From positions 1 to 51,689 of IMG/VR virus record IMGVR_UViG_3300042465_003036: a DNA stretch of 51,689 nucleotides; one strand, 5' to 3'. The translations under genes were made by a program, and so were the position numbers. The DNA comes from a virus. This document shows, in pieces, positions 1-51,689 of this stretch; position 1 is the first letter of the stretch; each line of letters begins with the position of its first letter. Below the pieces are notes generated by a model. It searched no databases and was not told where the DNA came from. It saw nothing but the letters and a program-made list of their open reading frames with translations.

Positions 1-278
1 GTTATGAAAATGTTAAAGAAGATTTTGAATTATATTCCCAACTCTTATCCCGAAATGGAATTATTTCTATTCACGATACTGACCCTAATTTTGCGGATAG
101 TTACTTAGTTACAAACGAAGTTAAAGATAGAAATGACCACGAAGATTGGAATGGTCCTATTCAGTTTGTAAAAGAATTAAAAGAAAATCCAAAATGGGAA
201 ACATTTGATTTATTTAACTTTGGAATAGTAAAAAATAAACCATCATCAACAGGTCTTACATTAGTTAGAAGAAAATGA
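1..278 (+). CDS. class I SAM-dependent methyltransferase, C-terminal part (5' truncated by window edge)
   Basis: The reading frame is open from base 3 to the TGA at 276-278, about 91 residues. It contains a D-F-E-L-Y-S segment followed by a strand-turn 'GIISIHDTD', which is typical of the late beta-strand of Methyltransf_24/CmcI-type methyltransferases that accompany sugar-biosynthesis genes. The SAM-binding N-terminal half lies outside the window, so substrate and catalytic residues cannot be judged. The stop overlaps the next start as ATGA, placing it in the same operon as the glycosyltransferase that follows. The family assignment rests on this C-terminal signature only. Confidence 0.6.
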   Translation, partial: YENVKEDFELYSQLLSRNGIISIHDTDPNFADSYLVTNEVKDRNDHEDWNGPIQFVKELKENPKWETFDLFNFGIVKNKPSSTGLTLVRRK

Positions 279-1123
279 TTAGATTAGTTACAGTAACAGG
301 TTCTAGAACAACAACATTAAAACATATGTTAAACCACTATACAGATATGGTGGATGAAATGCATATCGTTGTGTATGATTGGGAAGAGCAATCCAATTTA
401 GCAGAGGTTCAAAATATCGTATCTCAATTTCGAAATGCTAAAATAGTAAAAGTAGTAGTTGAAGAATTATATAATTGGGAAAAAGTAACTAAACTTTACA
501 ACGAAGTTAAATCCTCGCATCCTAATGATTGGTGGGTAATATCAGATGATGATGAGTTTCACTCTTATTCGTATTCACTTAAATCTATTATAGCAGCTTG
601 CGATATGAATGGATGGGATATGGTTAGAGGTGGATTCGTAGATAGAATTGGTGTAGATGGGGAGATGGTTGAGTTATTAGATACAGATGATATATTCGAA
701 AAGTTTCCATATGCTGGATTTTTTAGACACCCATTAAGTGGTGCAAATCCTAATAAGATTTGTATTGCAAAAGGATATGTTGAGATTACAAACGGACAAC
801 ATTATGCAAAGATAGATGGACATACAACTTGGAAATGGCAAGGTTGGAAGCATCCTTTAATTGCACCAATTGAAATGTATAATGTACAAGTTCATCATTT
901 TAAATGGGATAGTACTTGCGCGGGTAGAATTAGGCACGTTGCAAATCAAAATAAAGATTACTCATATTCGGAAGAATACAGAGTTATGTATAGAGCATTA
1001 TCAAAGTATAGATTTAAATTACCATTAGATGATGAAAGGTTTGGGTTTGAATTATCACCAACTTATCATTATTTAGGGTATTCAAAGTGGGAACAATTAA
1101 TTAAACAAATAATATCAATATGA
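275..1123 (+). CDS. GT-A type glycosyltransferase (family 2-like)
   Basis: A 282-residue protein starting at an ATG that overlaps the previous stop by 4 nt. It begins with a beta strand (IRLVTVTGSR) and has an acidic DDDEF motif at residues 91-95 at the end of a hydrophobic strand (WWVIS). That is the expected DxD metal/nucleotide-sugar site of a GT-A fold. Conserved His/Trp clusters (HHFKW near residue 208) lie in the C-terminal half. There is no signal peptide or membrane segment, so it is probably cytoplasmic and transfers a sugar from a nucleotide donor. Acceptor and sugar are unknown. The assignment is to fold class rather than to a specific activity. Confidence 0.6.
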   Translation: MIRLVTVTGSRTTTLKHMLNHYTDMVDEMHIVVYDWEEQSNLAEVQNIVSQFRNAKIVKVVVEELYNWEKVTKLYNEVKSSHPNDWWVISDDDEFHSYSYSLKSIIAACDMNGWDMVRGGFVDRIGVDGEMVELLDTDDIFEKFPYAGFFRHPLSGANPNKICIAKGYVEITNGQHYAKIDGHTTWKWQGWKHPLIAPIEMYNVQVHHFKWDSTCAGRIRHVANQNKDYSYSEEYRVMYRALSKYRFKLPLDDERFGFELSPTYHYLGYSKWEQLIKQIISI

Positions 1124-1308
1124 CAGAAGAACAATTTGAATTAGAAAAAAAGAAAGTAAAAGCATTAGAAAAAATTGCTTCTACATTAGATGCGCTTACA
1201 GTTTGGTTTGAAGAAATTGACAAACAAGAGTGGAGTGATAGAGCACAATATTATTTAGCTGAATGGCATAAAGTAGCAAAACCAAAAGACCCAACAATTG
1301 ATGGATAG
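1120..1308 (+). CDS. small helical hypothetical protein
   Basis: A 62-residue charged protein rich in Lys and Glu. A first amphipathic helix (about residues 3-33) is followed by a Trp-rich second segment (VWFEEIDKQEWSDR), and there is no Cys. Its ATG overlaps the preceding TGA (ATGA) and its stop overlaps the next ATG by 8 nt, so it is translated as part of the operon and is not a chance ORF. I do not recognise a named family. It could be a small adaptor for the glycosyltransferases on either side. It lacks the features expected of a radical-SAM peptide substrate, such as a leader/core break or a Cys/Gly-rich core. Confidence 0.6.
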   Translation: MTEEQFELEKKKVKALEKIASTLDALTVWFEEIDKQEWSDRAQYYLAEWHKVAKPKDPTIDG

Positions 1309-2731
1309 ACATAGACTTGGTGTTATTGTTCCATATAGAAGAAGAGAAACTCAATTAAAGGTGTTTTTGGATTATATGTCCAATTACCTAATCTCTCGTA
1401 ATATAGAACATAAAATCATCATAGTTGACCAGGATGATGCAAAACAATTTAATAGAGGAACATTACTTAATATAGGATTTAATTATGCTTTAAAAGCTAG
1501 ATGTGATTATGTAGTGTTCCACGATATTGATATGTTGCCAGTTGATGTAGATTATTCGTATTCGGATAAACCACTACATCTTGCAACTAATTTTGTGTTA
1601 GAAAACAATGAGAAAAAAAGAGATACTTTTCAAGAATATTTTGGTGGAGTTACATTATTTCCAGTAAAAGATTTTGAAAAAATAAATGGTTACTCTAACA
1701 AATATTGGGGATGGGGATTTGAAGATACTGATTTGTTATTAAGATGTAAAGTTAATAAAGTTGATTTAGACACATTTAAAATTCGTAATATAGGTAGAAA
1801 GGGAAAAGCATTAAAGTTTAATGGTATCGATTCATATATTGAATGTAATAATGTTATTAACTTAAATAATAATGCAACCTTTTTTATAAATTTTTATCCA
1901 GAAGAAAAACCATTAGACCATACAAAACCAACCGATGAGTTTACTGTATTTAGTATTCCTGGTTGGGATTTTGCTATTTGTTATAATTCATTTTCTAGGT
2001 ATAATTTTTGTGCATTCGATACAGAACATAATTCGTATTTTATAAATTCAGAAATAAAACCAAGATACAAAACAACTATTGCAGTAGTATTAGATAAAAC
2101 CGAAAATACAATTAGATTATATCAGGATGGTGTTTTTATTGGCAAAACTGAAAAGTTTAAAAGATTACATTTTTATAGAAAAGAACCAAAATTTTATTTA
2201 GGAGCAGGTAAACCTGGAAGAGAAACTATACCAAATCATTTTAAAGGTACAATATCTACTTTTGCATATTTTGATGATGTTTTATCAGATGAAGAAATAT
2301 TAGAAATTTCAACAAATGAAACAAAATCATTAATGAAACCTTTTGGTAATTATAAATCAAATAATTCTTTAAAAACGTATTTTGATGCAAATGTAATAGA
2401 ATATTATACTTTATTAGATATAACAAATAGTGGATTAGAAGGTAAAATTGTAAATTGTGAAATAGTTGATGAGGAATATCCAGAATTTACAGAAGTTAAA
2501 ATACCTCATAGAAGACAATGTACTTTTAGATTATTAAAACACGAAGAAAATGGATTTTTAGGAAATGGGTGGAAAGACCAGTCTACAAGATGGAATCAGT
2601 TAAGATTTCAAAATGAAGTTTTTCACAATTATGAATTAATAAAAAACGATGGATTATCAACTTTGGAATTTATTGAACATAGTAAATTTCATCATAGTAA
2701 TAAAATAATGCATATTAATGTAGGAATATGA
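1301..2731 (+). CDS. GT7-type (beta-1,4-galactosyltransferase-like) glycosyltransferase with inserted LamG domain
   Basis: A 476-residue protein. I chose the ATG at 1301 over an in-frame TTG at 1298. Residues 1-150 carry the GT7 signatures in order: VPYRRR, FNRG (50-53), the DxD-like HDIDMLP (74-80), EYFGG (112-116), INGYSN (128-133) and WGWGFED (136-142). Residues about 167-345 look like a LamG/concanavalin-A lectin fold: FNGIDSYIE at the start, VVLDKTENTIRLYQDG in the middle, and a closing FKGTISTFAYFDDVLSDEEI. The GT7 fold then resumes near residue 402 (PHRR...) and ends with NDGLSTLEF, the C-terminal motif of galactosyltransferases. The lectin-like module therefore interrupts the catalytic domain. 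It probably transfers a hexose, with LamG contacting a glycan. Confidence 0.8.
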   Translation: MDRHRLGVIVPYRRRETQLKVFLDYMSNYLISRNIEHKIIIVDQDDAKQFNRGTLLNIGFNYALKARCDYVVFHDIDMLPVDVDYSYSDKPLHLATNFVLENNEKKRDTFQEYFGGVTLFPVKDFEKINGYSNKYWGWGFEDTDLLLRCKVNKVDLDTFKIRNIGRKGKALKFNGIDSYIECNNVINLNNNATFFINFYPEEKPLDHTKPTDEFTVFSIPGWDFAICYNSFSRYNFCAFDTEHNSYFINSEIKPRYKTTIAVVLDKTENTIRLYQDGVFIGKTEKFKRLHFYRKEPKFYLGAGKPGRETIPNHFKGTISTFAYFDDVLSDEEILEISTNETKSLMKPFGNYKSNNSLKTYFDANVIEYYTLLDITNSGLEGKIVNCEIVDEEYPEFTEVKIPHRRQCTFRLLKHEENGFLGNGWKDQSTRWNQLRFQNEVFHNYELIKNDGLSTLEFIEHSKFHHSNKIMHINVGI

Positions 2732-4143
2732 CGAAACATAAATTAGGTGTATGTGTTCCATATAGAAATAGAGAACAACATTTAAAACAATTTATACCAA
2801 CGGTTTCTAAATTTTTAAAAGAAGCCAATATTGATTTTAAAATATATTTTGCACATCAAGTAGATGATAAGTTGTTTAACAGAGGTGCTATGAAAAATAT
2901 AGCAGCTAAACACGCATTTGAAGATGGATGTGATTACATTGTATGGCACGATATAGATATGGTTCCAGAGGATGACACTTGCGATTATTCGTTTCCTAAT
3001 GATAACCCCCAACACATAGCAGTTCGTATCTCACAATCAGATTATCAACTAAAATACGAAGAGTATTTCGGTGGTGCAGTTATATTCTCAAAAGAACAAG
3101 TAGAAAGAACAAATGGTTATTCTAACGATTATTGGGATTGGGGTATGGAGGATGATGACTTATTTTGGAGATGTGTAAAAGAAGGATATGCTAATAAAAC
3201 AAAATTAGAATATAGTGAGGAAAGAGTTGTAGGATATTTTAATGGTATTGATTCAAAAATAAAATTCAGACCTTCAATTGAACAAAGAGAGTGTTTATCA
3301 AAATCTCACACAATTTCTGTATTAGTAAAGGCAGACCAACAAATAGAAAAAGTTCCTATTTGGTTAATTGGAGATTCTGAAAGACAATTTGTAGAGTATC
3401 CAATATTCAGAAAACCTGGTTACGATTGGGGATTATCATTTAATAATAGTAGAGCATATACAATGCAACTTTGGGATAGAACCAAACAACATTTATATCA
3501 ATGGATTAAACGATATGAAAATCAATGGAGTTGGGTAACAATGGCAGTTGATAATGATAATAAAAAAATACATTTTTATTTAAACGGAAAAGAAAGTGAT
3601 GCAAGATTAGGTACTGGTACTCAATCTCCATTGCATTTTACTGAAAATTTAAAAAGATATGGGTTTGAGCCGTTTTGTATTGGATATTCTAAATCCCCTA
3701 CCGAATCATATTTTAAAGGTGCTATTGCTGAAATAAAATTATGGGATAGATGTTTATCTCCAATAGAAATAAAAAATCTACACACTAATACTCCAGAAGA
3801 AAATTTAGTATTGGATATTTGTACTATGGCGTTAGATTTTGGAGAATCTACAAATGTTGAATATAAAAATGAACTCATTGAAATTCCTCACACCATATTA
3901 CCGCATAGAAGAAATGGAAAATTCTTATGTTTACCACATAGAACAGAGGGGTTAATTAATGTGGGTGGTATTGAAAAATGGGCAAAGGGAGAAACAACTG
4001 CCAGAAACGAAAGAAGATATGTTTTAGAAATGCAACAAGATAAAATTGATTATAAAAACGATGGTTTGAGTACATTAAAATACGAATTAGTTAATATAGA
4101 ACAATTGGATGAAAATTCGGTTATGATAAATGTAAAATTATAG
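2728..4143 (+). CDS. GT7-type glycosyltransferase with inserted LamG domain (paralogue of preceding gene)
   Basis: A 471-residue protein overlapping the preceding stop by 4 nt (ATGA). It has the same architecture: VPYRNRE, FNRG (50-53), HDIDMVP (74-80), EYFGG (112-116), TNGYSN (128-133) and a WDWGMEDDD acidic motif (136-144). A LamG-like insert spans about residues 168-375 (FNGIDSKI, VDNDNKKIHFYLNG, FKGAIAEIKLWDRCLSP). The GT7 tail follows with PHRR, a basic RNERR stretch and NDGLSTLKYEL. The two copies are colinear but well diverged, so the duplication is old, and they may add different sugars or act on different acceptors. There is no signal peptide. Confidence 0.8.
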   Translation: MTKHKLGVCVPYRNREQHLKQFIPTVSKFLKEANIDFKIYFAHQVDDKLFNRGAMKNIAAKHAFEDGCDYIVWHDIDMVPEDDTCDYSFPNDNPQHIAVRISQSDYQLKYEEYFGGAVIFSKEQVERTNGYSNDYWDWGMEDDDLFWRCVKEGYANKTKLEYSEERVVGYFNGIDSKIKFRPSIEQRECLSKSHTISVLVKADQQIEKVPIWLIGDSERQFVEYPIFRKPGYDWGLSFNNSRAYTMQLWDRTKQHLYQWIKRYENQWSWVTMAVDNDNKKIHFYLNGKESDARLGTGTQSPLHFTENLKRYGFEPFCIGYSKSPTESYFKGAIAEIKLWDRCLSPIEIKNLHTNTPEENLVLDICTMALDFGESTNVEYKNELIEIPHTILPHRRNGKFLCLPHRTEGLINVGGIEKWAKGETTARNERRYVLEMQQDKIDYKNDGLSTLKYELVNIEQLDENSVMINVKL

Positions 4144-5535
4144 ATGCAAAATAATATATTTGAAGAAACAAAAAAAAGTTTAGATTCAGTAGGTTGTGGG
4201 TTTTGTTTAGCAAAATGGACACAGGTAACCATGCACTTACAAACTGGTCTTAATCACTCTTGCCACCACCCAACTGCTCATAAAATTCCAATAGCAGAAA
4301 TACAACGAAATCCATCCGCACTTCATAATACTAAATTTAAAAAGTATAAGAGAAAAGAAATGTTAGATGGTAAAAGACCAGAAGAATGTGATTACTGTTG
4401 GAATATTGAAGATAATTCGGATAATTATTCCGATAGAATTTATAAATCATCGGAACCCTGGTCTAAACCACATTTAGATGAAATTATACAATCAGATTGG
4501 AGAGCGGATTTTAATCCAAGATATGTTGAAGTTAGTTTTTCTAATACTTGTAATTTTAAGTGTTCATATTGTGGACCTGAATATTCATCACAATGGTTGC
4601 AAGAAGTAAAACAATTAGGAGGGTATCCAACTACAGATTCATTTAACAGTTACGGTAAGTTAATTGAAAAAAATAGATTGCCAATATTACAAAGTGAATA
4701 CAATCCTTTTGTTGAAGCATTTTGGAAATGGTGGCCTGAATTATATTCTGATTTAAATACATTTAGAATTACCGGTGGAGAACCACTTTTATCAAAAGAT
4801 ACTTGGAAAGTTTTGGATTATATATTAGAACACCCAAATCCAAACAAAGAATTAAAATTGGCAATTAATTCAAATTTAGGAGTTACCGATGAACTAATTG
4901 ATAAATTAATTCAAAAATTAGACAGAATAATTTCGGAAGATAGAATTAAAGAAGTTATTATTTTTACATCAGTTGATGCATATGGTGAACAAGCTGAATA
5001 TATTCGTAATGGTTTGAATTTTAATAAATTTTGGGATAATGTAAACAAAGTACTTTATAAATTACCAAAAGTTACAATAACCATAATGTCTACTTATAAT
5101 ATTTTAAGTCCATTTAGTTATAATAAGTTAATAGAAAAAGTTTGGGAAACCAAAAAAGAACATCAAAATTTAGAAAGATATTGGCAACATCCTATATTAT
5201 TAGATACATCTTATTTAAGATTTCCACAACACCAAAGTGTTAAATTATTATTTGATAAACAAAAAGAACTTATATTAGATAATGCTAAAACTGCTTTATA
5301 TTTAGGTGTTCCAATTTTTACAAATACTCATATGGGAATGACCGAAGTTGAAACCGAAAAGATAAAACGAATATATGATTGGTCATTATCAAAAACGGAT
5401 GCAAATATTTTAAAAACAAATAGAAAAGATTTCGTAAAATTTGTAGATGAGCATGATAAAAGAAGAGGAACTAATTTCTTAAAAACATTTCCAGAATTAG
5501 AGGAGTTTTATAAAAAAATCAAATATGATAATTAA
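4144..5535 (+). CDS. radical SAM enzyme with N-terminal twitch-like domain (copy 1 of 5)
   Basis: A 463-residue protein starting one base after the preceding stop. The radical SAM cluster motif CNFKCSYC (Cys136, Cys140, Cys143) binds the [4Fe-4S] cluster that cleaves S-adenosylmethionine. The SAM-binding GGEP motif is at 211-214. The N-terminal Cys21, Cys40 and Cys82-x2-Cys85 form a second four-Cys set, as expected for an N-terminal 'twitch' auxiliary cluster (NCBIfam group of twitch-domain radical SAM proteins). A short helical tail ends in ...LKTFPELEEFYKK, which is shared with copies 2 and 3. The substrate is unknown. The context of glycosyltransferases and lectin-like proteins suggests a carbohydrate or glycoconjugate. 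Confidence 0.85.
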   Translation: MQNNIFEETKKSLDSVGCGFCLAKWTQVTMHLQTGLNHSCHHPTAHKIPIAEIQRNPSALHNTKFKKYKRKEMLDGKRPEECDYCWNIEDNSDNYSDRIYKSSEPWSKPHLDEIIQSDWRADFNPRYVEVSFSNTCNFKCSYCGPEYSSQWLQEVKQLGGYPTTDSFNSYGKLIEKNRLPILQSEYNPFVEAFWKWWPELYSDLNTFRITGGEPLLSKDTWKVLDYILEHPNPNKELKLAINSNLGVTDELIDKLIQKLDRIISEDRIKEVIIFTSVDAYGEQAEYIRNGLNFNKFWDNVNKVLYKLPKVTITIMSTYNILSPFSYNKLIEKVWETKKEHQNLERYWQHPILLDTSYLRFPQHQSVKLLFDKQKELILDNAKTALYLGVPIFTNTHMGMTEVETEKIKRIYDWSLSKTDANILKTNRKDFVKFVDEHDKRRGTNFLKTFPELEEFYKKIKYDN

Positions 5536-6184
5536 AGAAGGAGAACCTTGGTTGTTATGGCCAAATATGGTTTCATATGGAATAAATACGGGTGAGATTG
5601 GTAAAACTTTTGAGGGTGATACTGATTTTACGTTATCTATGAACATAAAAATATTAACAAAATCATCAGAAAAAAAAACAGTATTTGCAAAACTTCCAAA
5701 TTATATGGGGTTAGATATTGAGAAAGAAAACAATAATTTAATGTTGATTCTCAATTTAAATAAAAACGGAGAAACCGAATGGAAATATTTATTTTCTGAA
5801 ACAGAAATTGGTTATGATTTTAATTTATTATCGTTTAGATATAATAAAGTAAATCGTATATTAGATTTTTTAGTTAATGACATATCTGCTATAGAATATA
5901 AGTTAGAATATGATGAAGAGTTAAGTGTTGGATATGAACCACATATTTTGTTTGGTGGTGGTAATTTTCCACATAATGGATTTAACTTAAATTATTGTTC
6001 TTACGAATTAGATTTTTTAATGATTTCAAAAGAATATAAATCTTATAATCAGATATATAATATTAAGGAAGATGGTAATTTAGATACATCTATAATTGGT
6101 TTATATAATTTTAAAAAACATACCGATTATAAAGTTTTTGATAATTCACATAATTGCAACTTTTTACATAAAATAATTTATTAA
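5525..6184 (+). CDS. LamG/concanavalin A-like protein
   Basis: A 219-residue protein overlapping the preceding radical SAM gene by 11 nt and the next by 1 nt. The predicted structure is nearly all beta: alternating strands such as FTLSMNIKI, NNLMLILNLN and LLSFRYNKVNRILDFLVND, with an FGGGNFPHNG turn. This matches the LamG-like fold inserted in the two GT7 enzymes upstream, but without a catalytic part. There is no signal peptide, so it is likely intracellular or virion-associated. It lies between two radical SAM genes, which suggests it binds the same glycan or acts as an accessory factor. The fold assignment rests on pattern and on resemblance to the upstream inserts. Confidence 0.55.
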   Translation: MIIKEGEPWLLWPNMVSYGINTGEIGKTFEGDTDFTLSMNIKILTKSSEKKTVFAKLPNYMGLDIEKENNNLMLILNLNKNGETEWKYLFSETEIGYDFNLLSFRYNKVNRILDFLVNDISAIEYKLEYDEELSVGYEPHILFGGGNFPHNGFNLNYCSYELDFLMISKEYKSYNQIYNIKEDGNLDTSIIGLYNFKKHTDYKVFDNSHNCNFLHKIIY

Positions 6185-7752
6185 TGGGCATAATTGCTAA
6201 AAAACCAGAAGAGTCTTATCAAGAATATAGAGATAGAGTTGTAAATCCAATTTCTCCCGCATTTTGTGGAGCAAAGTGGTATAACGCTACGATATGGTTA
6301 GGGAACGGAACAACTGCAAGTTGTCATCACCCCCCTGCACATAAGATTCCATTAAATGAAGTTGCTATGAATTACAAAGCAATTCACAACACTCAATATA
6401 AAAAGCTAATCAGAAAGCAAATGCTTGAAGGGGTTAGACCAAAAGAGTGTGAATATTGTTGGAAGATAGAAGATTTAGGTAAGGATAATATCTCAGATAG
6501 AGTTCATAAATCTGTAATTTATACAGATGAGGAATTGGCTGAATGTAAATCTGCATTTAATTGGGAAAAAGATGTTGATTTAAAAACATTAGAAATTGCA
6601 TTTGACCCGAATTGTAATTTTGCTTGTTCATATTGTAATTCATCTTTTTCTACAAGTTGGCAAAATGATATAAAGAAAAACGGACCTTATCAAAATTTAG
6701 TATCAGATGGAGCAGGTGCGTTTCAACACGATGGTGCGCATGCAATGCCGTATGGTAAAAAGAATGAAGGTAATCCATACGTTGCTGCATTTTGGAAATG
6801 GTGGGAAGGAGAACTACAATACTCATTAAGAGAATTAAGAGTTACAGGTGGAGAGCCAACCATGTCACAAGATTTTTGGAAGTTAATGAAGTGGTGGGAA
6901 AATAATAAAGATTGTGAAGTTGAATTTGCAGTTAATTCAAACTTAGGTCAAAAACAAGAATTGTTTGAACAACTATTAAAAGCAAGTCATAACGTTAAAT
7001 CATTTCATTTATACACATCTTGTGAAGCAACTGGTAAAGATGCAGAATATATTAGAGATGGGTTAGTTTGGGAAGGTTGGTTAAAAAATATAGAACGAAT
7101 GTTATCCGAAGGTAATGTACAATCAATAAACTGTATGATGACAATTAACTCATTATGTTTATTTACCTTACCTGAATTTATGGATGAGATGTTAAAATTA
7201 AAAATTAAATATAAAACACAATCACCTGTTTGTTCATTTAATATTTTAAGATTTCCATCATTTCAAGCAATCGTAACTTTACCAAAAGAAATCCGTTTAG
7301 AAAGAGCAGATGCAATTGAAGCATGGATTAATAAAAATTGGGATGATGAAAAGAACGGATTTATTGAATGGGAAAAAGATAGTATGACAAGATTAGTTAC
7401 ATATATCAGACAAATAGAAACAGGTCATGCACATACTTCATCTTTACAAACTAGAGAAAGAGATTTTAAATCTTTTTATACTCAATATGATACTAGAAGG
7501 AAAAAGAATTTTGTTGAAACATTTCCACAATTAAAAGAATGGTGGGATTCTATTCCAGAAACTGTTATTAAACCACTTACAACGGTAGTAGATGGTGATG
7601 ATGCTAAATCGAATCGTTATGTTGATGAGGTGATGGCAACTGCTAAAAAAGAAGGTTGGGTGTTAAACCCACAATGGGCAAATCCTGGAGCACAAGATTA
7701 TGTAGAACCAGATATTCAAGATGATATGTTAGATTATATAAAAAACAACTAA
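6184..7752 (+). CDS. radical SAM enzyme with N-terminal twitch-like domain (copy 2 of 5)
   Basis: A 522-residue protein, the longest of the five. Radical SAM motif CNFACSYC (Cys144, Cys148, Cys151), GGEP at 222-225, and N-terminal auxiliary Cys28, Cys47 and Cys89-x2-Cys92. It shares with copy 1 the SCHHPPAHKIP segment, the ECEYCWKIED segment and the FWKWW block before GGEP, so these two are the closest pair. The extra length is a C-terminal extension of about 70 residues after the conserved TFPQLKEWW block, rich in Asp and Trp. The start overlaps the previous stop as TAATG. It is predicted to be a cytoplasmic Fe-S enzyme with unknown substrate. Confidence 0.85.
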   Translation: MGIIAKKPEESYQEYRDRVVNPISPAFCGAKWYNATIWLGNGTTASCHHPPAHKIPLNEVAMNYKAIHNTQYKKLIRKQMLEGVRPKECEYCWKIEDLGKDNISDRVHKSVIYTDEELAECKSAFNWEKDVDLKTLEIAFDPNCNFACSYCNSSFSTSWQNDIKKNGPYQNLVSDGAGAFQHDGAHAMPYGKKNEGNPYVAAFWKWWEGELQYSLRELRVTGGEPTMSQDFWKLMKWWENNKDCEVEFAVNSNLGQKQELFEQLLKASHNVKSFHLYTSCEATGKDAEYIRDGLVWEGWLKNIERMLSEGNVQSINCMMTINSLCLFTLPEFMDEMLKLKIKYKTQSPVCSFNILRFPSFQAIVTLPKEIRLERADAIEAWINKNWDDEKNGFIEWEKDSMTRLVTYIRQIETGHAHTSSLQTRERDFKSFYTQYDTRRKKNFVETFPQLKEWWDSIPETVIKPLTTVVDGDDAKSNRYVDEVMATAKKEGWVLNPQWANPGAQDYVEPDIQDDMLDYIKNN

Positions 7753-9105
7753 ATGGAAAATAATAATAGTAAAAGTATATTCCCAATAAAAACAAATACT
7801 TCATGCCAATTTAAATGGACTTGGAGTACATTGTTTTTATCGGTTGGTACATCATCAAGTTGCCATAGATGCAAAGGGTGGGATGTTACAGACCATATGC
7901 AAGATTTTCATAATCATCCTGGTAAATTGGAAGATAGAAAAAAAATGTTAGATGGTAAATGGCCTGGTAACGGTTGTGAATATTGTAAAAAAATTGAAGA
8001 TTCTGGTGGACAGAGTGAAAGAACAAGTTACATAAATGATTTGTTAGTAGCACCAAAAGAATTGGCAATAGACCCAAAAGAAATTAGAGTAACTCCAAGA
8101 ATATTGGAGGTATATTTTACAAATGTTTGTAATCAAAAATGTGTATATTGTTCTCCATTTTTCAGTTCGTTAATTCAAAATGAAATTGAAAAACACGGAC
8201 CTATGGAAACGGAATACGATTTAATGGGATTTAGAGCAGGAGATAAATATGAAAAATTAAAAGCAGATTTTTGGGTTTGGATGGAAAAAAATTCAAGAGA
8301 TTTATATCAATTTCAAATATTGGGTGGAGAACCAATGTATCAACCTGAGTTTGAAGAATGTTTGGAATTTTTTGAAAGACACGAACATCCAAATACAAAT
8401 TGGAAAATATTTAGTAATTTAAAACATAATCCAAAACAATTTAAACAAAAGATAGATAGAATATCTAAACTTATTTATTTAAAAAAGTTACAATCTTTTG
8501 AAATTGTATGTAGTATGGATAATTGGGGACCACAAGCTGAGTTTGCAAGAAGTGGTATGGATTTAAAAGAATGGGAACAAAACTTTAATATTTTATTAAA
8601 TTCACCAAAAGTAAGTATTTCTATACATTCAACTATTACACCGGTCACATTACCAACAATGGGTGATTTGTATAGAAAAATAATAGAATGGAGAAAAATC
8701 AGAACTGTTGATTTTGGATGGAATACTGTTGCAAATCCTACATTTATGAATCCAGAAATATTGGGTCACTATGCTTCTGATTTCTTTGATGATTTATTAT
8801 CAACTATACCAGAAGATGACCATAGAAAAGCATATTTAAAAGGATTTAAAACGCAAGTTGAAAATTTTGGTGTTGATAGACAGAGATTAAAACGATTAAG
8901 TGATTATTTAGATAAAATTGATATAAGGAGAAAAACGGATTGGAAATCATTATATCCCTGGCTAAATGATATATGTATAAAAGAAGATGTTCATTCTTTA
9001 CCATCTGTTGATTTATCTGATATTAAAACTGTAAAAAAACAAGAAGATATAATAGATATGTTAGATAATTTTAGAGATATGTCAGTTGAAAATAATTTAG
9101 TATGA
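7753..9105 (+). CDS. radical SAM enzyme with N-terminal twitch-like domain (copy 3 of 5)
   Basis: A 450-residue protein starting directly after the previous stop. Radical SAM motif CNQKCVYC (Cys126, Cys130, Cys133), GGEP at 191-194, and auxiliary Cys18, Cys37 (with an extra Cys40) and Cys75-x2-Cys78. The KMLDGKWPGNGCEYC segment aligns with MLDGKRPEECDYC of copy 1. It ends with a SLYPWLNDI block that corresponds to the TFPxL block of copies 1 and 2, then a short acidic tail. All catalytic motifs are intact. The order within the operon suggests stepwise action on one product, which is inference. Confidence 0.85.
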   Translation: MENNNSKSIFPIKTNTSCQFKWTWSTLFLSVGTSSSCHRCKGWDVTDHMQDFHNHPGKLEDRKKMLDGKWPGNGCEYCKKIEDSGGQSERTSYINDLLVAPKELAIDPKEIRVTPRILEVYFTNVCNQKCVYCSPFFSSLIQNEIEKHGPMETEYDLMGFRAGDKYEKLKADFWVWMEKNSRDLYQFQILGGEPMYQPEFEECLEFFERHEHPNTNWKIFSNLKHNPKQFKQKIDRISKLIYLKKLQSFEIVCSMDNWGPQAEFARSGMDLKEWEQNFNILLNSPKVSISIHSTITPVTLPTMGDLYRKIIEWRKIRTVDFGWNTVANPTFMNPEILGHYASDFFDDLLSTIPEDDHRKAYLKGFKTQVENFGVDRQRLKRLSDYLDKIDIRRKTDWKSLYPWLNDICIKEDVHSLPSVDLSDIKTVKKQEDIIDMLDNFRDMSVENNLV

Positions 9106-10451
9106 AAATAAAACCATCAGAGGGTAATAAGACTTTTTGTATAGCACCATTTACACATACCTATCTTTCTCCTCAAAGTGAAAGAAGGTTGTGTTGTGCA
9201 AGTCGTGAAAAAGCAACTTGGGCAACTCAATATATTGATTCAGAAAAAGCAGATACTAATTCAGAGTATTCACCTGCAACATTAGATGAACATTGGAACA
9301 GTCCATATATGATGGATATTCGTAAAAAATTAATGGCAGGTGAAGAAATACCACAATGCGCGGTTTGTAATAATAAATTACTAAACATACACATTTATAG
9401 AGATTACTTTACTAAAACATTATTTCCTAATAAAATTGAAGAAGCATTTGAAAAAACAAATGATGAAGGATATACTGAAATGAAACCAATATCATTTGAT
9501 TATAGAATCAGTAATCGTTGTAATTTTAAATGTAGAATGTGTGGTGACCAATTATCATCTTCATGGGAAGCTGAAAATAGAATGTTAGGAAACTATGATA
9601 AAGGTGGTGATGCTTGGGCACAAAAGCAATTCAAACCAATAATAGAAAAATTTCAAACAGAAGTTGCGGAGAAAGAACTTTGGGATGCCGTAAATGAAAA
9701 AAGAATAGAAGAAATTTATTGGGTTGGAGGAGAGCCATTGATGTGGGATATTCATTGGGATATTATGAAGCAGCTTGTTGATTCTGGTCAATCAAAAGAT
9801 GTGATAGTAAGGTATAACACCAATTTAAGTAGAACATCGTTTAAAGGTACTAACCTGTACGATTTACTACCACATTTTAAAGGTGTTCAGATATGCGCAA
9901 GTATAGATGGTATTGGTGATATAGTTGAATATGTAAGACATGGTATAAAATGGGAGCAATGGTTTGAAAATTTTAAAAATGGTTTGTTTTTAAATAAACA
10001 ATTTGGAGATTACGCAATTGCATTTGATTTAACAGTAACTGCTCCTGGTTTGTTTTCAATGAAAGAAATGATTGATATTACGGCAAAATTAGATGTGCAT
10101 ACTTTAATTAAAACAACATTTGCATTTGATAGTAGTATTATGATGTCTCCAATGGTAATACCAAGAGATATTTTAAATCCAATATTGGATGATATTATTG
10201 AATACGCAAAAAGAAAAGCAAAATATAATCCAAAAATACAAAATTATGTTACTTGTTTTGAAGATATTAAAAATAAACAAACATTTCAAGAACAGTATCC
10301 TGATTGGAAAGAAGGTTTAATTAGAGGAAAAAAAGGTTTACAACAAATTGATAAACACAGAAATAATTTAGGTAAAATTGAAGAAATATATGCTCAATAT
10401 CCACCTTTATTAGAATGGTGGAATAGTATAGAATTAAATCCGTTAGTGTAA
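9102..10451 (+). CDS. radical SAM enzyme with N-terminal twitch-like domain (copy 4 of 5)
   Basis: A 449-residue protein overlapping copy 3 by 4 nt (ATGA). Radical SAM motif CNFKCRMC (Cys140, Cys144, Cys147), GGEP at 209-212, and N-terminal Cys13, Cys31/Cys32 and Cys86-x2-Cys89. The N-terminus (TFCIAPFTHTYLSPQSERRLCC) belongs to a different subgroup from copies 1-3 and is shared with copy 5 (PFCTLPFIHL...CC). This CxxPFxH...CC form is the classic start of twitch-type phage and marine radical SAM proteins. All core motifs are intact. Substrate unknown. Confidence 0.85.
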   Translation: MKIKPSEGNKTFCIAPFTHTYLSPQSERRLCCASREKATWATQYIDSEKADTNSEYSPATLDEHWNSPYMMDIRKKLMAGEEIPQCAVCNNKLLNIHIYRDYFTKTLFPNKIEEAFEKTNDEGYTEMKPISFDYRISNRCNFKCRMCGDQLSSSWEAENRMLGNYDKGGDAWAQKQFKPIIEKFQTEVAEKELWDAVNEKRIEEIYWVGGEPLMWDIHWDIMKQLVDSGQSKDVIVRYNTNLSRTSFKGTNLYDLLPHFKGVQICASIDGIGDIVEYVRHGIKWEQWFENFKNGLFLNKQFGDYAIAFDLTVTAPGLFSMKEMIDITAKLDVHTLIKTTFAFDSSIMMSPMVIPRDILNPILDDIIEYAKRKAKYNPKIQNYVTCFEDIKNKQTFQEQYPDWKEGLIRGKKGLQQIDKHRNNLGKIEEIYAQYPPLLEWWNSIELNPLV

Positions 10452-11665
10452 TGAAAAATCCAGAATTTGACGGTAAACCGTTTTGTACATTACCATTTAT
10501 ACATTTGGCTACACATCCAATTGGAACATCAACTCCTTGTTGTATTACCGATATGACAAATGATATGAGTACTGCTAAAAAAGATGGATTTAATTTATTT
10601 TTAGATAAAGATTCACTATCAGATATTACAAATTCTGAAAATTTTAATGATGTTCGTAAGAAGATGATTAATGGAGATTTTCCATCACAATGCAAAACGT
10701 GTTATTTCCACGAAAAAAATAATGTGTACAGTAAACGAATGGAAAGTAATCTTAAATTTAAACATTTAATAGACCATGCATATGCAAATACAAATGAAGA
10801 TGGTTCATTAAAAGAATTAGATTATCGATATATTGAATTAAGATTGGGTACTGTTTGTAATTTGAAATGTGTAACTTGTAATCCGTTTAGTAGTAATAGA
10901 TGGAATCAAGATGTATCCGTATTTAAAGGAACTGAATTTGAAAAAAATTATTTTAAATGTGATATTAGAACCGAATGGTTTAGAAGTACAAGATTTTATG
11001 ATGAATTATATGAAAAGTGTTCTAAATTAGAAGAAGTTTGGATTAATGGTGGTGAACCAACGTTAATTAGAGAGCATGGTTATTTTCTACAAAAATTAAT
11101 TGATAGTGGTAGGTCTAAAGATATAAATTTACACTACTCTATTAATATGACGGATATTCCAGATGATTTTATTAAAATATGGAAACAATTTAAACAAGTA
11201 AGATTACATTTATCTATTGATGATTTGGAAGAACGAAATGATTATATTAGATATGGTGCAAAATGGGATATAATATATAAAAACTTTTTAAAAATTATAA
11301 AATATAGAAATATATTTAAATTAGAAGTTTGTCAAACTGTTAGTTGTTTGAATGTTTTTAACATAGATAAATTTAAAGAATTTACGAACAAATATAATTT
11401 AGTTGTAGCTCATAATTATGTTCATCACCCATCTTTTCAACACGTTTCTATTTTATCAGATGAATTAAAAGAACAACTTTTAAATAATATTAATCATTTA
11501 AATGAGTTTGAATTAGAACGATTAAAAACGGAATTATATTCTAATGAAGAAGAAAACGGAATGGATAAATTTATTAATTTTATTAAATTATTAGATAAAA
11601 AAAGAAATGTCTATATTGGGGATTATTTAAAAGAATGGGATATTTATTTTAAAGAACAAATATAG
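10451..11665 (+). CDS. radical SAM enzyme with N-terminal twitch-like domain (copy 5 of 5)
   Basis: A 404-residue protein, the shortest copy, whose start overlaps the previous stop by one base (TAATG). Radical SAM motif CNLKCVTC (Cys136, Cys140, Cys143), GGEP at 200-203, and auxiliary Cys12, Cys30/Cys31 and Cys81-x2-Cys84. It groups with copy 4 by the N-terminal PFCTLPFIH pattern. It lacks the longer C-terminal extension of copy 2. All catalytic motifs are intact, so it should be active if expressed in a cell able to load Fe-S clusters. Confidence 0.85.
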   Translation: MKNPEFDGKPFCTLPFIHLATHPIGTSTPCCITDMTNDMSTAKKDGFNLFLDKDSLSDITNSENFNDVRKKMINGDFPSQCKTCYFHEKNNVYSKRMESNLKFKHLIDHAYANTNEDGSLKELDYRYIELRLGTVCNLKCVTCNPFSSNRWNQDVSVFKGTEFEKNYFKCDIRTEWFRSTRFYDELYEKCSKLEEVWINGGEPTLIREHGYFLQKLIDSGRSKDINLHYSINMTDIPDDFIKIWKQFKQVRLHLSIDDLEERNDYIRYGAKWDIIYKNFLKIIKYRNIFKLEVCQTVSCLNVFNIDKFKEFTNKYNLVVAHNYVHHPSFQHVSILSDELKEQLLNNINHLNEFELERLKTELYSNEEENGMDKFINFIKLLDKKRNVYIGDYLKEWDIYFKEQI

Positions 11666-11668
11666 TTT

Positions 11669-12694
11669 ATGACACATTTAATCACATCTGGTTGCTCATT
11701 TACATCACATTATAGAGTAAATATTAATAGAAAAGAAGACGAATTTTTAACAGATAAGCCTGAATTTTGGTATTATACACATTGGATTAAAACTTTAAGA
11801 CCAGAACTTACTGTATTTAATATGGGAAGTCCTGGTAGTGGTAATTTATTAATTGCAAGGTCTGTAATATATAAAGCAAAACAATTACTAAAATCAGGAA
11901 TTAAAGGAGAAGATATATCAATTATAGTAGAATGGTCTAACTTTCATAGAAAAAGTAATTTTGTATCTAAAGATATTATAGATAGAATACCGTTGGATAA
12001 ACATGATAACTATGCAATAGATTTTATAAATGAAAAAAAATATCCAGGAGAAAAAGGATACTGGTTAACTTTTGCAAATCCAGATATGAGTCAATCTTCT
12101 TTTGTAAAATTAAACAGAAAAGTATATGAATATACTAAAATTTATTTAAATACATTATACAATGATGAAGAAAGATTTATAGAATGGTTAGAATATTTTG
12201 ATTATTTAATAACATTTTGTAAATTACACAAAATAAAATTAAAATCTTTTTTTATGCATAATCCATTTTCATTAGAATATGAATATGGAATGGTCCCACA
12301 TAATTACCAAACTCCAGAAGAAATGGTAGAAGGTTTATTTATACAGAGAAAAATTCACAATACTTGGAATGATACCGAAGATATGATAATAAATAAATTT
12401 CCATGGGCCGCTCATTTATATAAAGGAATTGATTGGGAAAAATATTGTTGGTTTTATAATGAAGAACAATTACATCGAAACGGTGGTGTATTAGAATGGG
12501 CAGTTAGAAATCAATTAAAGAGTTCAGATGAGGAATTTAATCCGTTATTTCAAGAATATGAACAATATGGTACTCAAACGGAAATTGAAAATAAATTAAG
12601 AGAAGGAGAAGCGAGTTGTTGGGGGCACGTTAGTAGTTGTAATTATAAAAAATTTACAGAAGAAATAGTTTTAAATTGGGAAATGTTTAAATAA
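11669..12694 (+). CDS. SGNH/GDSL-like hydrolase
   Basis: A 341-residue protein. It opens with the block-I-like motif SGCSFTSH, with the presumptive nucleophile at Ser10, followed by a block-II-like GSPGSGN loop near residue 55. A hydrophobic strand ending in VEWSN sits where block III is expected. The C-terminal His of the family could be in the LHRNGG segment, but no clear DxxH is present, so catalysis is not certain. SGNH proteins in glycan clusters add or remove O-acyl groups. The gene is 3 nt after the last radical SAM gene and overlaps the next by 1 nt. It is one of four SGNH-type genes in the island. Confidence 0.55.
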   Translation: MTHLITSGCSFTSHYRVNINRKEDEFLTDKPEFWYYTHWIKTLRPELTVFNMGSPGSGNLLIARSVIYKAKQLLKSGIKGEDISIIVEWSNFHRKSNFVSKDIIDRIPLDKHDNYAIDFINEKKYPGEKGYWLTFANPDMSQSSFVKLNRKVYEYTKIYLNTLYNDEERFIEWLEYFDYLITFCKLHKIKLKSFFMHNPFSLEYEYGMVPHNYQTPEEMVEGLFIQRKIHNTWNDTEDMIINKFPWAAHLYKGIDWEKYCWFYNEEQLHRNGGVLEWAVRNQLKSSDEEFNPLFQEYEQYGTQTEIENKLREGEASCWGHVSSCNYKKFTEEIVLNWEMFK

Positions 12695-13785
12695 TGGTAG
12701 GAATAAGATACGAAAATGATGGTGAAAGTATAGAAATTATTGAAGATATTCAATATCATATGCCTCAAAATGATATTTTTAGAAATATACCAAATAATGT
12801 ATTATTAGTTAATACGGTAAATTCATTTGGATTTTCATTTACAGAATTTAAAAATATAGAAAAATTTTGTAAAGTAATAAATGAGTATGAATTAAAATAT
12901 AATAAAGTAGATAAAATACTAATTGATTTTAATGAAACTATGGTAGATGAGATGGGTGTAATTTCATTTGCTAACATTGTAAATAAAAAATGTTATTATT
13001 CAAATTTTGATATGATACATTCTAATGGTGTAAATAAATTTTACATACCATCTTCTTTATATTCTCAAATTGATTTTTTATTATCAACTGATTATTTAAA
13101 TGCCAAATCTTTTTTGGAAAGAATGAATACTGTATATAAGGAATTTAGAAAACCTCATAAATTGGTATTTTATTCAAATCATATTAGTCCTGTTAGAATT
13201 GATATTTTTAATATTTTAAAAGAAACTGATAATTTAAAAAATAATATATGGTCTTTTACTGGAATAAAAGAATATTATTCAGATAAAAAACATAATCTTG
13301 ATGAATTTTTTAAAGAAAATGAAGGTATAATTCCTTTTTCATATGATAAATTTAATCAAGAAACAATAGTATTAAAACACACATATATTTCTCAATTTTT
13401 GGCATATTTTGAAATAGTTACAGAATCTTATTTTTTTAAAGATGTAAAAAACATTAATGAACATTGTCCAGTTACTGAAAAAATATTAAAACCAATTGCT
13501 TCATTTTTACCATTTATACACTTTGGCTCTTCTAATTTAAAAAAATGTTTAGAAGAAATAGGAATGACATTTTACTCACCTTTGTATGGATTCTATGATA
13601 TAACAGATGAAGAAGATACTCAAAGAGGATTGGAGCATGTTAAAAAATATACTGAAAAAAGTATAGATGAATTGCATGAAATATATTATAGGTATTTACA
13701 CGAATATCATAATAACTCAAATAAATTTTTAAATTATTTTAATAATAATAAAAACCATATTTTAAATGTATTAAATAATGGATAA
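12694..13785 (+). CDS. putative glycosyltransferase, GT10-like (family of three in this window)
   Basis: A 363-residue protein of no firmly recognised family. Two segments recur in two other proteins of this window (19665-20852 and 20849-22078). One is an N-x(n)-R-x(n)-L-x-L block (here YSNHISPVRIDIFNIL); the other is a C-terminal TEKxxKP...PF block (here VTEKILKPIASFLPFI). The second resembles the TEK motif of GT-B fucosyltransferase-type (GT10) enzymes, which contacts the nucleotide sugar. The rest is AT-rich sequence coding for Asn/Lys/Ile-rich protein. It sits between two SGNH genes with 1-nt and 8-nt overlaps. The GT10 link is inference from one motif. Confidence 0.45.
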   Translation: MVGIRYENDGESIEIIEDIQYHMPQNDIFRNIPNNVLLVNTVNSFGFSFTEFKNIEKFCKVINEYELKYNKVDKILIDFNETMVDEMGVISFANIVNKKCYYSNFDMIHSNGVNKFYIPSSLYSQIDFLLSTDYLNAKSFLERMNTVYKEFRKPHKLVFYSNHISPVRIDIFNILKETDNLKNNIWSFTGIKEYYSDKKHNLDEFFKENEGIIPFSYDKFNQETIVLKHTYISQFLAYFEIVTESYFFKDVKNINEHCPVTEKILKPIASFLPFIHFGSSNLKKCLEEIGMTFYSPLYGFYDITDEEDTQRGLEHVKKYTEKSIDELHEIYYRYLHEYHNNSNKFLNYFNNNKNHILNVLNNG

Positions 13786-14884
13786 TAAAATACATATTGT
13801 TTTTGCAGGATGTTCTTTTTCCGATGATGGAAGCAGAGACGGTAAATTTGATATAAATTCTTTAAATAAAGAAAATCCACATTATGTGCAACATTTGGGA
13901 TTACCAAATGCTATAAAAATGCATAAATTTTTGGCATTGGATTTAATTAATCAAAATATATCAAATGTAAAAATACACCCAATAGCAAGGGGTTCATATG
14001 GAAATCATGTTATACACGATAAATTAAAACAAAAAATAAATGAATTAAAAAGGGATTATCCAAATGAAAAAATATATGCAGTTATACAACTAAGTGCATT
14101 TTTAAGAAGAAGCCCAAATAATAGTGTTCAATACGGTGTAGATATTGATATAAAAGATTATCCATACGATTATATGGATGATACCATTACAATTACAAAT
14201 TTAGGTTATAGAGATATATTTGTAAAACACTTCCAAAATATAGAAAATATATCAAATTTTTGTAAGGAAAATGATGTTGAAAATTATATGTTTTTTGGTT
14301 GGGCAAATATATTTACATACGATATAACTAAATATGGATTTAAAAATGAAATAGAAAGATTACAGAAAATTGTAAATTTTTACCCATACAAAGAAATTAA
14401 TGATGAAATTGGCCATTATTGTGCAGGAGAAAAAGAATTAAAATCGATTAAAGATGATAGTGGAAAATTATTATATATTACTCCACCTGATAATTATGGT
14501 GGGCTTACGGAATATACTAGAGAACGATTAAAAATCGGCGAAAGATATTTTTTTGATAAAGACCCACATCCAAGTACTACTGCTTATAATTTATTTTATA
14601 ATGAATTATTAAAAAAATGGTTTATTGAAAAAAACATAATAAATGACGTAAAATTGGATGAATTTAATGAAAATCTAATAGAAACTGTTTTATATTTTGA
14701 ATACAATAGGTATATTAATTTATGGAATTATACAAGTGATAATATACATGAAATACAATCAGAAACGCATAAATTTTTAAACGAAAAAGAATTTACTAAA
14801 AAAAATATAAAAGAATTTTTAATTTATTTAAACGATAATTGTAAAAATATAATATTTAATTTTAAACAAAAAAAGTTATTATGA
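13778..14884 (+). CDS. SGNH/GDSL-like hydrolase
   Basis: A 368-residue protein with a clear block I, FAGCSFSDD (Ser13), an Asn-bearing loop near RGSYGNH, and a block V-like DPHPSTTAYN that supplies the Asp-x-His pair of the catalytic triad. The triad is therefore complete on inspection. There is no signal peptide, so it acts in the cytoplasm or in a particle rather than being secreted. It overlaps the preceding gene by 8 nt and the next by 4 nt. The likely role is esterase or O-acyltransferase activity on the glycan assembled by the island. Specificity is unknown. Confidence 0.65.
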   Translation: MDNKIHIVFAGCSFSDDGSRDGKFDINSLNKENPHYVQHLGLPNAIKMHKFLALDLINQNISNVKIHPIARGSYGNHVIHDKLKQKINELKRDYPNEKIYAVIQLSAFLRRSPNNSVQYGVDIDIKDYPYDYMDDTITITNLGYRDIFVKHFQNIENISNFCKENDVENYMFFGWANIFTYDITKYGFKNEIERLQKIVNFYPYKEINDEIGHYCAGEKELKSIKDDSGKLLYITPPDNYGGLTEYTRERLKIGERYFFDKDPHPSTTAYNLFYNELLKKWFIEKNIINDVKLDEFNENLIETVLYFEYNRYINLWNYTSDNIHEIQSETHKFLNEKEFTKKNIKEFLIYLNDNCKNIIFNFKQKKLL

Positions 14885-15654
14885 AACATCTTACAAATGA
14901 AGAAATCCAACAAATTACATTTGATTGGAGATACAGAGGATTTACAACATTGGAATTATTAACTGAAGATGAATGTGATGAAATTAATGCAGAATTGGAT
15001 ACATTAAGATTAGCAAGAATTGGTACTGCAACAGATGATGGTAAACTTTGGGGAGATTATGACCCATTTGCTTATCCACATAAATTATCCGATAAGTTGG
15101 CTAAGCTATTTGTTCATCCAAAAATTATAGAAGCATGTGAGTTTCTAATGGAAGGTAAGATACATGGTTTACAAACTTGGGCGTATTTTAAACCACCTGG
15201 ACAATTAGGAAGAGATATGCACCAAAATGCATTTTACACAGGATGTGGACACAATGAAATAATCAATACTGCATTAGCATTAGATAATCATGATTCTCAA
15301 AATGGTGCAGTATGGAACTATGAGGGTTCACATAGATTGCCTGTATTACCCATTGAAGTTGATGAGGAAAGGACAAAAACTAATCCATCATTTTGGAGAA
15401 ACGAACGGGGTAAACCTTGTGTAATGCCTGAGGGTCATAATTTTCGTAAATCGGAAGGTATAATTAAAAAAGGACAAGTTGTATTATTACATTCACATTG
15501 TGTACATGGTTCAGAACCAAATAACTCAAATAGATTTAGAAGAAACTTTTTAGGGGGTTATTTAAAACAAGGAGCATACTTTAATCAAGGTAATCATATG
15601 AAAAGAGAACCAATTAATATTTACGAACTACGTGAAAAACATTGGGAAATTTAA
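14881..15654 (+). CDS. phytanoyl-CoA dioxygenase (PhyH)-like protein with altered metal triad
   Basis: A 257-residue protein matching the PhyH family of Fe(II)/2-oxoglutarate oxygenases. ALALDNHDSQNGAVW leads into GSH (149-151), and VHGSEPNNSNRFRR gives distal His209 and the 2-oxoglutarate-binding Arg220. The proximal metal motif, normally HxD, reads His114-Gln-Asn116, so the metal-ligand Asp is Asn. The codons at 15220-15228 (cac caa aat) confirm this. The protein could still bind iron weakly, act as a halogenase- or hydroxylase-like variant, or be a non-catalytic relative. It is the last + strand gene of the island and its stop overlaps the stop of the convergent gene. Confidence 0.75.
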   Translation: MKHLTNEEIQQITFDWRYRGFTTLELLTEDECDEINAELDTLRLARIGTATDDGKLWGDYDPFAYPHKLSDKLAKLFVHPKIIEACEFLMEGKIHGLQTWAYFKPPGQLGRDMHQNAFYTGCGHNEIINTALALDNHDSQNGAVWNYEGSHRLPVLPIEVDEERTKTNPSFWRNERGKPCVMPEGHNFRKSEGIIKKGQVVLLHSHCVHGSEPNNSNRFRRNFLGGYLKQGAYFNQGNHMKREPINIYELREKHWEI

Positions 15655-16199
15655 TTAATATAATACAATTCGGGGTATTCAACTAAACAATGGATACCCC
15701 CATTTGTGTAAGCATTTTTATAAGCAAGTTCAATATCTTCCCATTTAGTTAAATCAACAAAATTTATATTATTACACATAGATTTGAATTGCTCAAAATA
15801 GTTTCCTTTATGTTGATGACCTGGGTCTAATGGTTTATCACTACCTTTGCCTAATCTAATAATCATATTTGCTTTCCATTCTCCACCACTCATTAGTTGT
15901 AATTTATCAACATGATTTATAAGTTGATTTGCAGCACATATAATAAAATCCCAACGAGGATAAAATGTAATAACAAATTCATTTGTCATTGCTAATCCTA
16001 AACTCATTCCCATTTGAGATTCTTCCATTACTGGAACTTCAATCATTTTTTCTTTAGGAACTTCTCCTAATGTTGTACTCATAGGATTACCTGCCCATAG
16101 AACCTGTTGCCCTATAAATGTGGTGTTATATTTTTCACCTAAAAATTTCATTGAATTTGTAAGTGCATCTTTGTATGGTGTATATTCTGGTTGGCTCAT
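15651..16199 (-). CDS. TPP-dependent enzyme, E1 beta-like pyrimidine-binding domain only
   Basis: A 182-residue protein corresponding to the Transket_pyr domain of 2-oxoacid dehydrogenase E1 beta subunits. VPVMEESQMGMSLGLAM carries the Glu (59 or 60) that would activate the TPP pyrimidine, followed by PRWDFIICAANQLINH. The usual beta subunit is about 325 residues; the C-terminal transketolase domain is missing here and nothing downstream encodes it. Its partner is the E1 alpha-like gene at 22063-22692 in the same operon. Together they could form a minimal thiamine enzyme acting on a 2-keto or aldehyde intermediate, perhaps a sugar. It overlaps the upstream gene by 4 nt. Confidence 0.7.
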   Translation of the reverse strand: MSQPEYTPYKDALTNSMKFLGEKYNTTFIGQQVLWAGNPMSTTLGEVPKEKMIEVPVMEESQMGMSLGLAMTNEFVITFYPRWDFIICAANQLINHVDKLQLMSGGEWKANMIIRLGKGSDKPLDPGHQHKGNYFEQFKSMCNNINFVDLTKWEDIELAYKNAYTNGGIHCLVEYPELYYIN

Positions 16200-16975
16200 A
16201 ACAATGTTTTTATTTTTTTAATTATACTATTTGCAATTAAAGTTTGTGCTTCTAAACTTGTGTGTAAATCTTTTGGTGGTTCTTCAAAATATGGGTCATT
16301 TATTATTGTAAATTGATTATACTTTGAACTTAAATGGTCTAAACAATCAAATAATTCATTATTATAATTTATTTGGACAAATCTATCATTTAAAAACAAA
16401 TTAGATTTTATATCATTTATATAATCATTTGTCCAACAAAATAATAAGCATTTTATTCCATTTGATTCTAATTCTATAAATTTATTTTTTATTTTATTTA
16501 CTATTTGTTTTATATGTATTTTTTCAAAATCCTCATATGTGTAGTTATTACTTTCTAACCATTTTAAAAAAATATCTTGATGTTCATAAAATTCTTTTAT
16601 CCAAGGGTTTAAATTTAAATTATATTCTATCCCATCATAAACAAAATCAAATTTTGTTCTAAATGGTTGAGTTGTTTGTAATATTACAAAATCAAAATCA
16701 TTATATGTAAAATCATTTTTAAATAAATCATCAATAAATTGTAAAGATTCTTCATCACTTCCACCATTTGATTCTTTTTTTACTTCAAATGTGTTAAAGT
16801 AATTTGAAACTAATCTTGCAAAAGATTTTGAATTTTTAAATAACCTATGTGATTTTGTTACATTATCACCAATGTATTCATTGAATGGTGGACCTACTAA
16901 TCTTGGTAATTTTGAATAAAAATACAAACCCTGCCCCCAAGTAAATGAATCACCGGCAAAAATAATACCGTTCAT
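16196..16975 (-). CDS. SGNH/GDSL-like hydrolase
   Basis: A 259-residue protein with an unmistakable block I, FAGDSFTWGQG (Ser10), and a C-terminal DLHTS (Asp236, His238) followed by a helix (EAQTLIANSI). This completes the Ser-Asp-His triad typical of SGNH esterases and O-acyltransferases. Another recognisable strand is FVILQTTQP, with FCWTND near residue 155. There is no signal peptide. The start overlaps the upstream epimerase stop (TAATG). It alternates with epimerase genes, suggesting acylation or deacylation of the sugar they make. Substrate unknown. Confidence 0.7.
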   Translation of the reverse strand: MNGIIFAGDSFTWGQGLYFYSKLPRLVGPPFNEYIGDNVTKSHRLFKNSKSFARLVSNYFNTFEVKKESNGGSDEESLQFIDDLFKNDFTYNDFDFVILQTTQPFRTKFDFVYDGIEYNLNLNPWIKEFYEHQDIFLKWLESNNYTYEDFEKIHIKQIVNKIKNKFIELESNGIKCLLFCWTNDYINDIKSNLFLNDRFVQINYNNELFDCLDHLSSKYNQFTIINDPYFEEPPKDLHTSLEAQTLIANSIIKKIKTLL

Positions 16976-17952
16976 TATTTAAATTCGTTTTTATGTTCCA
17001 AATACCAATCATAAGCAAGTTTTAACCCATCCTTTAACGATGTTGTAGATTTCCATGCTAAATTATTATAAATTTTATTAGAATCTATTTTTCTTGTTGG
17101 AATCATAGATGGTTTACCACTAATAAATTCAGTAGGTGCATCATAGTTTGCAACTTCTTTCATAATATCTAAAACTTCTAATACAGAATGCACAGAATTA
17201 GAACCAACATTGTAAACTTCAAAACCATTTTTGATTTCTTTTTCTAAAACAACTTGCAATGCTTCAACAAAATCTTCAATATAAAGTAAATCTCTTAACT
17301 CAGAACCATCTCCCCAAACAGGAATAGGATTCATTTCATCTGCAACTTTTCTAATGGTTGCAGGAGTAACGTGGCATTTATTAAAATCATATTTGTCGTG
17401 AGGACCGTATAAATTAGCAGGTCTTATTACAGTTGTTTTCATAGTACGAGGTAGATGTTTTGCATATAACTCACATTGAACTTCTGCATAACGCTTCATC
17501 CAACCAACTGGAAAATATACAGGATATGGTTCATCAAATAAGAAATCAGTTTCAATAACCGCTTCATCTCCTTTTGGTGGATATACAGTATTTGAAGAAA
17601 TAAAAATATAATGTTTAACAAAGTTTCTCCATGCAGCATCAATTAAAAAATTGTTCATCGATACGTTAGGTGTAACGTGTGCCAATGGGTCATCTACTGT
17701 ATCAACTGCGTTTGATGTAGTTGCTGCACAATGAAAGACAACCTCAACTCCATTTGCTGCATTTAAGCATCCATCGTATGTTTGTAAATCAAAATGTGTA
17801 TATTCTACAGAATTTATAGAGTTTCTTACACCTCTTTTGTGTAAATTAACTCTAATGTTTGTATAACCTTCTTTGATTAATCTATTTGTTAAATTTTGAC
17901 CAACTAAACCAGAACCACCTGTGATAAGGATTTTTGAATTTTTATTTATCAT
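16975..17952 (-). CDS. NAD-dependent epimerase/dehydratase (extended SDR, GDP-fucose-synthase-like)
   Basis: A 325-residue protein of typical family length. The Rossmann motif TGGSGLVGQ (GxxGxxG) lies at residues 12-20. Further marks are FHCAAT, the Ser-containing strand FISSNTVYP, RPANLYGPHD, and WGDGSELRDLLYIEDFVEA near the substrate loop. The active-site YxxxK is replaced by VGWMK, so the Lys remains but the catalytic Tyr position is Val, a trait I associate with a distinct marine and phage subgroup. The product is probably a 4-keto/6-deoxy nucleotide sugar. It overlaps both neighbours (1 and 4 nt). Confidence 0.8.
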   Translation of the reverse strand: MINKNSKILITGGSGLVGQNLTNRLIKEGYTNIRVNLHKRGVRNSINSVEYTHFDLQTYDGCLNAANGVEVVFHCAATTSNAVDTVDDPLAHVTPNVSMNNFLIDAAWRNFVKHYIFISSNTVYPPKGDEAVIETDFLFDEPYPVYFPVGWMKRYAEVQCELYAKHLPRTMKTTVIRPANLYGPHDKYDFNKCHVTPATIRKVADEMNPIPVWGDGSELRDLLYIEDFVEALQVVLEKEIKNGFEVYNVGSNSVHSVLEVLDIMKEVANYDAPTEFISGKPSMIPTRKIDSNKIYNNLAWKSTTSLKDGLKLAYDWYLEHKNEFK

Positions 17953-18722
17953 AATATTTTATTGTTTTTTATATAACCGTATAACTCTTCACTTATTAAT
18001 TTATAACCTTGTAAATTTGGATGTTGAGATGCTCTCGTTTCAAATTCTTCATTTTGGTTTTCCCAAATATCCAATCGTTTAATTTTATTTAAATAATCTC
18101 TAAATGTTTGTTTATTAAATTCCCAATATTTTGAATTATCTATTAAATTGGTAATATCATCCTTTTTATTCAAATTGATTAGCATACTTTCAAAACTGTC
18201 ACACATTATATAATTTATATTATAATGTTTAAATAGTTTTTGGATAAAAATTATGTAATTTTGATTTACAATATTGTAATAATTCTGATTAAACATCTCT
18301 CCTATAAAAAATTGTTTATATTCTGTAAAAAAAGAATCGTATAATGAATTACTACTATTATAAGAATTAATAAACTTGTGAGGTTCTTCAATTAAATGTT
18401 TAATAGACCACGTAACCCATTCACCATTTGGTAAAAAGGGAACATAATCTCTTAAAGAAGAACTCCACATTATTGTAACAAAATCATTGCTTTTTATTTT
18501 TTCAGATTGAATATCTAAAACGATTTGATTAAATATTTTATTGTTAGCATTACCACTAACTGCATTATTTATAAACGGCATGTTTAGTTTATCTGCTAAA
18601 AATTTAACCCAACTATTTTCTTTACGATAGGATGGTCTTTCTTCTTTAGATAAGGAATCTTCAACTATTCTATTACATCCTTGCCCTTCCGTCCAACTAT
18701 CACCGTATGCGTGTAACATCAT
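17949..18722 (-). CDS. SGNH/GDSL-like hydrolase
   Basis: A 257-residue protein with block I HAYGDSWTEGQG (Ser9), a block II-like SGNANNKIF loop and block III-like VTIMWSSSLRD. The C-terminal SQHPNLQGYKLISEEL supplies the family His (His234), but the usual Asp two residues before it is Ser (Ser232). It starts at ATGATG overlapping the upstream stop, so either Met could be used. There is no signal peptide. It lies between two epimerases, with 4-nt overlaps on both sides, and is the fourth SGNH-type gene of the island. Confidence 0.65.
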   Translation of the reverse strand: MMLHAYGDSWTEGQGCNRIVEDSLSKEERPSYRKENSWVKFLADKLNMPFINNAVSGNANNKIFNQIVLDIQSEKIKSNDFVTIMWSSSLRDYVPFLPNGEWVTWSIKHLIEEPHKFINSYNSSNSLYDSFFTEYKQFFIGEMFNQNYYNIVNQNYIIFIQKLFKHYNINYIMCDSFESMLINLNKKDDITNLIDNSKYWEFNKQTFRDYLNKIKRLDIWENQNEEFETRASQHPNLQGYKLISEELYGYIKNNKIL

Positions 18723-19654
18723 AATAACTTATTTATATAATAATCATATGTAATTTCCAATGCTTTTTCAAAACCAAGAACTGGAAGTAATCCTATTTGA
18801 ACTTGTTTAGTAATATCCATTTGTCTTCTTAAATCTCCATTTGGTTTACTACTATCCCAATTTATAGATATTGGTTTTTTACTTATTTTGATTAAAGTTT
18901 CAATCATTTGTTTTATGGTAATTTCCTCACCCGCGCCAAAATTAATTATAGTATGAATCTTATCATCATACAATCTTAAAATAGCATCGGCAACATCACC
19001 AGCATATACAAAATCTCTAATAGGAGAACCATCACCCCATGCTTCAATTGAATCTGTTGCTTCATATACTTTTTTTATAGTTGATGCAATTACTGTACCA
19101 CTACCGCTAAAATCATCATATTCACCAAATATATTAGCAGGTCTTATAATAGACCATTTATCATAACCATATTGAACTTTGTATGCTTCTAATAATATTT
19201 CACCCATTCTTTTAGACCAAGATGGAAACCAATCGGATTCACTTGGTAAAGATTTCCACACATCACCTTCAACAAACTTTTCTGCAGGAGAATATACACC
19301 AACGGAGCTGACAAATATTAACCATATATTATTTTTAGAACATTGATTGATTATTTCGGTATTAATTTTAAATGATGGATATAAAAAATCAACTGGTTTT
19401 TCTTTTGCTCTAATTGGAGAACCTTTTATACCAAAGCAATTAAAAACAACATCAGGAGATTCATAAAAAAATAAATTTTTTATGTTTTCCTCTATTGTTA
19501 AATCTAATTCATAAAATGTAAATTTATCAGATATTGGTAAATTATTTGAATGATTAATATCAACACCAATTACATTATAACCTTTATCTAAACATTTTTT
19601 TACTAAATGAATACCAACTAAACCACTACATCCTGTTATTAAAATTTTTTTCAT
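18719..19654 (-). CDS. NAD-dependent epimerase/dehydratase (extended SDR)
   Basis: A 311-residue protein beginning ILITGCSGLVGIH (GxxGxxG). It has VFNCFGIKG, the Ser strand FVSSVGVYSP, RPANIFGEYDDF and WGDGSPIRDFVYAGDVADA. As in the epimerase at 16975-17952, the canonical YxxxK is changed: here PSWSKRMGE keeps the Lys but lacks the Tyr. It probably makes an epimerised or reduced nucleotide sugar. A 10-nt gap separates it from the upstream gene, the largest gap in this operon. It overlaps the downstream SGNH gene by 4 nt. Confidence 0.8.
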   Translation of the reverse strand: MKKILITGCSGLVGIHLVKKCLDKGYNVIGVDINHSNNLPISDKFTFYELDLTIEENIKNLFFYESPDVVFNCFGIKGSPIRAKEKPVDFLYPSFKINTEIINQCSKNNIWLIFVSSVGVYSPAEKFVEGDVWKSLPSESDWFPSWSKRMGEILLEAYKVQYGYDKWSIIRPANIFGEYDDFSGSGTVIASTIKKVYEATDSIEAWGDGSPIRDFVYAGDVADAILRLYDDKIHTIINFGAGEEITIKQMIETLIKISKKPISINWDSSKPNGDLRRQMDITKQVQIGLLPVLGFEKALEITYDYYINKLL

Positions 19655-19664
19655 ATTATATTTT

Positions 19665-20852
19665 TTAAAAAATTACTTTTAAATCTCTTATTGTATCGTT
19701 AATTATATTTTTGTATCCATATGTAAAAAATACTTGTTGGTTTTCTGCTATTTTTTCTATATTATTTTTATACCAATCTGTTATGTGTTCTTCACCCAAT
19801 GAGTGTATTCTTTTTAATTCAATTAATGCTTGATTTAATCTTTCTTCATTATTAGATATTTTATCAAATGAATAATCTATTAAATCATTGTATAATGTAA
19901 ATCCATAATTTTTTAATTGAGTATTTACAAACACATCACCTATTATTAAAAATGGATGACAATTTGCAAAAGGTTTAAAACTTTTTTCTGTTAAATTTAA
20001 ACTTTCAGAATTAAAACTTGATTCTAATACTATACTAAAATTTGTTTTAAAATAATTTGGTTTAGATGATAATGGTTCGTGTTCATCGGTTGGATAATTC
20101 CAATCTAAAGTAGTATGTGGTAAATCATTAAATTTAGAATAATATTTCCACAAATCTTTTAATTCTTCTTTTTTTGAAATTAATAAATTTAAATCAATAT
20201 CATTTTCTTTTATTAAAAGTGAAAATTTTGTATCATTTATTAATCCTGTTTTTAATAACCATAACATAACTTGAACTCTAAATGTTTTTGTAGAATTGCG
20301 ATTATATAATAAAAAAAATGAATCCTTTTTATTCATTATATAGTCATTTACTCCAGAAGTTACACTTGCTATTTGAGTTCCTTCATCAAATACATTTGGT
20401 AATGATAGTTTTTTATAATGAGTTGACCACCACCCCAACAAATATGGTTTTGATATGACTAATATTTCATTTGTAACTTTTTTAAAATAGTTATTAATTG
20501 TAATTAAAACAATTTGATTTGGTTTTAAATTATAATAATTTTTTAATTCTATTAATTTTAAAACAAATTTGTTCATATGGTCTCCTTCTTGAGTAGAAGA
20601 AAAAACTAATTTTACATTTGGTTTACTTGAAACCAATTTAAATACATTGTTAAAATAATCAATGTTGTCTTGTAATATATGGTATCGCATTTCTTGATTA
20701 AATGAAAAATTCCAAATTATAGAATCTGTTTCATTTAATTCAAATATTGGAAATTTAAATCCATAGTTAATATCAAACTCTGCAATTTTACATACACCAT
20801 TTCCGTTTGGCACATTTTTAAAATCAATATTTTCATAATAAAATTTCATCAT
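19665..20852 (-). CDS. putative glycosyltransferase, GT10-like (family of three)
   Basis: A 395-residue protein with the two family blocks found also in 12694-13785 and 20849-22078: YNRNSTKTFRVQVMLWLLK near residue 200 and LTEKSFKPFANCHPFLIIG near residue 290. The LTEKSFKPF block resembles the TEK motif of GT10 fucosyltransferases, where it sits in the donor-binding C-terminal half of a GT-B fold. Very Asn/Lys/Ile-rich. Two ATG codons in tandem overlap the upstream TGA. The activity is not proven; an alternative is a non-catalytic GT-B relative. Confidence 0.45.
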   Translation of the reverse strand: MMKFYYENIDFKNVPNGNGVCKIAEFDINYGFKFPIFELNETDSIIWNFSFNQEMRYHILQDNIDYFNNVFKLVSSKPNVKLVFSSTQEGDHMNKFVLKLIELKNYYNLKPNQIVLITINNYFKKVTNEILVISKPYLLGWWSTHYKKLSLPNVFDEGTQIASVTSGVNDYIMNKKDSFFLLYNRNSTKTFRVQVMLWLLKTGLINDTKFSLLIKENDIDLNLLISKKEELKDLWKYYSKFNDLPHTTLDWNYPTDEHEPLSSKPNYFKTNFSIVLESSFNSESLNLTEKSFKPFANCHPFLIIGDVFVNTQLKNYGFTLYNDLIDYSFDKISNNEERLNQALIELKRIHSLGEEHITDWYKNNIEKIAENQQVFFTYGYKNIINDTIRDLKVIF

Positions 20853-22078
20853 ATTAAATTGTAAAAATATCTTTCTGTAGTTTCATTTAAACCATATTTA
20901 CTAACATATTCATGATTTTTTATAAATCTATCCTTATTATTTATATAATAACTTTTTATTTCTTTTTCTAATTTTGATAATCTTACAATTTCATCAAACA
21001 CCATATATAATCTTTTTTTATCATCAATTTCTAAATCATAATCGTAATTAATAATATCTTCAAAAAAATCTAAATTAGAATGTTCTTTTTTTAATTTTTC
21101 AACATGTCTGTAAGATGCTAAAAAAATTGGAAATTGATAAAAATAAAATGGTTTAAATGATTTTTCAGTTATATGAATATCTTTTATTTCATAGTGAGAT
21201 TCGGTAGCAATATTAATATAGCTATTCTCATAAGATTTACATTCTATATGTCTAAAATGTAAATAATTATTTGGATTATCAAACCAATCTAAATTTGTTT
21301 CATAAAAATTTAATTTTGGTTTAGAGCAAACTTCATAATAACTGTGTAATAATTTTTTATCATTTGCACCATTTATAAAATCCTGATGTTCATATACATT
21401 TAATAAAGGATGATTCATTAAACCATATGTTAAAGACCAATCTATTAATCCAGAATCTAATAATCCATTATTTTTGAGTAATGCTAATAAAGCAATTCGA
21501 TGACTTTTTGGTCTTCTATTTTGGCATAAAAATAAAAAAGGTTTATCTTCTATAAAAGAAAATTTATATTCATTTTTTAATACCGAATCCGAAAATTGAC
21601 CTAATAAAAAATTTGATTTATACAAATTAATTGAAGTAGTATCTTGTATATCATTAATTAATGAATTATTATTTATAAGATAAAATTGTTTTAGATTTAA
21701 TTTTTTTTTATCAATTAAAACTGATAATTTTTTTACATCAACATCAAAGTCCATATAGCTTTCATGTTCACTTAAAAAAATTACTTTTAAATTTTTATGT
21801 CTAACATAATATTCAACTTCATCTGATAATTCCCATTCGTTTTCGTTAAATAAATTATCATAGGAACAATAGTGTGAAATCAAATAATAATAATTTTCAT
21901 CTGGATGTATATCTGATAATTTACAATAATGTTTTTTATAAAGATTATCATCTATTCCAAAAAAATACAAATCCATCATTATACCATTGTATCCTAATTT
22001 TTCATTTACATGCGCAAGATTATTAATAGGAGAATCCCCATCCCACTTATCAAAAACTAAATTTAAAATACTACCCAT
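20849..22078 (-). CDS. putative glycosyltransferase, GT10-like (family of three)
   Basis: A 409-residue protein from the ATG at 22078, which overlaps the upstream E1 alpha-like gene by 16 nt. A longer reading from a TTG at 22102 is possible but would overlap by 40 nt and add only 8 residues. It has the family blocks CQNRRPKSHRIALLALLK near residue 180 and HITEKSFKPFYFYQFPIF near residue 340, and is most similar to the gene immediately downstream. No signal peptide or membrane segment. It is likely a sugar transferase using one of the nucleotide sugars made in the operon; acceptor unknown. Confidence 0.45.
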   Translation of the reverse strand: MGSILNLVFDKWDGDSPINNLAHVNEKLGYNGIMMDLYFFGIDDNLYKKHYCKLSDIHPDENYYYLISHYCSYDNLFNENEWELSDEVEYYVRHKNLKVIFLSEHESYMDFDVDVKKLSVLIDKKKLNLKQFYLINNNSLINDIQDTTSINLYKSNFLLGQFSDSVLKNEYKFSFIEDKPFLFLCQNRRPKSHRIALLALLKNNGLLDSGLIDWSLTYGLMNHPLLNVYEHQDFINGANDKKLLHSYYEVCSKPKLNFYETNLDWFDNPNNYLHFRHIECKSYENSYINIATESHYEIKDIHITEKSFKPFYFYQFPIFLASYRHVEKLKKEHSNLDFFEDIINYDYDLEIDDKKRLYMVFDEIVRLSKLEKEIKSYYINNKDRFIKNHEYVSKYGLNETTERYFYNLI

Positions 22079-22692
22079 TTTCCAGTACCATAGTGTGGCC
22101 AAACTTTTTCATACTCATACCAAATAACATCATTTGGAATTTCACTTTTAACATTCCAAGTTTCAACTGTTGGCGTATAAGTTGAAACACCATTATCTTC
22201 TACTACAAATGTAATTGGTAAATCAAAGTTTTTTGCATATTTATAATTTTCCATAAAAGCACCTGTTTCAAATGCCATATCTCCTACAAAACACCAAACT
22301 TTGTCTGTAGAACCACTTCTTTTATTTGCCATAGCAACACCCATTGCAATTGAAATAGTTCCACCAACTATTGCCGATGAATAAAACTTTTCTTCTTTAT
22401 TTACAATAGTGATACTTCTACCTGCAAGAATTTCATCTTCTAACCACTTTGAATCAACTCCTTTTACTAATGCGTGATAATGAGAACGCCAGGTACTAAA
22501 TACCCAATCGGTTGATTTGATTCTTTTTCCAATTTCAATTATTTGTTCTTCATTTCCACCACTCAAATGTATAGGACCTCGTATGTTACCACCTTCCCAT
22601 GCATCTGCTATTCTTCTTTCAAAATCAATCAATCCATCTTTATCCCACAATGATTCCTTAACAATTGGGAAATTTTCTATGTTTTTTATCAT
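22063..22692 (-). CDS. TPP-dependent enzyme, E1 alpha-like subunit (short form)
   Basis: A 209-residue protein related to 2-oxoacid dehydrogenase E1 alpha. FSTWRSHYHALVKGV matches the segment usually read as RGHxHxLAKG, and VGDMAFETGAFMENYKYA (Gly137-Asp138) through VVEDNG (Asn167) is the GDG...N thiamine-diphosphate/Mg motif, with Met in place of the second Gly. Full-length alpha subunits are about 330 residues, so this is a compact form. The matching beta-like gene is six genes downstream in the same operon. It overlaps the RmlC-like gene by 4 nt. A role in keto-sugar or branched-sugar formation is inference. Confidence 0.7.
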   Translation of the reverse strand: MIKNIENFPIVKESLWDKDGLIDFERRIADAWEGGNIRGPIHLSGGNEEQIIEIGKRIKSTDWVFSTWRSHYHALVKGVDSKWLEDEILAGRSITIVNKEEKFYSSAIVGGTISIAMGVAMANKRSGSTDKVWCFVGDMAFETGAFMENYKYAKNFDLPITFVVEDNGVSTYTPTVETWNVKSEIPNDVIWYEYEKVWPHYGTGKWVVF

Positions 22693-23225
22693 CTGTCTCT
22701 TTTTTGTAATATTGGTTTATCTGTTGGCCATTCCATTTGAAACTCCGGGTCATTCCATTTAACAACACCTTGCTCATTTGCATCTACATATTGACCATCG
22801 TAAAATAAATTATAATGAAACATACAATCAGTAAGTGCATAGTGACCATTTGCAAACCCAGGAGGAACTAATACCTGTTGTCTGTTACGTTCAGATATGA
22901 TGAATGATTCCCAATCCCCATAGGTAGGAGAATCTTCTCTTACGTCCAAAACAATGAGGTATATATCACCAACTGCTGCTTGGACTAATTTCCAAGTTTT
23001 AGTATCATAATGTAATCCTCTTAATACACCTTTGTATGATTTTGAAAATCTACCATGTACCGAAACATATGGTGTAAGTTTTAACATTACAGGATGTTCC
23101 TCTGAATGAAATGTTGTAAATATCTCACCTCTGTATTCTCTATAAATTGATGGTGTGTATATTTCTACTTCGTTTCCGAATTTTTTTGATGGAGTTACTT
23201 CGAACTCTTTCCAATTTGAACTCAT
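22689..23225 (-). CDS. dTDP-4-dehydrorhamnose 3,5-epimerase-like (RmlC family)
   Basis: A 178-residue cupin of the usual RmlC length. It has the signature GVLRGLHYD with the catalytic His, then KLVQAAVGDIYLIVLDVREDSPTYG, VPPGFANGHYAL and KWNDPEFQMEWP near the end, all in canonical order. It would epimerise C3 and/or C5 of a 4-keto-6-deoxy nucleotide sugar made by an SDR. No glucose-1-phosphate thymidylyltransferase or 4,6-dehydratase pair is visible in the window, so the substrate could come from the host or from phage genes outside it. It starts one base after the upstream stop. Confidence 0.85.
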   Translation of the reverse strand: MSSNWKEFEVTPSKKFGNEVEIYTPSIYREYRGEIFTTFHSEEHPVMLKLTPYVSVHGRFSKSYKGVLRGLHYDTKTWKLVQAAVGDIYLIVLDVREDSPTYGDWESFIISERNRQQVLVPPGFANGHYALTDCMFHYNLFYDGQYVDANEQGVVKWNDPEFQMEWPTDKPILQKRDR

Positions 23226-23226
23226 A

Positions 23227-24198
23227 TTATGTATTGTTTGCGTAACCTAATGGAAATCCGTTTCTAAATTCTGCTCCCATTCTTGGTACTATCATTTGAT
23301 ATGCTTCTATAAGTTGTTCAATACCTTCATCTAAACTCCAAGTTGGTTTCCAACCTGTTGCTTCAATTTTAGCATTAGAAACAATGTAATCTCTTTTATC
23401 AGGGTCTTCGTAATAATCATCATAAACAATTGCAAATTTTGGAACTTGTAATTTTATCTTTTCCAATAATTGTTGTTTATTTAAATTTGAATCACTTAAA
23501 CCAACATTAAATACTTCACCTTTGTGTTCATCGTAATTGTGTAACATAAATAAGAAAGCATTTGCTACATCTTCTATATGAATAAAGTTTCTTTTAAAGT
23601 TTTTCTCAAATACTACGATGTATTTATCAGTAATTGCTTTATAAGTAAAATCGTTTACTAACAAATCAGTTCTCATTCTTGCAGATACTCCAAAGACGGT
23701 TGCTAATCTAAAAATGATTGCATCTGTATGTTCTTTTAGAAGTCTTTCTGCTTCAACCTTAGTAGAACCATAAACTGATATTGGATTTAATGGGGATTCT
23801 TCGGTACATTCTGATTGACCTTCTGCAATTCCATATCCACTATTTGTATTTGGATATAAAATCTTTTTACCTTTACCTTTTGTAAATTTTATTATATTTT
23901 GAATTTGAATCAAATTTAATTCCTTTGCCAATTGAGGTTCGGCATCACAAGCAGGAAATCCTACAATTGCTGCTAATGGAATAATCACATCTACTTGATT
24001 GCAAAGTTTTTCCAATAGTTTTTCATTACGAACATCTCCGTAGATAAATTTAAATTCAGAATGGTGTGTGTATTGTAATAAAGAAGTTTGGTTAAATAAT
24101 AGTTTATCTAAAACTATAACGGAATGCCCTTCTTGCAACATTCTACCAACTATAACAGAACCTAAATAACCGGCTCCACCTGTAATTAATATCTTCAT
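23227..24198 (-). CDS. NAD-dependent epimerase/dehydratase (extended SDR), first gene of the reverse operon
   Basis: A 323-residue protein with ILITGGAGYLGSV (GxxGxxG), PLAAIVGFPAC, the Asn/Ser strand PNTNSGYG and an intact catalytic YGSTK (YxxxK). It is therefore the only one of the three epimerases here with the standard Tyr-Lys pair. Later marks are RLATVFG, FIHIEDVANAF and GEVFNVG. It is probably a UDP/GDP/CDP-sugar epimerase or reductase acting before the RmlC-like enzyme. The start is about 35 nt downstream (minus-strand sense) of two TATAAATA octamers in the divergent intergenic region, which probably carries the operon promoter. Confidence 0.8.
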   Translation of the reverse strand: MKILITGGAGYLGSVIVGRMLQEGHSVIVLDKLLFNQTSLLQYTHHSEFKFIYGDVRNEKLLEKLCNQVDVIIPLAAIVGFPACDAEPQLAKELNLIQIQNIIKFTKGKGKKILYPNTNSGYGIAEGQSECTEESPLNPISVYGSTKVEAERLLKEHTDAIIFRLATVFGVSARMRTDLLVNDFTYKAITDKYIVVFEKNFKRNFIHIEDVANAFLFMLHNYDEHKGEVFNVGLSDSNLNKQQLLEKIKLQVPKFAIVYDDYYEDPDKRDYIVSNAKIEATGWKPTWSLDEGIEQLIEAYQMIVPRMGAEFRNGFPLGYANNT

Positions 24199-24262
24199 TT
24201 TTATGTAACTTATATAGTTATATATATCAAATATTTATATATTTATACACAAAGAAAAAAAT
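24199..24262. promoter_or_regulatory. divergent intergenic promoter region with tandem TATTTATA motifs
   Basis: A 64-nt region between the reverse epimerase operon and the forward late genes. On the + strand it has two abutting TATTTATA octamers (24232-24239 and 24240-24247), 15 nt before the ATG at 24263. Read on the - strand the same bases are two TATAAATA octamers, identical to the T4 late-promoter consensus, about 33 nt before the ATG at 24198. The rest is almost pure A/T. It could drive transcription both ways. The promoter role is inferred from position and recurrence of the motif. Confidence 0.55.
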
Positions 24263-24388
24263 ATGAAGAATTTACCTATAATTTCATTTTTCGTAAAATT
24301 ATACGAAGATTACCAAAGAAAGAAAAGATTTAAGAAAAAATTAGAAGAACTTAAAAAAAGAGACCCTTTTGTATATAAATCTTTCTAA
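24263..24388 (+). CDS. small basic phage protein
   Basis: A 41-residue ORF starting ATGAAGAATTTACC and ending TAA at 24386-24388. The N-terminus is hydrophobic (LPIISFFVKLY), followed by a strongly basic helix (QRKKRFKKKLEELKKR) and a C-terminal DPFVYK. Small proteins of this hydrophobic/basic/DPFxYK form occur near the structural genes of T4-like phages as far as I recall. It is placed 15 nt downstream of the tandem promoter motif and has an A-rich leader, which supports expression. Function unknown; possibly membrane-associated. Confidence 0.6.
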   Translation: MKNLPIISFFVKLYEDYQRKKRFKKKLEELKKRDPFVYKSF

Positions 24389-24401
24389 TCTTAAATTTTG
24401 A

Positions 24402-24411
24402 GATATTTATA
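24402..24411 (+). promoter_or_regulatory. late-promoter-like motif GATATTTATA
   Basis: Matches the recurrent TATATTTATA motif at 9 of 10 positions. It ends only 3 nt before the ATG of the 1933-residue gene. If transcription begins about 6 nt after the octamer, as in T4, the transcript would start at or inside the start codon. The gene may be read as a leaderless mRNA or mainly from the upstream tandem site. Confidence 0.45.
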
Positions 24412-24414
24412 CAT

Positions 24415-27400
24415 ATGAAATTAGAAGTAGATAAGCCGGAAGTAACGGATTTAGTTGTAGTATATTCAGGACGTTTCCAACCATTCCATGCTGGACACTA
24501 TGTATCCTATCTAAAACTTGCTAAAAAGTTTGGTAAGGAGAATGTATATATTGCAACATCTAATAGTACATCTGGTCCAAAATCTCCATTTGATTTTAAA
24601 GAAAAGAAGGAAATTGCAACTAAAATGTTTAATGTTCCATCTGATAAATTTATTCAAGTATCAAACCCATATGCTCCAAAAGAAATATTATCATCTTTTG
24701 ATGGTAAAACTACTGCTTATATTGCGGCAGTTGGGGAAAAAGATGAAAGTAGATTAAGTGGTAAATATTTTAAACCATATAAAGGTAAAACGGGATATGG
24801 TTATGATGAGATAGGATATACTTACGCAGTTCCTGCCGAATCAAGTCCAATTAGTGGAACGGATGTTCGTAATTGGTTAGGTAGTGGAGATGATGAATCT
24901 AAAAAGAAAGGATTCTTAAAAGCATATCCAAAGTTTAATGCAGATATTTTTAAAATGATAACAAACAAATTAAATGAAGATGGTTTTCCAGGAGGAATCG
25001 GAACAGGATTAAATCTTCCAGGTGGATATATTAATGGAGCACCAACTGGTTCTGCAAACGAATCAAATAACACAGAACCATCTTCTGCATTAAGACCTGA
25101 ACCAAAGCCAACAAGACATCAAATAGAACACCCATCGGACGAACCAGATTGGTATAAGAATGAAAGTTTATATGACCCAATTGGACATATAATTGATAGA
25201 GTTCTTGCAGAAGAAATGTTTAAAGAGTTTGTAGATTCATACTTTACAGAAGCACCAAATCCTATTATGGATAAGGAGTTTGATTATACTGCTTCAGATG
25301 GAACTAAAAAGAAAATTAAAGTTAAGAGTGCATTAAGATTAGCAAAAGACCATCCTGCACACGTTCAAGCTACTAAAATGGTTGGTAGTGATAAACCTAA
25401 TGCAATGGCAAAAGGACCAACAGATGCACCTGCAAATCAACCAAAAAAACTTGCTGAGCCAGGTAAAGCAGCAACCCAATCGGCAAAACCTTCTGAACCT
25501 GGTCAACCAGTTAAACAAGGACAAACCCAACAAGGTAAAGCAGATAAGGCAAAAGGAGGAACTCCTACACCACAAGGAGCAGAACAAACACCACCTGCAC
25601 AAACATTAAGTGGTGATGAATTAAAATCATCAGCTGAAAAAACACCACAAGATAAAAAAGCTGAAAAATATGCTTCATTCAAAGAATTTTTTAATGATGC
25701 AAGTGATTCTATTAAAAAAGAAGCATCGGCACTTTGGAAAGATTTTAATACAGAAGAACACCACGATGCACATGAAATGGCAAACCCTGAATCTGAAACT
25801 AGAAAAGGATTTGTAGACCGTGCTGCGGATTTTATGGCAGAGTTTCCAGATAATATGGTAAAAGGTGCATATGATGTTGCAAAGCACAAATATCATCAAC
25901 TTAAAAATACTGGAAAAGGTATAAAATCATTAGCAACTTCTTTATCACATGGTAAAGGATTGCAATTTGGTTACGAAAAGGGTAAAGATGGAAAGTGGGG
26001 AATTAATAAAGATGCAGCAGAAAAACAGAAAAAAGCAGCAAAAGCAACGGCAATTGATGCAGCTAAAATAGCAGGAGCAGTTATTGCCGGTGGAGCAGTT
26101 AGTGGAGTGATGGGTCATTTAGCGGGAGGAGGAGCACTTGGTGGTTTGGGGCAAGCTGCACTTAGTGGTGCGGGAGAAACACTTTCTCATGGAGTTACTG
26201 GATTTGTAAGCCATATGGGAGTAGATTTTGCAAAACATTGCGGATTTGAAGCATTAGGATTAGGTGCAGGATTTGAGTTTGAGCAAGCTGAAAAAATAGC
26301 AGCAAGAGCTGGTGTTGCAACCGTAGGAGTTGTTCCACATATAGGTAAATTATTCCACAATGCAATGAGTTATGTTATGTCCGAAGATGCTAAGCCGGAA
26401 GATGAAACAAAACAAAACGCAGATTTACTTATGAATTTGGTGGCAACTATTTTGGAAAAAATGAAAGATTTCAAACCAACATCACAACAGATGTTTGAAA
26501 CAATGAAATCATATTCAGAAGCTAAAAAAGAAAAGGAAGAAAAACAAAAAGGACTTGAAACGGCAAAATTATTAAAACCAATACAAGAACAAATTTCTCC
26601 ATTAAAAAGAGAAAATGTAAGTAATTTTGTAGAATATGCAACCAAAAGATTAAAATTAAAAGAACAACCAAAAGTAACATTAGTAGAAGACCCTGAGTTT
26701 TCAAGACAAAACCATTCATTGGGTGGATACAATGTTGATTCTAAAGAAATATTTGTAGCAACCGAAGGCAGATTAACTGCTGATATTTTAAGAACTATTG
26801 CACATGAAATGGTTCATAGAAAGCAAGATGAAATGGGATTGATTGGTGATTCAGTAAGAGATGGAGCAACTGGTTCAACTGTTGAAAACAAAGCAAATTC
26901 AATAGCAGCCATATTATTAAGAGAATATGGTAAGTTAAATAAAACAATTTACAATGAAGACATCAATATAGATGTTGATAAGGGTGATACTGTTTTAATG
27001 GGTAAATTCAAAAACAAAAAAGTTGTAGCAAAAGATTTTGGTACTGATGACCACGGAATGCCAACAATCAACGGTAAAGTTGCAACTACATTTAGAATAC
27101 CAAGAGGAGAAAAAGCAAAACCAAATCCACAATCTGTATTTGATGAAGTTGGTTCAAACGATTGGCACTTCAAAGCAATTATGAAATTGTGGGATAAAGC
27201 AAATTCATATGGTAAAAAGAAAATTGGAGTAGCAGTTTGTAATGACCCAAATGCAAGTAAAAGAGAAATCGAAGCCCAATTAAGAGATACTGATTACGAA
27301 GAGGTAACTGATATGACCGATAAATTGGGATTAAAAGAATATATCGAAAAAAAAAAGTTAAATAAAATTGGTGAATCGGTTAATACGAAAAATCACAAAC

Positions 27401-30216
27401 CTCACGGAACTCTTGACCATAATTTTAATCATCACCATAAATCATCTGCATACGCACCTGATTATGGGTATCCTGCTGAGTTAGATACAATAGATTTTGA
27501 TGATAAAAGAACTAAACAACCAGGACACCAAGTAACTACAAAAGATACAGAGGATAGAGGATACGAACCTGTTAAAACTGAAAAATTAACACAATCTAAT
27601 TTGGATAGTGTTGAAAGATACGCAGATAGAGAGTTAGACCCTGCTGACATAGAATTTAGTAATCACTTTTTTGATAGAGTAAATGATACTCGTAATGGTA
27701 AAGAAATATCCGAACCAGAACTAACTGGTTTCTTTAAGAGATTAGGAAGACACAAAAAACAATTCATAGATTTTTTAGACAAATACAATCAAATCGTAGT
27801 TAAAGACGATAGAAGTAATATCAACATTCCATTTGTAAAGATGGCAAATAAAGTTATTGCTAAAACCGTAATGAGAAAAGGTGATTTTCAAACCAATTCT
27901 CCTACAATCGTAAACGAAGAAACTCCATCAGAAATCATAAAAGATTTAGATAAAGTAAGACATGATTTAATTAAAAAAGTAGATGTTCTAATTGCTAAAA
28001 AGAAAAAACTTTACTCTAATGTTGATATTGAATCACCAATGAGTGCAGATGAAAAACAATTAGATAAAGATATACAATCTATATTTTCACAAATTCAACA
28101 AATAATTCTTAAAAAAAGAACTTTAAAAGAATCTTTAAACGAAGCAATTAAATGGGAAGAAGACACTTTTAGAAAATGTATGCTTGGTAAATTACCACTT
28201 TCACTTAATATTGTTCAGAAATTAGTAAACCCAATTAAAGCAACTACATTACACATAACTGATATTGCAAATTTATCAAAAGTTGCAGCATTAGAAGGAA
28301 CTAAAAAATCAATTTCTACATTCAATAAAACTACTAAATGGGGAAAAATTGCACAAGGTAAAGGATTGTGGACAGAAGGTGGTGTAATGGTAGCATTATC
28401 AGGTACAATTTTGGCACAAAGTATAATGGATTTGTGGACAGAGCCTGATAAACAAGGTAGAAGATGGGTAAATCCTGGAACTGTAATAGCAAATTTGGGA
28501 AGAGAACAAGATGTAGTTTTTAATTTTGCACCTGAATTACAACCATATAAAGAAAAGTTTAATAAGCATTATTTTGATGGTACAATTACAAATGCAGAAA
28601 AAGCTGAATTCATAAAAAAATATTATGAAGCTGCTGAAAGATATATGTTGAGTAAGAAAAAAGATTTTCAAGAAACATACTCAAATTCAAATGGATTACA
28701 TTGGGAAGCAGATTGGAATGAAGTAGTTCTTACAAACATTAAAATTGAAAAGATTTTAGTAATCCAAGATAAAACTCTCTTACAAGATTATCCCTGGAAT
28801 ATTCAAAAGAAACATAGAGAAATAGAATTATCTAAAAGTAGAGCGGATGCAAATAAATGGTTAGAAAGCCAGAAAAGTCCAAGTGATAGGCAAAACGAAA
28901 TAGATAAAATAAAGCAAAAATACAAAAATGTAGAAGTTGCAAAGAATGAGGCTGATATTCAAAACTTTATTAATAATAATGGTGGTAAAGTTATGAATGA
29001 ATCGGTAAACAAATCTGTAATATCAGAAGGTGGTGCATACGGACACATGTCTCACCCGTTTGATGATATGAAATTAACTTTTGGTGATTTAAAAAATATT
29101 ATTACAGGAGCATTAACTGGTAAATTAGAATTGACTAGAGAAAAAACCGATGGACAAGCTCTGGCAATCAGTTGGAAAAATGGTAGATTAATTGCAGCAA
29201 GAAACAAAGGTAATTTAGCTAATGCGGGTGCAAATGCAATGGGTATAGAAGATGTTGCATCAAAGTTTGCAGGTAGAGGTGGATTAACCGATGCTTACAA
29301 TTTTGCTATGAAAGATTTATCAGCAGCAATTAGTTCGTTATCAGAACCACAGAGAAAAAAGATATTTGATGAAGGTAAGTGTTTTATGAACTTAGAAGTT
29401 ATCTGGCCTACATCGGTAAATGTGATACCTTACGGACAACCCCTATTGGTATTCCACAATACAACTTGCTATGATGAGAAAGGTGTAGCAGTTGGAGCAA
29501 ATCAAGGGGCAGCAACGATGTTAGCAGGAATGATTAAGCAAGTTAATGGAGATGTTCAATCAAAATATACAATTCAAGGACCTCCTGTAACTAGATTACC
29601 AAATAATGAAGAATTGGCTTCTAAACAAACTAAATATTTAACACAATTACAAAAATTACAATTTGAATTCCAATTAAGTAATAGAGATGGTGTTGCGGAA
29701 TATCATCAGGCCTGGTGGGCAAACTTTATAGATAAGAGTAAAGTTAAATTACAAAAGTTAGAAAGAGATGCTTTAATTAACAGATGGGCATTTGGTGATA
29801 AATCATTCCGTTTGAATACTATTACTGATAAAGATGCTCAAAAGTGGGCAATAGATAATGATAAAGTAAATGTTGCAAAACAACAAAAAGAAAACATTAG
29901 ACCATTTGAGGAGATATTTTTAGGAGTTGGAGCAGATGTATTATCATTTATGGATTCGGTATTAACTGCAAATCCAAATGCAGCAGTTGCTAGTATGAAA
30001 CAAAGATTAAAAGATACTGCTGATAAGGTAAGAGGTAGTGGAGATATAACTAAAATTCAAAAATTAAAACAAGAATTAGCAAGATTACAATCGATTGGTG
30101 GATTAGAAAAAATAGTTCCAAATGAGGGCATTGTATTCATTTATAAAGGAAACACATATAAACTTACAGGAACTTTTGCACCATTAAATCAGATTTTAGG
30201 TATTTTTTACGAATAG
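24415..30216 (+). CDS. giant multidomain protein: NMN-adenylyltransferase-like, HExxH zincin, ligase-like C-terminus (DUF6267-type)
   Basis: A 1933-residue protein. Residues about 10-175 form a HIGH-type nucleotidyltransferase: GRFQPFHAGH (19-28) and ISGTDVR (146-152), as in NMN adenylyltransferases. Residues 330-400 are Pro/Gln/Lys-rich; 545-645 are Gly/Ala-rich and hydrophobic. A zinc-peptidase HEMVH lies at 797-801. Further phage modules follow: DTVLMGKFKNKKV near 852 and FSNHFFDRVNDTRN near 1081. The C-terminal domain (about 1540-1933, DUF6267-type) shows covalent-nucleotidyltransferase motifs: KTDG at 1577, NLEVI at 1659, EGIVF at 1904 and YKLTG at 1915. LNE/D (186-189), LNE/A (1241-1244) and ISE/G (1536-1539) at junctions fit prohead-protease sites. 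It is likely a processed, head-packaged or injected polyprotein. Activities are inferred from motifs. Confidence 0.75.
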   Translation: MKLEVDKPEVTDLVVVYSGRFQPFHAGHYVSYLKLAKKFGKENVYIATSNSTSGPKSPFDFKEKKEIATKMFNVPSDKFIQVSNPYAPKEILSSFDGKTTAYIAAVGEKDESRLSGKYFKPYKGKTGYGYDEIGYTYAVPAESSPISGTDVRNWLGSGDDESKKKGFLKAYPKFNADIFKMITNKLNEDGFPGGIGTGLNLPGGYINGAPTGSANESNNTEPSSALRPEPKPTRHQIEHPSDEPDWYKNESLYDPIGHIIDRVLAEEMFKEFVDSYFTEAPNPIMDKEFDYTASDGTKKKIKVKSALRLAKDHPAHVQATKMVGSDKPNAMAKGPTDAPANQPKKLAEPGKAATQSAKPSEPGQPVKQGQTQQGKADKAKGGTPTPQGAEQTPPAQTLSGDELKSSAEKTPQDKKAEKYASFKEFFNDASDSIKKEASALWKDFNTEEHHDAHEMANPESETRKGFVDRAADFMAEFPDNMVKGAYDVAKHKYHQLKNTGKGIKSLATSLSHGKGLQFGYEKGKDGKWGINKDAAEKQKKAAKATAIDAAKIAGAVIAGGAVSGVMGHLAGGGALGGLGQAALSGAGETLSHGVTGFVSHMGVDFAKHCGFEALGLGAGFEFEQAEKIAARAGVATVGVVPHIGKLFHNAMSYVMSEDAKPEDETKQNADLLMNLVATILEKMKDFKPTSQQMFETMKSYSEAKKEKEEKQKGLETAKLLKPIQEQISPLKRENVSNFVEYATKRLKLKEQPKVTLVEDPEFSRQNHSLGGYNVDSKEIFVATEGRLTADILRTIAHEMVHRKQDEMGLIGDSVRDGATGSTVENKANSIAAILLREYGKLNKTIYNEDINIDVDKGDTVLMGKFKNKKVVAKDFGTDDHGMPTINGKVATTFRIPRGEKAKPNPQSVFDEVGSNDWHFKAIMKLWDKANSYGKKKIGVAVCNDPNASKREIEAQLRDTDYEEVTDMTDKLGLKEYIEKKKLNKIGESVNTKNHKPHGTLDHNFNHHHKSSAYAPDYGYPAELDTIDFDDKRTKQPGHQVTTKDTEDRGYEPVKTEKLTQSNLDSVERYADRELDPADIEFSNHFFDRVNDTRNGKEISEPELTGFFKRLGRHKKQFIDFLDKYNQIVVKDDRSNINIPFVKMANKVIAKTVMRKGDFQTNSPTIVNEETPSEIIKDLDKVRHDLIKKVDVLIAKKKKLYSNVDIESPMSADEKQLDKDIQSIFSQIQQIILKKRTLKESLNEAIKWEEDTFRKCMLGKLPLSLNIVQKLVNPIKATTLHITDIANLSKVAALEGTKKSISTFNKTTKWGKIAQGKGLWTEGGVMVALSGTILAQSIMDLWTEPDKQGRRWVNPGTVIANLGREQDVVFNFAPELQPYKEKFNKHYFDGTITNAEKAEFIKKYYEAAERYMLSKKKDFQETYSNSNGLHWEADWNEVVLTNIKIEKILVIQDKTLLQDYPWNIQKKHREIELSKSRADANKWLESQKSPSDRQNEIDKIKQKYKNVEVAKNEADIQNFINNNGGKVMNESVNKSVISEGGAYGHMSHPFDDMKLTFGDLKNIITGALTGKLELTREKTDGQALAISWKNGRLIAARNKGNLANAGANAMGIEDVASKFAGRGGLTDAYNFAMKDLSAAISSLSEPQRKKIFDEGKCFMNLEVIWPTSVNVIPYGQPLLVFHNTTCYDEKGVAVGANQGAATMLAGMIKQVNGDVQSKYTIQGPPVTRLPNNEELASKQTKYLTQLQKLQFEFQLSNRDGVAEYHQAWWANFIDKSKVKLQKLERDALINRWAFGDKSFRLNTITDKDAQKWAIDNDKVNVAKQQKENIRPFEEIFLGVGADVLSFMDSVLTANPNAAVASMKQRLKDTADKVRGSGDITKIQKLKQELARLQSIGGLEKIVPNEGIVFIYKGNTYKLTGTFAPLNQILGIFYE

Positions 30217-30260
30217 TTTGATATATATAATAAATCAATTAGTTACATTAATATAGAATT

Positions 30261-30929
30261 ATGGCAAAGAGAAAATCCTTTGAAGAAAAAAACAAAAATA
30301 TTCACAAATCTCGTCAATTAGTTATAGATACAGTATTTGGAAGAACAGATGATAATCAAACAACATTTGGTTATGAAAAAGAAGCTGATAAAAAAAGAGA
30401 AGTTGGTGAAAAATGGGTTGATGGTGAAGGTGTAGAGTGGGAACAAAAAGATGGGTTTAGAACAAACCTAACTAAGATGGATAAGGTAAGAGAATTCTTA
30501 CAAAAAATTAGTAAATGTTCTTCATCCGAATGTAAAACTATAAAATATAGTACTGCTGATAAAAAGGCAATTGTTAAAACAACTCTTTGTATAGATTGTT
30601 TAGCAAAGCAAGAAACTAAGTTAAGAGTAGATGGTACTTGGCCGTTTTATGAGGATTACAAAATAACATTAAATAAATTAGGTTATGTTAGAGATTTAAA
30701 AACTCAATACGAAGAAGCATTAGAAGGTATCAAACAACAGGTTGAAATGGTAAATGAAAATGGTACTATTTCAAATTGGCAATGGGATATTGATATTGAG
30801 AAAGTAAAAGAAGATATTAGAACAGATATAAACGGTGCATACGATGCAATCGAAGCACTTTTAGAAAGAAAATTAGCATTAGAAGAAAAATTGGTTGAAT
30901 TAAACCATTCAGAACTTGTAAAACAATAG
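30261..30929 (+). CDS. zinc-binding coiled-coil protein upstream of terminase; possible small terminase
   Basis: A 222-residue protein with Cys86-x4-Cys91 and Cys110-x2-Cys113, a plausible zinc-binding knuckle. The C-terminal half (about 125-222) is a long charged helix ending in ALLERKLALEEKLVEL. In T4 the small terminase (gp16) directly precedes gp17. Position and coiled-coil content make TerS a candidate, but the zinc knuckle is not part of the T4 protein and I see no sequence proof. A single-stranded-DNA or RNA binding role is an alternative. There is no late motif directly upstream, so it is probably co-transcribed with the giant gene. Confidence 0.5.
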   Translation: MAKRKSFEEKNKNIHKSRQLVIDTVFGRTDDNQTTFGYEKEADKKREVGEKWVDGEGVEWEQKDGFRTNLTKMDKVREFLQKISKCSSSECKTIKYSTADKKAIVKTTLCIDCLAKQETKLRVDGTWPFYEDYKITLNKLGYVRDLKTQYEEALEGIKQQVEMVNENGTISNWQWDIDIEKVKEDIRTDINGAYDAIEALLERKLALEEKLVELNHSELVKQ

Positions 30930-30932
30930 ATT

Positions 30933-31559
30933 ATGGAAAAGATATTCTCATTCACAAATATTTTAATAATTGGTTTAGTTGCATTTATTGTATTTAAACA
31001 ATGTAGTAGTGAGGATAAATCTATTGAAACTATTAAAATTGATGGTAAAAAATACGAATTGTTAAAACATAAAATAGATACCTTTATTGTTGAGCGTACT
31101 CAGATAAAATACAAAAAAGGACAAGACATTTATCACGAAACAATTGTAGAAAAAGAAAAGAAAGTAGAAGTACCTGTTTATATAAAAGCAGATAGTGAAA
31201 GAATTGTAAAAGAGTATCACTCAAAAGTTTTGTATAAAGATAGATTAGTATTAAATGATGGATTGGGTATTATAGATATAACTGATACCATTAGTAAAAA
31301 TAAAATTATTGGTAGAAAATGGAATGCTCAAATTAAAGAGAGAACCATTACTGATACTAAAATTGTTAAAGAACTTCCAAAAAACCAAGTTTATATAGGA
31401 GTAAATGGTATAGTGGGTAACTCATCTGTATTGATAGGACCACAACTTACTCTTAAAACTAAAAAAGATAATTTATACGGAGCAAATTTACTTATAGACG
31501 GAAACGGAAATAAGTATTTTGGTGTATCGGTTGGTTGGAAGATTAAACTCAAAAAATAA
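30933..31559 (+). CDS. membrane-anchored protein (possible spanin-like)
   Basis: A 208-residue protein with an N-terminal hydrophobic segment (about 8-22, NILIIGLVAFIVF) followed by Cys24; the residues before it do not form a proper lipobox, so it is more likely a signal anchor than a lipoprotein. A charged beta/coil stalk (35-150) leads to a C-terminal beta-rich domain (YIGVNGIVGN...GVSVGWKIKLKK). The N-in anchor plus periplasmic stalk resembles inner-membrane spanins and DUF6808-like proteins of Bacteroidota phages, but no lysis partners are visible nearby. It overlaps the terminase start by 1 nt (TAATG). Confidence 0.5.
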   Translation: MEKIFSFTNILIIGLVAFIVFKQCSSEDKSIETIKIDGKKYELLKHKIDTFIVERTQIKYKKGQDIYHETIVEKEKKVEVPVYIKADSERIVKEYHSKVLYKDRLVLNDGLGIIDITDTISKNKIIGRKWNAQIKERTITDTKIVKELPKNQVYIGVNGIVGNSSVLIGPQLTLKTKKDNLYGANLLIDGNGNKYFGVSVGWKIKLKK

Positions 31560-33166
31560 TGGCAGTTCAAGGGCAACCTAAGAAGTCTTTAAAAGAGATT
31601 ATTGCAGAAGAATATCGTAAATGTGGGTTAGACCCAATTTACTTTATGAAAAAATATTGTGTTATTCAACACCCAACCAGAGGTAAGATACCTTTTCATT
31701 TATATGAGTTTCAAGAGGATTGTTTAAAAGACTTTAAAGAAAACCGTTTCAATATTATTCTTAAATCCCGTCAGTTAGGTTTATCAACCCTTTCTGCGGG
31801 TTTTATTTTGTGGAAGATGTTATTTAATGAAGATTTTAACGCATTGGTTATTGCAACTAAAGTAACAGTTGCAAAGAACTTGGTAGAAAAGGTAAGAGTA
31901 ATGCACGATTTATTACCAATTTGGTTAAGAGATGGTGGGAACTCTTCGGTTGAAGACAACAAACTATCACTTAAACTAAAGAACGGTTCTCAGGTCAAAG
32001 CAATCGCATCTTCACCCGATGCAGGACGTTCGGAAGCTCTATCCCTATTAGTAGTGGATGAGGCTGCATTCATTAGAGATATTGATGAAATTTGGTTATC
32101 TGCTCAATCAACCTTATCAACGGGTGGTTCTGCAATCGTATTATCTACTCCAAATGGTGTTGGTAACTGGTTTCACAAAATGTGGGTAGAGGGAGAAAGT
32201 GGTGCAAATGGATTTAATCCTATAAATCTCCATTGGACAGTTCATCCAGAAAGAAATCAAACTTGGAGAGATGAGCAAACTCGTATTTTGGGAGCAAAGG
32301 GAGCGGCACAAGAATGTGATTGCGACTTTGTTGGTTCTGGAGATACAGTAATAGACCCTGAATTATTAACTTGGTATAAAAGTACTTATGTAATGGAACC
32401 TGTTGAGAAAGCAGGATTTGATAGAAACCTATGGAAATGGGAATATCCAAATTATAATAAACAATATATGGTTGTAGCTGACGTTGCAAGAGGAGATGCA
32501 GCCGATTATTCAACTGCACAAGTTTTAGATATTGAAGATTGTTCGCAAGTTGCGGAGTATAGAGGAATGATTGATACCAAAGATTTTGGAAACTTTCTTA
32601 CTGCATTGGCAACCGAATACAACAATGCATTATTAGTAGTAGAAAACTCAAACGTAGGTTGGGCATGTATTCAACAAATTATAGATAGAGGATACCAAAA
32701 TCTATTCTATATGAGTAATGACTTAAAATATATTGATGTTGAAAGACAAATGAGTAATAGATTTTACAGAGATGAAAAACAAATGGTTGCAGGTTTCTCT
32801 ACAACATCTAAAACAAGACCTTTAATTATTTCAGCATTAGACACTTATATGAATGAGAAAGATATTCTTATTCGTAGTGGTAGATTGATTGATGAAATGT
32901 TTACATTTGTTTGGCATAGTGGTAGAGCAGAAGCAATGAAAGGATACAATGACGACTTAATTATGGCATTGGCAATTGGTTTGTGGGTTCGTAATACCGC
33001 ACTCCGTTTAAGACAAGAAGGAATAGATTTAACTAAAAATATGTTAAACTCATCACATATAACTAAATACGACGGATTTGTATCTACGGGTCATTTAAGT
33101 AGAAATCCATATGAGATGGAAGTGGGTAACAAAGAAATAGAAAACTTAACTTGGTTACTTCGATAA
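31559..33166 (+). CDS. terL: terminase large subunit (gp17-type)
   Basis: A 535-residue ATPase/nuclease that pumps DNA into the prohead through the portal. N-terminal ATPase: Walker A-like SRQLGLST (70-77), Walker B LLVVDE (163-168) and motif III STPNG (196-200). C-terminal RNase H-like nuclease: Asp308 in VADVARGD, Glu362 in VVENSNVGW, and a late Asp pair in YNDDLIMALAI. Length is close to the T4-type norm (about 550-610). The ATG overlaps the preceding stop. It probably completes the transcription unit begun upstream, since a fresh late-type motif follows the gene. Confidence 0.95.
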   Translation: MAVQGQPKKSLKEIIAEEYRKCGLDPIYFMKKYCVIQHPTRGKIPFHLYEFQEDCLKDFKENRFNIILKSRQLGLSTLSAGFILWKMLFNEDFNALVIATKVTVAKNLVEKVRVMHDLLPIWLRDGGNSSVEDNKLSLKLKNGSQVKAIASSPDAGRSEALSLLVVDEAAFIRDIDEIWLSAQSTLSTGGSAIVLSTPNGVGNWFHKMWVEGESGANGFNPINLHWTVHPERNQTWRDEQTRILGAKGAAQECDCDFVGSGDTVIDPELLTWYKSTYVMEPVEKAGFDRNLWKWEYPNYNKQYMVVADVARGDAADYSTAQVLDIEDCSQVAEYRGMIDTKDFGNFLTALATEYNNALLVVENSNVGWACIQQIIDRGYQNLFYMSNDLKYIDVERQMSNRFYRDEKQMVAGFSTTSKTRPLIISALDTYMNEKDILIRSGRLIDEMFTFVWHSGRAEAMKGYNDDLIMALAIGLWVRNTALRLRQEGIDLTKNMLNSSHITKYDGFVSTGHLSRNPYEMEVGNKEIENLTWLLR

Positions 33167-33172
33167 TTTTTT

Positions 33173-33182
33173 TATATTTATA
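33173..33182 (+). promoter_or_regulatory. late-promoter-like motif TATATTTATA
   Basis: Perfect copy of the recurrent motif, in the terminase-to-DUF5872 gap and 8 nt before the ATG at 33191. The implied leader would be about 2 nt. There is no recognisable -35 element, as for T4 late promoters. Confidence 0.55.
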
Positions 33183-33190
33183 TATTGTAT

Positions 33191-34270
33191 ATGGATAATA
33201 ATATAAAACTTACTAATTTGATAAAAGAGGACCTACGAAAATGGTTCAAACAAAAGTGGGTAAACATTGGCAAAAAAGTTGATGGTAAGCATCCCCCATG
33301 TGGAAGTTCTGGTGAAAAAAGTGGTTATGCTAAATGTGTTCCTGCTGCAAAAGCAGCCGGAATGAGTAAAAAAGAAAAAGAAAGTGCAACTCGTAGAAAA
33401 AGAGCAGCACAAAATGATGCAGGAAGAGGGGGTAAAAGTAGTAGTGGACAAGGTAAAGCACCAATAAATGTTTCTACTAAACCTAAAAACGAAGAGTGGA
33501 GTGATAAATATAAAAGTAGTATAGATTGTAATAATCCAAAAGGTTTCTCACAAAAAGCACATTGTGCTGGGAAAAATAAAAAAGAAAATAATATGAAACT
33601 AACAGTAGAACAAAGACTAGAACTATTCTTAGAAAAAAATGTACCAACTGACCCTGGTAAATGGGCAGCATCAAAAGCAGCCGCAAAAGCTAAATTTGAT
33701 GTATATCCATCAGCGTATGCAAATGGTTGGGCTGCAAAAAATTACAAAGCCAAAGGTGGTGGTTGGAGAACTGCTAAAGAAGGTGTAGAATTAGATGCTT
33801 TAGATGAGGCTTGTTGGGATGGATATAAGCAAGTTGGTGGTAAGATGAAGAATGGTAGAATGGTCCCAAATTGTGTACCTGTAAGTGAAGATATTGATTC
33901 GGATGATGATGTAAACTATGGTTTAGTTGAACCAGAAGAGTATGATGTTGAAGATGAAGATATGGAAGATTTTATTGCTTTTATGAAAGGATATGATAAA
34001 AACTTAAATGAAGGTTGTCAATGTTTGAGAGAAGCAGAATATCAAGGTAGAGAAGTTCAATTGGGTAAACCAATGCAAGGTGATGTTAAAAAGTTCAAAG
34101 TATATGTTAAGAATCCAGCAGGAAATGTTGTTAAAGTAAACTTTGGACAAAAAGGAATGAAAATTAGAAAATCAAACCCTGCTGCTAGAAAATCATTTAG
34201 AGCAAGAATGAATTGTGATAGTCCAGGACCGAGACATAAAGCAAACTATTGGAGTTGCAGAAAGTGGTAA
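33191..34270 (+). CDS. modular DUF5872-type phage protein, likely head-associated
   Basis: A 359-residue protein read from ATG 33191 rather than the TTG six bases upstream, which lies inside the promoter motif. Modules: a DUF5872-like Cys/Lys-rich block (about 20-82: WVNIGKKVDGKHPPCGSS, YAKCVP, a basic RRKRAAQNDAGRGGK run), a CNNPKGFSQKAHC knuckle (113-125), a second basic block (152-193), an acidic stretch (232-262), and a C-terminal RARMNCDSPGPRHKANYWSC segment (337-356). LNE/G at 272-275 could be cut by the prohead protease. Basic modules suggest contact with packaged DNA. Function is not established. Confidence 0.65.
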   Translation: MDNNIKLTNLIKEDLRKWFKQKWVNIGKKVDGKHPPCGSSGEKSGYAKCVPAAKAAGMSKKEKESATRRKRAAQNDAGRGGKSSSGQGKAPINVSTKPKNEEWSDKYKSSIDCNNPKGFSQKAHCAGKNKKENNMKLTVEQRLELFLEKNVPTDPGKWAASKAAAKAKFDVYPSAYANGWAAKNYKAKGGGWRTAKEGVELDALDEACWDGYKQVGGKMKNGRMVPNCVPVSEDIDSDDDVNYGLVEPEEYDVEDEDMEDFIAFMKGYDKNLNEGCQCLREAEYQGREVQLGKPMQGDVKKFKVYVKNPAGNVVKVNFGQKGMKIRKSNPAARKSFRARMNCDSPGPRHKANYWSCRKW

Positions 34271-34299
34271 TAAAGTTTGGAAATTACAAAAAAATTTAT

Positions 34300-34309
34300 T
34301 ATCTTTATA
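34300..34309 (+). promoter_or_regulatory. late-promoter-like motif TATCTTTATA
   Basis: One mismatch to TATATTTATA, followed by the usual g, 19 nt before the portal start codon, in a 58-nt gap that has no other recognisable element. Confidence 0.5.
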
Positions 34310-34328
34310 GATACTTTACAAATTAAAA

Positions 34329-36080
34329 ATGGCAGATAAATCAGTATTAGGTAGGTTACAGAAATTATTTTCAACAAACACCATTGTTCGTAAAACGGAA
34401 TCAGGAACAAAGGTAATTGACACAGATGAGTGGCAAAATATGACCACGAATTTGGTTGACAGATTCACGAAGTTAAAAGTAACTAACTACGGAACTGGTC
34501 AGATAGAATCTGCAATGGCTTATCAACAAGTTCGTATAGATTTATTTAGAGATTACGATTCAATGGATACTGACCCTATTCTTGCATCAGCATTAGATAT
34601 TTACGCAGATGAATGTACTGCAAAGAATGAACAAGGTAATATCCTAAAGATACATCACGAAGATGATAACATTAAACAAATATTAGAAAACTTATTTTAT
34701 GATATTTTAAATGTTGAGTTTAACCTTTGGCCTTGGACTAGAAATTTAGTTAAGTACGGAGATTTCTTTTTACATTTAGAAATTGCAGAAGAAGAAGGTA
34801 TTGGTATTATAAATGTAATGCCTTTATCAGCATACGAAGTTAGTAGAATGGAGGGATTTGACCAAGCTAACCCACAGAGAGTTAAATTTGTGTATGCACC
34901 ATATCAAAACCCATACGGAGCATTTGGACAATCTCCTAAAAAAGAATTTGAAAATTATGAGATGGCTCATATGAGATTAAACTCTGATTCAAATTTCTTA
35001 CCTTACGGAAAATCTATGATTGAAGGTGGTAGAAGAGTTTGGAAACAATTAACGTTGATGGAAGATGCAATGTTAATCCACAGAGTAATGAGAGCACCTG
35101 AAAAGAGAATCTTTAAAATTGATGTAGGTAATATTCCACCAAATGAGGTAGATAATTATATGCAGAAAATTATCAACAACTCTAAAAAAGTTCCTTTTGT
35201 TGATGAAAGAACGGGTGAATACAACTTAAAATATAACGTTCAAAACCTTATTGAAGATTATTATATGCCAGTTCGTGGTAATGATAATGGTACATCTATT
35301 GATACTTTAAAAGGTTTAGAATACAATATGATTGATGACATCAATTATTTAAAAAATAAAATGATGGCATCTTTAAAGATTCCAAAAGCATATTTAGGAT
35401 ATGAAGAAGATACTAATGGTAAAGCAACATTGGCATCTATGGATATTCGTTTTGCTAAAACAATTGAAAGAGTTCAAAGAGTATTAATTTCAGAATTAAC
35501 TAAAATTGCAATCGTTCACTTATATGCACAAGGTATAAACGATGACCGTTTAACTAATTTTACATTAGAATTAACTGTTCCATCTAAAATATACGAACAA
35601 GAGCAAGTTGAACTATATACTTCAAAGGTAGCTTTAATCCAACAAATGCAACAAACAAAAATGTTCTCTAAAGAATGGATGTATGAATCTGTAATGAAGA
35701 TGGCAAAAGATGAGCAAGATGAATTAACATTAGGAGTATTGGAAGATACAAAACAGGCATTCCGTTTAACATCAATTGAAACACAAGGTACAGACCCTGC
35801 TAAACCAACTGGTGTAGAAGGAAGTGAAACTACAAATGTTGAAGAAGAGTTGACTAGATTAAAATCAGAATTATCTGCAAATGGTGTTGGTAGACCAAAA
35901 GACCCTGTTAGATATGGACATGATGACCATCCTGAAGGTAGAGACCCATTAGGAATTAAAACTCTTAAAACAAAAGAAGGTTCTGTAAAATACAAACCAA
36001 GAAACTCATACCAGGAAATATTTAAAGATATGGATGGTAATAAAAAAACTATTTTAACAGAAGATTTAACAAAAGAGTAA
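34329..36080 (+). CDS. portal vertex protein (gp20-type)
   Basis: A 583-residue protein forming the dodecameric DNA gate at the head vertex. It is recognisable by the conserved T4-type order: RxDLFRDYDSMDTDPILASALDIYADE (near 85-112), FNLWPWTRNLVKYGDFF, MPLSAYEVSRMEGFD, MIHRVMRAPEKRIFKIDVGNIPP-like block, NDNGTSIDTLKGL and the clip-to-stem part with KIPKAYLGYEEDTNGKATLA. Length is similar to T4 gp20 (524) with a longer acidic/Lys C-terminal tail that includes GRPKDPVRYGHDDHPEGRDPLG. It starts after its own late-type motif. Confidence 0.9.
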   Translation: MADKSVLGRLQKLFSTNTIVRKTESGTKVIDTDEWQNMTTNLVDRFTKLKVTNYGTGQIESAMAYQQVRIDLFRDYDSMDTDPILASALDIYADECTAKNEQGNILKIHHEDDNIKQILENLFYDILNVEFNLWPWTRNLVKYGDFFLHLEIAEEEGIGIINVMPLSAYEVSRMEGFDQANPQRVKFVYAPYQNPYGAFGQSPKKEFENYEMAHMRLNSDSNFLPYGKSMIEGGRRVWKQLTLMEDAMLIHRVMRAPEKRIFKIDVGNIPPNEVDNYMQKIINNSKKVPFVDERTGEYNLKYNVQNLIEDYYMPVRGNDNGTSIDTLKGLEYNMIDDINYLKNKMMASLKIPKAYLGYEEDTNGKATLASMDIRFAKTIERVQRVLISELTKIAIVHLYAQGINDDRLTNFTLELTVPSKIYEQEQVELYTSKVALIQQMQQTKMFSKEWMYESVMKMAKDEQDELTLGVLEDTKQAFRLTSIETQGTDPAKPTGVEGSETTNVEEELTRLKSELSANGVGRPKDPVRYGHDDHPEGRDPLGIKTLKTKEGSVKYKPRNSYQEIFKDMDGNKKTILTEDLTKE

Positions 36081-36096
36081 TAAACTAATATTATAC

Positions 36097-36106
36097 TATA
36101 TTTATA
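36097..36106 (+). promoter_or_regulatory. late-promoter-like motif TATATTTATA
   Basis: Perfect copy in the portal-to-next-gene gap, 21 nt before the ATG at 36128. Its position argues for that ATG and against the TTG at 36116 as the translation start. Confidence 0.55.
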
Positions 36107-36127
36107 TCTGACAAATTGCAGAAATTA

Positions 36128-37000
36128 ATGAAAAAAATTAAACATTCGAAATTTAAAAATACTGGATTTATATTTGAACTGTTAGTAAGACAAATTACGT
36201 CTGAAATCATGTCTTCAGATACTTCGGTAGCAGAAAAGATTTTAAAAGAAAACTTTAATTCAAAAAAAGAACTTTCAAAAGAATTAAAATTATATCAGTA
36301 TCTTATAAACGAAAAGTATAATTCGGAATCTAAAGCAGAACAATTTATTAACACAATTTGTGAAGCAAGAAAAAGATTAGATGAAAATAAACTTACAAAA
36401 GAAAAATATAATCTAATTAAACAATTAAAAGAAACTTATAATATTGATGAATTTATAAAATCATCAGTATCAAATTACAAAACACTTGCTTCTATTTATA
36501 AATTATTTGAAGTAAGTAGTACAGATGAACAATATGACCCAAAGGATATTGTTAGTTCTCGTTTTACTATTGCGGAAAATATCATTAACACATCTATTCA
36601 AAATAAAGATTCTAAAATCAAAAATGCAGTATTAGAAGAATACAAAAGGCAAGATGAGGATTTAAGAGCAATTTCATATAAATTTTTAGTAGAAAACTTT
36701 AATAAAAAATATAAAAACTTAACATCCGACCAAAAAGGATTATTAAGAGAATATATTAATAACATCAATAATACAGGTAAGTTAAACGCATATGTTTCTG
36801 AAGAAATATCTAAATTAGTTGGTGGATTAAAAGAAGTTGGTTCTAAAATTACAGATAAAGTAACTAAGATTAAATTGGCAGAAACAATTTTAAATATTAG
36901 AAAAATAAAATCTGCAAAAAGAGTTAAAGAAGAACATCTTTCTGCAATGATGATGACTTACGAATTATTAAATGAATTAAAAGAATCAATAAAAAAATAA
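36128..37000 (+). CDS. conserved phage structural-module protein, helical
   Basis: A 290-residue protein from the ATG at 36128 (an in-frame TTG lies 12 bases upstream). It opens with KHSKFKNTGFIFELLVRQIT, a sequence start I associate with conserved proteins next to gp20/gp21 in marine T4-like phages. The rest is almost entirely helical, charged and Lys-rich, with no Cys other than one in TICEARKR. No catalytic motif is seen. Being between portal and prohead protease, it may act in prohead assembly, possibly as an internal or scaffold-type factor. Confidence 0.6.
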   Translation: MKKIKHSKFKNTGFIFELLVRQITSEIMSSDTSVAEKILKENFNSKKELSKELKLYQYLINEKYNSESKAEQFINTICEARKRLDENKLTKEKYNLIKQLKETYNIDEFIKSSVSNYKTLASIYKLFEVSSTDEQYDPKDIVSSRFTIAENIINTSIQNKDSKIKNAVLEEYKRQDEDLRAISYKFLVENFNKKYKNLTSDQKGLLREYINNINNTGKLNAYVSEEISKLVGGLKEVGSKITDKVTKIKLAETILNIRKIKSAKRVKEEHLSAMMMTYELLNELKESIKK

Positions 37001-37003
37001 AAA

Positions 37004-37234
37004 ATGTCAAATTATAGAATTTATAAAGTAGAAACATTTACATCATCGAGTGTAACTGGTTCGGTATCCGGAAAAGCTTGGGGTGTTATGAAAGACCACA
37101 CTGCAACTTTGGGAGGAATTGTAATGGAAGGTGGTGGAACATTGATTGGTTCACATATGACTGTGGGTCAAGTATATCCTTGTTATCCACGACAAATTAG
37201 TTGTTCAACTGGTTCATTTAGTATTTTTTCATAA
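37004..37234 (+). CDS. small hypothetical protein of the head module
   Basis: A 76-residue protein three bases after the preceding stop. It is Ser/Thr/Gly-rich and mainly beta: VETFTSSSVTGSVSG, then a glycine-rich GGIVMEGGGTLIGSH and a CYPRQISCS segment with two Cys. No family is recognised. Codon use and position fit a real gene in the late operon. It may be a small virion component. Confidence 0.55.
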   Translation: MSNYRIYKVETFTSSSVTGSVSGKAWGVMKDHTATLGGIVMEGGGTLIGSHMTVGQVYPCYPRQISCSTGSFSIFS

Positions 37235-37245
37235 ACTAATTAGAA

Positions 37246-38013
37246 ATGCCAGCACAATCAAAAGCACAACAAAGATTTATGGGAATGGTTCATTCAGCTC
37301 AAAAGGGTGATATGGAAAATCCATCACCGGAAGTTAAAAAAGCAGCTGATTCAATGTCTGATAAAGATGCCAAAGATTTTGCATCAACAAAGCACGATGG
37401 TTTACCTGACCATGTTAAGGAATTTATCATTAGAGAGGTTAGGGGTATCAAAACAATTAGTAAAGAGTATGGAGAAGTTGTAGACCAAATACAAAAACAT
37501 TTGGATTTATATAAACAAACAAAAGGAACTCCTGCTGAAAAACAACACATTCAACAACTTAAACAATTAAACGATAAGAAAAAATCATTAGCAGCTGAAT
37601 TAGACCAAAAAGTTAGTGGTATGTATAAAGATGCCGAATTAAAGGTTGATGAAATGAATGTTACTGGTAATGTTGATGGATACGGTACTCCATTTGCATT
37701 TGGTAAAGGTGAAGATGAAAAGACAAAAGGTAAAAGACAAGCCGATTTAACTGGATATACAGTAGTTAAAGAAAATCGTTGGGTAGCATTAAGACAAGAA
37801 GATTCAACTCCAACTCAAAAAATAGGAAGAGGGATTTCAAATATAAATAAACAACTTAAAGAAATGGAACAATTTCTAAGTTGGTACGGTAAAATTAAAA
37901 ATGAAAACGGAGTTTCTAACAAAAACTTTTGGAAAAGAACAAATTCTCATATTTATAATATAAAAGAGAGGTTGTTAAAATTAGACCAACAAATTCGTAA
38001 AATATCTGAATAA
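37246..38013 (+). CDS. DUF3008-type phage protein
   Basis: A 255-residue protein whose first 65 residues match the DUF3008 pattern: PAQSKAQQRFMGMVHSAQKG, PSPEVKKAADSMSDKDAKDFA, STKHDGLPDHV. After that comes a coiled-coil region (about 80-125, with YKQTKGTPAEKQHIQQLKQL), a TPFAFGKGEDEK segment and a helical C-terminus. DUF3008 modules recur in head-associated phage polyproteins. The start codon follows an 11-nt gap and the stop overlaps the next ATG (TAATG). Confidence 0.65.
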   Translation: MPAQSKAQQRFMGMVHSAQKGDMENPSPEVKKAADSMSDKDAKDFASTKHDGLPDHVKEFIIREVRGIKTISKEYGEVVDQIQKHLDLYKQTKGTPAEKQHIQQLKQLNDKKKSLAAELDQKVSGMYKDAELKVDEMNVTGNVDGYGTPFAFGKGEDEKTKGKRQADLTGYTVVKENRWVALRQEDSTPTQKIGRGISNINKQLKEMEQFLSWYGKIKNENGVSNKNFWKRTNSHIYNIKERLLKLDQQIRKISE

Positions 38014-38303
38014 TGAAATTACACCAATTAAAGGAGCTTGTTAGACAAGTTGTAAGAGAAGAGCATGATTACCAACAATTATTTAAACATATGTTGGATA
38101 AATCTGGTAAATCAATTCCATCTATGTCTGATGATGATAAGAAGAAATTCTTTAATGCAGTAGATACGGCATACAAAGCAAAATCAGAAGGTAGACTAAG
38201 AGGATACAACGAAAACTTACCTGGAAATCAAGAGAAATTAGATACCGATAAAGACGGTGAAATTGAGGCAAGTGATTTGGCAGCATTAAGAAACAAAAAG
38301 TAA
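38013..38303 (+). CDS. small protein with EF-hand-like calcium-binding loop
   Basis: A 96-residue protein. The N-terminal helix (LKELVRQVVREE) is followed by a helical pair, and near the C-terminus DTDKDGEIEASD (77-88) has the canonical EF-hand loop spacing: Asp77, Asp79, Asp81, Gly82, Ile84 and Asp88 at position 12. A single EF-hand would need dimerisation or a partner to bind calcium tightly. It sits directly before the prohead protease, overlapping it by 1 nt, so it may be a core component. Confidence 0.6.
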   Translation: MKLHQLKELVRQVVREEHDYQQLFKHMLDKSGKSIPSMSDDDKKKFFNAVDTAYKAKSEGRLRGYNENLPGNQEKLDTDKDGEIEASDLAALRNKK

Positions 38304-38893
38304 TGAGCAAAGGATTATTGATAGAAACGCATTTGTTTGAAGCAAAAATACAAGAAGAATCTAACGGTACTTTACTTGTTAAAGGTGTTTTGCAAAGAGC
38401 GGGTGCTGAAAATCAAAATGGTAGAAGATACCCTAAAGAAATTCTTGAAAGAGAATGTAAAAAATACCAACAACTTATTAACGAAAGAAGAGCATTGGGT
38501 GAATTAGACCATCCAGATTCTCCAGTTATTAACTTAAAAAATGTATCCCATAATATCAGAGAAATTTATTGGGAAGGTGATGATGTTTGTGGAGTAGTTG
38601 AAATACTTTCTACACCATCAGGTAACATTTTAAAAGAATTGTTAAAAAACAACATCCGTTTAGGTATTTCATCAAGAGGATTAGGTTCGGTAGAAGAATT
38701 AAGAGATGGAACTGTAATGGTTAAAGAAGATTTTGAATTAGTAGGTTGGGATTTCGTTTCAAACCCATCTACACATGGAGCATTTATGGCTCCGATGAAC
38801 GAATCTAAACAATGGAAGAAGATTGCGGATGAGTGTGGTAAATGGTGTAAAGCACAAGATTTAATGAGAGAAATATTAATAGAATTAAACTAA
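38303..38893 (+). CDS. prohead core protease (gp21-type)
   Basis: A 196-residue serine protease that matures the T4-type prohead by cutting after (L/I)xE. It has NQNGRRYP, then ALGELDHPDS with catalytic His70, and GISSRGLGSV with the Ser pair 123-124, followed by WDFVSNPSTHGAFM near the end. This set is diagnostic of peptidase family S80. Length matches the family (about 200-215). It is located between portal and scaffold/capsid as expected, and would act on gp22, gp23 and possibly the modular proteins in this region. Confidence 0.9.
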   Translation: MSKGLLIETHLFEAKIQEESNGTLLVKGVLQRAGAENQNGRRYPKEILERECKKYQQLINERRALGELDHPDSPVINLKNVSHNIREIYWEGDDVCGVVEILSTPSGNILKELLKNNIRLGISSRGLGSVEELRDGTVMVKEDFELVGWDFVSNPSTHGAFMAPMNESKQWKKIADECGKWCKAQDLMREILIELN

Positions 38894-38900
38894 TACAAAT

Positions 38901-39161
38901 ATGAAACTAGTAAATTTAGTACCTGGTAAAGCTATCAACAATAAAGTAGTTAAAGAATCATTAGAAGATTTGGATACAACTTTACCAATGGGTGTTGAAA
39001 GATATTTAGATAAGATGGTTTCTCAAATTAAGGGAATGAATCTTAATCGTAAAAAAGAAATGCTTGTATTGGCAAAAGTAATCGAAGCTATGGGAATGGA
39101 TAAGCAAGAATTAATGAGATACATTCAAAAAATTAAGAAAAACGATATTTTATCAAAATAA
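38901..39161 (+). CDS. small hypothetical protein of the head module
   Basis: An 86-residue mostly helical protein with a Met-rich C-terminal half (KKEMLVLAKVIEAMGMDKQELM). The N-terminus includes LVPGKAINNKVVKESLEDLD. No recognised family. It is 7 nt downstream of the protease and 2 nt before the next gene, so it is co-expressed with head genes. Possibly a prohead core (gp67/gp68-like) component by position only. Confidence 0.55.
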   Translation: MKLVNLVPGKAINNKVVKESLEDLDTTLPMGVERYLDKMVSQIKGMNLNRKKEMLVLAKVIEAMGMDKQELMRYIQKIKKNDILSK

Positions 39162-39163
39162 TT

Positions 39164-39601
39164 ATGATACGTTTAAAAGACTTACTTAAAGAATCAGACG
39201 AGTTTCAACAACTACCAACTGAATTAAAAAGACACTTCTTGGAAATCATTTCAACTTATGGACAACATAGAGAAGGAATGACTAGAAAATCTGACATCAG
39301 ACAAGTTGCTGAAACTTTGGGTGGTATTGCAGATGCGGCACAAGAATATACTTTGAGAGAAGGTGGTGATTGGTTTGATAGAGTTACTATTAAACGTAAT
39401 ATGGGTGAGTTAAAAAAATTACAATCTGCATTCGAAAAAGAATCATTAGAAGCAAAAGCACAAGAACAAAGATTAGAATCCTTATATGAAGATATGGGAC
39501 ACGTTTTAGGAAGATACTTTGAAATAGCAGATGTATCGGAAGATGTGATGAAAAGTAGATTGGGATTACAAGAATGTAAATCTTGTAAAAAAACAAAATA
39601 A
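39164..39601 (+). CDS. hypothetical helical protein of the head module
   Basis: A 145-residue charged helical protein opening MIRLKDLLKESDEFQQLP. It ends with a CKSCKKTK tail (Cys-x2-Cys), the only cysteines present, which could bind metal or form a disulfide. The central region (RQVAETLGGIADAAQEYTLREGGDWFDR) looks conserved in style with phage core proteins. The stop directly abuts the ATG of the Dps-like gene. Function unknown. Confidence 0.55.
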   Translation: MIRLKDLLKESDEFQQLPTELKRHFLEIISTYGQHREGMTRKSDIRQVAETLGGIADAAQEYTLREGGDWFDRVTIKRNMGELKKLQSAFEKESLEAKAQEQRLESLYEDMGHVLGRYFEIADVSEDVMKSRLGLQECKSCKKTK

Positions 39602-39973
39602 ATGGAAGAGTTAGCATCTTTATTATTACAAAGTAGAACTCAAGCACATTCTTACCATTGGGCAGTTAAAGGTATTGGTTCTCATTCTGCACATCTCGCA
39701 TTACAAAATTACTATGATTCAATTGGTGGATTAATAGATGGTTTAGTTGAAGCATATCAAGGTAAAGAAGGTTTGATTCAAATTTCAGGAATTGGAACAT
39801 TAGATAAAAATAGTGATATTAAAAATATTATTAATTACTTTGAAACTCTTTGTAATTTAATTGCAAAATTAAGAACAAATCCTAAATTGCAAGATTCTTG
39901 GATACAAAACGACATTGATACAATCGTATCTTTATTGTATTCTACTAAATATAAATTGGTAAATCACCAATAA
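39602..39973 (+). CDS. Dps/ferritin-like protein (DUF5856-like)
   Basis: A 123-residue helical protein. His19-Trp20, His31, Asp46 and Glu50 have the same spacing (12, 15 and 4) as the Dps ferroxidase residues His51, His63, Asp78 and Glu82 of E. coli, and the local sequence AHSYHWAVKGIGSH resembles the Dps HWNxxG segment. The second Dps acid (Asp67) is Gln35 here. It is shorter than Dps (about 167), lacking the basic DNA-binding tail. It could be a virion ferritin-like shell-associated protein or a metal-free four-helix structural protein. It is the last gene before a 225-nt non-coding region. Confidence 0.6.
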   Translation: MEELASLLLQSRTQAHSYHWAVKGIGSHSAHLALQNYYDSIGGLIDGLVEAYQGKEGLIQISGIGTLDKNSDIKNIINYFETLCNLIAKLRTNPKLQDSWIQNDIDTIVSLLYSTKYKLVNHQ

Positions 39974-40065
39974 AATCTACAAATATACAAAAAAATATTG
40001 ATAATTCCAAAGAAATTTAGAATTTTTCTTTAGTTTTCTAAAAAGTTATATACTTATTATCAAAT

Positions 40066-40092
40066 ATCCCATTTATTATGGGATTACTTTTT
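40066..40092 (+). terminator. weak intrinsic-terminator-like hairpin after the Dps-like gene
   Basis: Perfect 7-bp inverted repeat ATCCCAT (40066-40072) and ATGGGAT (40078-40084) with a 5-nt TTATT loop, followed after 3 nt by a run of five T (40088-40092). The stem is short, so termination may be partial. It would separate the terminase-to-Dps unit from scaffold and capsid transcription. Confidence 0.45.
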
Positions 40093-40095
40093 ATA

Positions 40096-40143
40096 GTTGA
40101 TTAACGAATACCCTTCCTTATAAGGCGTGACCGAACAATCAAC
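40096..40143 (+). promoter_or_regulatory. structured 5' leader of the scaffold-capsid transcript
   Basis: In the 225-nt gap (39974-40198), GTTGATT (40096-40102) pairs perfectly with AATCAAC (40137-40143) and encloses the palindrome CCTTATAAGG (40116-40125). It is the least AT-rich stretch of the gap and contains no ORF. It ends 55 nt before the scaffold ATG, which has no Shine-Dalgarno sequence. It may be a translational or stability element for the very abundant capsid mRNA. I found no match to a known riboswitch or ribozyme core. The rest of the gap holds A/T-rich sequence and the hairpin just upstream. Confidence 0.4.
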
Positions 40144-40198
40144 AGAATATCATTGGAGTTGTATTCAATAACTTCACAAGTAAATCATAAAAAAATAA

Positions 40199-41509
40199 AT
40201 GGCAAACTCAAAATTGTTAAAAGAAGCAATCGCCGATGCTAAAGCCGTAAAGGAAACTGCATTAGCAAACGCAAAGTTAGCACTTGAAGAAGCATTCACT
40301 CCAAGATTACAATCTATCTTATCTCAAAAGATGAGAGCAGAAGCTGAAGAAATGGAAAATGATGACCAAGAAGCTACAAACGAAGAATTGGATTCTACTG
40401 GTATTGGTTCAAAAGTTGGAACTGATGCAGCAGAAACACCGGGTTCTCAACCATCATTATATGCAGATACTGATTTATCAGTAGGTGTTGCAAAAGATGG
40501 TGGCAAACCAGAACAATCGGGAACTGACTACGAAAAAGTAGCAGACATCAACGAAGAAGATGATTATGACTTCGGTGGTGAAGAAGAAGATGATAATGCT
40601 GAAGAAATAGCTGAATTAAGAGCTAGATTAGCAGAATTAGAAGGTGATAGTGAAGAAAAAGAAGAAACTCCAATGGAAGGTGAATATGGAATGGATTCTG
40701 AAGAAGACCCAATGGAAGGTGAATATGGAATGGATTCTGAAGAAGACCCAATGGAAGGTGAAGAAGAAGATGAAATGGGATTAGAAGCTATTATCAGAGA
40801 ATTGGAAGCACAATTAGGTGATGAAGAAGGTTCTGAAGAAACAAACGAAGAAGAGGAAGAAGAAGAAGACCCTAACGCAGACCAAATTGCAGAATTAAGA
40901 AGACAATTGGCTGAATTAGAAGGTGATGAGGAGAAAGAAGAAGAACCAAAAATGGAATCTAAAAGATTAAAAGAATCACGTAGAAGATTAAGAGAAGATT
41001 ATACTGACGGAGCTGAGGCAGGAACTGACCCAGATGGTGAGAAAGTAATTGACTTAGAAGAAATTCTTCGTGAAATGGAAGATGATTTGAAAGATAAAGT
41101 TGAAGAAGGTGAAGAAGAAGATGCTGAAGAATTGAAAGCAGACTTAAACGAAGCTTACAAAACTATCAAATCATTACAATCAACTATCAACGAAGTAAAC
41201 TTATTGAATGCAAAATTATTATTTGCAAACAAATTGTTCAGAGCTCACAACATGACTAACGAACAAAAAGTTAAGGTAATTGAAACTTTAGATAGAACAA
41301 AATCAGTAAGAGAAGTTAAATTGGTTTACTCTACATTAGCAGAGAATTTCAAATATACTTCATCAAACAGAATTGCTAAGAAATCAATTGCAGAAGGAAT
41401 CGCAAGTAAAGTAGTTAAATCTACTAAGCCATCGGTTCAAAAGCAAGTAATTTCTGAATCTGTAGCAGTAGCTAACAGATTTAAAAAATTAGCTGGTATT
41501 ATTAAATAA
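40199..41509 (+). CDS. prohead core scaffolding protein (gp22-like)
   Basis: A 436-residue, extremely acidic protein. The N-terminal helix (AIADAKAVKETALANAKLALEEAF) is followed by Glu/Asp-rich coils (150-250), a 13-residue tandem repeat PMEGEYGMDSEED, and a helical C-terminus ending VAVANRFKKLAGIIK. Position between the protease and capsid genes, acidity and coiled-coil content all match T4 gp22, which is degraded by the prohead protease after assembly. It is longer than T4 gp22 (269) mainly through the acidic repeats. The leader has no Shine-Dalgarno sequence. Confidence 0.75.
   Translation: MANSKLLKEAIADAKAVKETALANAKLALEEAFTPRLQSILSQKMRAEAEEMENDDQEATNEELDSTGIGSKVGTDAAETPGSQPSLYADTDLSVGVAKDGGKPEQSGTDYEKVADINEEDDYDFGGEEEDDNAEEIAELRARLAELEGDSEEKEETPMEGEYGMDSEEDPMEGEYGMDSEEDPMEGEEEDEMGLEAIIRELEAQLGDEEGSEETNEEEEEEEDPNADQIAELRRQLAELEGDEEKEEEPKMESKRLKESRRRLREDYTDGAEAGTDPDGEKVIDLEEILREMEDDLKDKVEEGEEEDAEELKADLNEAYKTIKSLQSTINEVNLLNAKLLFANKLFRAHNMTNEQKVKVIETLDRTKSVREVKLVYSTLAENFKYTSSNRIAKKSIAEGIASKVVKSTKPSVQKQVISESVAVANRFKKLAGIIK
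40670..40762 (+). repeat. 39-bp in-frame tandem repeat in scaffold gene
   Basis: Two complete 39-bp units starting CCAATGGAAGGTGAATATGG at 40670 and 40709, nearly or fully identical at DNA level, with a third partial start at 40748. Each unit encodes 13 residues (PMEGEYGMDSEED). The near-identity suggests recent duplication by slippage or unequal recombination. Confidence 0.85.
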
Positions 41510-41529
41510 TAAAAACAATTAAATTCAAA

Positions 41530-43164
41530 ATGAACTTAAAAAAATTAATGACAGGTGCTAACCCACAGAGCGTAATGCTTGAGCAAACTAGAGGTTTGAA
41601 AGGCAAGTGGGAAAAAACAGGATTACTTGAAGGAGTAGGTTCTGAAACAACTAAGCATGGTATGGCAGTAATGTTAGAAAACCAAGCTAAGCAATTATTG
41701 GACGAGGCAACTCGTACAGGTACATCTTCTGGTTCAGAAGAGTGGGCAGGTGTTGCTCTACCTTTGGTAAGACGTATTTTTGGTTCTATCGCAGCGAAAG
41801 AATTCGTTTCGGTTCAACCAATGAACTTACCATCAGGTCTTATTTTCTATATGGACTTCAAATATGGTACTGATACAACAGTAGGTAGACCAGCTTCTGG
41901 TTCTTCTATGTTCGGTAATGGTGGTACTTTTGGAAAAGATTCATTATCTCCATCAGGTAATAAATTGGGTTCTACTCAAGCTACTGAAGGTGGTCTTTAC
42001 GGAGCAGGACGTTTCGGATATACAATCAACGATACATCAGCTAATTTATCAGCATTAGTTGCATCTGCATCTTTAGCAGATATTTCATTTGATTTAACTG
42101 ATTCTACTATTTCTGCATCATACGCAGCAGGTAAACTTAAAAAATTAACTGTAGCATTACCGGATGCAGCTGATTTCAATGCGGTAAGAGCATTTGATTT
42201 TGTACAATCAGGTTCTGGATATACACAATATCCTCAATATACTGTTAAAAATGGTTCAAACGTAGTATTTGTAGCAGCAGTTGCTGCAGCAGGTACTTAC
42301 GCAGGTGCGAGTGATTCTGTACCTGTAGGTGGTCAATTACAATACCATTTACAACCAACTGATATTTCTCGTGGAGATTTTGAAGATAGAGGTTCTGATT
42401 TAGCGATTCCTGAAATCGAATTAGAATTGAAATCTGAGCCTATCGTTGCTAAGACTCGTAAGTTGAAAGCAATCTGGACTCCTGAATTAGCTCAAGATTT
42501 AAATGCATATCACTCAGTAGATGCTGAAGCTGAATTAACTCAAATGTTATCTGAGTATATCTCATTAGAGATTGACTTAGAAATCTTAGAGATGTTGCAG
42601 CAAAATGCATTCTCAACTGAATATTGGTCAGCAAGAGTTGGATACGATTACAATTCTGGAAACGGAACATTTGAAGTTGATTCTAACGCAGCAGCAGCTT
42701 CTGCTTACACAAAATCAACTTGGTTCCAGACTTTGGGAATCAAATTACAGAAAATCTCTAACAAGATTCACCAATTGACTATGAGAGGTGGAGCAAACTT
42801 TATTGTTGTTTCTCCAAACGTAGCTACAATCTTAGAATCAATGAACGGATTCTCTGCAAACCCTGGTAAAGATGCTTTAACTTTTGCAGCGGGTGTAACT
42901 AACATCGGACAAATCTCAAACAGATACGATGTTTACAAAAACCCTTATATGACTGAGAACGTTATCTTATTAGGATTTAAAGGTTCTAACTTCTTCGAGA
43001 CAGGTGCGGTTTACGCTCCATACGTTCCGTTGATTATGACTCCATTAGTGTACGATCCAGTTAATTTCACTCCAAGAAGAGGTGTTATGACTCGTTACGC
43101 TAAGAAAATCGTAAGACCAGAATTCTACGGTAAAATCGTAATTGATGGTTTAGAGACTCTTTAA
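41530..43164 (+). CDS. major capsid protein (gp23-type)
   Basis: A 544-residue protein forming the head hexamers. Diagnostic parts are an N-terminal prodomain ending in GLLEG, with a candidate gp21 cut after Glu34; MLENQAKQLLDEA; WAGVALPLVRRIFGSIAAKEFVSVQPM near 75; and later ARTRKLKAIWTPELAQDLNAYH-type and FVVVSPNVA-type segments, ending YVPLIMTPLVYDP...RYAKKIVRPEFYG. A variable Ala/Ser-rich region (about 170-270) probably corresponds to the surface insertion domain. It is 20 nt after the scaffold gene with no separate promoter motif, and a strong terminator follows. Base composition is less AT-rich than the neighbours, as expected for a highly expressed gene. Confidence 0.93.
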   Translation: MNLKKLMTGANPQSVMLEQTRGLKGKWEKTGLLEGVGSETTKHGMAVMLENQAKQLLDEATRTGTSSGSEEWAGVALPLVRRIFGSIAAKEFVSVQPMNLPSGLIFYMDFKYGTDTTVGRPASGSSMFGNGGTFGKDSLSPSGNKLGSTQATEGGLYGAGRFGYTINDTSANLSALVASASLADISFDLTDSTISASYAAGKLKKLTVALPDAADFNAVRAFDFVQSGSGYTQYPQYTVKNGSNVVFVAAVAAAGTYAGASDSVPVGGQLQYHLQPTDISRGDFEDRGSDLAIPEIELELKSEPIVAKTRKLKAIWTPELAQDLNAYHSVDAEAELTQMLSEYISLEIDLEILEMLQQNAFSTEYWSARVGYDYNSGNGTFEVDSNAAAASAYTKSTWFQTLGIKLQKISNKIHQLTMRGGANFIVVSPNVATILESMNGFSANPGKDALTFAAGVTNIGQISNRYDVYKNPYMTENVILLGFKGSNFFETGAVYAPYVPLIMTPLVYDPVNFTPRRGVMTRYAKKIVRPEFYGKIVIDGLETL

Positions 43165-43184
43165 TCTCAATTTATTGATTTATT

Positions 43185-43218
43185 AAAAGAGGGGATAGAA
43201 ATATCTCCTCTTTTTTTT
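43185..43218 (+). terminator. strong intrinsic terminator after major capsid gene
   Basis: Stem AAAAGAGGGGA (43185-43195) pairs with TCTCCTCTTTT (43204-43214) over 11 positions with one G-U wobble and an 8-nt loop. An uninterrupted run of eight T ends at 43218. It ends the capsid transcript 21 nt after the stop codon. Confidence 0.9.
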
Positions 43219-43228
43219 ATTTTAAATT

Positions 43229-43238
43229 TATATTTATA
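43229..43238 (+). promoter_or_regulatory. late-promoter-like motif TATATTTATA
   Basis: Perfect copy followed by g, lying 10 nt after the capsid terminator T-run and 21 nt before the ATG at 43260. Because the terminator isolates this gene, the motif is the best internal candidate for its own promoter. Confidence 0.65.
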
Positions 43239-43259
43239 GTAAATAAACAACAAAATAAT

Positions 43260-43598
43260 ATGGCAGACGTAATTTTTAAAGCGTATAATTTACCTACATT
43301 TGATAGTGTAAGTGGTACAGAACTTATGGCAAAAAGAGAAGATGGTCAATTTGGATATGTACCCGCTTCTCAATTACAAACAACATTAGATGGAAATGGA
43401 TTAGCAACTGATACGGATATTTCTGCATCAAACGCTGCTAGAGTATCATTGAGTGGTAGTATTGCAACTAAAATGGCAAATACTTCATTTGGATATGTTA
43501 CTGGTAGTTTTGCAAATGATGTGGCCGCAGCATCAGCTGGTGTTCCAGTTGGTGGATTGTATCATACTACCGGTACAGTTAAAGTTAGATTAACATAG
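43260..43598 (+). CDS. small Ser/Ala-rich structural protein
   Basis: A 112-residue protein, monocistronic: promoter motif before it and terminators on both sides. The N-terminus (DVIFKAYNLPTFDSVSGTELMAKREDG) is followed by LATDTDISASNAARVSLSGSIATK and a Gly-rich end. The ATDTDISAS phrase is reminiscent of the serine-rich small proteins further right (47426-47785 and 49605-49994). Isolation as its own strong transcription unit next to the capsid gene suggests a high-copy virion component, for example a head decoration or fibre adaptor protein. No family is recognised. Confidence 0.6.
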   Translation: MADVIFKAYNLPTFDSVSGTELMAKREDGQFGYVPASQLQTTLDGNGLATDTDISASNAARVSLSGSIATKMANTSFGYVTGSFANDVAAASAGVPVGGLYHTTGTVKVRLT

Positions 43599-43621
43599 TT
43601 TTCAATTTTATTAAAAATATT

Positions 43622-43658
43622 AAAAAGGGAGAGTAGAAATGTTCTCCCTTTTTGTTTT
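43622..43658 (+). terminator. strong intrinsic terminator
   Basis: Perfect 11-bp stem AAAAAGGGAGA (43622-43632) and TCTCCCTTTTT (43643-43653) with a 10-nt loop, then G and TTTT. It lies 24 nt after the stop of the 112-residue gene. Confidence 0.9.
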
Positions 43659-43686
43659 ATAGGAATATCAGTTCTTTTTTATTTCT

Positions 43687-43696
43687 TATATTTATA
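43687..43696 (+). promoter_or_regulatory. late-promoter-like motif TATATTTATA
   Basis: Perfect copy followed by gg, 24 nt before the ATG at 43721 and downstream of a strong terminator. It is therefore the most likely promoter for the neck/connector operon (43721-47409). Confidence 0.65.
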
Positions 43697-43720
43697 GGTG
43701 TAAAACTATAAATTTTCATT

Positions 43721-44917
43721 ATGTCTGTAAACACATACTGGTCAGGTTCAGTATCTGGCTCATTTATATCGGGTTCATCCACTCCTTTTGGAATTTATGA
43801 TTCGGATACTGCGTTTAGAAGTGATGCACCTAAGACGGCAACATGGGTTGCAAAGAGATTAGGGTGGCCAATTGTTAATATCGAATTAAATAATGACCAA
43901 ATCTTTGCTTGTTTTGAAGAATCTGTTTCAGAATATTCGGCACAAGTAAATCAATTTAATCTTCGTAACAATCTTGATATTTTAAGAGGACAACCTAAAG
44001 GAAGAGTTGCAAACTTTTCTCAAACACTTGTAGATGGTTCATTTTTACCAACCGCAGTTCGTATGGCACAACAATACGGAACTTTAGCAGGAGTTGGTGG
44101 TGCAACTGAAATTAAAAAAGCATATATATCAATAACTTCATCGGTTCAAATATATGATATAATGACACAAGCAACCGATGTTGAAACAGGTAGAAACTTT
44201 GCAGCAATATTTAGTGGTTCATCTACGGTTGATGTAACAAGAGTTTATCACGAAGCAATTCCTGCTATTACTCGTTTCTTTGACCCATATTCGGTTGGAG
44301 CACAAGGTACTCTAAACTTAATGAGTGAGTTAGGATTTGGTAATTTCTCTCCCGCTGCACAATTCTTAATGATGCCTCTTTATGAAGATGTACTAAGAAT
44401 GCAACAAATTGAATTTAATGACCACATTCGTAAATCGGCACATTCATTTAATATAGTAGATAATAAATTGGAAATATTCCCCGTTCCGACTGAGGATACA
44501 ATGAAGAAAATTTATTTTGAATATATGAGTAGAGATGAATTCGAACACGATTCTCAAACTATTCAATCGGATTCACTTTCGGATTATTCAGATATTCCTT
44601 ACGATTTTATTCAGTATTCAAACATAAATGATGTTGGAGTTCAATGGATTAGAAAATATACATTAGCACTCTCTAAGGAGTTGCTAGGAGCAATAAGAGA
44701 GAAGTATTCATCCATTCCTATACCTGATGCAGAAATCTCCTTAGATGGTGCAGCATTGAGAGCAGAAGCACAAGTTGAAAAGGATATGTTGATTACTCAA
44801 TTAAGAGAAAACTTAGATGAGATGAGTAGAAAGAATGTGATGGAAAACAAAGCACACGAATCAACTCACCATCAAGAAATGTTAAGAAAAGTTCCTTTAA
44901 GATTATATGTAGGATAA
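43721..44917 (+). CDS. neck/head-completion structural protein (gp13-like position)
   Basis: A 398-residue protein. A Ser-rich N-terminus (SGSVSGSFISGSS) precedes FGIYDSDTAFRSDAPKTATWVAKRLGWPIVNIELNNDQIF, a pattern typical of the large neck-region structural protein of marine T4-like phages. It then has a CFEESVSEYSAQV segment and a helical C-terminus. It is the first gene of the operon that holds the gp14-like gene, matching the T4 order 13-14. Assignment to gp13 is by position and general resemblance; a different connector role is possible. Confidence 0.6.
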   Translation: MSVNTYWSGSVSGSFISGSSTPFGIYDSDTAFRSDAPKTATWVAKRLGWPIVNIELNNDQIFACFEESVSEYSAQVNQFNLRNNLDILRGQPKGRVANFSQTLVDGSFLPTAVRMAQQYGTLAGVGGATEIKKAYISITSSVQIYDIMTQATDVETGRNFAAIFSGSSTVDVTRVYHEAIPAITRFFDPYSVGAQGTLNLMSELGFGNFSPAAQFLMMPLYEDVLRMQQIEFNDHIRKSAHSFNIVDNKLEIFPVPTEDTMKKIYFEYMSRDEFEHDSQTIQSDSLSDYSDIPYDFIQYSNINDVGVQWIRKYTLALSKELLGAIREKYSSIPIPDAEISLDGAALRAEAQVEKDMLITQLRENLDEMSRKNVMENKAHESTHHQEMLRKVPLRLYVG

Positions 44918-44918
44918 T

Positions 44919-45374
44919 ATGCCAAAGTTTTCATTAGATAGAGATTTAGATTTTTTTCATAGTATTGCCAGAGAATTGGTAGATACTGTGATAGAAAATA
45001 CTTTTGTATTGTTTAAAATAGATTTAAATGCTACAACAATAAATATTTACGGAGAATCATTAAACAAAACTTGGCATCCTGGTGTTGAACTTTTTGGTTT
45101 AGTTGATAAAGACCCTGAAGGAGTTTTATATGAAGGATTTGGTGCAGATATAACACAAACTATGACTTTCAAAGTTGATAGAGGATTGTGTGAAGAACGA
45201 AATACATATCCGGAAATAGGTGATGTTATATATTACGATGATTCTTATTTTGAAATTGATAATACAAATGAAATTCAATTTGTAGCAGGTTCTCCTGATA
45301 ATAATTGGAGTATTGTAATTACGGCATTCCAAGTAAGTAAATCAAATCTAAACATAGAAAAAAGAATAGATTAA
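44919..45374 (+). CDS. neck protein (gp14-like)
   Basis: A 151-residue protein. The block FGADITQTMTFKVDRGLCEERNTYPEIGDVIYYDDSYFEID resembles the FGxDITQTVEF...YPEVGDIILYNNKYYEI segment of gp14-type neck proteins, which join the head to the tail. It is shorter than T4 gp14 (256). It starts one base after the preceding stop and ends one base before the next gene, so it is tightly coupled to both. Confidence 0.65.
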   Translation: MPKFSLDRDLDFFHSIARELVDTVIENTFVLFKIDLNATTINIYGESLNKTWHPGVELFGLVDKDPEGVLYEGFGADITQTMTFKVDRGLCEERNTYPEIGDVIYYDDSYFEIDNTNEIQFVAGSPDNNWSIVITAFQVSKSNLNIEKRID

Positions 45375-45375
45375 T

Positions 45376-46479
45376 ATGTCTACTAACCCATTAAAAAAAA
45401 CAGATAGGATTCTGCAATCAAAATCTACAAAAGGAGACTTAAAACAAAGTATCTCTCTTTTTGATATAGATTATGCAATGATGTCTTATTTAGAAGATAC
45501 TGCATTACCTACATTAGATAATAATGGAGTTGCATTAAAAATACCTGTAATTTATGGTAATTCCGAAAGATGGAATGGTGCAAGAAGACAGGGTGTATTT
45601 AGAGATGATAAGGGTAAGATTCAATTACCTTTAATGATGATTAGAAGAACATCGATTGCAAAAGATGACCAAATGCCAATGTTAAACAGACATGTTTCAT
45701 ATTCTGGTATTACAAAATATTCAAAAAATAATAGATACGATAGATTTACATTATTGGGTAAAAACACACAACCTAAATATGAAATTTTTAAAATACAAAT
45801 GCCAGAATATGTTGAATTAAACTATGATTGTATGGTTTGGACTTCATATACAGAACATTTAAATTCAGTAATAGAACAATTGCAATATAGTGGAACATAT
45901 TGGGGAGATAAAGATGGTTTTAAATTTAGAACTACATTAGGTGATTTTAATGTTGTAAATGAAGTAGGTGAAGGAACTGAAAGAATTAACAGAATTGAAT
46001 TTAGTTTAACTGTAAAAGCATATTTACTTCCTGAAAAATTTGATGGAGAAAGTACAATTAAAAAATCATTTTCTACAAAAAGAATTGTTGTTGCAACTGA
46101 AACAGATGTAACGGGAAATGGTAGATTAGAAGGATTACTTACAACTCCATCTCCATATTATGATAACAAAGATTTAATTGATTTTCTTTCAATAAACAAT
46201 AGTAAAGTAGTTGATGGAGGAACAAATTCGGCAACATTTTCAAATGTAAAATTAATACAAGCACCTGCACAATTAGTATCTGTAATTAGTGCTGGATTAT
46301 CATATGGGGGAAATTCATATGATATTAAGTTGTATATAAATGGTGTAAGATATTACCAAACAACACATTTTACGGTAACATCATATACAAATAATACATT
46401 GGTATTAGCATTGTCTCCTGGATTTTCAGTAGATAGTGGTGATGAAATTACTATCATAGGTAAATTCATAGATTTATAA
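45376..46479 (+). CDS. tail-completion/connector structural protein
   Basis: A 367-residue protein. LKIPVIYGNSERWNGARRQGVFRDDKGKIQLPLMMIRRTS (about 55-95) is a block common in contractile-phage connector or tail-completion proteins. KYEIFKIQMPEYVELNYDCMVWTSY follows. The C-terminal third (about 290-367) is beta-rich (IKLYINGVRYYQTTHF, DEITIIGKF), like a carbohydrate- or Ig-type appendage. Position after gp13/gp14-like genes matches T4 gp15, but I would not assert that identity. Confidence 0.55.
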   Translation: MSTNPLKKTDRILQSKSTKGDLKQSISLFDIDYAMMSYLEDTALPTLDNNGVALKIPVIYGNSERWNGARRQGVFRDDKGKIQLPLMMIRRTSIAKDDQMPMLNRHVSYSGITKYSKNNRYDRFTLLGKNTQPKYEIFKIQMPEYVELNYDCMVWTSYTEHLNSVIEQLQYSGTYWGDKDGFKFRTTLGDFNVVNEVGEGTERINRIEFSLTVKAYLLPEKFDGESTIKKSFSTKRIVVATETDVTGNGRLEGLLTTPSPYYDNKDLIDFLSINNSKVVDGGTNSATFSNVKLIQAPAQLVSVISAGLSYGGNSYDIKLYINGVRYYQTTHFTVTSYTNNTLVLALSPGFSVDSGDEITIIGKFIDL

Positions 46480-46808
46480 TGAAACGAAGCCTTTTAGATA
46501 TAACACAAAAAATCAGTAGAAACCCTGGCAAAGCGGTTTTAACTCCAAAGGATTTAACAAATTCTACTCATTTTATTTATGAAGCAACAGGTTGGAGATT
46601 TGTGAGTATATTAAGAGAAATAGAATTTAGAGAAACACAAGATAGATTAAATATTCACATAAATACTCAAAATATAAGTCCAAGAGATTATATTGCTGAA
46701 GATGGTCCTAATGGAATATTGATAAAATTTATAAAATCAAATTTTCAATATAATTTGGATTCGGAAGATTTTATAGAAATAAAAGGAGATATAGAACAAT
46801 ATGCTTAA
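46479..46808 (+). CDS. small hypothetical protein of the neck/tail operon
   Basis: A 109-residue alpha/beta protein whose ATG overlaps the preceding stop (TAATG). It starts MKRSLLDITQKISRNPGKAVLTPKDL and contains FIYEATGWRFVSILREIEF and an acidic end. The stop overlaps the next start by 8 nt. No family is recognised. Tight coupling suggests a structural or assembly role together with its neighbours. Confidence 0.55.
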   Translation: MKRSLLDITQKISRNPGKAVLTPKDLTNSTHFIYEATGWRFVSILREIEFRETQDRLNIHINTQNISPRDYIAEDGPNGILIKFIKSNFQYNLDSEDFIEIKGDIEQYA

Positions 46809-47409
46809 TAGATTTTCATCAAATGCTAGAAAAATAAATAGAATCATTCCAAAAATTAATCCTAACAATTTGAATGATTCTTTGTATATTACTGCTAGTC
46901 TTTTGAATGTAGATATACCATCATCGAATTTATATCAATCAAATACAAAAAAAAATCCATTTGGGCCAACTATTGTTAATAAAAATGCTATTAATGATAA
47001 TTCGTATGTAACTGCTAGTTTAGAAAATATAGAAATACCTACATCTTCTTCATATCAATCTCATACTCGTTCTAATCCAAATCCAATATCAGTTGTAAAT
47101 AATAAACAAACTATAATTGATTTTCATAATGAAATATTAGAACATAGTGCAAGATATGTACAAAGAAATGTTGATACATTTGACAACAATGCAAATACAT
47201 TAACGATATATAGTGCCAGCTTAGATTATGGAACGGAAGGAGCATCACCTAACAATTTTGAAGTATTAGTATTTGGTTTACATATTCCAGGAAATTATAC
47301 AATAAAAGAAGTTGGAAATAATGTAGTAATAACTTTAAATGAACAATACATAGATTACGATAATGTGACTATAAATGATATTTATGTTATGGGTAAGTTA
47401 AAAGAATAA
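46801..47409 (+). CDS. hypothetical structural protein with internal repeat
   Basis: A 202-residue protein. Two imperfect repeats of about 38 residues lie near 20-100: NDSLYITASLLNVDIPSS...YQSNTKKNPF and NSYVTASLENIEIPTS...YQSHTRSNPN. A beta-rich C-terminal domain follows (TLTIYSASLDYG, VLVFGLHIPGNYTIKEV, VTINDIYVMGKL). The repeat plus beta domain is typical of tail-fibre or baseplate attachment proteins. It overlaps the upstream gene by 8 nt and is the last gene before a new promoter-like motif. Confidence 0.5.
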   Translation: MLNRFSSNARKINRIIPKINPNNLNDSLYITASLLNVDIPSSNLYQSNTKKNPFGPTIVNKNAINDNSYVTASLENIEIPTSSSYQSHTRSNPNPISVVNNKQTIIDFHNEILEHSARYVQRNVDTFDNNANTLTIYSASLDYGTEGASPNNFEVLVFGLHIPGNYTIKEVGNNVVITLNEQYIDYDNVTINDIYVMGKLKE

Positions 47410-47411
47410 AA

Positions 47412-47421
47412 GATATTTATA
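47412..47421 (+). promoter_or_regulatory. late-promoter-like motif GATATTTATA
   Basis: Nine of ten matches, followed by gg, and ending only 4 nt before the ATG at 47426. If it acts as a promoter, the mRNA of the downstream gene would be essentially leaderless. Confidence 0.45.
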
Positions 47422-47425
47422 GGAT

Positions 47426-47785
47426 ATGGCAAACTTAATAAGATTAAAACAAATAGAAAGTGGTTCTGCATTGAGTACCGCAGTATCGGTTGGACAAGAC
47501 TTTAGCGCATCGGTATTTGAAATTATAGATGGGGCAGGACTTATTTCATCATCTGCACAAGTTTTACTAATATCAGCATCAGGATATAACCAATTAGCTA
47601 CCGATTTAGAAGTATCAGTAATAAGTTCTTCAATTGCGGCAACCATTAGTGTAGTAGCAGCAGGAACGGGATTTGTAACAACTGGTTCATTTAATTCATA
47701 TACTGCATCTTTAGGAGATACATTTGCAACAGATGTAGAGGTTTATCTTACTGCTTCGAACATTATAGACCAGGGGGAGTTTTAA
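47426..47785 (+). CDS. small Ser-rich structural protein
   Basis: A 119-residue protein beginning NLIRLKQIESGSALSTAV. It has the phrase GLISSSAQVLLISASGYNQLATDLEV and ends FATDVEVYLTASNIIDQGEF. That ending is shared with 49605-49994 (FATDTELFVTSSNLDAGEF), so the two are paralogues at their C-termini. The Ser/Ala/Thr alternation is like that of the fibre proteins downstream. Probably a tail-fibre-associated or fibre-base protein. No family name is certain. Confidence 0.55.
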   Translation: MANLIRLKQIESGSALSTAVSVGQDFSASVFEIIDGAGLISSSAQVLLISASGYNQLATDLEVSVISSSIAATISVVAAGTGFVTTGSFNSYTASLGDTFATDVEVYLTASNIIDQGEF

Positions 47786-47794
47786 TTAATAAGT

Positions 47795-47804
47795 TATACT
47801 TATA
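47795..47804 (+). promoter_or_regulatory. late-promoter-like motif TATACTTATA
   Basis: One mismatch to TATATTTATA, followed by g, 29 nt before the ATG at 47834 in a 48-nt gap. Confidence 0.45.
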
Positions 47805-47833
47805 GATAATAAAGTAAATTAAGAATAATATAG

Positions 47834-49588
47834 ATGGCTCAGTTAATACAACATAAAAGAGGTAGATTAGAACGGTTATCCATAATTACGGGTTCTTTAC
47901 AAAAAGGAGAAATATTAATTGTAACTGGCTCATCTAATATTACTTCATCAAATGGTTCAGCTATTTTATTTGCAGCAACTGAAAGTGGTTCAGTTCAAGC
48001 TACTAATCGATTTATAATTGGAAGTTCAGCACCAAATGTATTTACTGCATCTATTTATGGTGGTTTAGTAAATGGAGTTCCTTATTACGATAGTGGTAGT
48101 GGAACTTTATATTTGTTAGGAAGTGATAGTAATACTGCAATTAACCTAACAGGTAACATTAGTGCATTTAGTGCATCAGTAGCAACATCATTTTCGGCAA
48201 GTAATGCAAGTATAGCAAGTGTAACTGGTGATTTTAGTTCATCGGTAGCTCAAACATTTGCAACACAAAGTTTAAACTTATCAAATTTAAGTTCTTCTAT
48301 TTCTCAATCTATTATTGATATTGTAAGTGCATCATTAAGTAGTTCATTATCAGTTATAGCAACCGATATAGAAGTTGCAATTGTTAGTGCATCAGTATCA
48401 TCATCGCAAGCTTTAATATCATCTTCTATAAGTTCTTCAATTGCAGAAACTTTAAGTGGAAGTGCAGCATCGATTACAAGTTTAAGTTCATCGGTATCTG
48501 CATCATTGGCAACTTTGAGTGCAAGTAGTGGATTTATTAGTTATGTAACCAATAGTGTACAAAACTTAACAGGAATAGAAGTTGCAGATTTTGATAGTAA
48601 TACCGCAGTAACATTCGTAGATGGGGTTCTTAAATTTATTTTTGGAACACCAACACAACCAACATCGGTAGCAGCGTCTACAAGTGGATTTGCAACGGAC
48701 AGATTTAATAATGTAACGGACGCATATTCAGTTAATGGAAGTTGGAATAATCAAGGATATACATTAGTAAGTGCATCATTATATGAAAGTACAACATTAC
48801 TTACACAAGTTGGTAGTGGAACATCATTAACATATAGTACGACAACATCGGGTTCTCATACATATAGATTGGAATATACGGCAAGTTCTCCATTAGATGG
48901 TAGTTTATATAAAACATCAACTACTACAACAGGAACAGTATCTAAAACAAATCCTGCAGCACCTACATTGACACCAACTACAACAATTCAATTAGGAACT
49001 ACTTCAAATCAAATTGAACAAGGTGCAACTGGTAGTATTTCATTTACATCATCTTCATTAAATCCAAATGCGGGTTGGAATTTGACAAGTGTAACAACAA
49101 ATGTAGCATCACCTTATTATATAACAGGTTCGGCAACGGGTTCTACTTCAATTAGTATAACTGCAACTGCAAACTACGCATCTCCATCGGGTGAAAATAT
49201 TCCTGATACTACAACTACATCAACTACAACTGCTACTTATACAAAAATTAGAAGTTTAAGATATGGAGCAAGTGCAGCAACTGCATTTACGGCAGGAGAA
49301 TTGGAAAATTTAGCAAGTTGGGATACTACATTAGGTGGAACAATAGGAACGATTGCAAAAGGTACAACAACTGCAAGTGGACAAAGTGTAACAATAACTT
49401 GGACTGGTGACAAATATCATTATATAGTATTCAATAGTTCTTTATCAAACTTAACAAACATCACAACAGGTGGATTTGGTGTATTTAGTTCGTTTGCAGT
49501 AACAACAGTTGGACAATATAAAGTTTATAAAACAACTCTTTTGCAAGCAGGTGCAGCAGGAACTAGTATAACATATGTATTAACATAA
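47834..49588 (+). CDS. tail-fibre-like structural protein
   Basis: A 584-residue protein. The N-terminal domain (about 1-115: MAQLIQHKRGRLERLS, QKGEILIVTGSS, LFAATESGSVQATNRF, GVPYYDSGSGTLYLLG) is shared with the fibre gene at 50097 and resembles the RRG...GE attachment domain of many phage fibres. Residues 120-240 are a Ser/Ala/Ile repeat region with coiled-coil character. From about 270 onward there are Thr/Ser-rich Ig-like beta domains, ending in a compact domain (VTITWTGDKYHYIVF...YVLT). It is likely a virion fibre contacting the host surface. Confidence 0.65.
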   Translation: MAQLIQHKRGRLERLSIITGSLQKGEILIVTGSSNITSSNGSAILFAATESGSVQATNRFIIGSSAPNVFTASIYGGLVNGVPYYDSGSGTLYLLGSDSNTAINLTGNISAFSASVATSFSASNASIASVTGDFSSSVAQTFATQSLNLSNLSSSISQSIIDIVSASLSSSLSVIATDIEVAIVSASVSSSQALISSSISSSIAETLSGSAASITSLSSSVSASLATLSASSGFISYVTNSVQNLTGIEVADFDSNTAVTFVDGVLKFIFGTPTQPTSVAASTSGFATDRFNNVTDAYSVNGSWNNQGYTLVSASLYESTTLLTQVGSGTSLTYSTTTSGSHTYRLEYTASSPLDGSLYKTSTTTTGTVSKTNPAAPTLTPTTTIQLGTTSNQIEQGATGSISFTSSSLNPNAGWNLTSVTTNVASPYYITGSATGSTSISITATANYASPSGENIPDTTTTSTTTATYTKIRSLRYGASAATAFTAGELENLASWDTTLGGTIGTIAKGTTTASGQSVTITWTGDKYHYIVFNSSLSNLTNITTGGFGVFSSFAVTTVGQYKVYKTTLLQAGAAGTSITYVLT

Positions 49589-49604
49589 AATAGAAAGATA
49601 AGAA

Positions 49605-49994
49605 ATGGCAATTATATTACCTAGTGGTTTTAACATAACGAATAGTGAGCCTGTTGATGCAAGATTTGCATTAGCTAATCAGTCAGCTCGTTATGCTTTA
49701 TCAGCTGCTAATATTTATAAGGGATTGGTTGTATTTCAACAAGATGATTCTACATTATTTGTATTAACTGATACTACAAATGTAGGAAATTCAGACGGTT
49801 GGACACAAATACAAATAGGTGCAGTTACATCAAATTTACCATCAGGAGTAATATCATCTTCACAACAAGTCATTGATATATTTAACGCAAACTTTACTGC
49901 AGGTTCTACAATGGCAACCACAGTAGATACTACATTCGCAACTGATACGGAGTTATTTGTTACTTCTTCTAACTTAGATGCGGGAGAATTTTAA
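49605..49994 (+). CDS. small Ser-rich structural protein
   Basis: A 129-residue protein starting MAIILPSGFNITNSEPVDARFAL. The middle (NIYKGLVVFQQDDSTLFVLTDT, SDGWTQIQIG) is the pattern found in small phage fibre or tail proteins that display a short beta domain. It contains PSGVISSSQQVIDIF and ends FATDTELFVTSSNLDAGEF, paralogous to the end of 47426-47785. It lies 16 nt after the first fibre gene. Likely a fibre or baseplate accessory protein. Confidence 0.55.
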   Translation: MAIILPSGFNITNSEPVDARFALANQSARYALSAANIYKGLVVFQQDDSTLFVLTDTTNVGNSDGWTQIQIGAVTSNLPSGVISSSQQVIDIFNANFTAGSTMATTVDTTFATDTELFVTSSNLDAGEF

Positions 49995-50053
49995 TAGAAT
50001 AAAAAACAAATATAAAATATAATCGGTTTTATTTAACGGTTAGTTTAAAAAAC

Positions 50054-50063
50054 AATATTTATA
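50054..50063 (+). promoter_or_regulatory. late-promoter-like motif AATATTTATA
   Basis: Nine of ten matches, followed by g, 33 nt before the ATG at 50097 in a 102-nt A/T-rich gap that holds no other recognisable element. Confidence 0.45.
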
Positions 50064-50096
50064 GATTGAGTAACATAGAATAATCAAACCCAAAAT

Positions 50097-51689
50097 ATGG
50101 CACAAATCATTAGACACAGACGTGGTAGTTTAGAATCCCTTTCAGCAGCAACGGCATCGTTTCAAAAAGGTGAATTAATAATTGTATCCGGCTCATCAAA
50201 TCTTACCACAACAAATGGTTCATCCATTTTATTTGCAGCAACTGAAAGTGGTTCAGTACAAGCGGTAAATAGATTTTTAATTGGAGATGCTGCACCAAAC
50301 GTATTTAGTTCATCTACTTATAATGGTTTAGTTAAAGGTGTTCCTTACTATGCAAGTGGTAGTTCAACTTTATACTTACTTGGTTCTGACCAAAATGATA
50401 TTCCAGATTTAACGGGTAACATTAGTAACTTTAGTTCTTCGGTTTCAGCATCAATAAGTGCATTATCTGCATCGGTAGGTAGTGGTACAATTGGTAATTC
50501 TGTAAATTTATTAAATACATTTAGTGGTTCTACTTTAGGTAGATTGACTAATTTAGAATCAACTTCTGCAAGTGTAAATAATTCGGTAACTGCTCTAAAC
50601 ACTTCTTCTGCATCTCAACAAACTAGTATTGATGCATTAAACGTTTCTTCTGCATCTTTAAATACATTTAGTTCTTCTGCTTTAGGTAGATTAACTAATT
50701 TAGAAAGTACAAGTGCAAGTGTAAATAATTCAGTATCTGCATTAAATACTTCTTCTGCTTCTCAGCAAGTTAGTATTGATGCATTAAATAGCTATACAAG
50801 TTCAAACACATCAACAACTGCATTAAACGAATTTACGGCTTCTGCAAATGGTAGATTTACAAACTTAGAAACAACTTCTGCAAGTGTAAATACATCGGTT
50901 GCAGCTTTAAACACTTCATCAGCATCACAACAAATTAGTATTGATGCATTAAATACGGTAAGTGCTTCAAACTTAGGAAGAATATCTAATTTAGAAATAA
51001 CTTCTGCAAGTGTAAATAATTCAGTAAGTGCATTAAATAATTCATCAGCATCTTTAAATTCATTTAGTTCATCAATACTTCAAGCATTAACTGCAAGTGG
51101 AGCAAATGTAACATTTAGTGGTAATGTAACTATACCTGGTAACTTAACAGTAGCAGGAACAACAACCGCAGTAAACTCTACTACAATTCAATTAGGAGAT
51201 AATATAATTGAATTAAATGGAACAGGTGTTGCAAATGGAGGTTTATTAGTTAAAGACCCAACTGCACCAAATACTGTTTCCGGTTCATTATTGTGGGATT
51301 CTACAAATGACTACTGGAAAGCAGGAGCATTGGGAGCTGAAAGTAAATTACTAAGAGCAGATAGTGATTCAGTAGTAAGTGGTTCATCTCAAATTACAAT
51401 ATCTTCAACAACTGGATTTGATACATATAGTGGTTCGGTTTCGGCATCATTTGCAGAAGTAATTGCAAACGTAGGTTCTGGTGTTGGAGTTTCAATTTCA
51501 AACTTAAATTCATTCAGTTCTTCTACATTAGGAAGATTAACAAATATTGAATCAACTTCTGCAAGTGTAAATAATTCGGTATCAGCATTAAACACTTCGA
51601 CTGCATCACAACAAATTAGCATTGATGTATTAAACGTAGTAAGTGCTTCAAACTTAGGAAGATTAACAAACTTAGAAGCAACTTCTGCA
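50097..51689 (+). CDS. tail-fibre-like protein with coiled-coil repeats (3' truncated by window edge)
   Basis: Open for 531 codons to the window end. The N-terminal ~115 residues match the fibre at 47834 (MAQIIRHRRGSLESLS, QKGELIIVSGSS, LFAATESGSVQAVNRF, GVPYYASGSSTLYLLG). Then come repeats with consensus LGRLTNLESTSASVNNSVSAL, forming a likely trimeric coiled-coil shaft. Residues about 335-425 hold a beta module (VTFSGNVTIPGNLTVAGTTT, STTIQLGDNIIELNG, GSLLWDSTNDYWKAG) common in marine phage fibres, after which the repeats resume. The receptor-binding tip lies outside the window. Confidence 0.75.
   Translation, partial: MAQIIRHRRGSLESLSAATASFQKGELIIVSGSSNLTTTNGSSILFAATESGSVQAVNRFLIGDAAPNVFSSSTYNGLVKGVPYYASGSSTLYLLGSDQNDIPDLTGNISNFSSSVSASISALSASVGSGTIGNSVNLLNTFSGSTLGRLTNLESTSASVNNSVTALNTSSASQQTSIDALNVSSASLNTFSSSALGRLTNLESTSASVNNSVSALNTSSASQQVSIDALNSYTSSNTSTTALNEFTASANGRFTNLETTSASVNTSVAALNTSSASQQISIDALNTVSASNLGRISNLEITSASVNNSVSALNNSSASLNSFSSSILQALTASGANVTFSGNVTIPGNLTVAGTTTAVNSTTIQLGDNIIELNGTGVANGGLLVKDPTAPNTVSGSLLWDSTNDYWKAGALGAESKLLRADSDSVVSGSSQITISSTTGFDTYSGSVSASFAEVIANVGSGVGVSISNLNSFSSSTLGRLTNIESTSASVNNSVSALNTSTASQQISIDVLNVVSASNLGRLTNLEATSA
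50535..51689 (+). repeat. tail-fibre shaft repeats
   Basis: Six copies of a coding repeat start at 50535, 50682, 50847, 50973, 51528 and 51654 (the last cut by the window end). Spacing is 147, 165, 126, 555 and 126 bases, all multiples of three; the long gap holds the beta module. DNA conservation is partial, with strings such as acttctgcaagtgtaaat recurring almost exactly. Confidence 0.85.

Follow-up and report, generated by a model that had tools for sequence, protein, structure and literature searches.

A predicted Dps-like mini-ferritin of the DUF5856 family encoded in a phage head module

The product of a gene in the head module of a T4-like phage, represented by a 51,689-base virus record (IMGVR_UViG_3300042465_003036, analysed at its full length and here termed the window), is probably a mini-ferritin acting in the manner of Dps, a prediction to which we would assign a probability of roughly two in three. 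The ORF (Table 1) is intact and real, and codes for 123 residues. From its residues, their register and its predicted fold, we infer that the product would act as an iron-oxidising mini-ferritin; the proposal of iron or peroxide handling in a preliminary description of the region thus stands as a prediction, based on the Dps fold of the model and on four metal ligands kept throughout the homologues. The protein is filed under DUF5856, rather than as a member of the Dps family, because the Dps Asp67 position, the helix in the BC loop and the Pfam Ferritin cut-off were each tested, and it lacks the first two and scores below the third.

Table 1. Features of the predicted mini-ferritin gene and its surroundings in the window
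Feature	Position	Strand	Evidence
Predicted Dps-like mini-ferritin gene, DUF5856 / phrog_858	39602..39973	+	ORF, PF19174, phrog_858 E 1.2e-16, AlphaFold2 four-helix bundle
His19 codon, counterpart of E. coli Dps His51	39656..39658	+	sequence; unchanged in 152/152 distinct cores
His31 codon, counterpart of Dps His63	39692..39694	+	sequence; unchanged in 152/152
Gln35 codon, at the Dps Asp67 position	39704..39706	+	sequence; homologues mostly Gly, Asn, Gln, Glu
Asp46 codon, counterpart of Dps Asp78	39737..39739	+	sequence; unchanged in 152/152
Glu50 codon, counterpart of Dps Glu82	39749..39751	+	sequence; unchanged in 152/152
Asp106 codon, fourth helix, nearly invariant	39917..39919	+	148/152 (2 gaps, 1 Ala, 1 Gln)
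Hairpin resembling a terminator, T-rich tail, shortly 3' of the mini-ferritin gene	40066..40084	+	pattern match only
S77 prohead protease (gp21-like)	38303..38893	+	PF03420, 102.4 bits
gp23-like major capsid protein	41530..43164	+	PF07068, 259.2 bits

Candidate metal ligands and their conservation

The preliminary description had proposed that four residues, His19, His31, Asp46 and Glu50, reproduce the 12-15-4 spacing of the ferroxidase ligands of E. coli Dps, with an HWxxxG context and with Gln in place of an additional Asp. All of this is borne out by the sequence: the four residues are at the positions claimed, the context reads HWAVKG, and Gln35 occupies the position of the extra Asp. The yardstick was itself checked in E. 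coli K-12 dps, where the ligands are His51, His63, Asp78 and Glu82 and the extra Asp is Asp67. The possibility of a chance motif is ruled out by the conservation described below together with the rarity of the pattern: when the window protein was shuffled 100,000 times, H-12-H-15-D-4-E arose in 28 of the shuffles.

Homologues were collected as 218 loci, all of which match the family profile; five scans of viral contigs contributed 79, 16, 31, 31 and 46 of these, the remainder being five sampled from 42 phage records and ten from genome contigs. The first genome-contig scan yielded no relative, and the ten loci from the second are all in MAG records and are not established as host genes. After four loci encoding fewer than 100 residues (L069, L073, L169 and L235) had been left out, and with the window protein included, there were 152 distinct cores.

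Loss of the four residues in homologues, which had been named as the observation that would speak against the proposal, was not seen: His19, His31, Asp46 and Glu50 are identical in all 152 cores, at identities down to 25%. Only six of the 123 columns are fully invariant, those beyond the four ligands being Ala33 and Tyr38, and the ligands are still invariant when each 50%-identity cluster is reduced to one representative (n = 17). The chance probability that four preset columns would all fall among seven invariant ones of 123 is 4e-6, a rough guide in that the seven come from a smaller alignment and columns are treated as equal. Several of the scans were seeded with peptide patterns holding some of the ligand residues; in an unseeded tblastn set, in which five of 42 phage records were sampled, all four ligands are kept in 5/5.

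The 15-4 part of the spacing is present in every one of the 152 cores. The spacing between the two His residues is 12 in 84 cores, 9 in 47 and 13 in 21, and the change falls in the loop joining the first two helices. At the position corresponding to Dps Asp67 (residue 35), 82 cores have Gly, 35 have Asn, 13 have Gln and 12 have Glu, the rest having other residues. Outside the four ligands, His16 is kept in 149/152 cores, as is Lys118 (with gaps in the other three); Trp20, which corresponds to Dps Trp52, is mostly Leu in the homologues.

Predicted fold, family and relation to Dps

The AlphaFold2 model, made with 57 sequences (mean pLDDT 96.2, pTM 0.89), is a predicted four-helix bundle with helices at residues 2-21, 27-56, 73-90 and 99-121. 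A short BC helix, between helices B and C, is a feature of Dps; it is absent from the model, in which residues 57-72 are coil. Among the 50 Foldseek matches listed, all are Dps-type by title except for a putative bacterioferritin and a mini-/maxi-ferritin construct, the best E value being only 6e-3. Comparison using VIA-align gave Z 14.4 with M. smegmatis Dps2 (8hwz) and 13.5 with E. coli Dps (6gcm), Z values of 13-14 being at the edge of the range that unrelated helical bundles can reach. Because helical bundles can attain Z 13 by arrangement alone, fold and ligands were weighed together. In the VIA-align superposition, which covers 121 residues at an rmsd of 2.2, the first residue of the model pairs with Dps residue 33, and this offset of 32 is the same as that relating His19 to His51, His31 to His63, Asp46 to Asp78 and Glu50 to Glu82.

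Predicted folds that are very similar (TM ~0.8) are present in BFVD for two uncharacterised proteins of giant viruses that infect eukaryotes, A0A7D3V608 (Fadolivirus) and A0A481ZC29 (Pithovirus). In addition, part of each of three BFVD proteins named 'Prohead protease' (A0A6J7WPK9, A0A6J7XDU5 and A0A6J7WIS1, of 763, 333 and 432 residues, respectively) matches the Dps-like model (prob 1.00), and these may be protease-mini-ferritin fusions. When E. coli Dps or an alignment of Dps sequences served as the query, true phage Dps was recovered but the BFVD 'prohead protease' proteins were not.

At the level of families, the window protein scores above the cut-off for DUF5856 (PF19174; 51.6 versus 34.6 bits) and matches phrog_858; all 57 members of alignment A2 also match DUF5856, a family described as of unknown function, and 13 of the 57 match Ferritin as well (E <= 0.1 in both cases). 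The window protein's own match to PF00210 Ferritin (E 0.0012, 19.2 bits) is under the cut-off of 24.5 bits, and NCBIfam returned nothing for it. The DUF5856 match starts at residue 27 and leaves the first helix, with His19, outside, which may explain why the link to Dps was not obvious. PDB sequence searches were led by Dps-type proteins (Campylobacter CAIP and H. pylori NAP), and profile-profile comparison with six Dps sequences (A4, comprising that of E. coli and five from phage-collection records) gave 91% and E 1e-6, with the four ligands aligned, for the first two helices only. The control genome, that of Bacillus subtilis, has a sub-cut-off DUF5856 match, possibly to one of its Dps proteins. 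A search of the open-access literature returned nothing on DUF5856, and within that literature neither its link to a ferroxidase nor the leader described below was found in print; both are apparently new.

The label attached to phrog_858 in PHROG, and also used in RefSeq, is 'starvation-inducible transcriptional regulator', and taken literally it would make the protein a DNA-binding or transcription regulator. The name is what speaks for this reading, and it most likely derives from that of Dps, 'DNA protection during starvation'. The protein lacks a basic tail, Pfam finds no known DNA-binding domain in it, and a regulatory role, now rejected, appears very improbable.

The preferred reading, that of a mini-ferritin, can be set against what is known of bacterial Dps. 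In Dps the iron site is formed by two His residues from one subunit with an Asp and a Glu from its partner; within one chain the ligands are kept apart, at the two ends of a helix pair, and cannot come together. Retention of the exact ligand pattern would imply the same dimer as in Dps. Two subunits would pair via their first helix hairpins, giving each dimer two Fe(II) sites made up of His19 and His31 from one subunit and Asp46 and Glu50 from the other, and the dimers may build a larger shell. Each site would oxidise Fe(II) with peroxide or oxygen, the expected outcome being that no hydroxyl radicals would arise from iron and peroxide in the vicinity of phage DNA that is replicating or has just been packaged. 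The missing Asp67 ligand may be dispensable or may be replaced, perhaps by the nearly invariant Asp106; its absence would be expected to weaken the second iron site, unless Asp106 or His16 substitutes.

The likeness to bacterial Dps (E. coli Dps, M. smegmatis Dps2, H. pylori NAP) thus comprises the predicted four-helix bundle and the order and register of His51, His63, Asp78 and Glu82. By contrast, the window protein is shorter (123 versus 167 residues) and is without an Asp67 equivalent, the BC helix and an N-terminal DNA-binding tail. Phage Dps proteins are known from Lactobacillus phages (PMC6669764) and 'Gratiaviridae' gut phages (PMC8008677), and these papers propose that they lower oxidative damage during infection, with Fe(II) oxidation by peroxide or oxygen like that suggested here. 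The six A4 sequences keep the Asp67 position and the HW motif, whereas DUF5856 does not, this contrast being drawn from the A4 set.

The head module and the position of the gene in relatives

The gene had been placed between the protease and scaffold genes, a description that is correct in outline. The protease is confirmed by Pfam, as is a T4-type portal near the mini-ferritin gene; however, two small ORFs (38901-39161 and 39164-39601) intervene between the protease and the mini-ferritin gene, and the 'scaffold', an acidic protein of 436 residues (40199-41509), has no Pfam match and is so labelled because of its position and composition. The stop codon of the upstream 145-residue gene abuts the ATG of the mini-ferritin gene, and with a terminator-like hairpin downstream (one found versus 0.2 expected in shuffles), the mini-ferritin gene looks to be the last in its transcription unit. 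Rfam found nothing in 39900-40300.

A 96-residue protein encoded before the protease (38013-38303) has a C-terminal end that is calcium-loop-like, with Dockerin/EF-hand matches below cut-off, and an N terminus of the LxxLxKE type. The same type of N terminus is shared by the products of 33185-34270 and 39164-39601, and is possibly the phage's own targeting leader; the pattern occurs in three of 51 ORFs versus one of 299 internal Met residues and is absent from the mini-ferritin.

In the window clade, the gene is flanked by the 145-residue gene and the acidic 436-residue gene preceding gp23, while in a clade of ~54% identity it is found on the other side of gp23, followed by a 398-residue gene; it has moved between these two clades yet stayed within the head module. 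All 17 of the larger records tested have one DUF5856 gene and gp23. The two are within ~3 kb of each other in the ten records of the window and 54% clades, and at least 19.5 kb separates the gene from the best gp23 match in the seven records of the N-terminally extended clades, two of which (G018 and G022) have weak, sub-cut-off gp23 matches close to the DUF5856 gene. Kinship alone could explain this split in distance between clades. In one member of the 54% clade a DNA methyltransferase-like gene (phrog_2675; L121:5300-5965) is present between gp23 and the Dps-like gene, and the gp23 matches in G037 and G022 are reported with in-frame TAA/TAG codons, which may reflect sequence error, a split gene or recoding. 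Elsewhere, the neighbours of the gene are varied, including rI in Aeromonas phage Aes508, endolysin in Caulobacter phage GB2A, glycosyltransferases in Microcystis phage Mel-JY01, terminase genes in L126, and GroES and nuclease genes in a spring-water myovirus.

These positions bear on the alternative raised in the preliminary description, of a head protein with a structural or scaffold role, composed of four helices and descended from Dps but with its activity lost. Location in the head module of the window clade and, across the capsid gene, of the 54% clade would suit such a protein, as would the failure to keep the Asp67 position. However, in other relatives the gene is away from the capsid genes, beside those for terminase, rI, endolysin or glycosyltransferases, and few residues are as well kept as the four metal ligands. 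Since a dead scaffold is unlikely to keep exactly these residues at 25% identity, loss of activity is disfavoured and appears improbable.

N-terminal leaders in relatives and possible packaging

A mini-ferritin encoded in a head module might be carried in the virion, being packed during assembly and then either protecting the packaged DNA or entering the cell with it. The preliminary description had suggested a protein carried in, or made with, the capsid. That it is made with the capsid is likely from the position of its gene between the protease and capsid genes; carriage is unsupported for the window protein, which, like all 84 window-clade loci examined, starts no more than four residues from the core and has no leader, the ORF opening at helix A. 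A T4-type leader is thereby ruled out as the means of packaging the window protein itself, and carriage would require another route; three other head-module proteins share a different type of N terminus, which the window protein lacks. In the window phage the protein would be made alongside head proteins and would act inside the infected cell.

Two clades of relatives differ in having a short leader of the type M-K/I-x-F-x-x-F/I ahead of the core, present in nine of nine proteins of one (L128-L136) and in most of the other (L194-L228). This motif was chosen after the sequences had been seen, and the counts that follow are post hoc in that sense. In two records of the first clade in which both S77 protease and gp23 are present, it starts five of 177 ORFs, two of which encode the Dps-like protein, and is absent from the 36,176 residues beyond position 45. 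In the second clade, a similar motif is present in 31 of 35 Dps-like proteins, compared with 20 of 393 other ORFs and eight of 1529 internal Met residues. With the preference for N-terminal Lys controlled for, the motif was found in 14 of 35 other ORFs versus 2.0 expected; seven of the 14 belong to one protein family, and a strict LxE requirement leaves 2/35.

A site of LxE type ([LIVF]xE followed by A, G, S, D, Q, T or N) is present in 25 of 36 distinct leaders, versus 6.7 in shuffles. In L207, the leader (residues 1-35) is predicted to be disordered (pLDDT <50) and is followed by a Dps-like core with a best Z of 13.5. When 64 cores were placed in a tree, the proteins with an N-terminal extension, defined by a core offset of at least 12 and hence more broadly than by the leader motif, fell in at least two separate starred groups.

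The leaders resemble those of the T4 internal proteins IPI, IPII and IPIII: among 30 CDS translated from a 20-kb stretch of T4, a similar motif that also admits Tyr selects ipI, ipII and ipIII and no others. According to two papers (PMC3012670, PMC9958956), a T4 internal-protein leader suffices for foreign proteins to be packaged in the head and is cleaved by gp21; cleavage of T4 Alt at ITE and LTE is given in a third (PMC5694885). Unlike the T4 internal proteins, the window protein is leaderless, and the cargo in the relatives would be a Dps-like bundle. On the basis of the leader motif, the LxE-type site and the likeness to T4, packaging is therefore proposed for some relatives, the sequences suggesting that these may be placed in the head by means of a leader cut by the prohead protease.

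Other observations weaken the case. The leader is also borne by enzymes not known as head proteins, including a pterin-4a-carbinolamine dehydratase-like protein (Pfam E 2e-21) encoded just upstream of a Dps-like gene (L211:4533-4973) and a cytidyltransferase-like neighbour. Moreover, S77 protease was found in only 2/15 and 7/12 of the records searched (two and three over the cut-off), many of which are fragments. Taken with the absence of a leader in the window clade, these points leave a virion-carried mini-ferritin, reached via a leader in some relatives and via another route in the window phage, as a tentative possibility.

Similarly tentative is a wider reading in which DUF5856 would be a virus-associated branch of the mini-ferritins, with an iron site of its own consisting of two His, an Asp and a Glu, and with a fourth-helix Asp in place of Asp67. 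In several lineages of large T4-like phages, the leader would have been gained, at least twice in all, and the ferroxidase would enter the head along with the genome, be released there by the prohead protease, and be either delivered or kept as a virion antioxidant and iron sink.

The results give a probable function to an uncharacterised phage family that is labelled as a transcription regulator, and tie it to the chemistry of iron and peroxide. If the leader-bearing relatives are indeed packaged, phage heads would hold an iron-oxidising enzyme, which would bear on how iron enters phage particles and on the survival of packaged DNA under oxidation.
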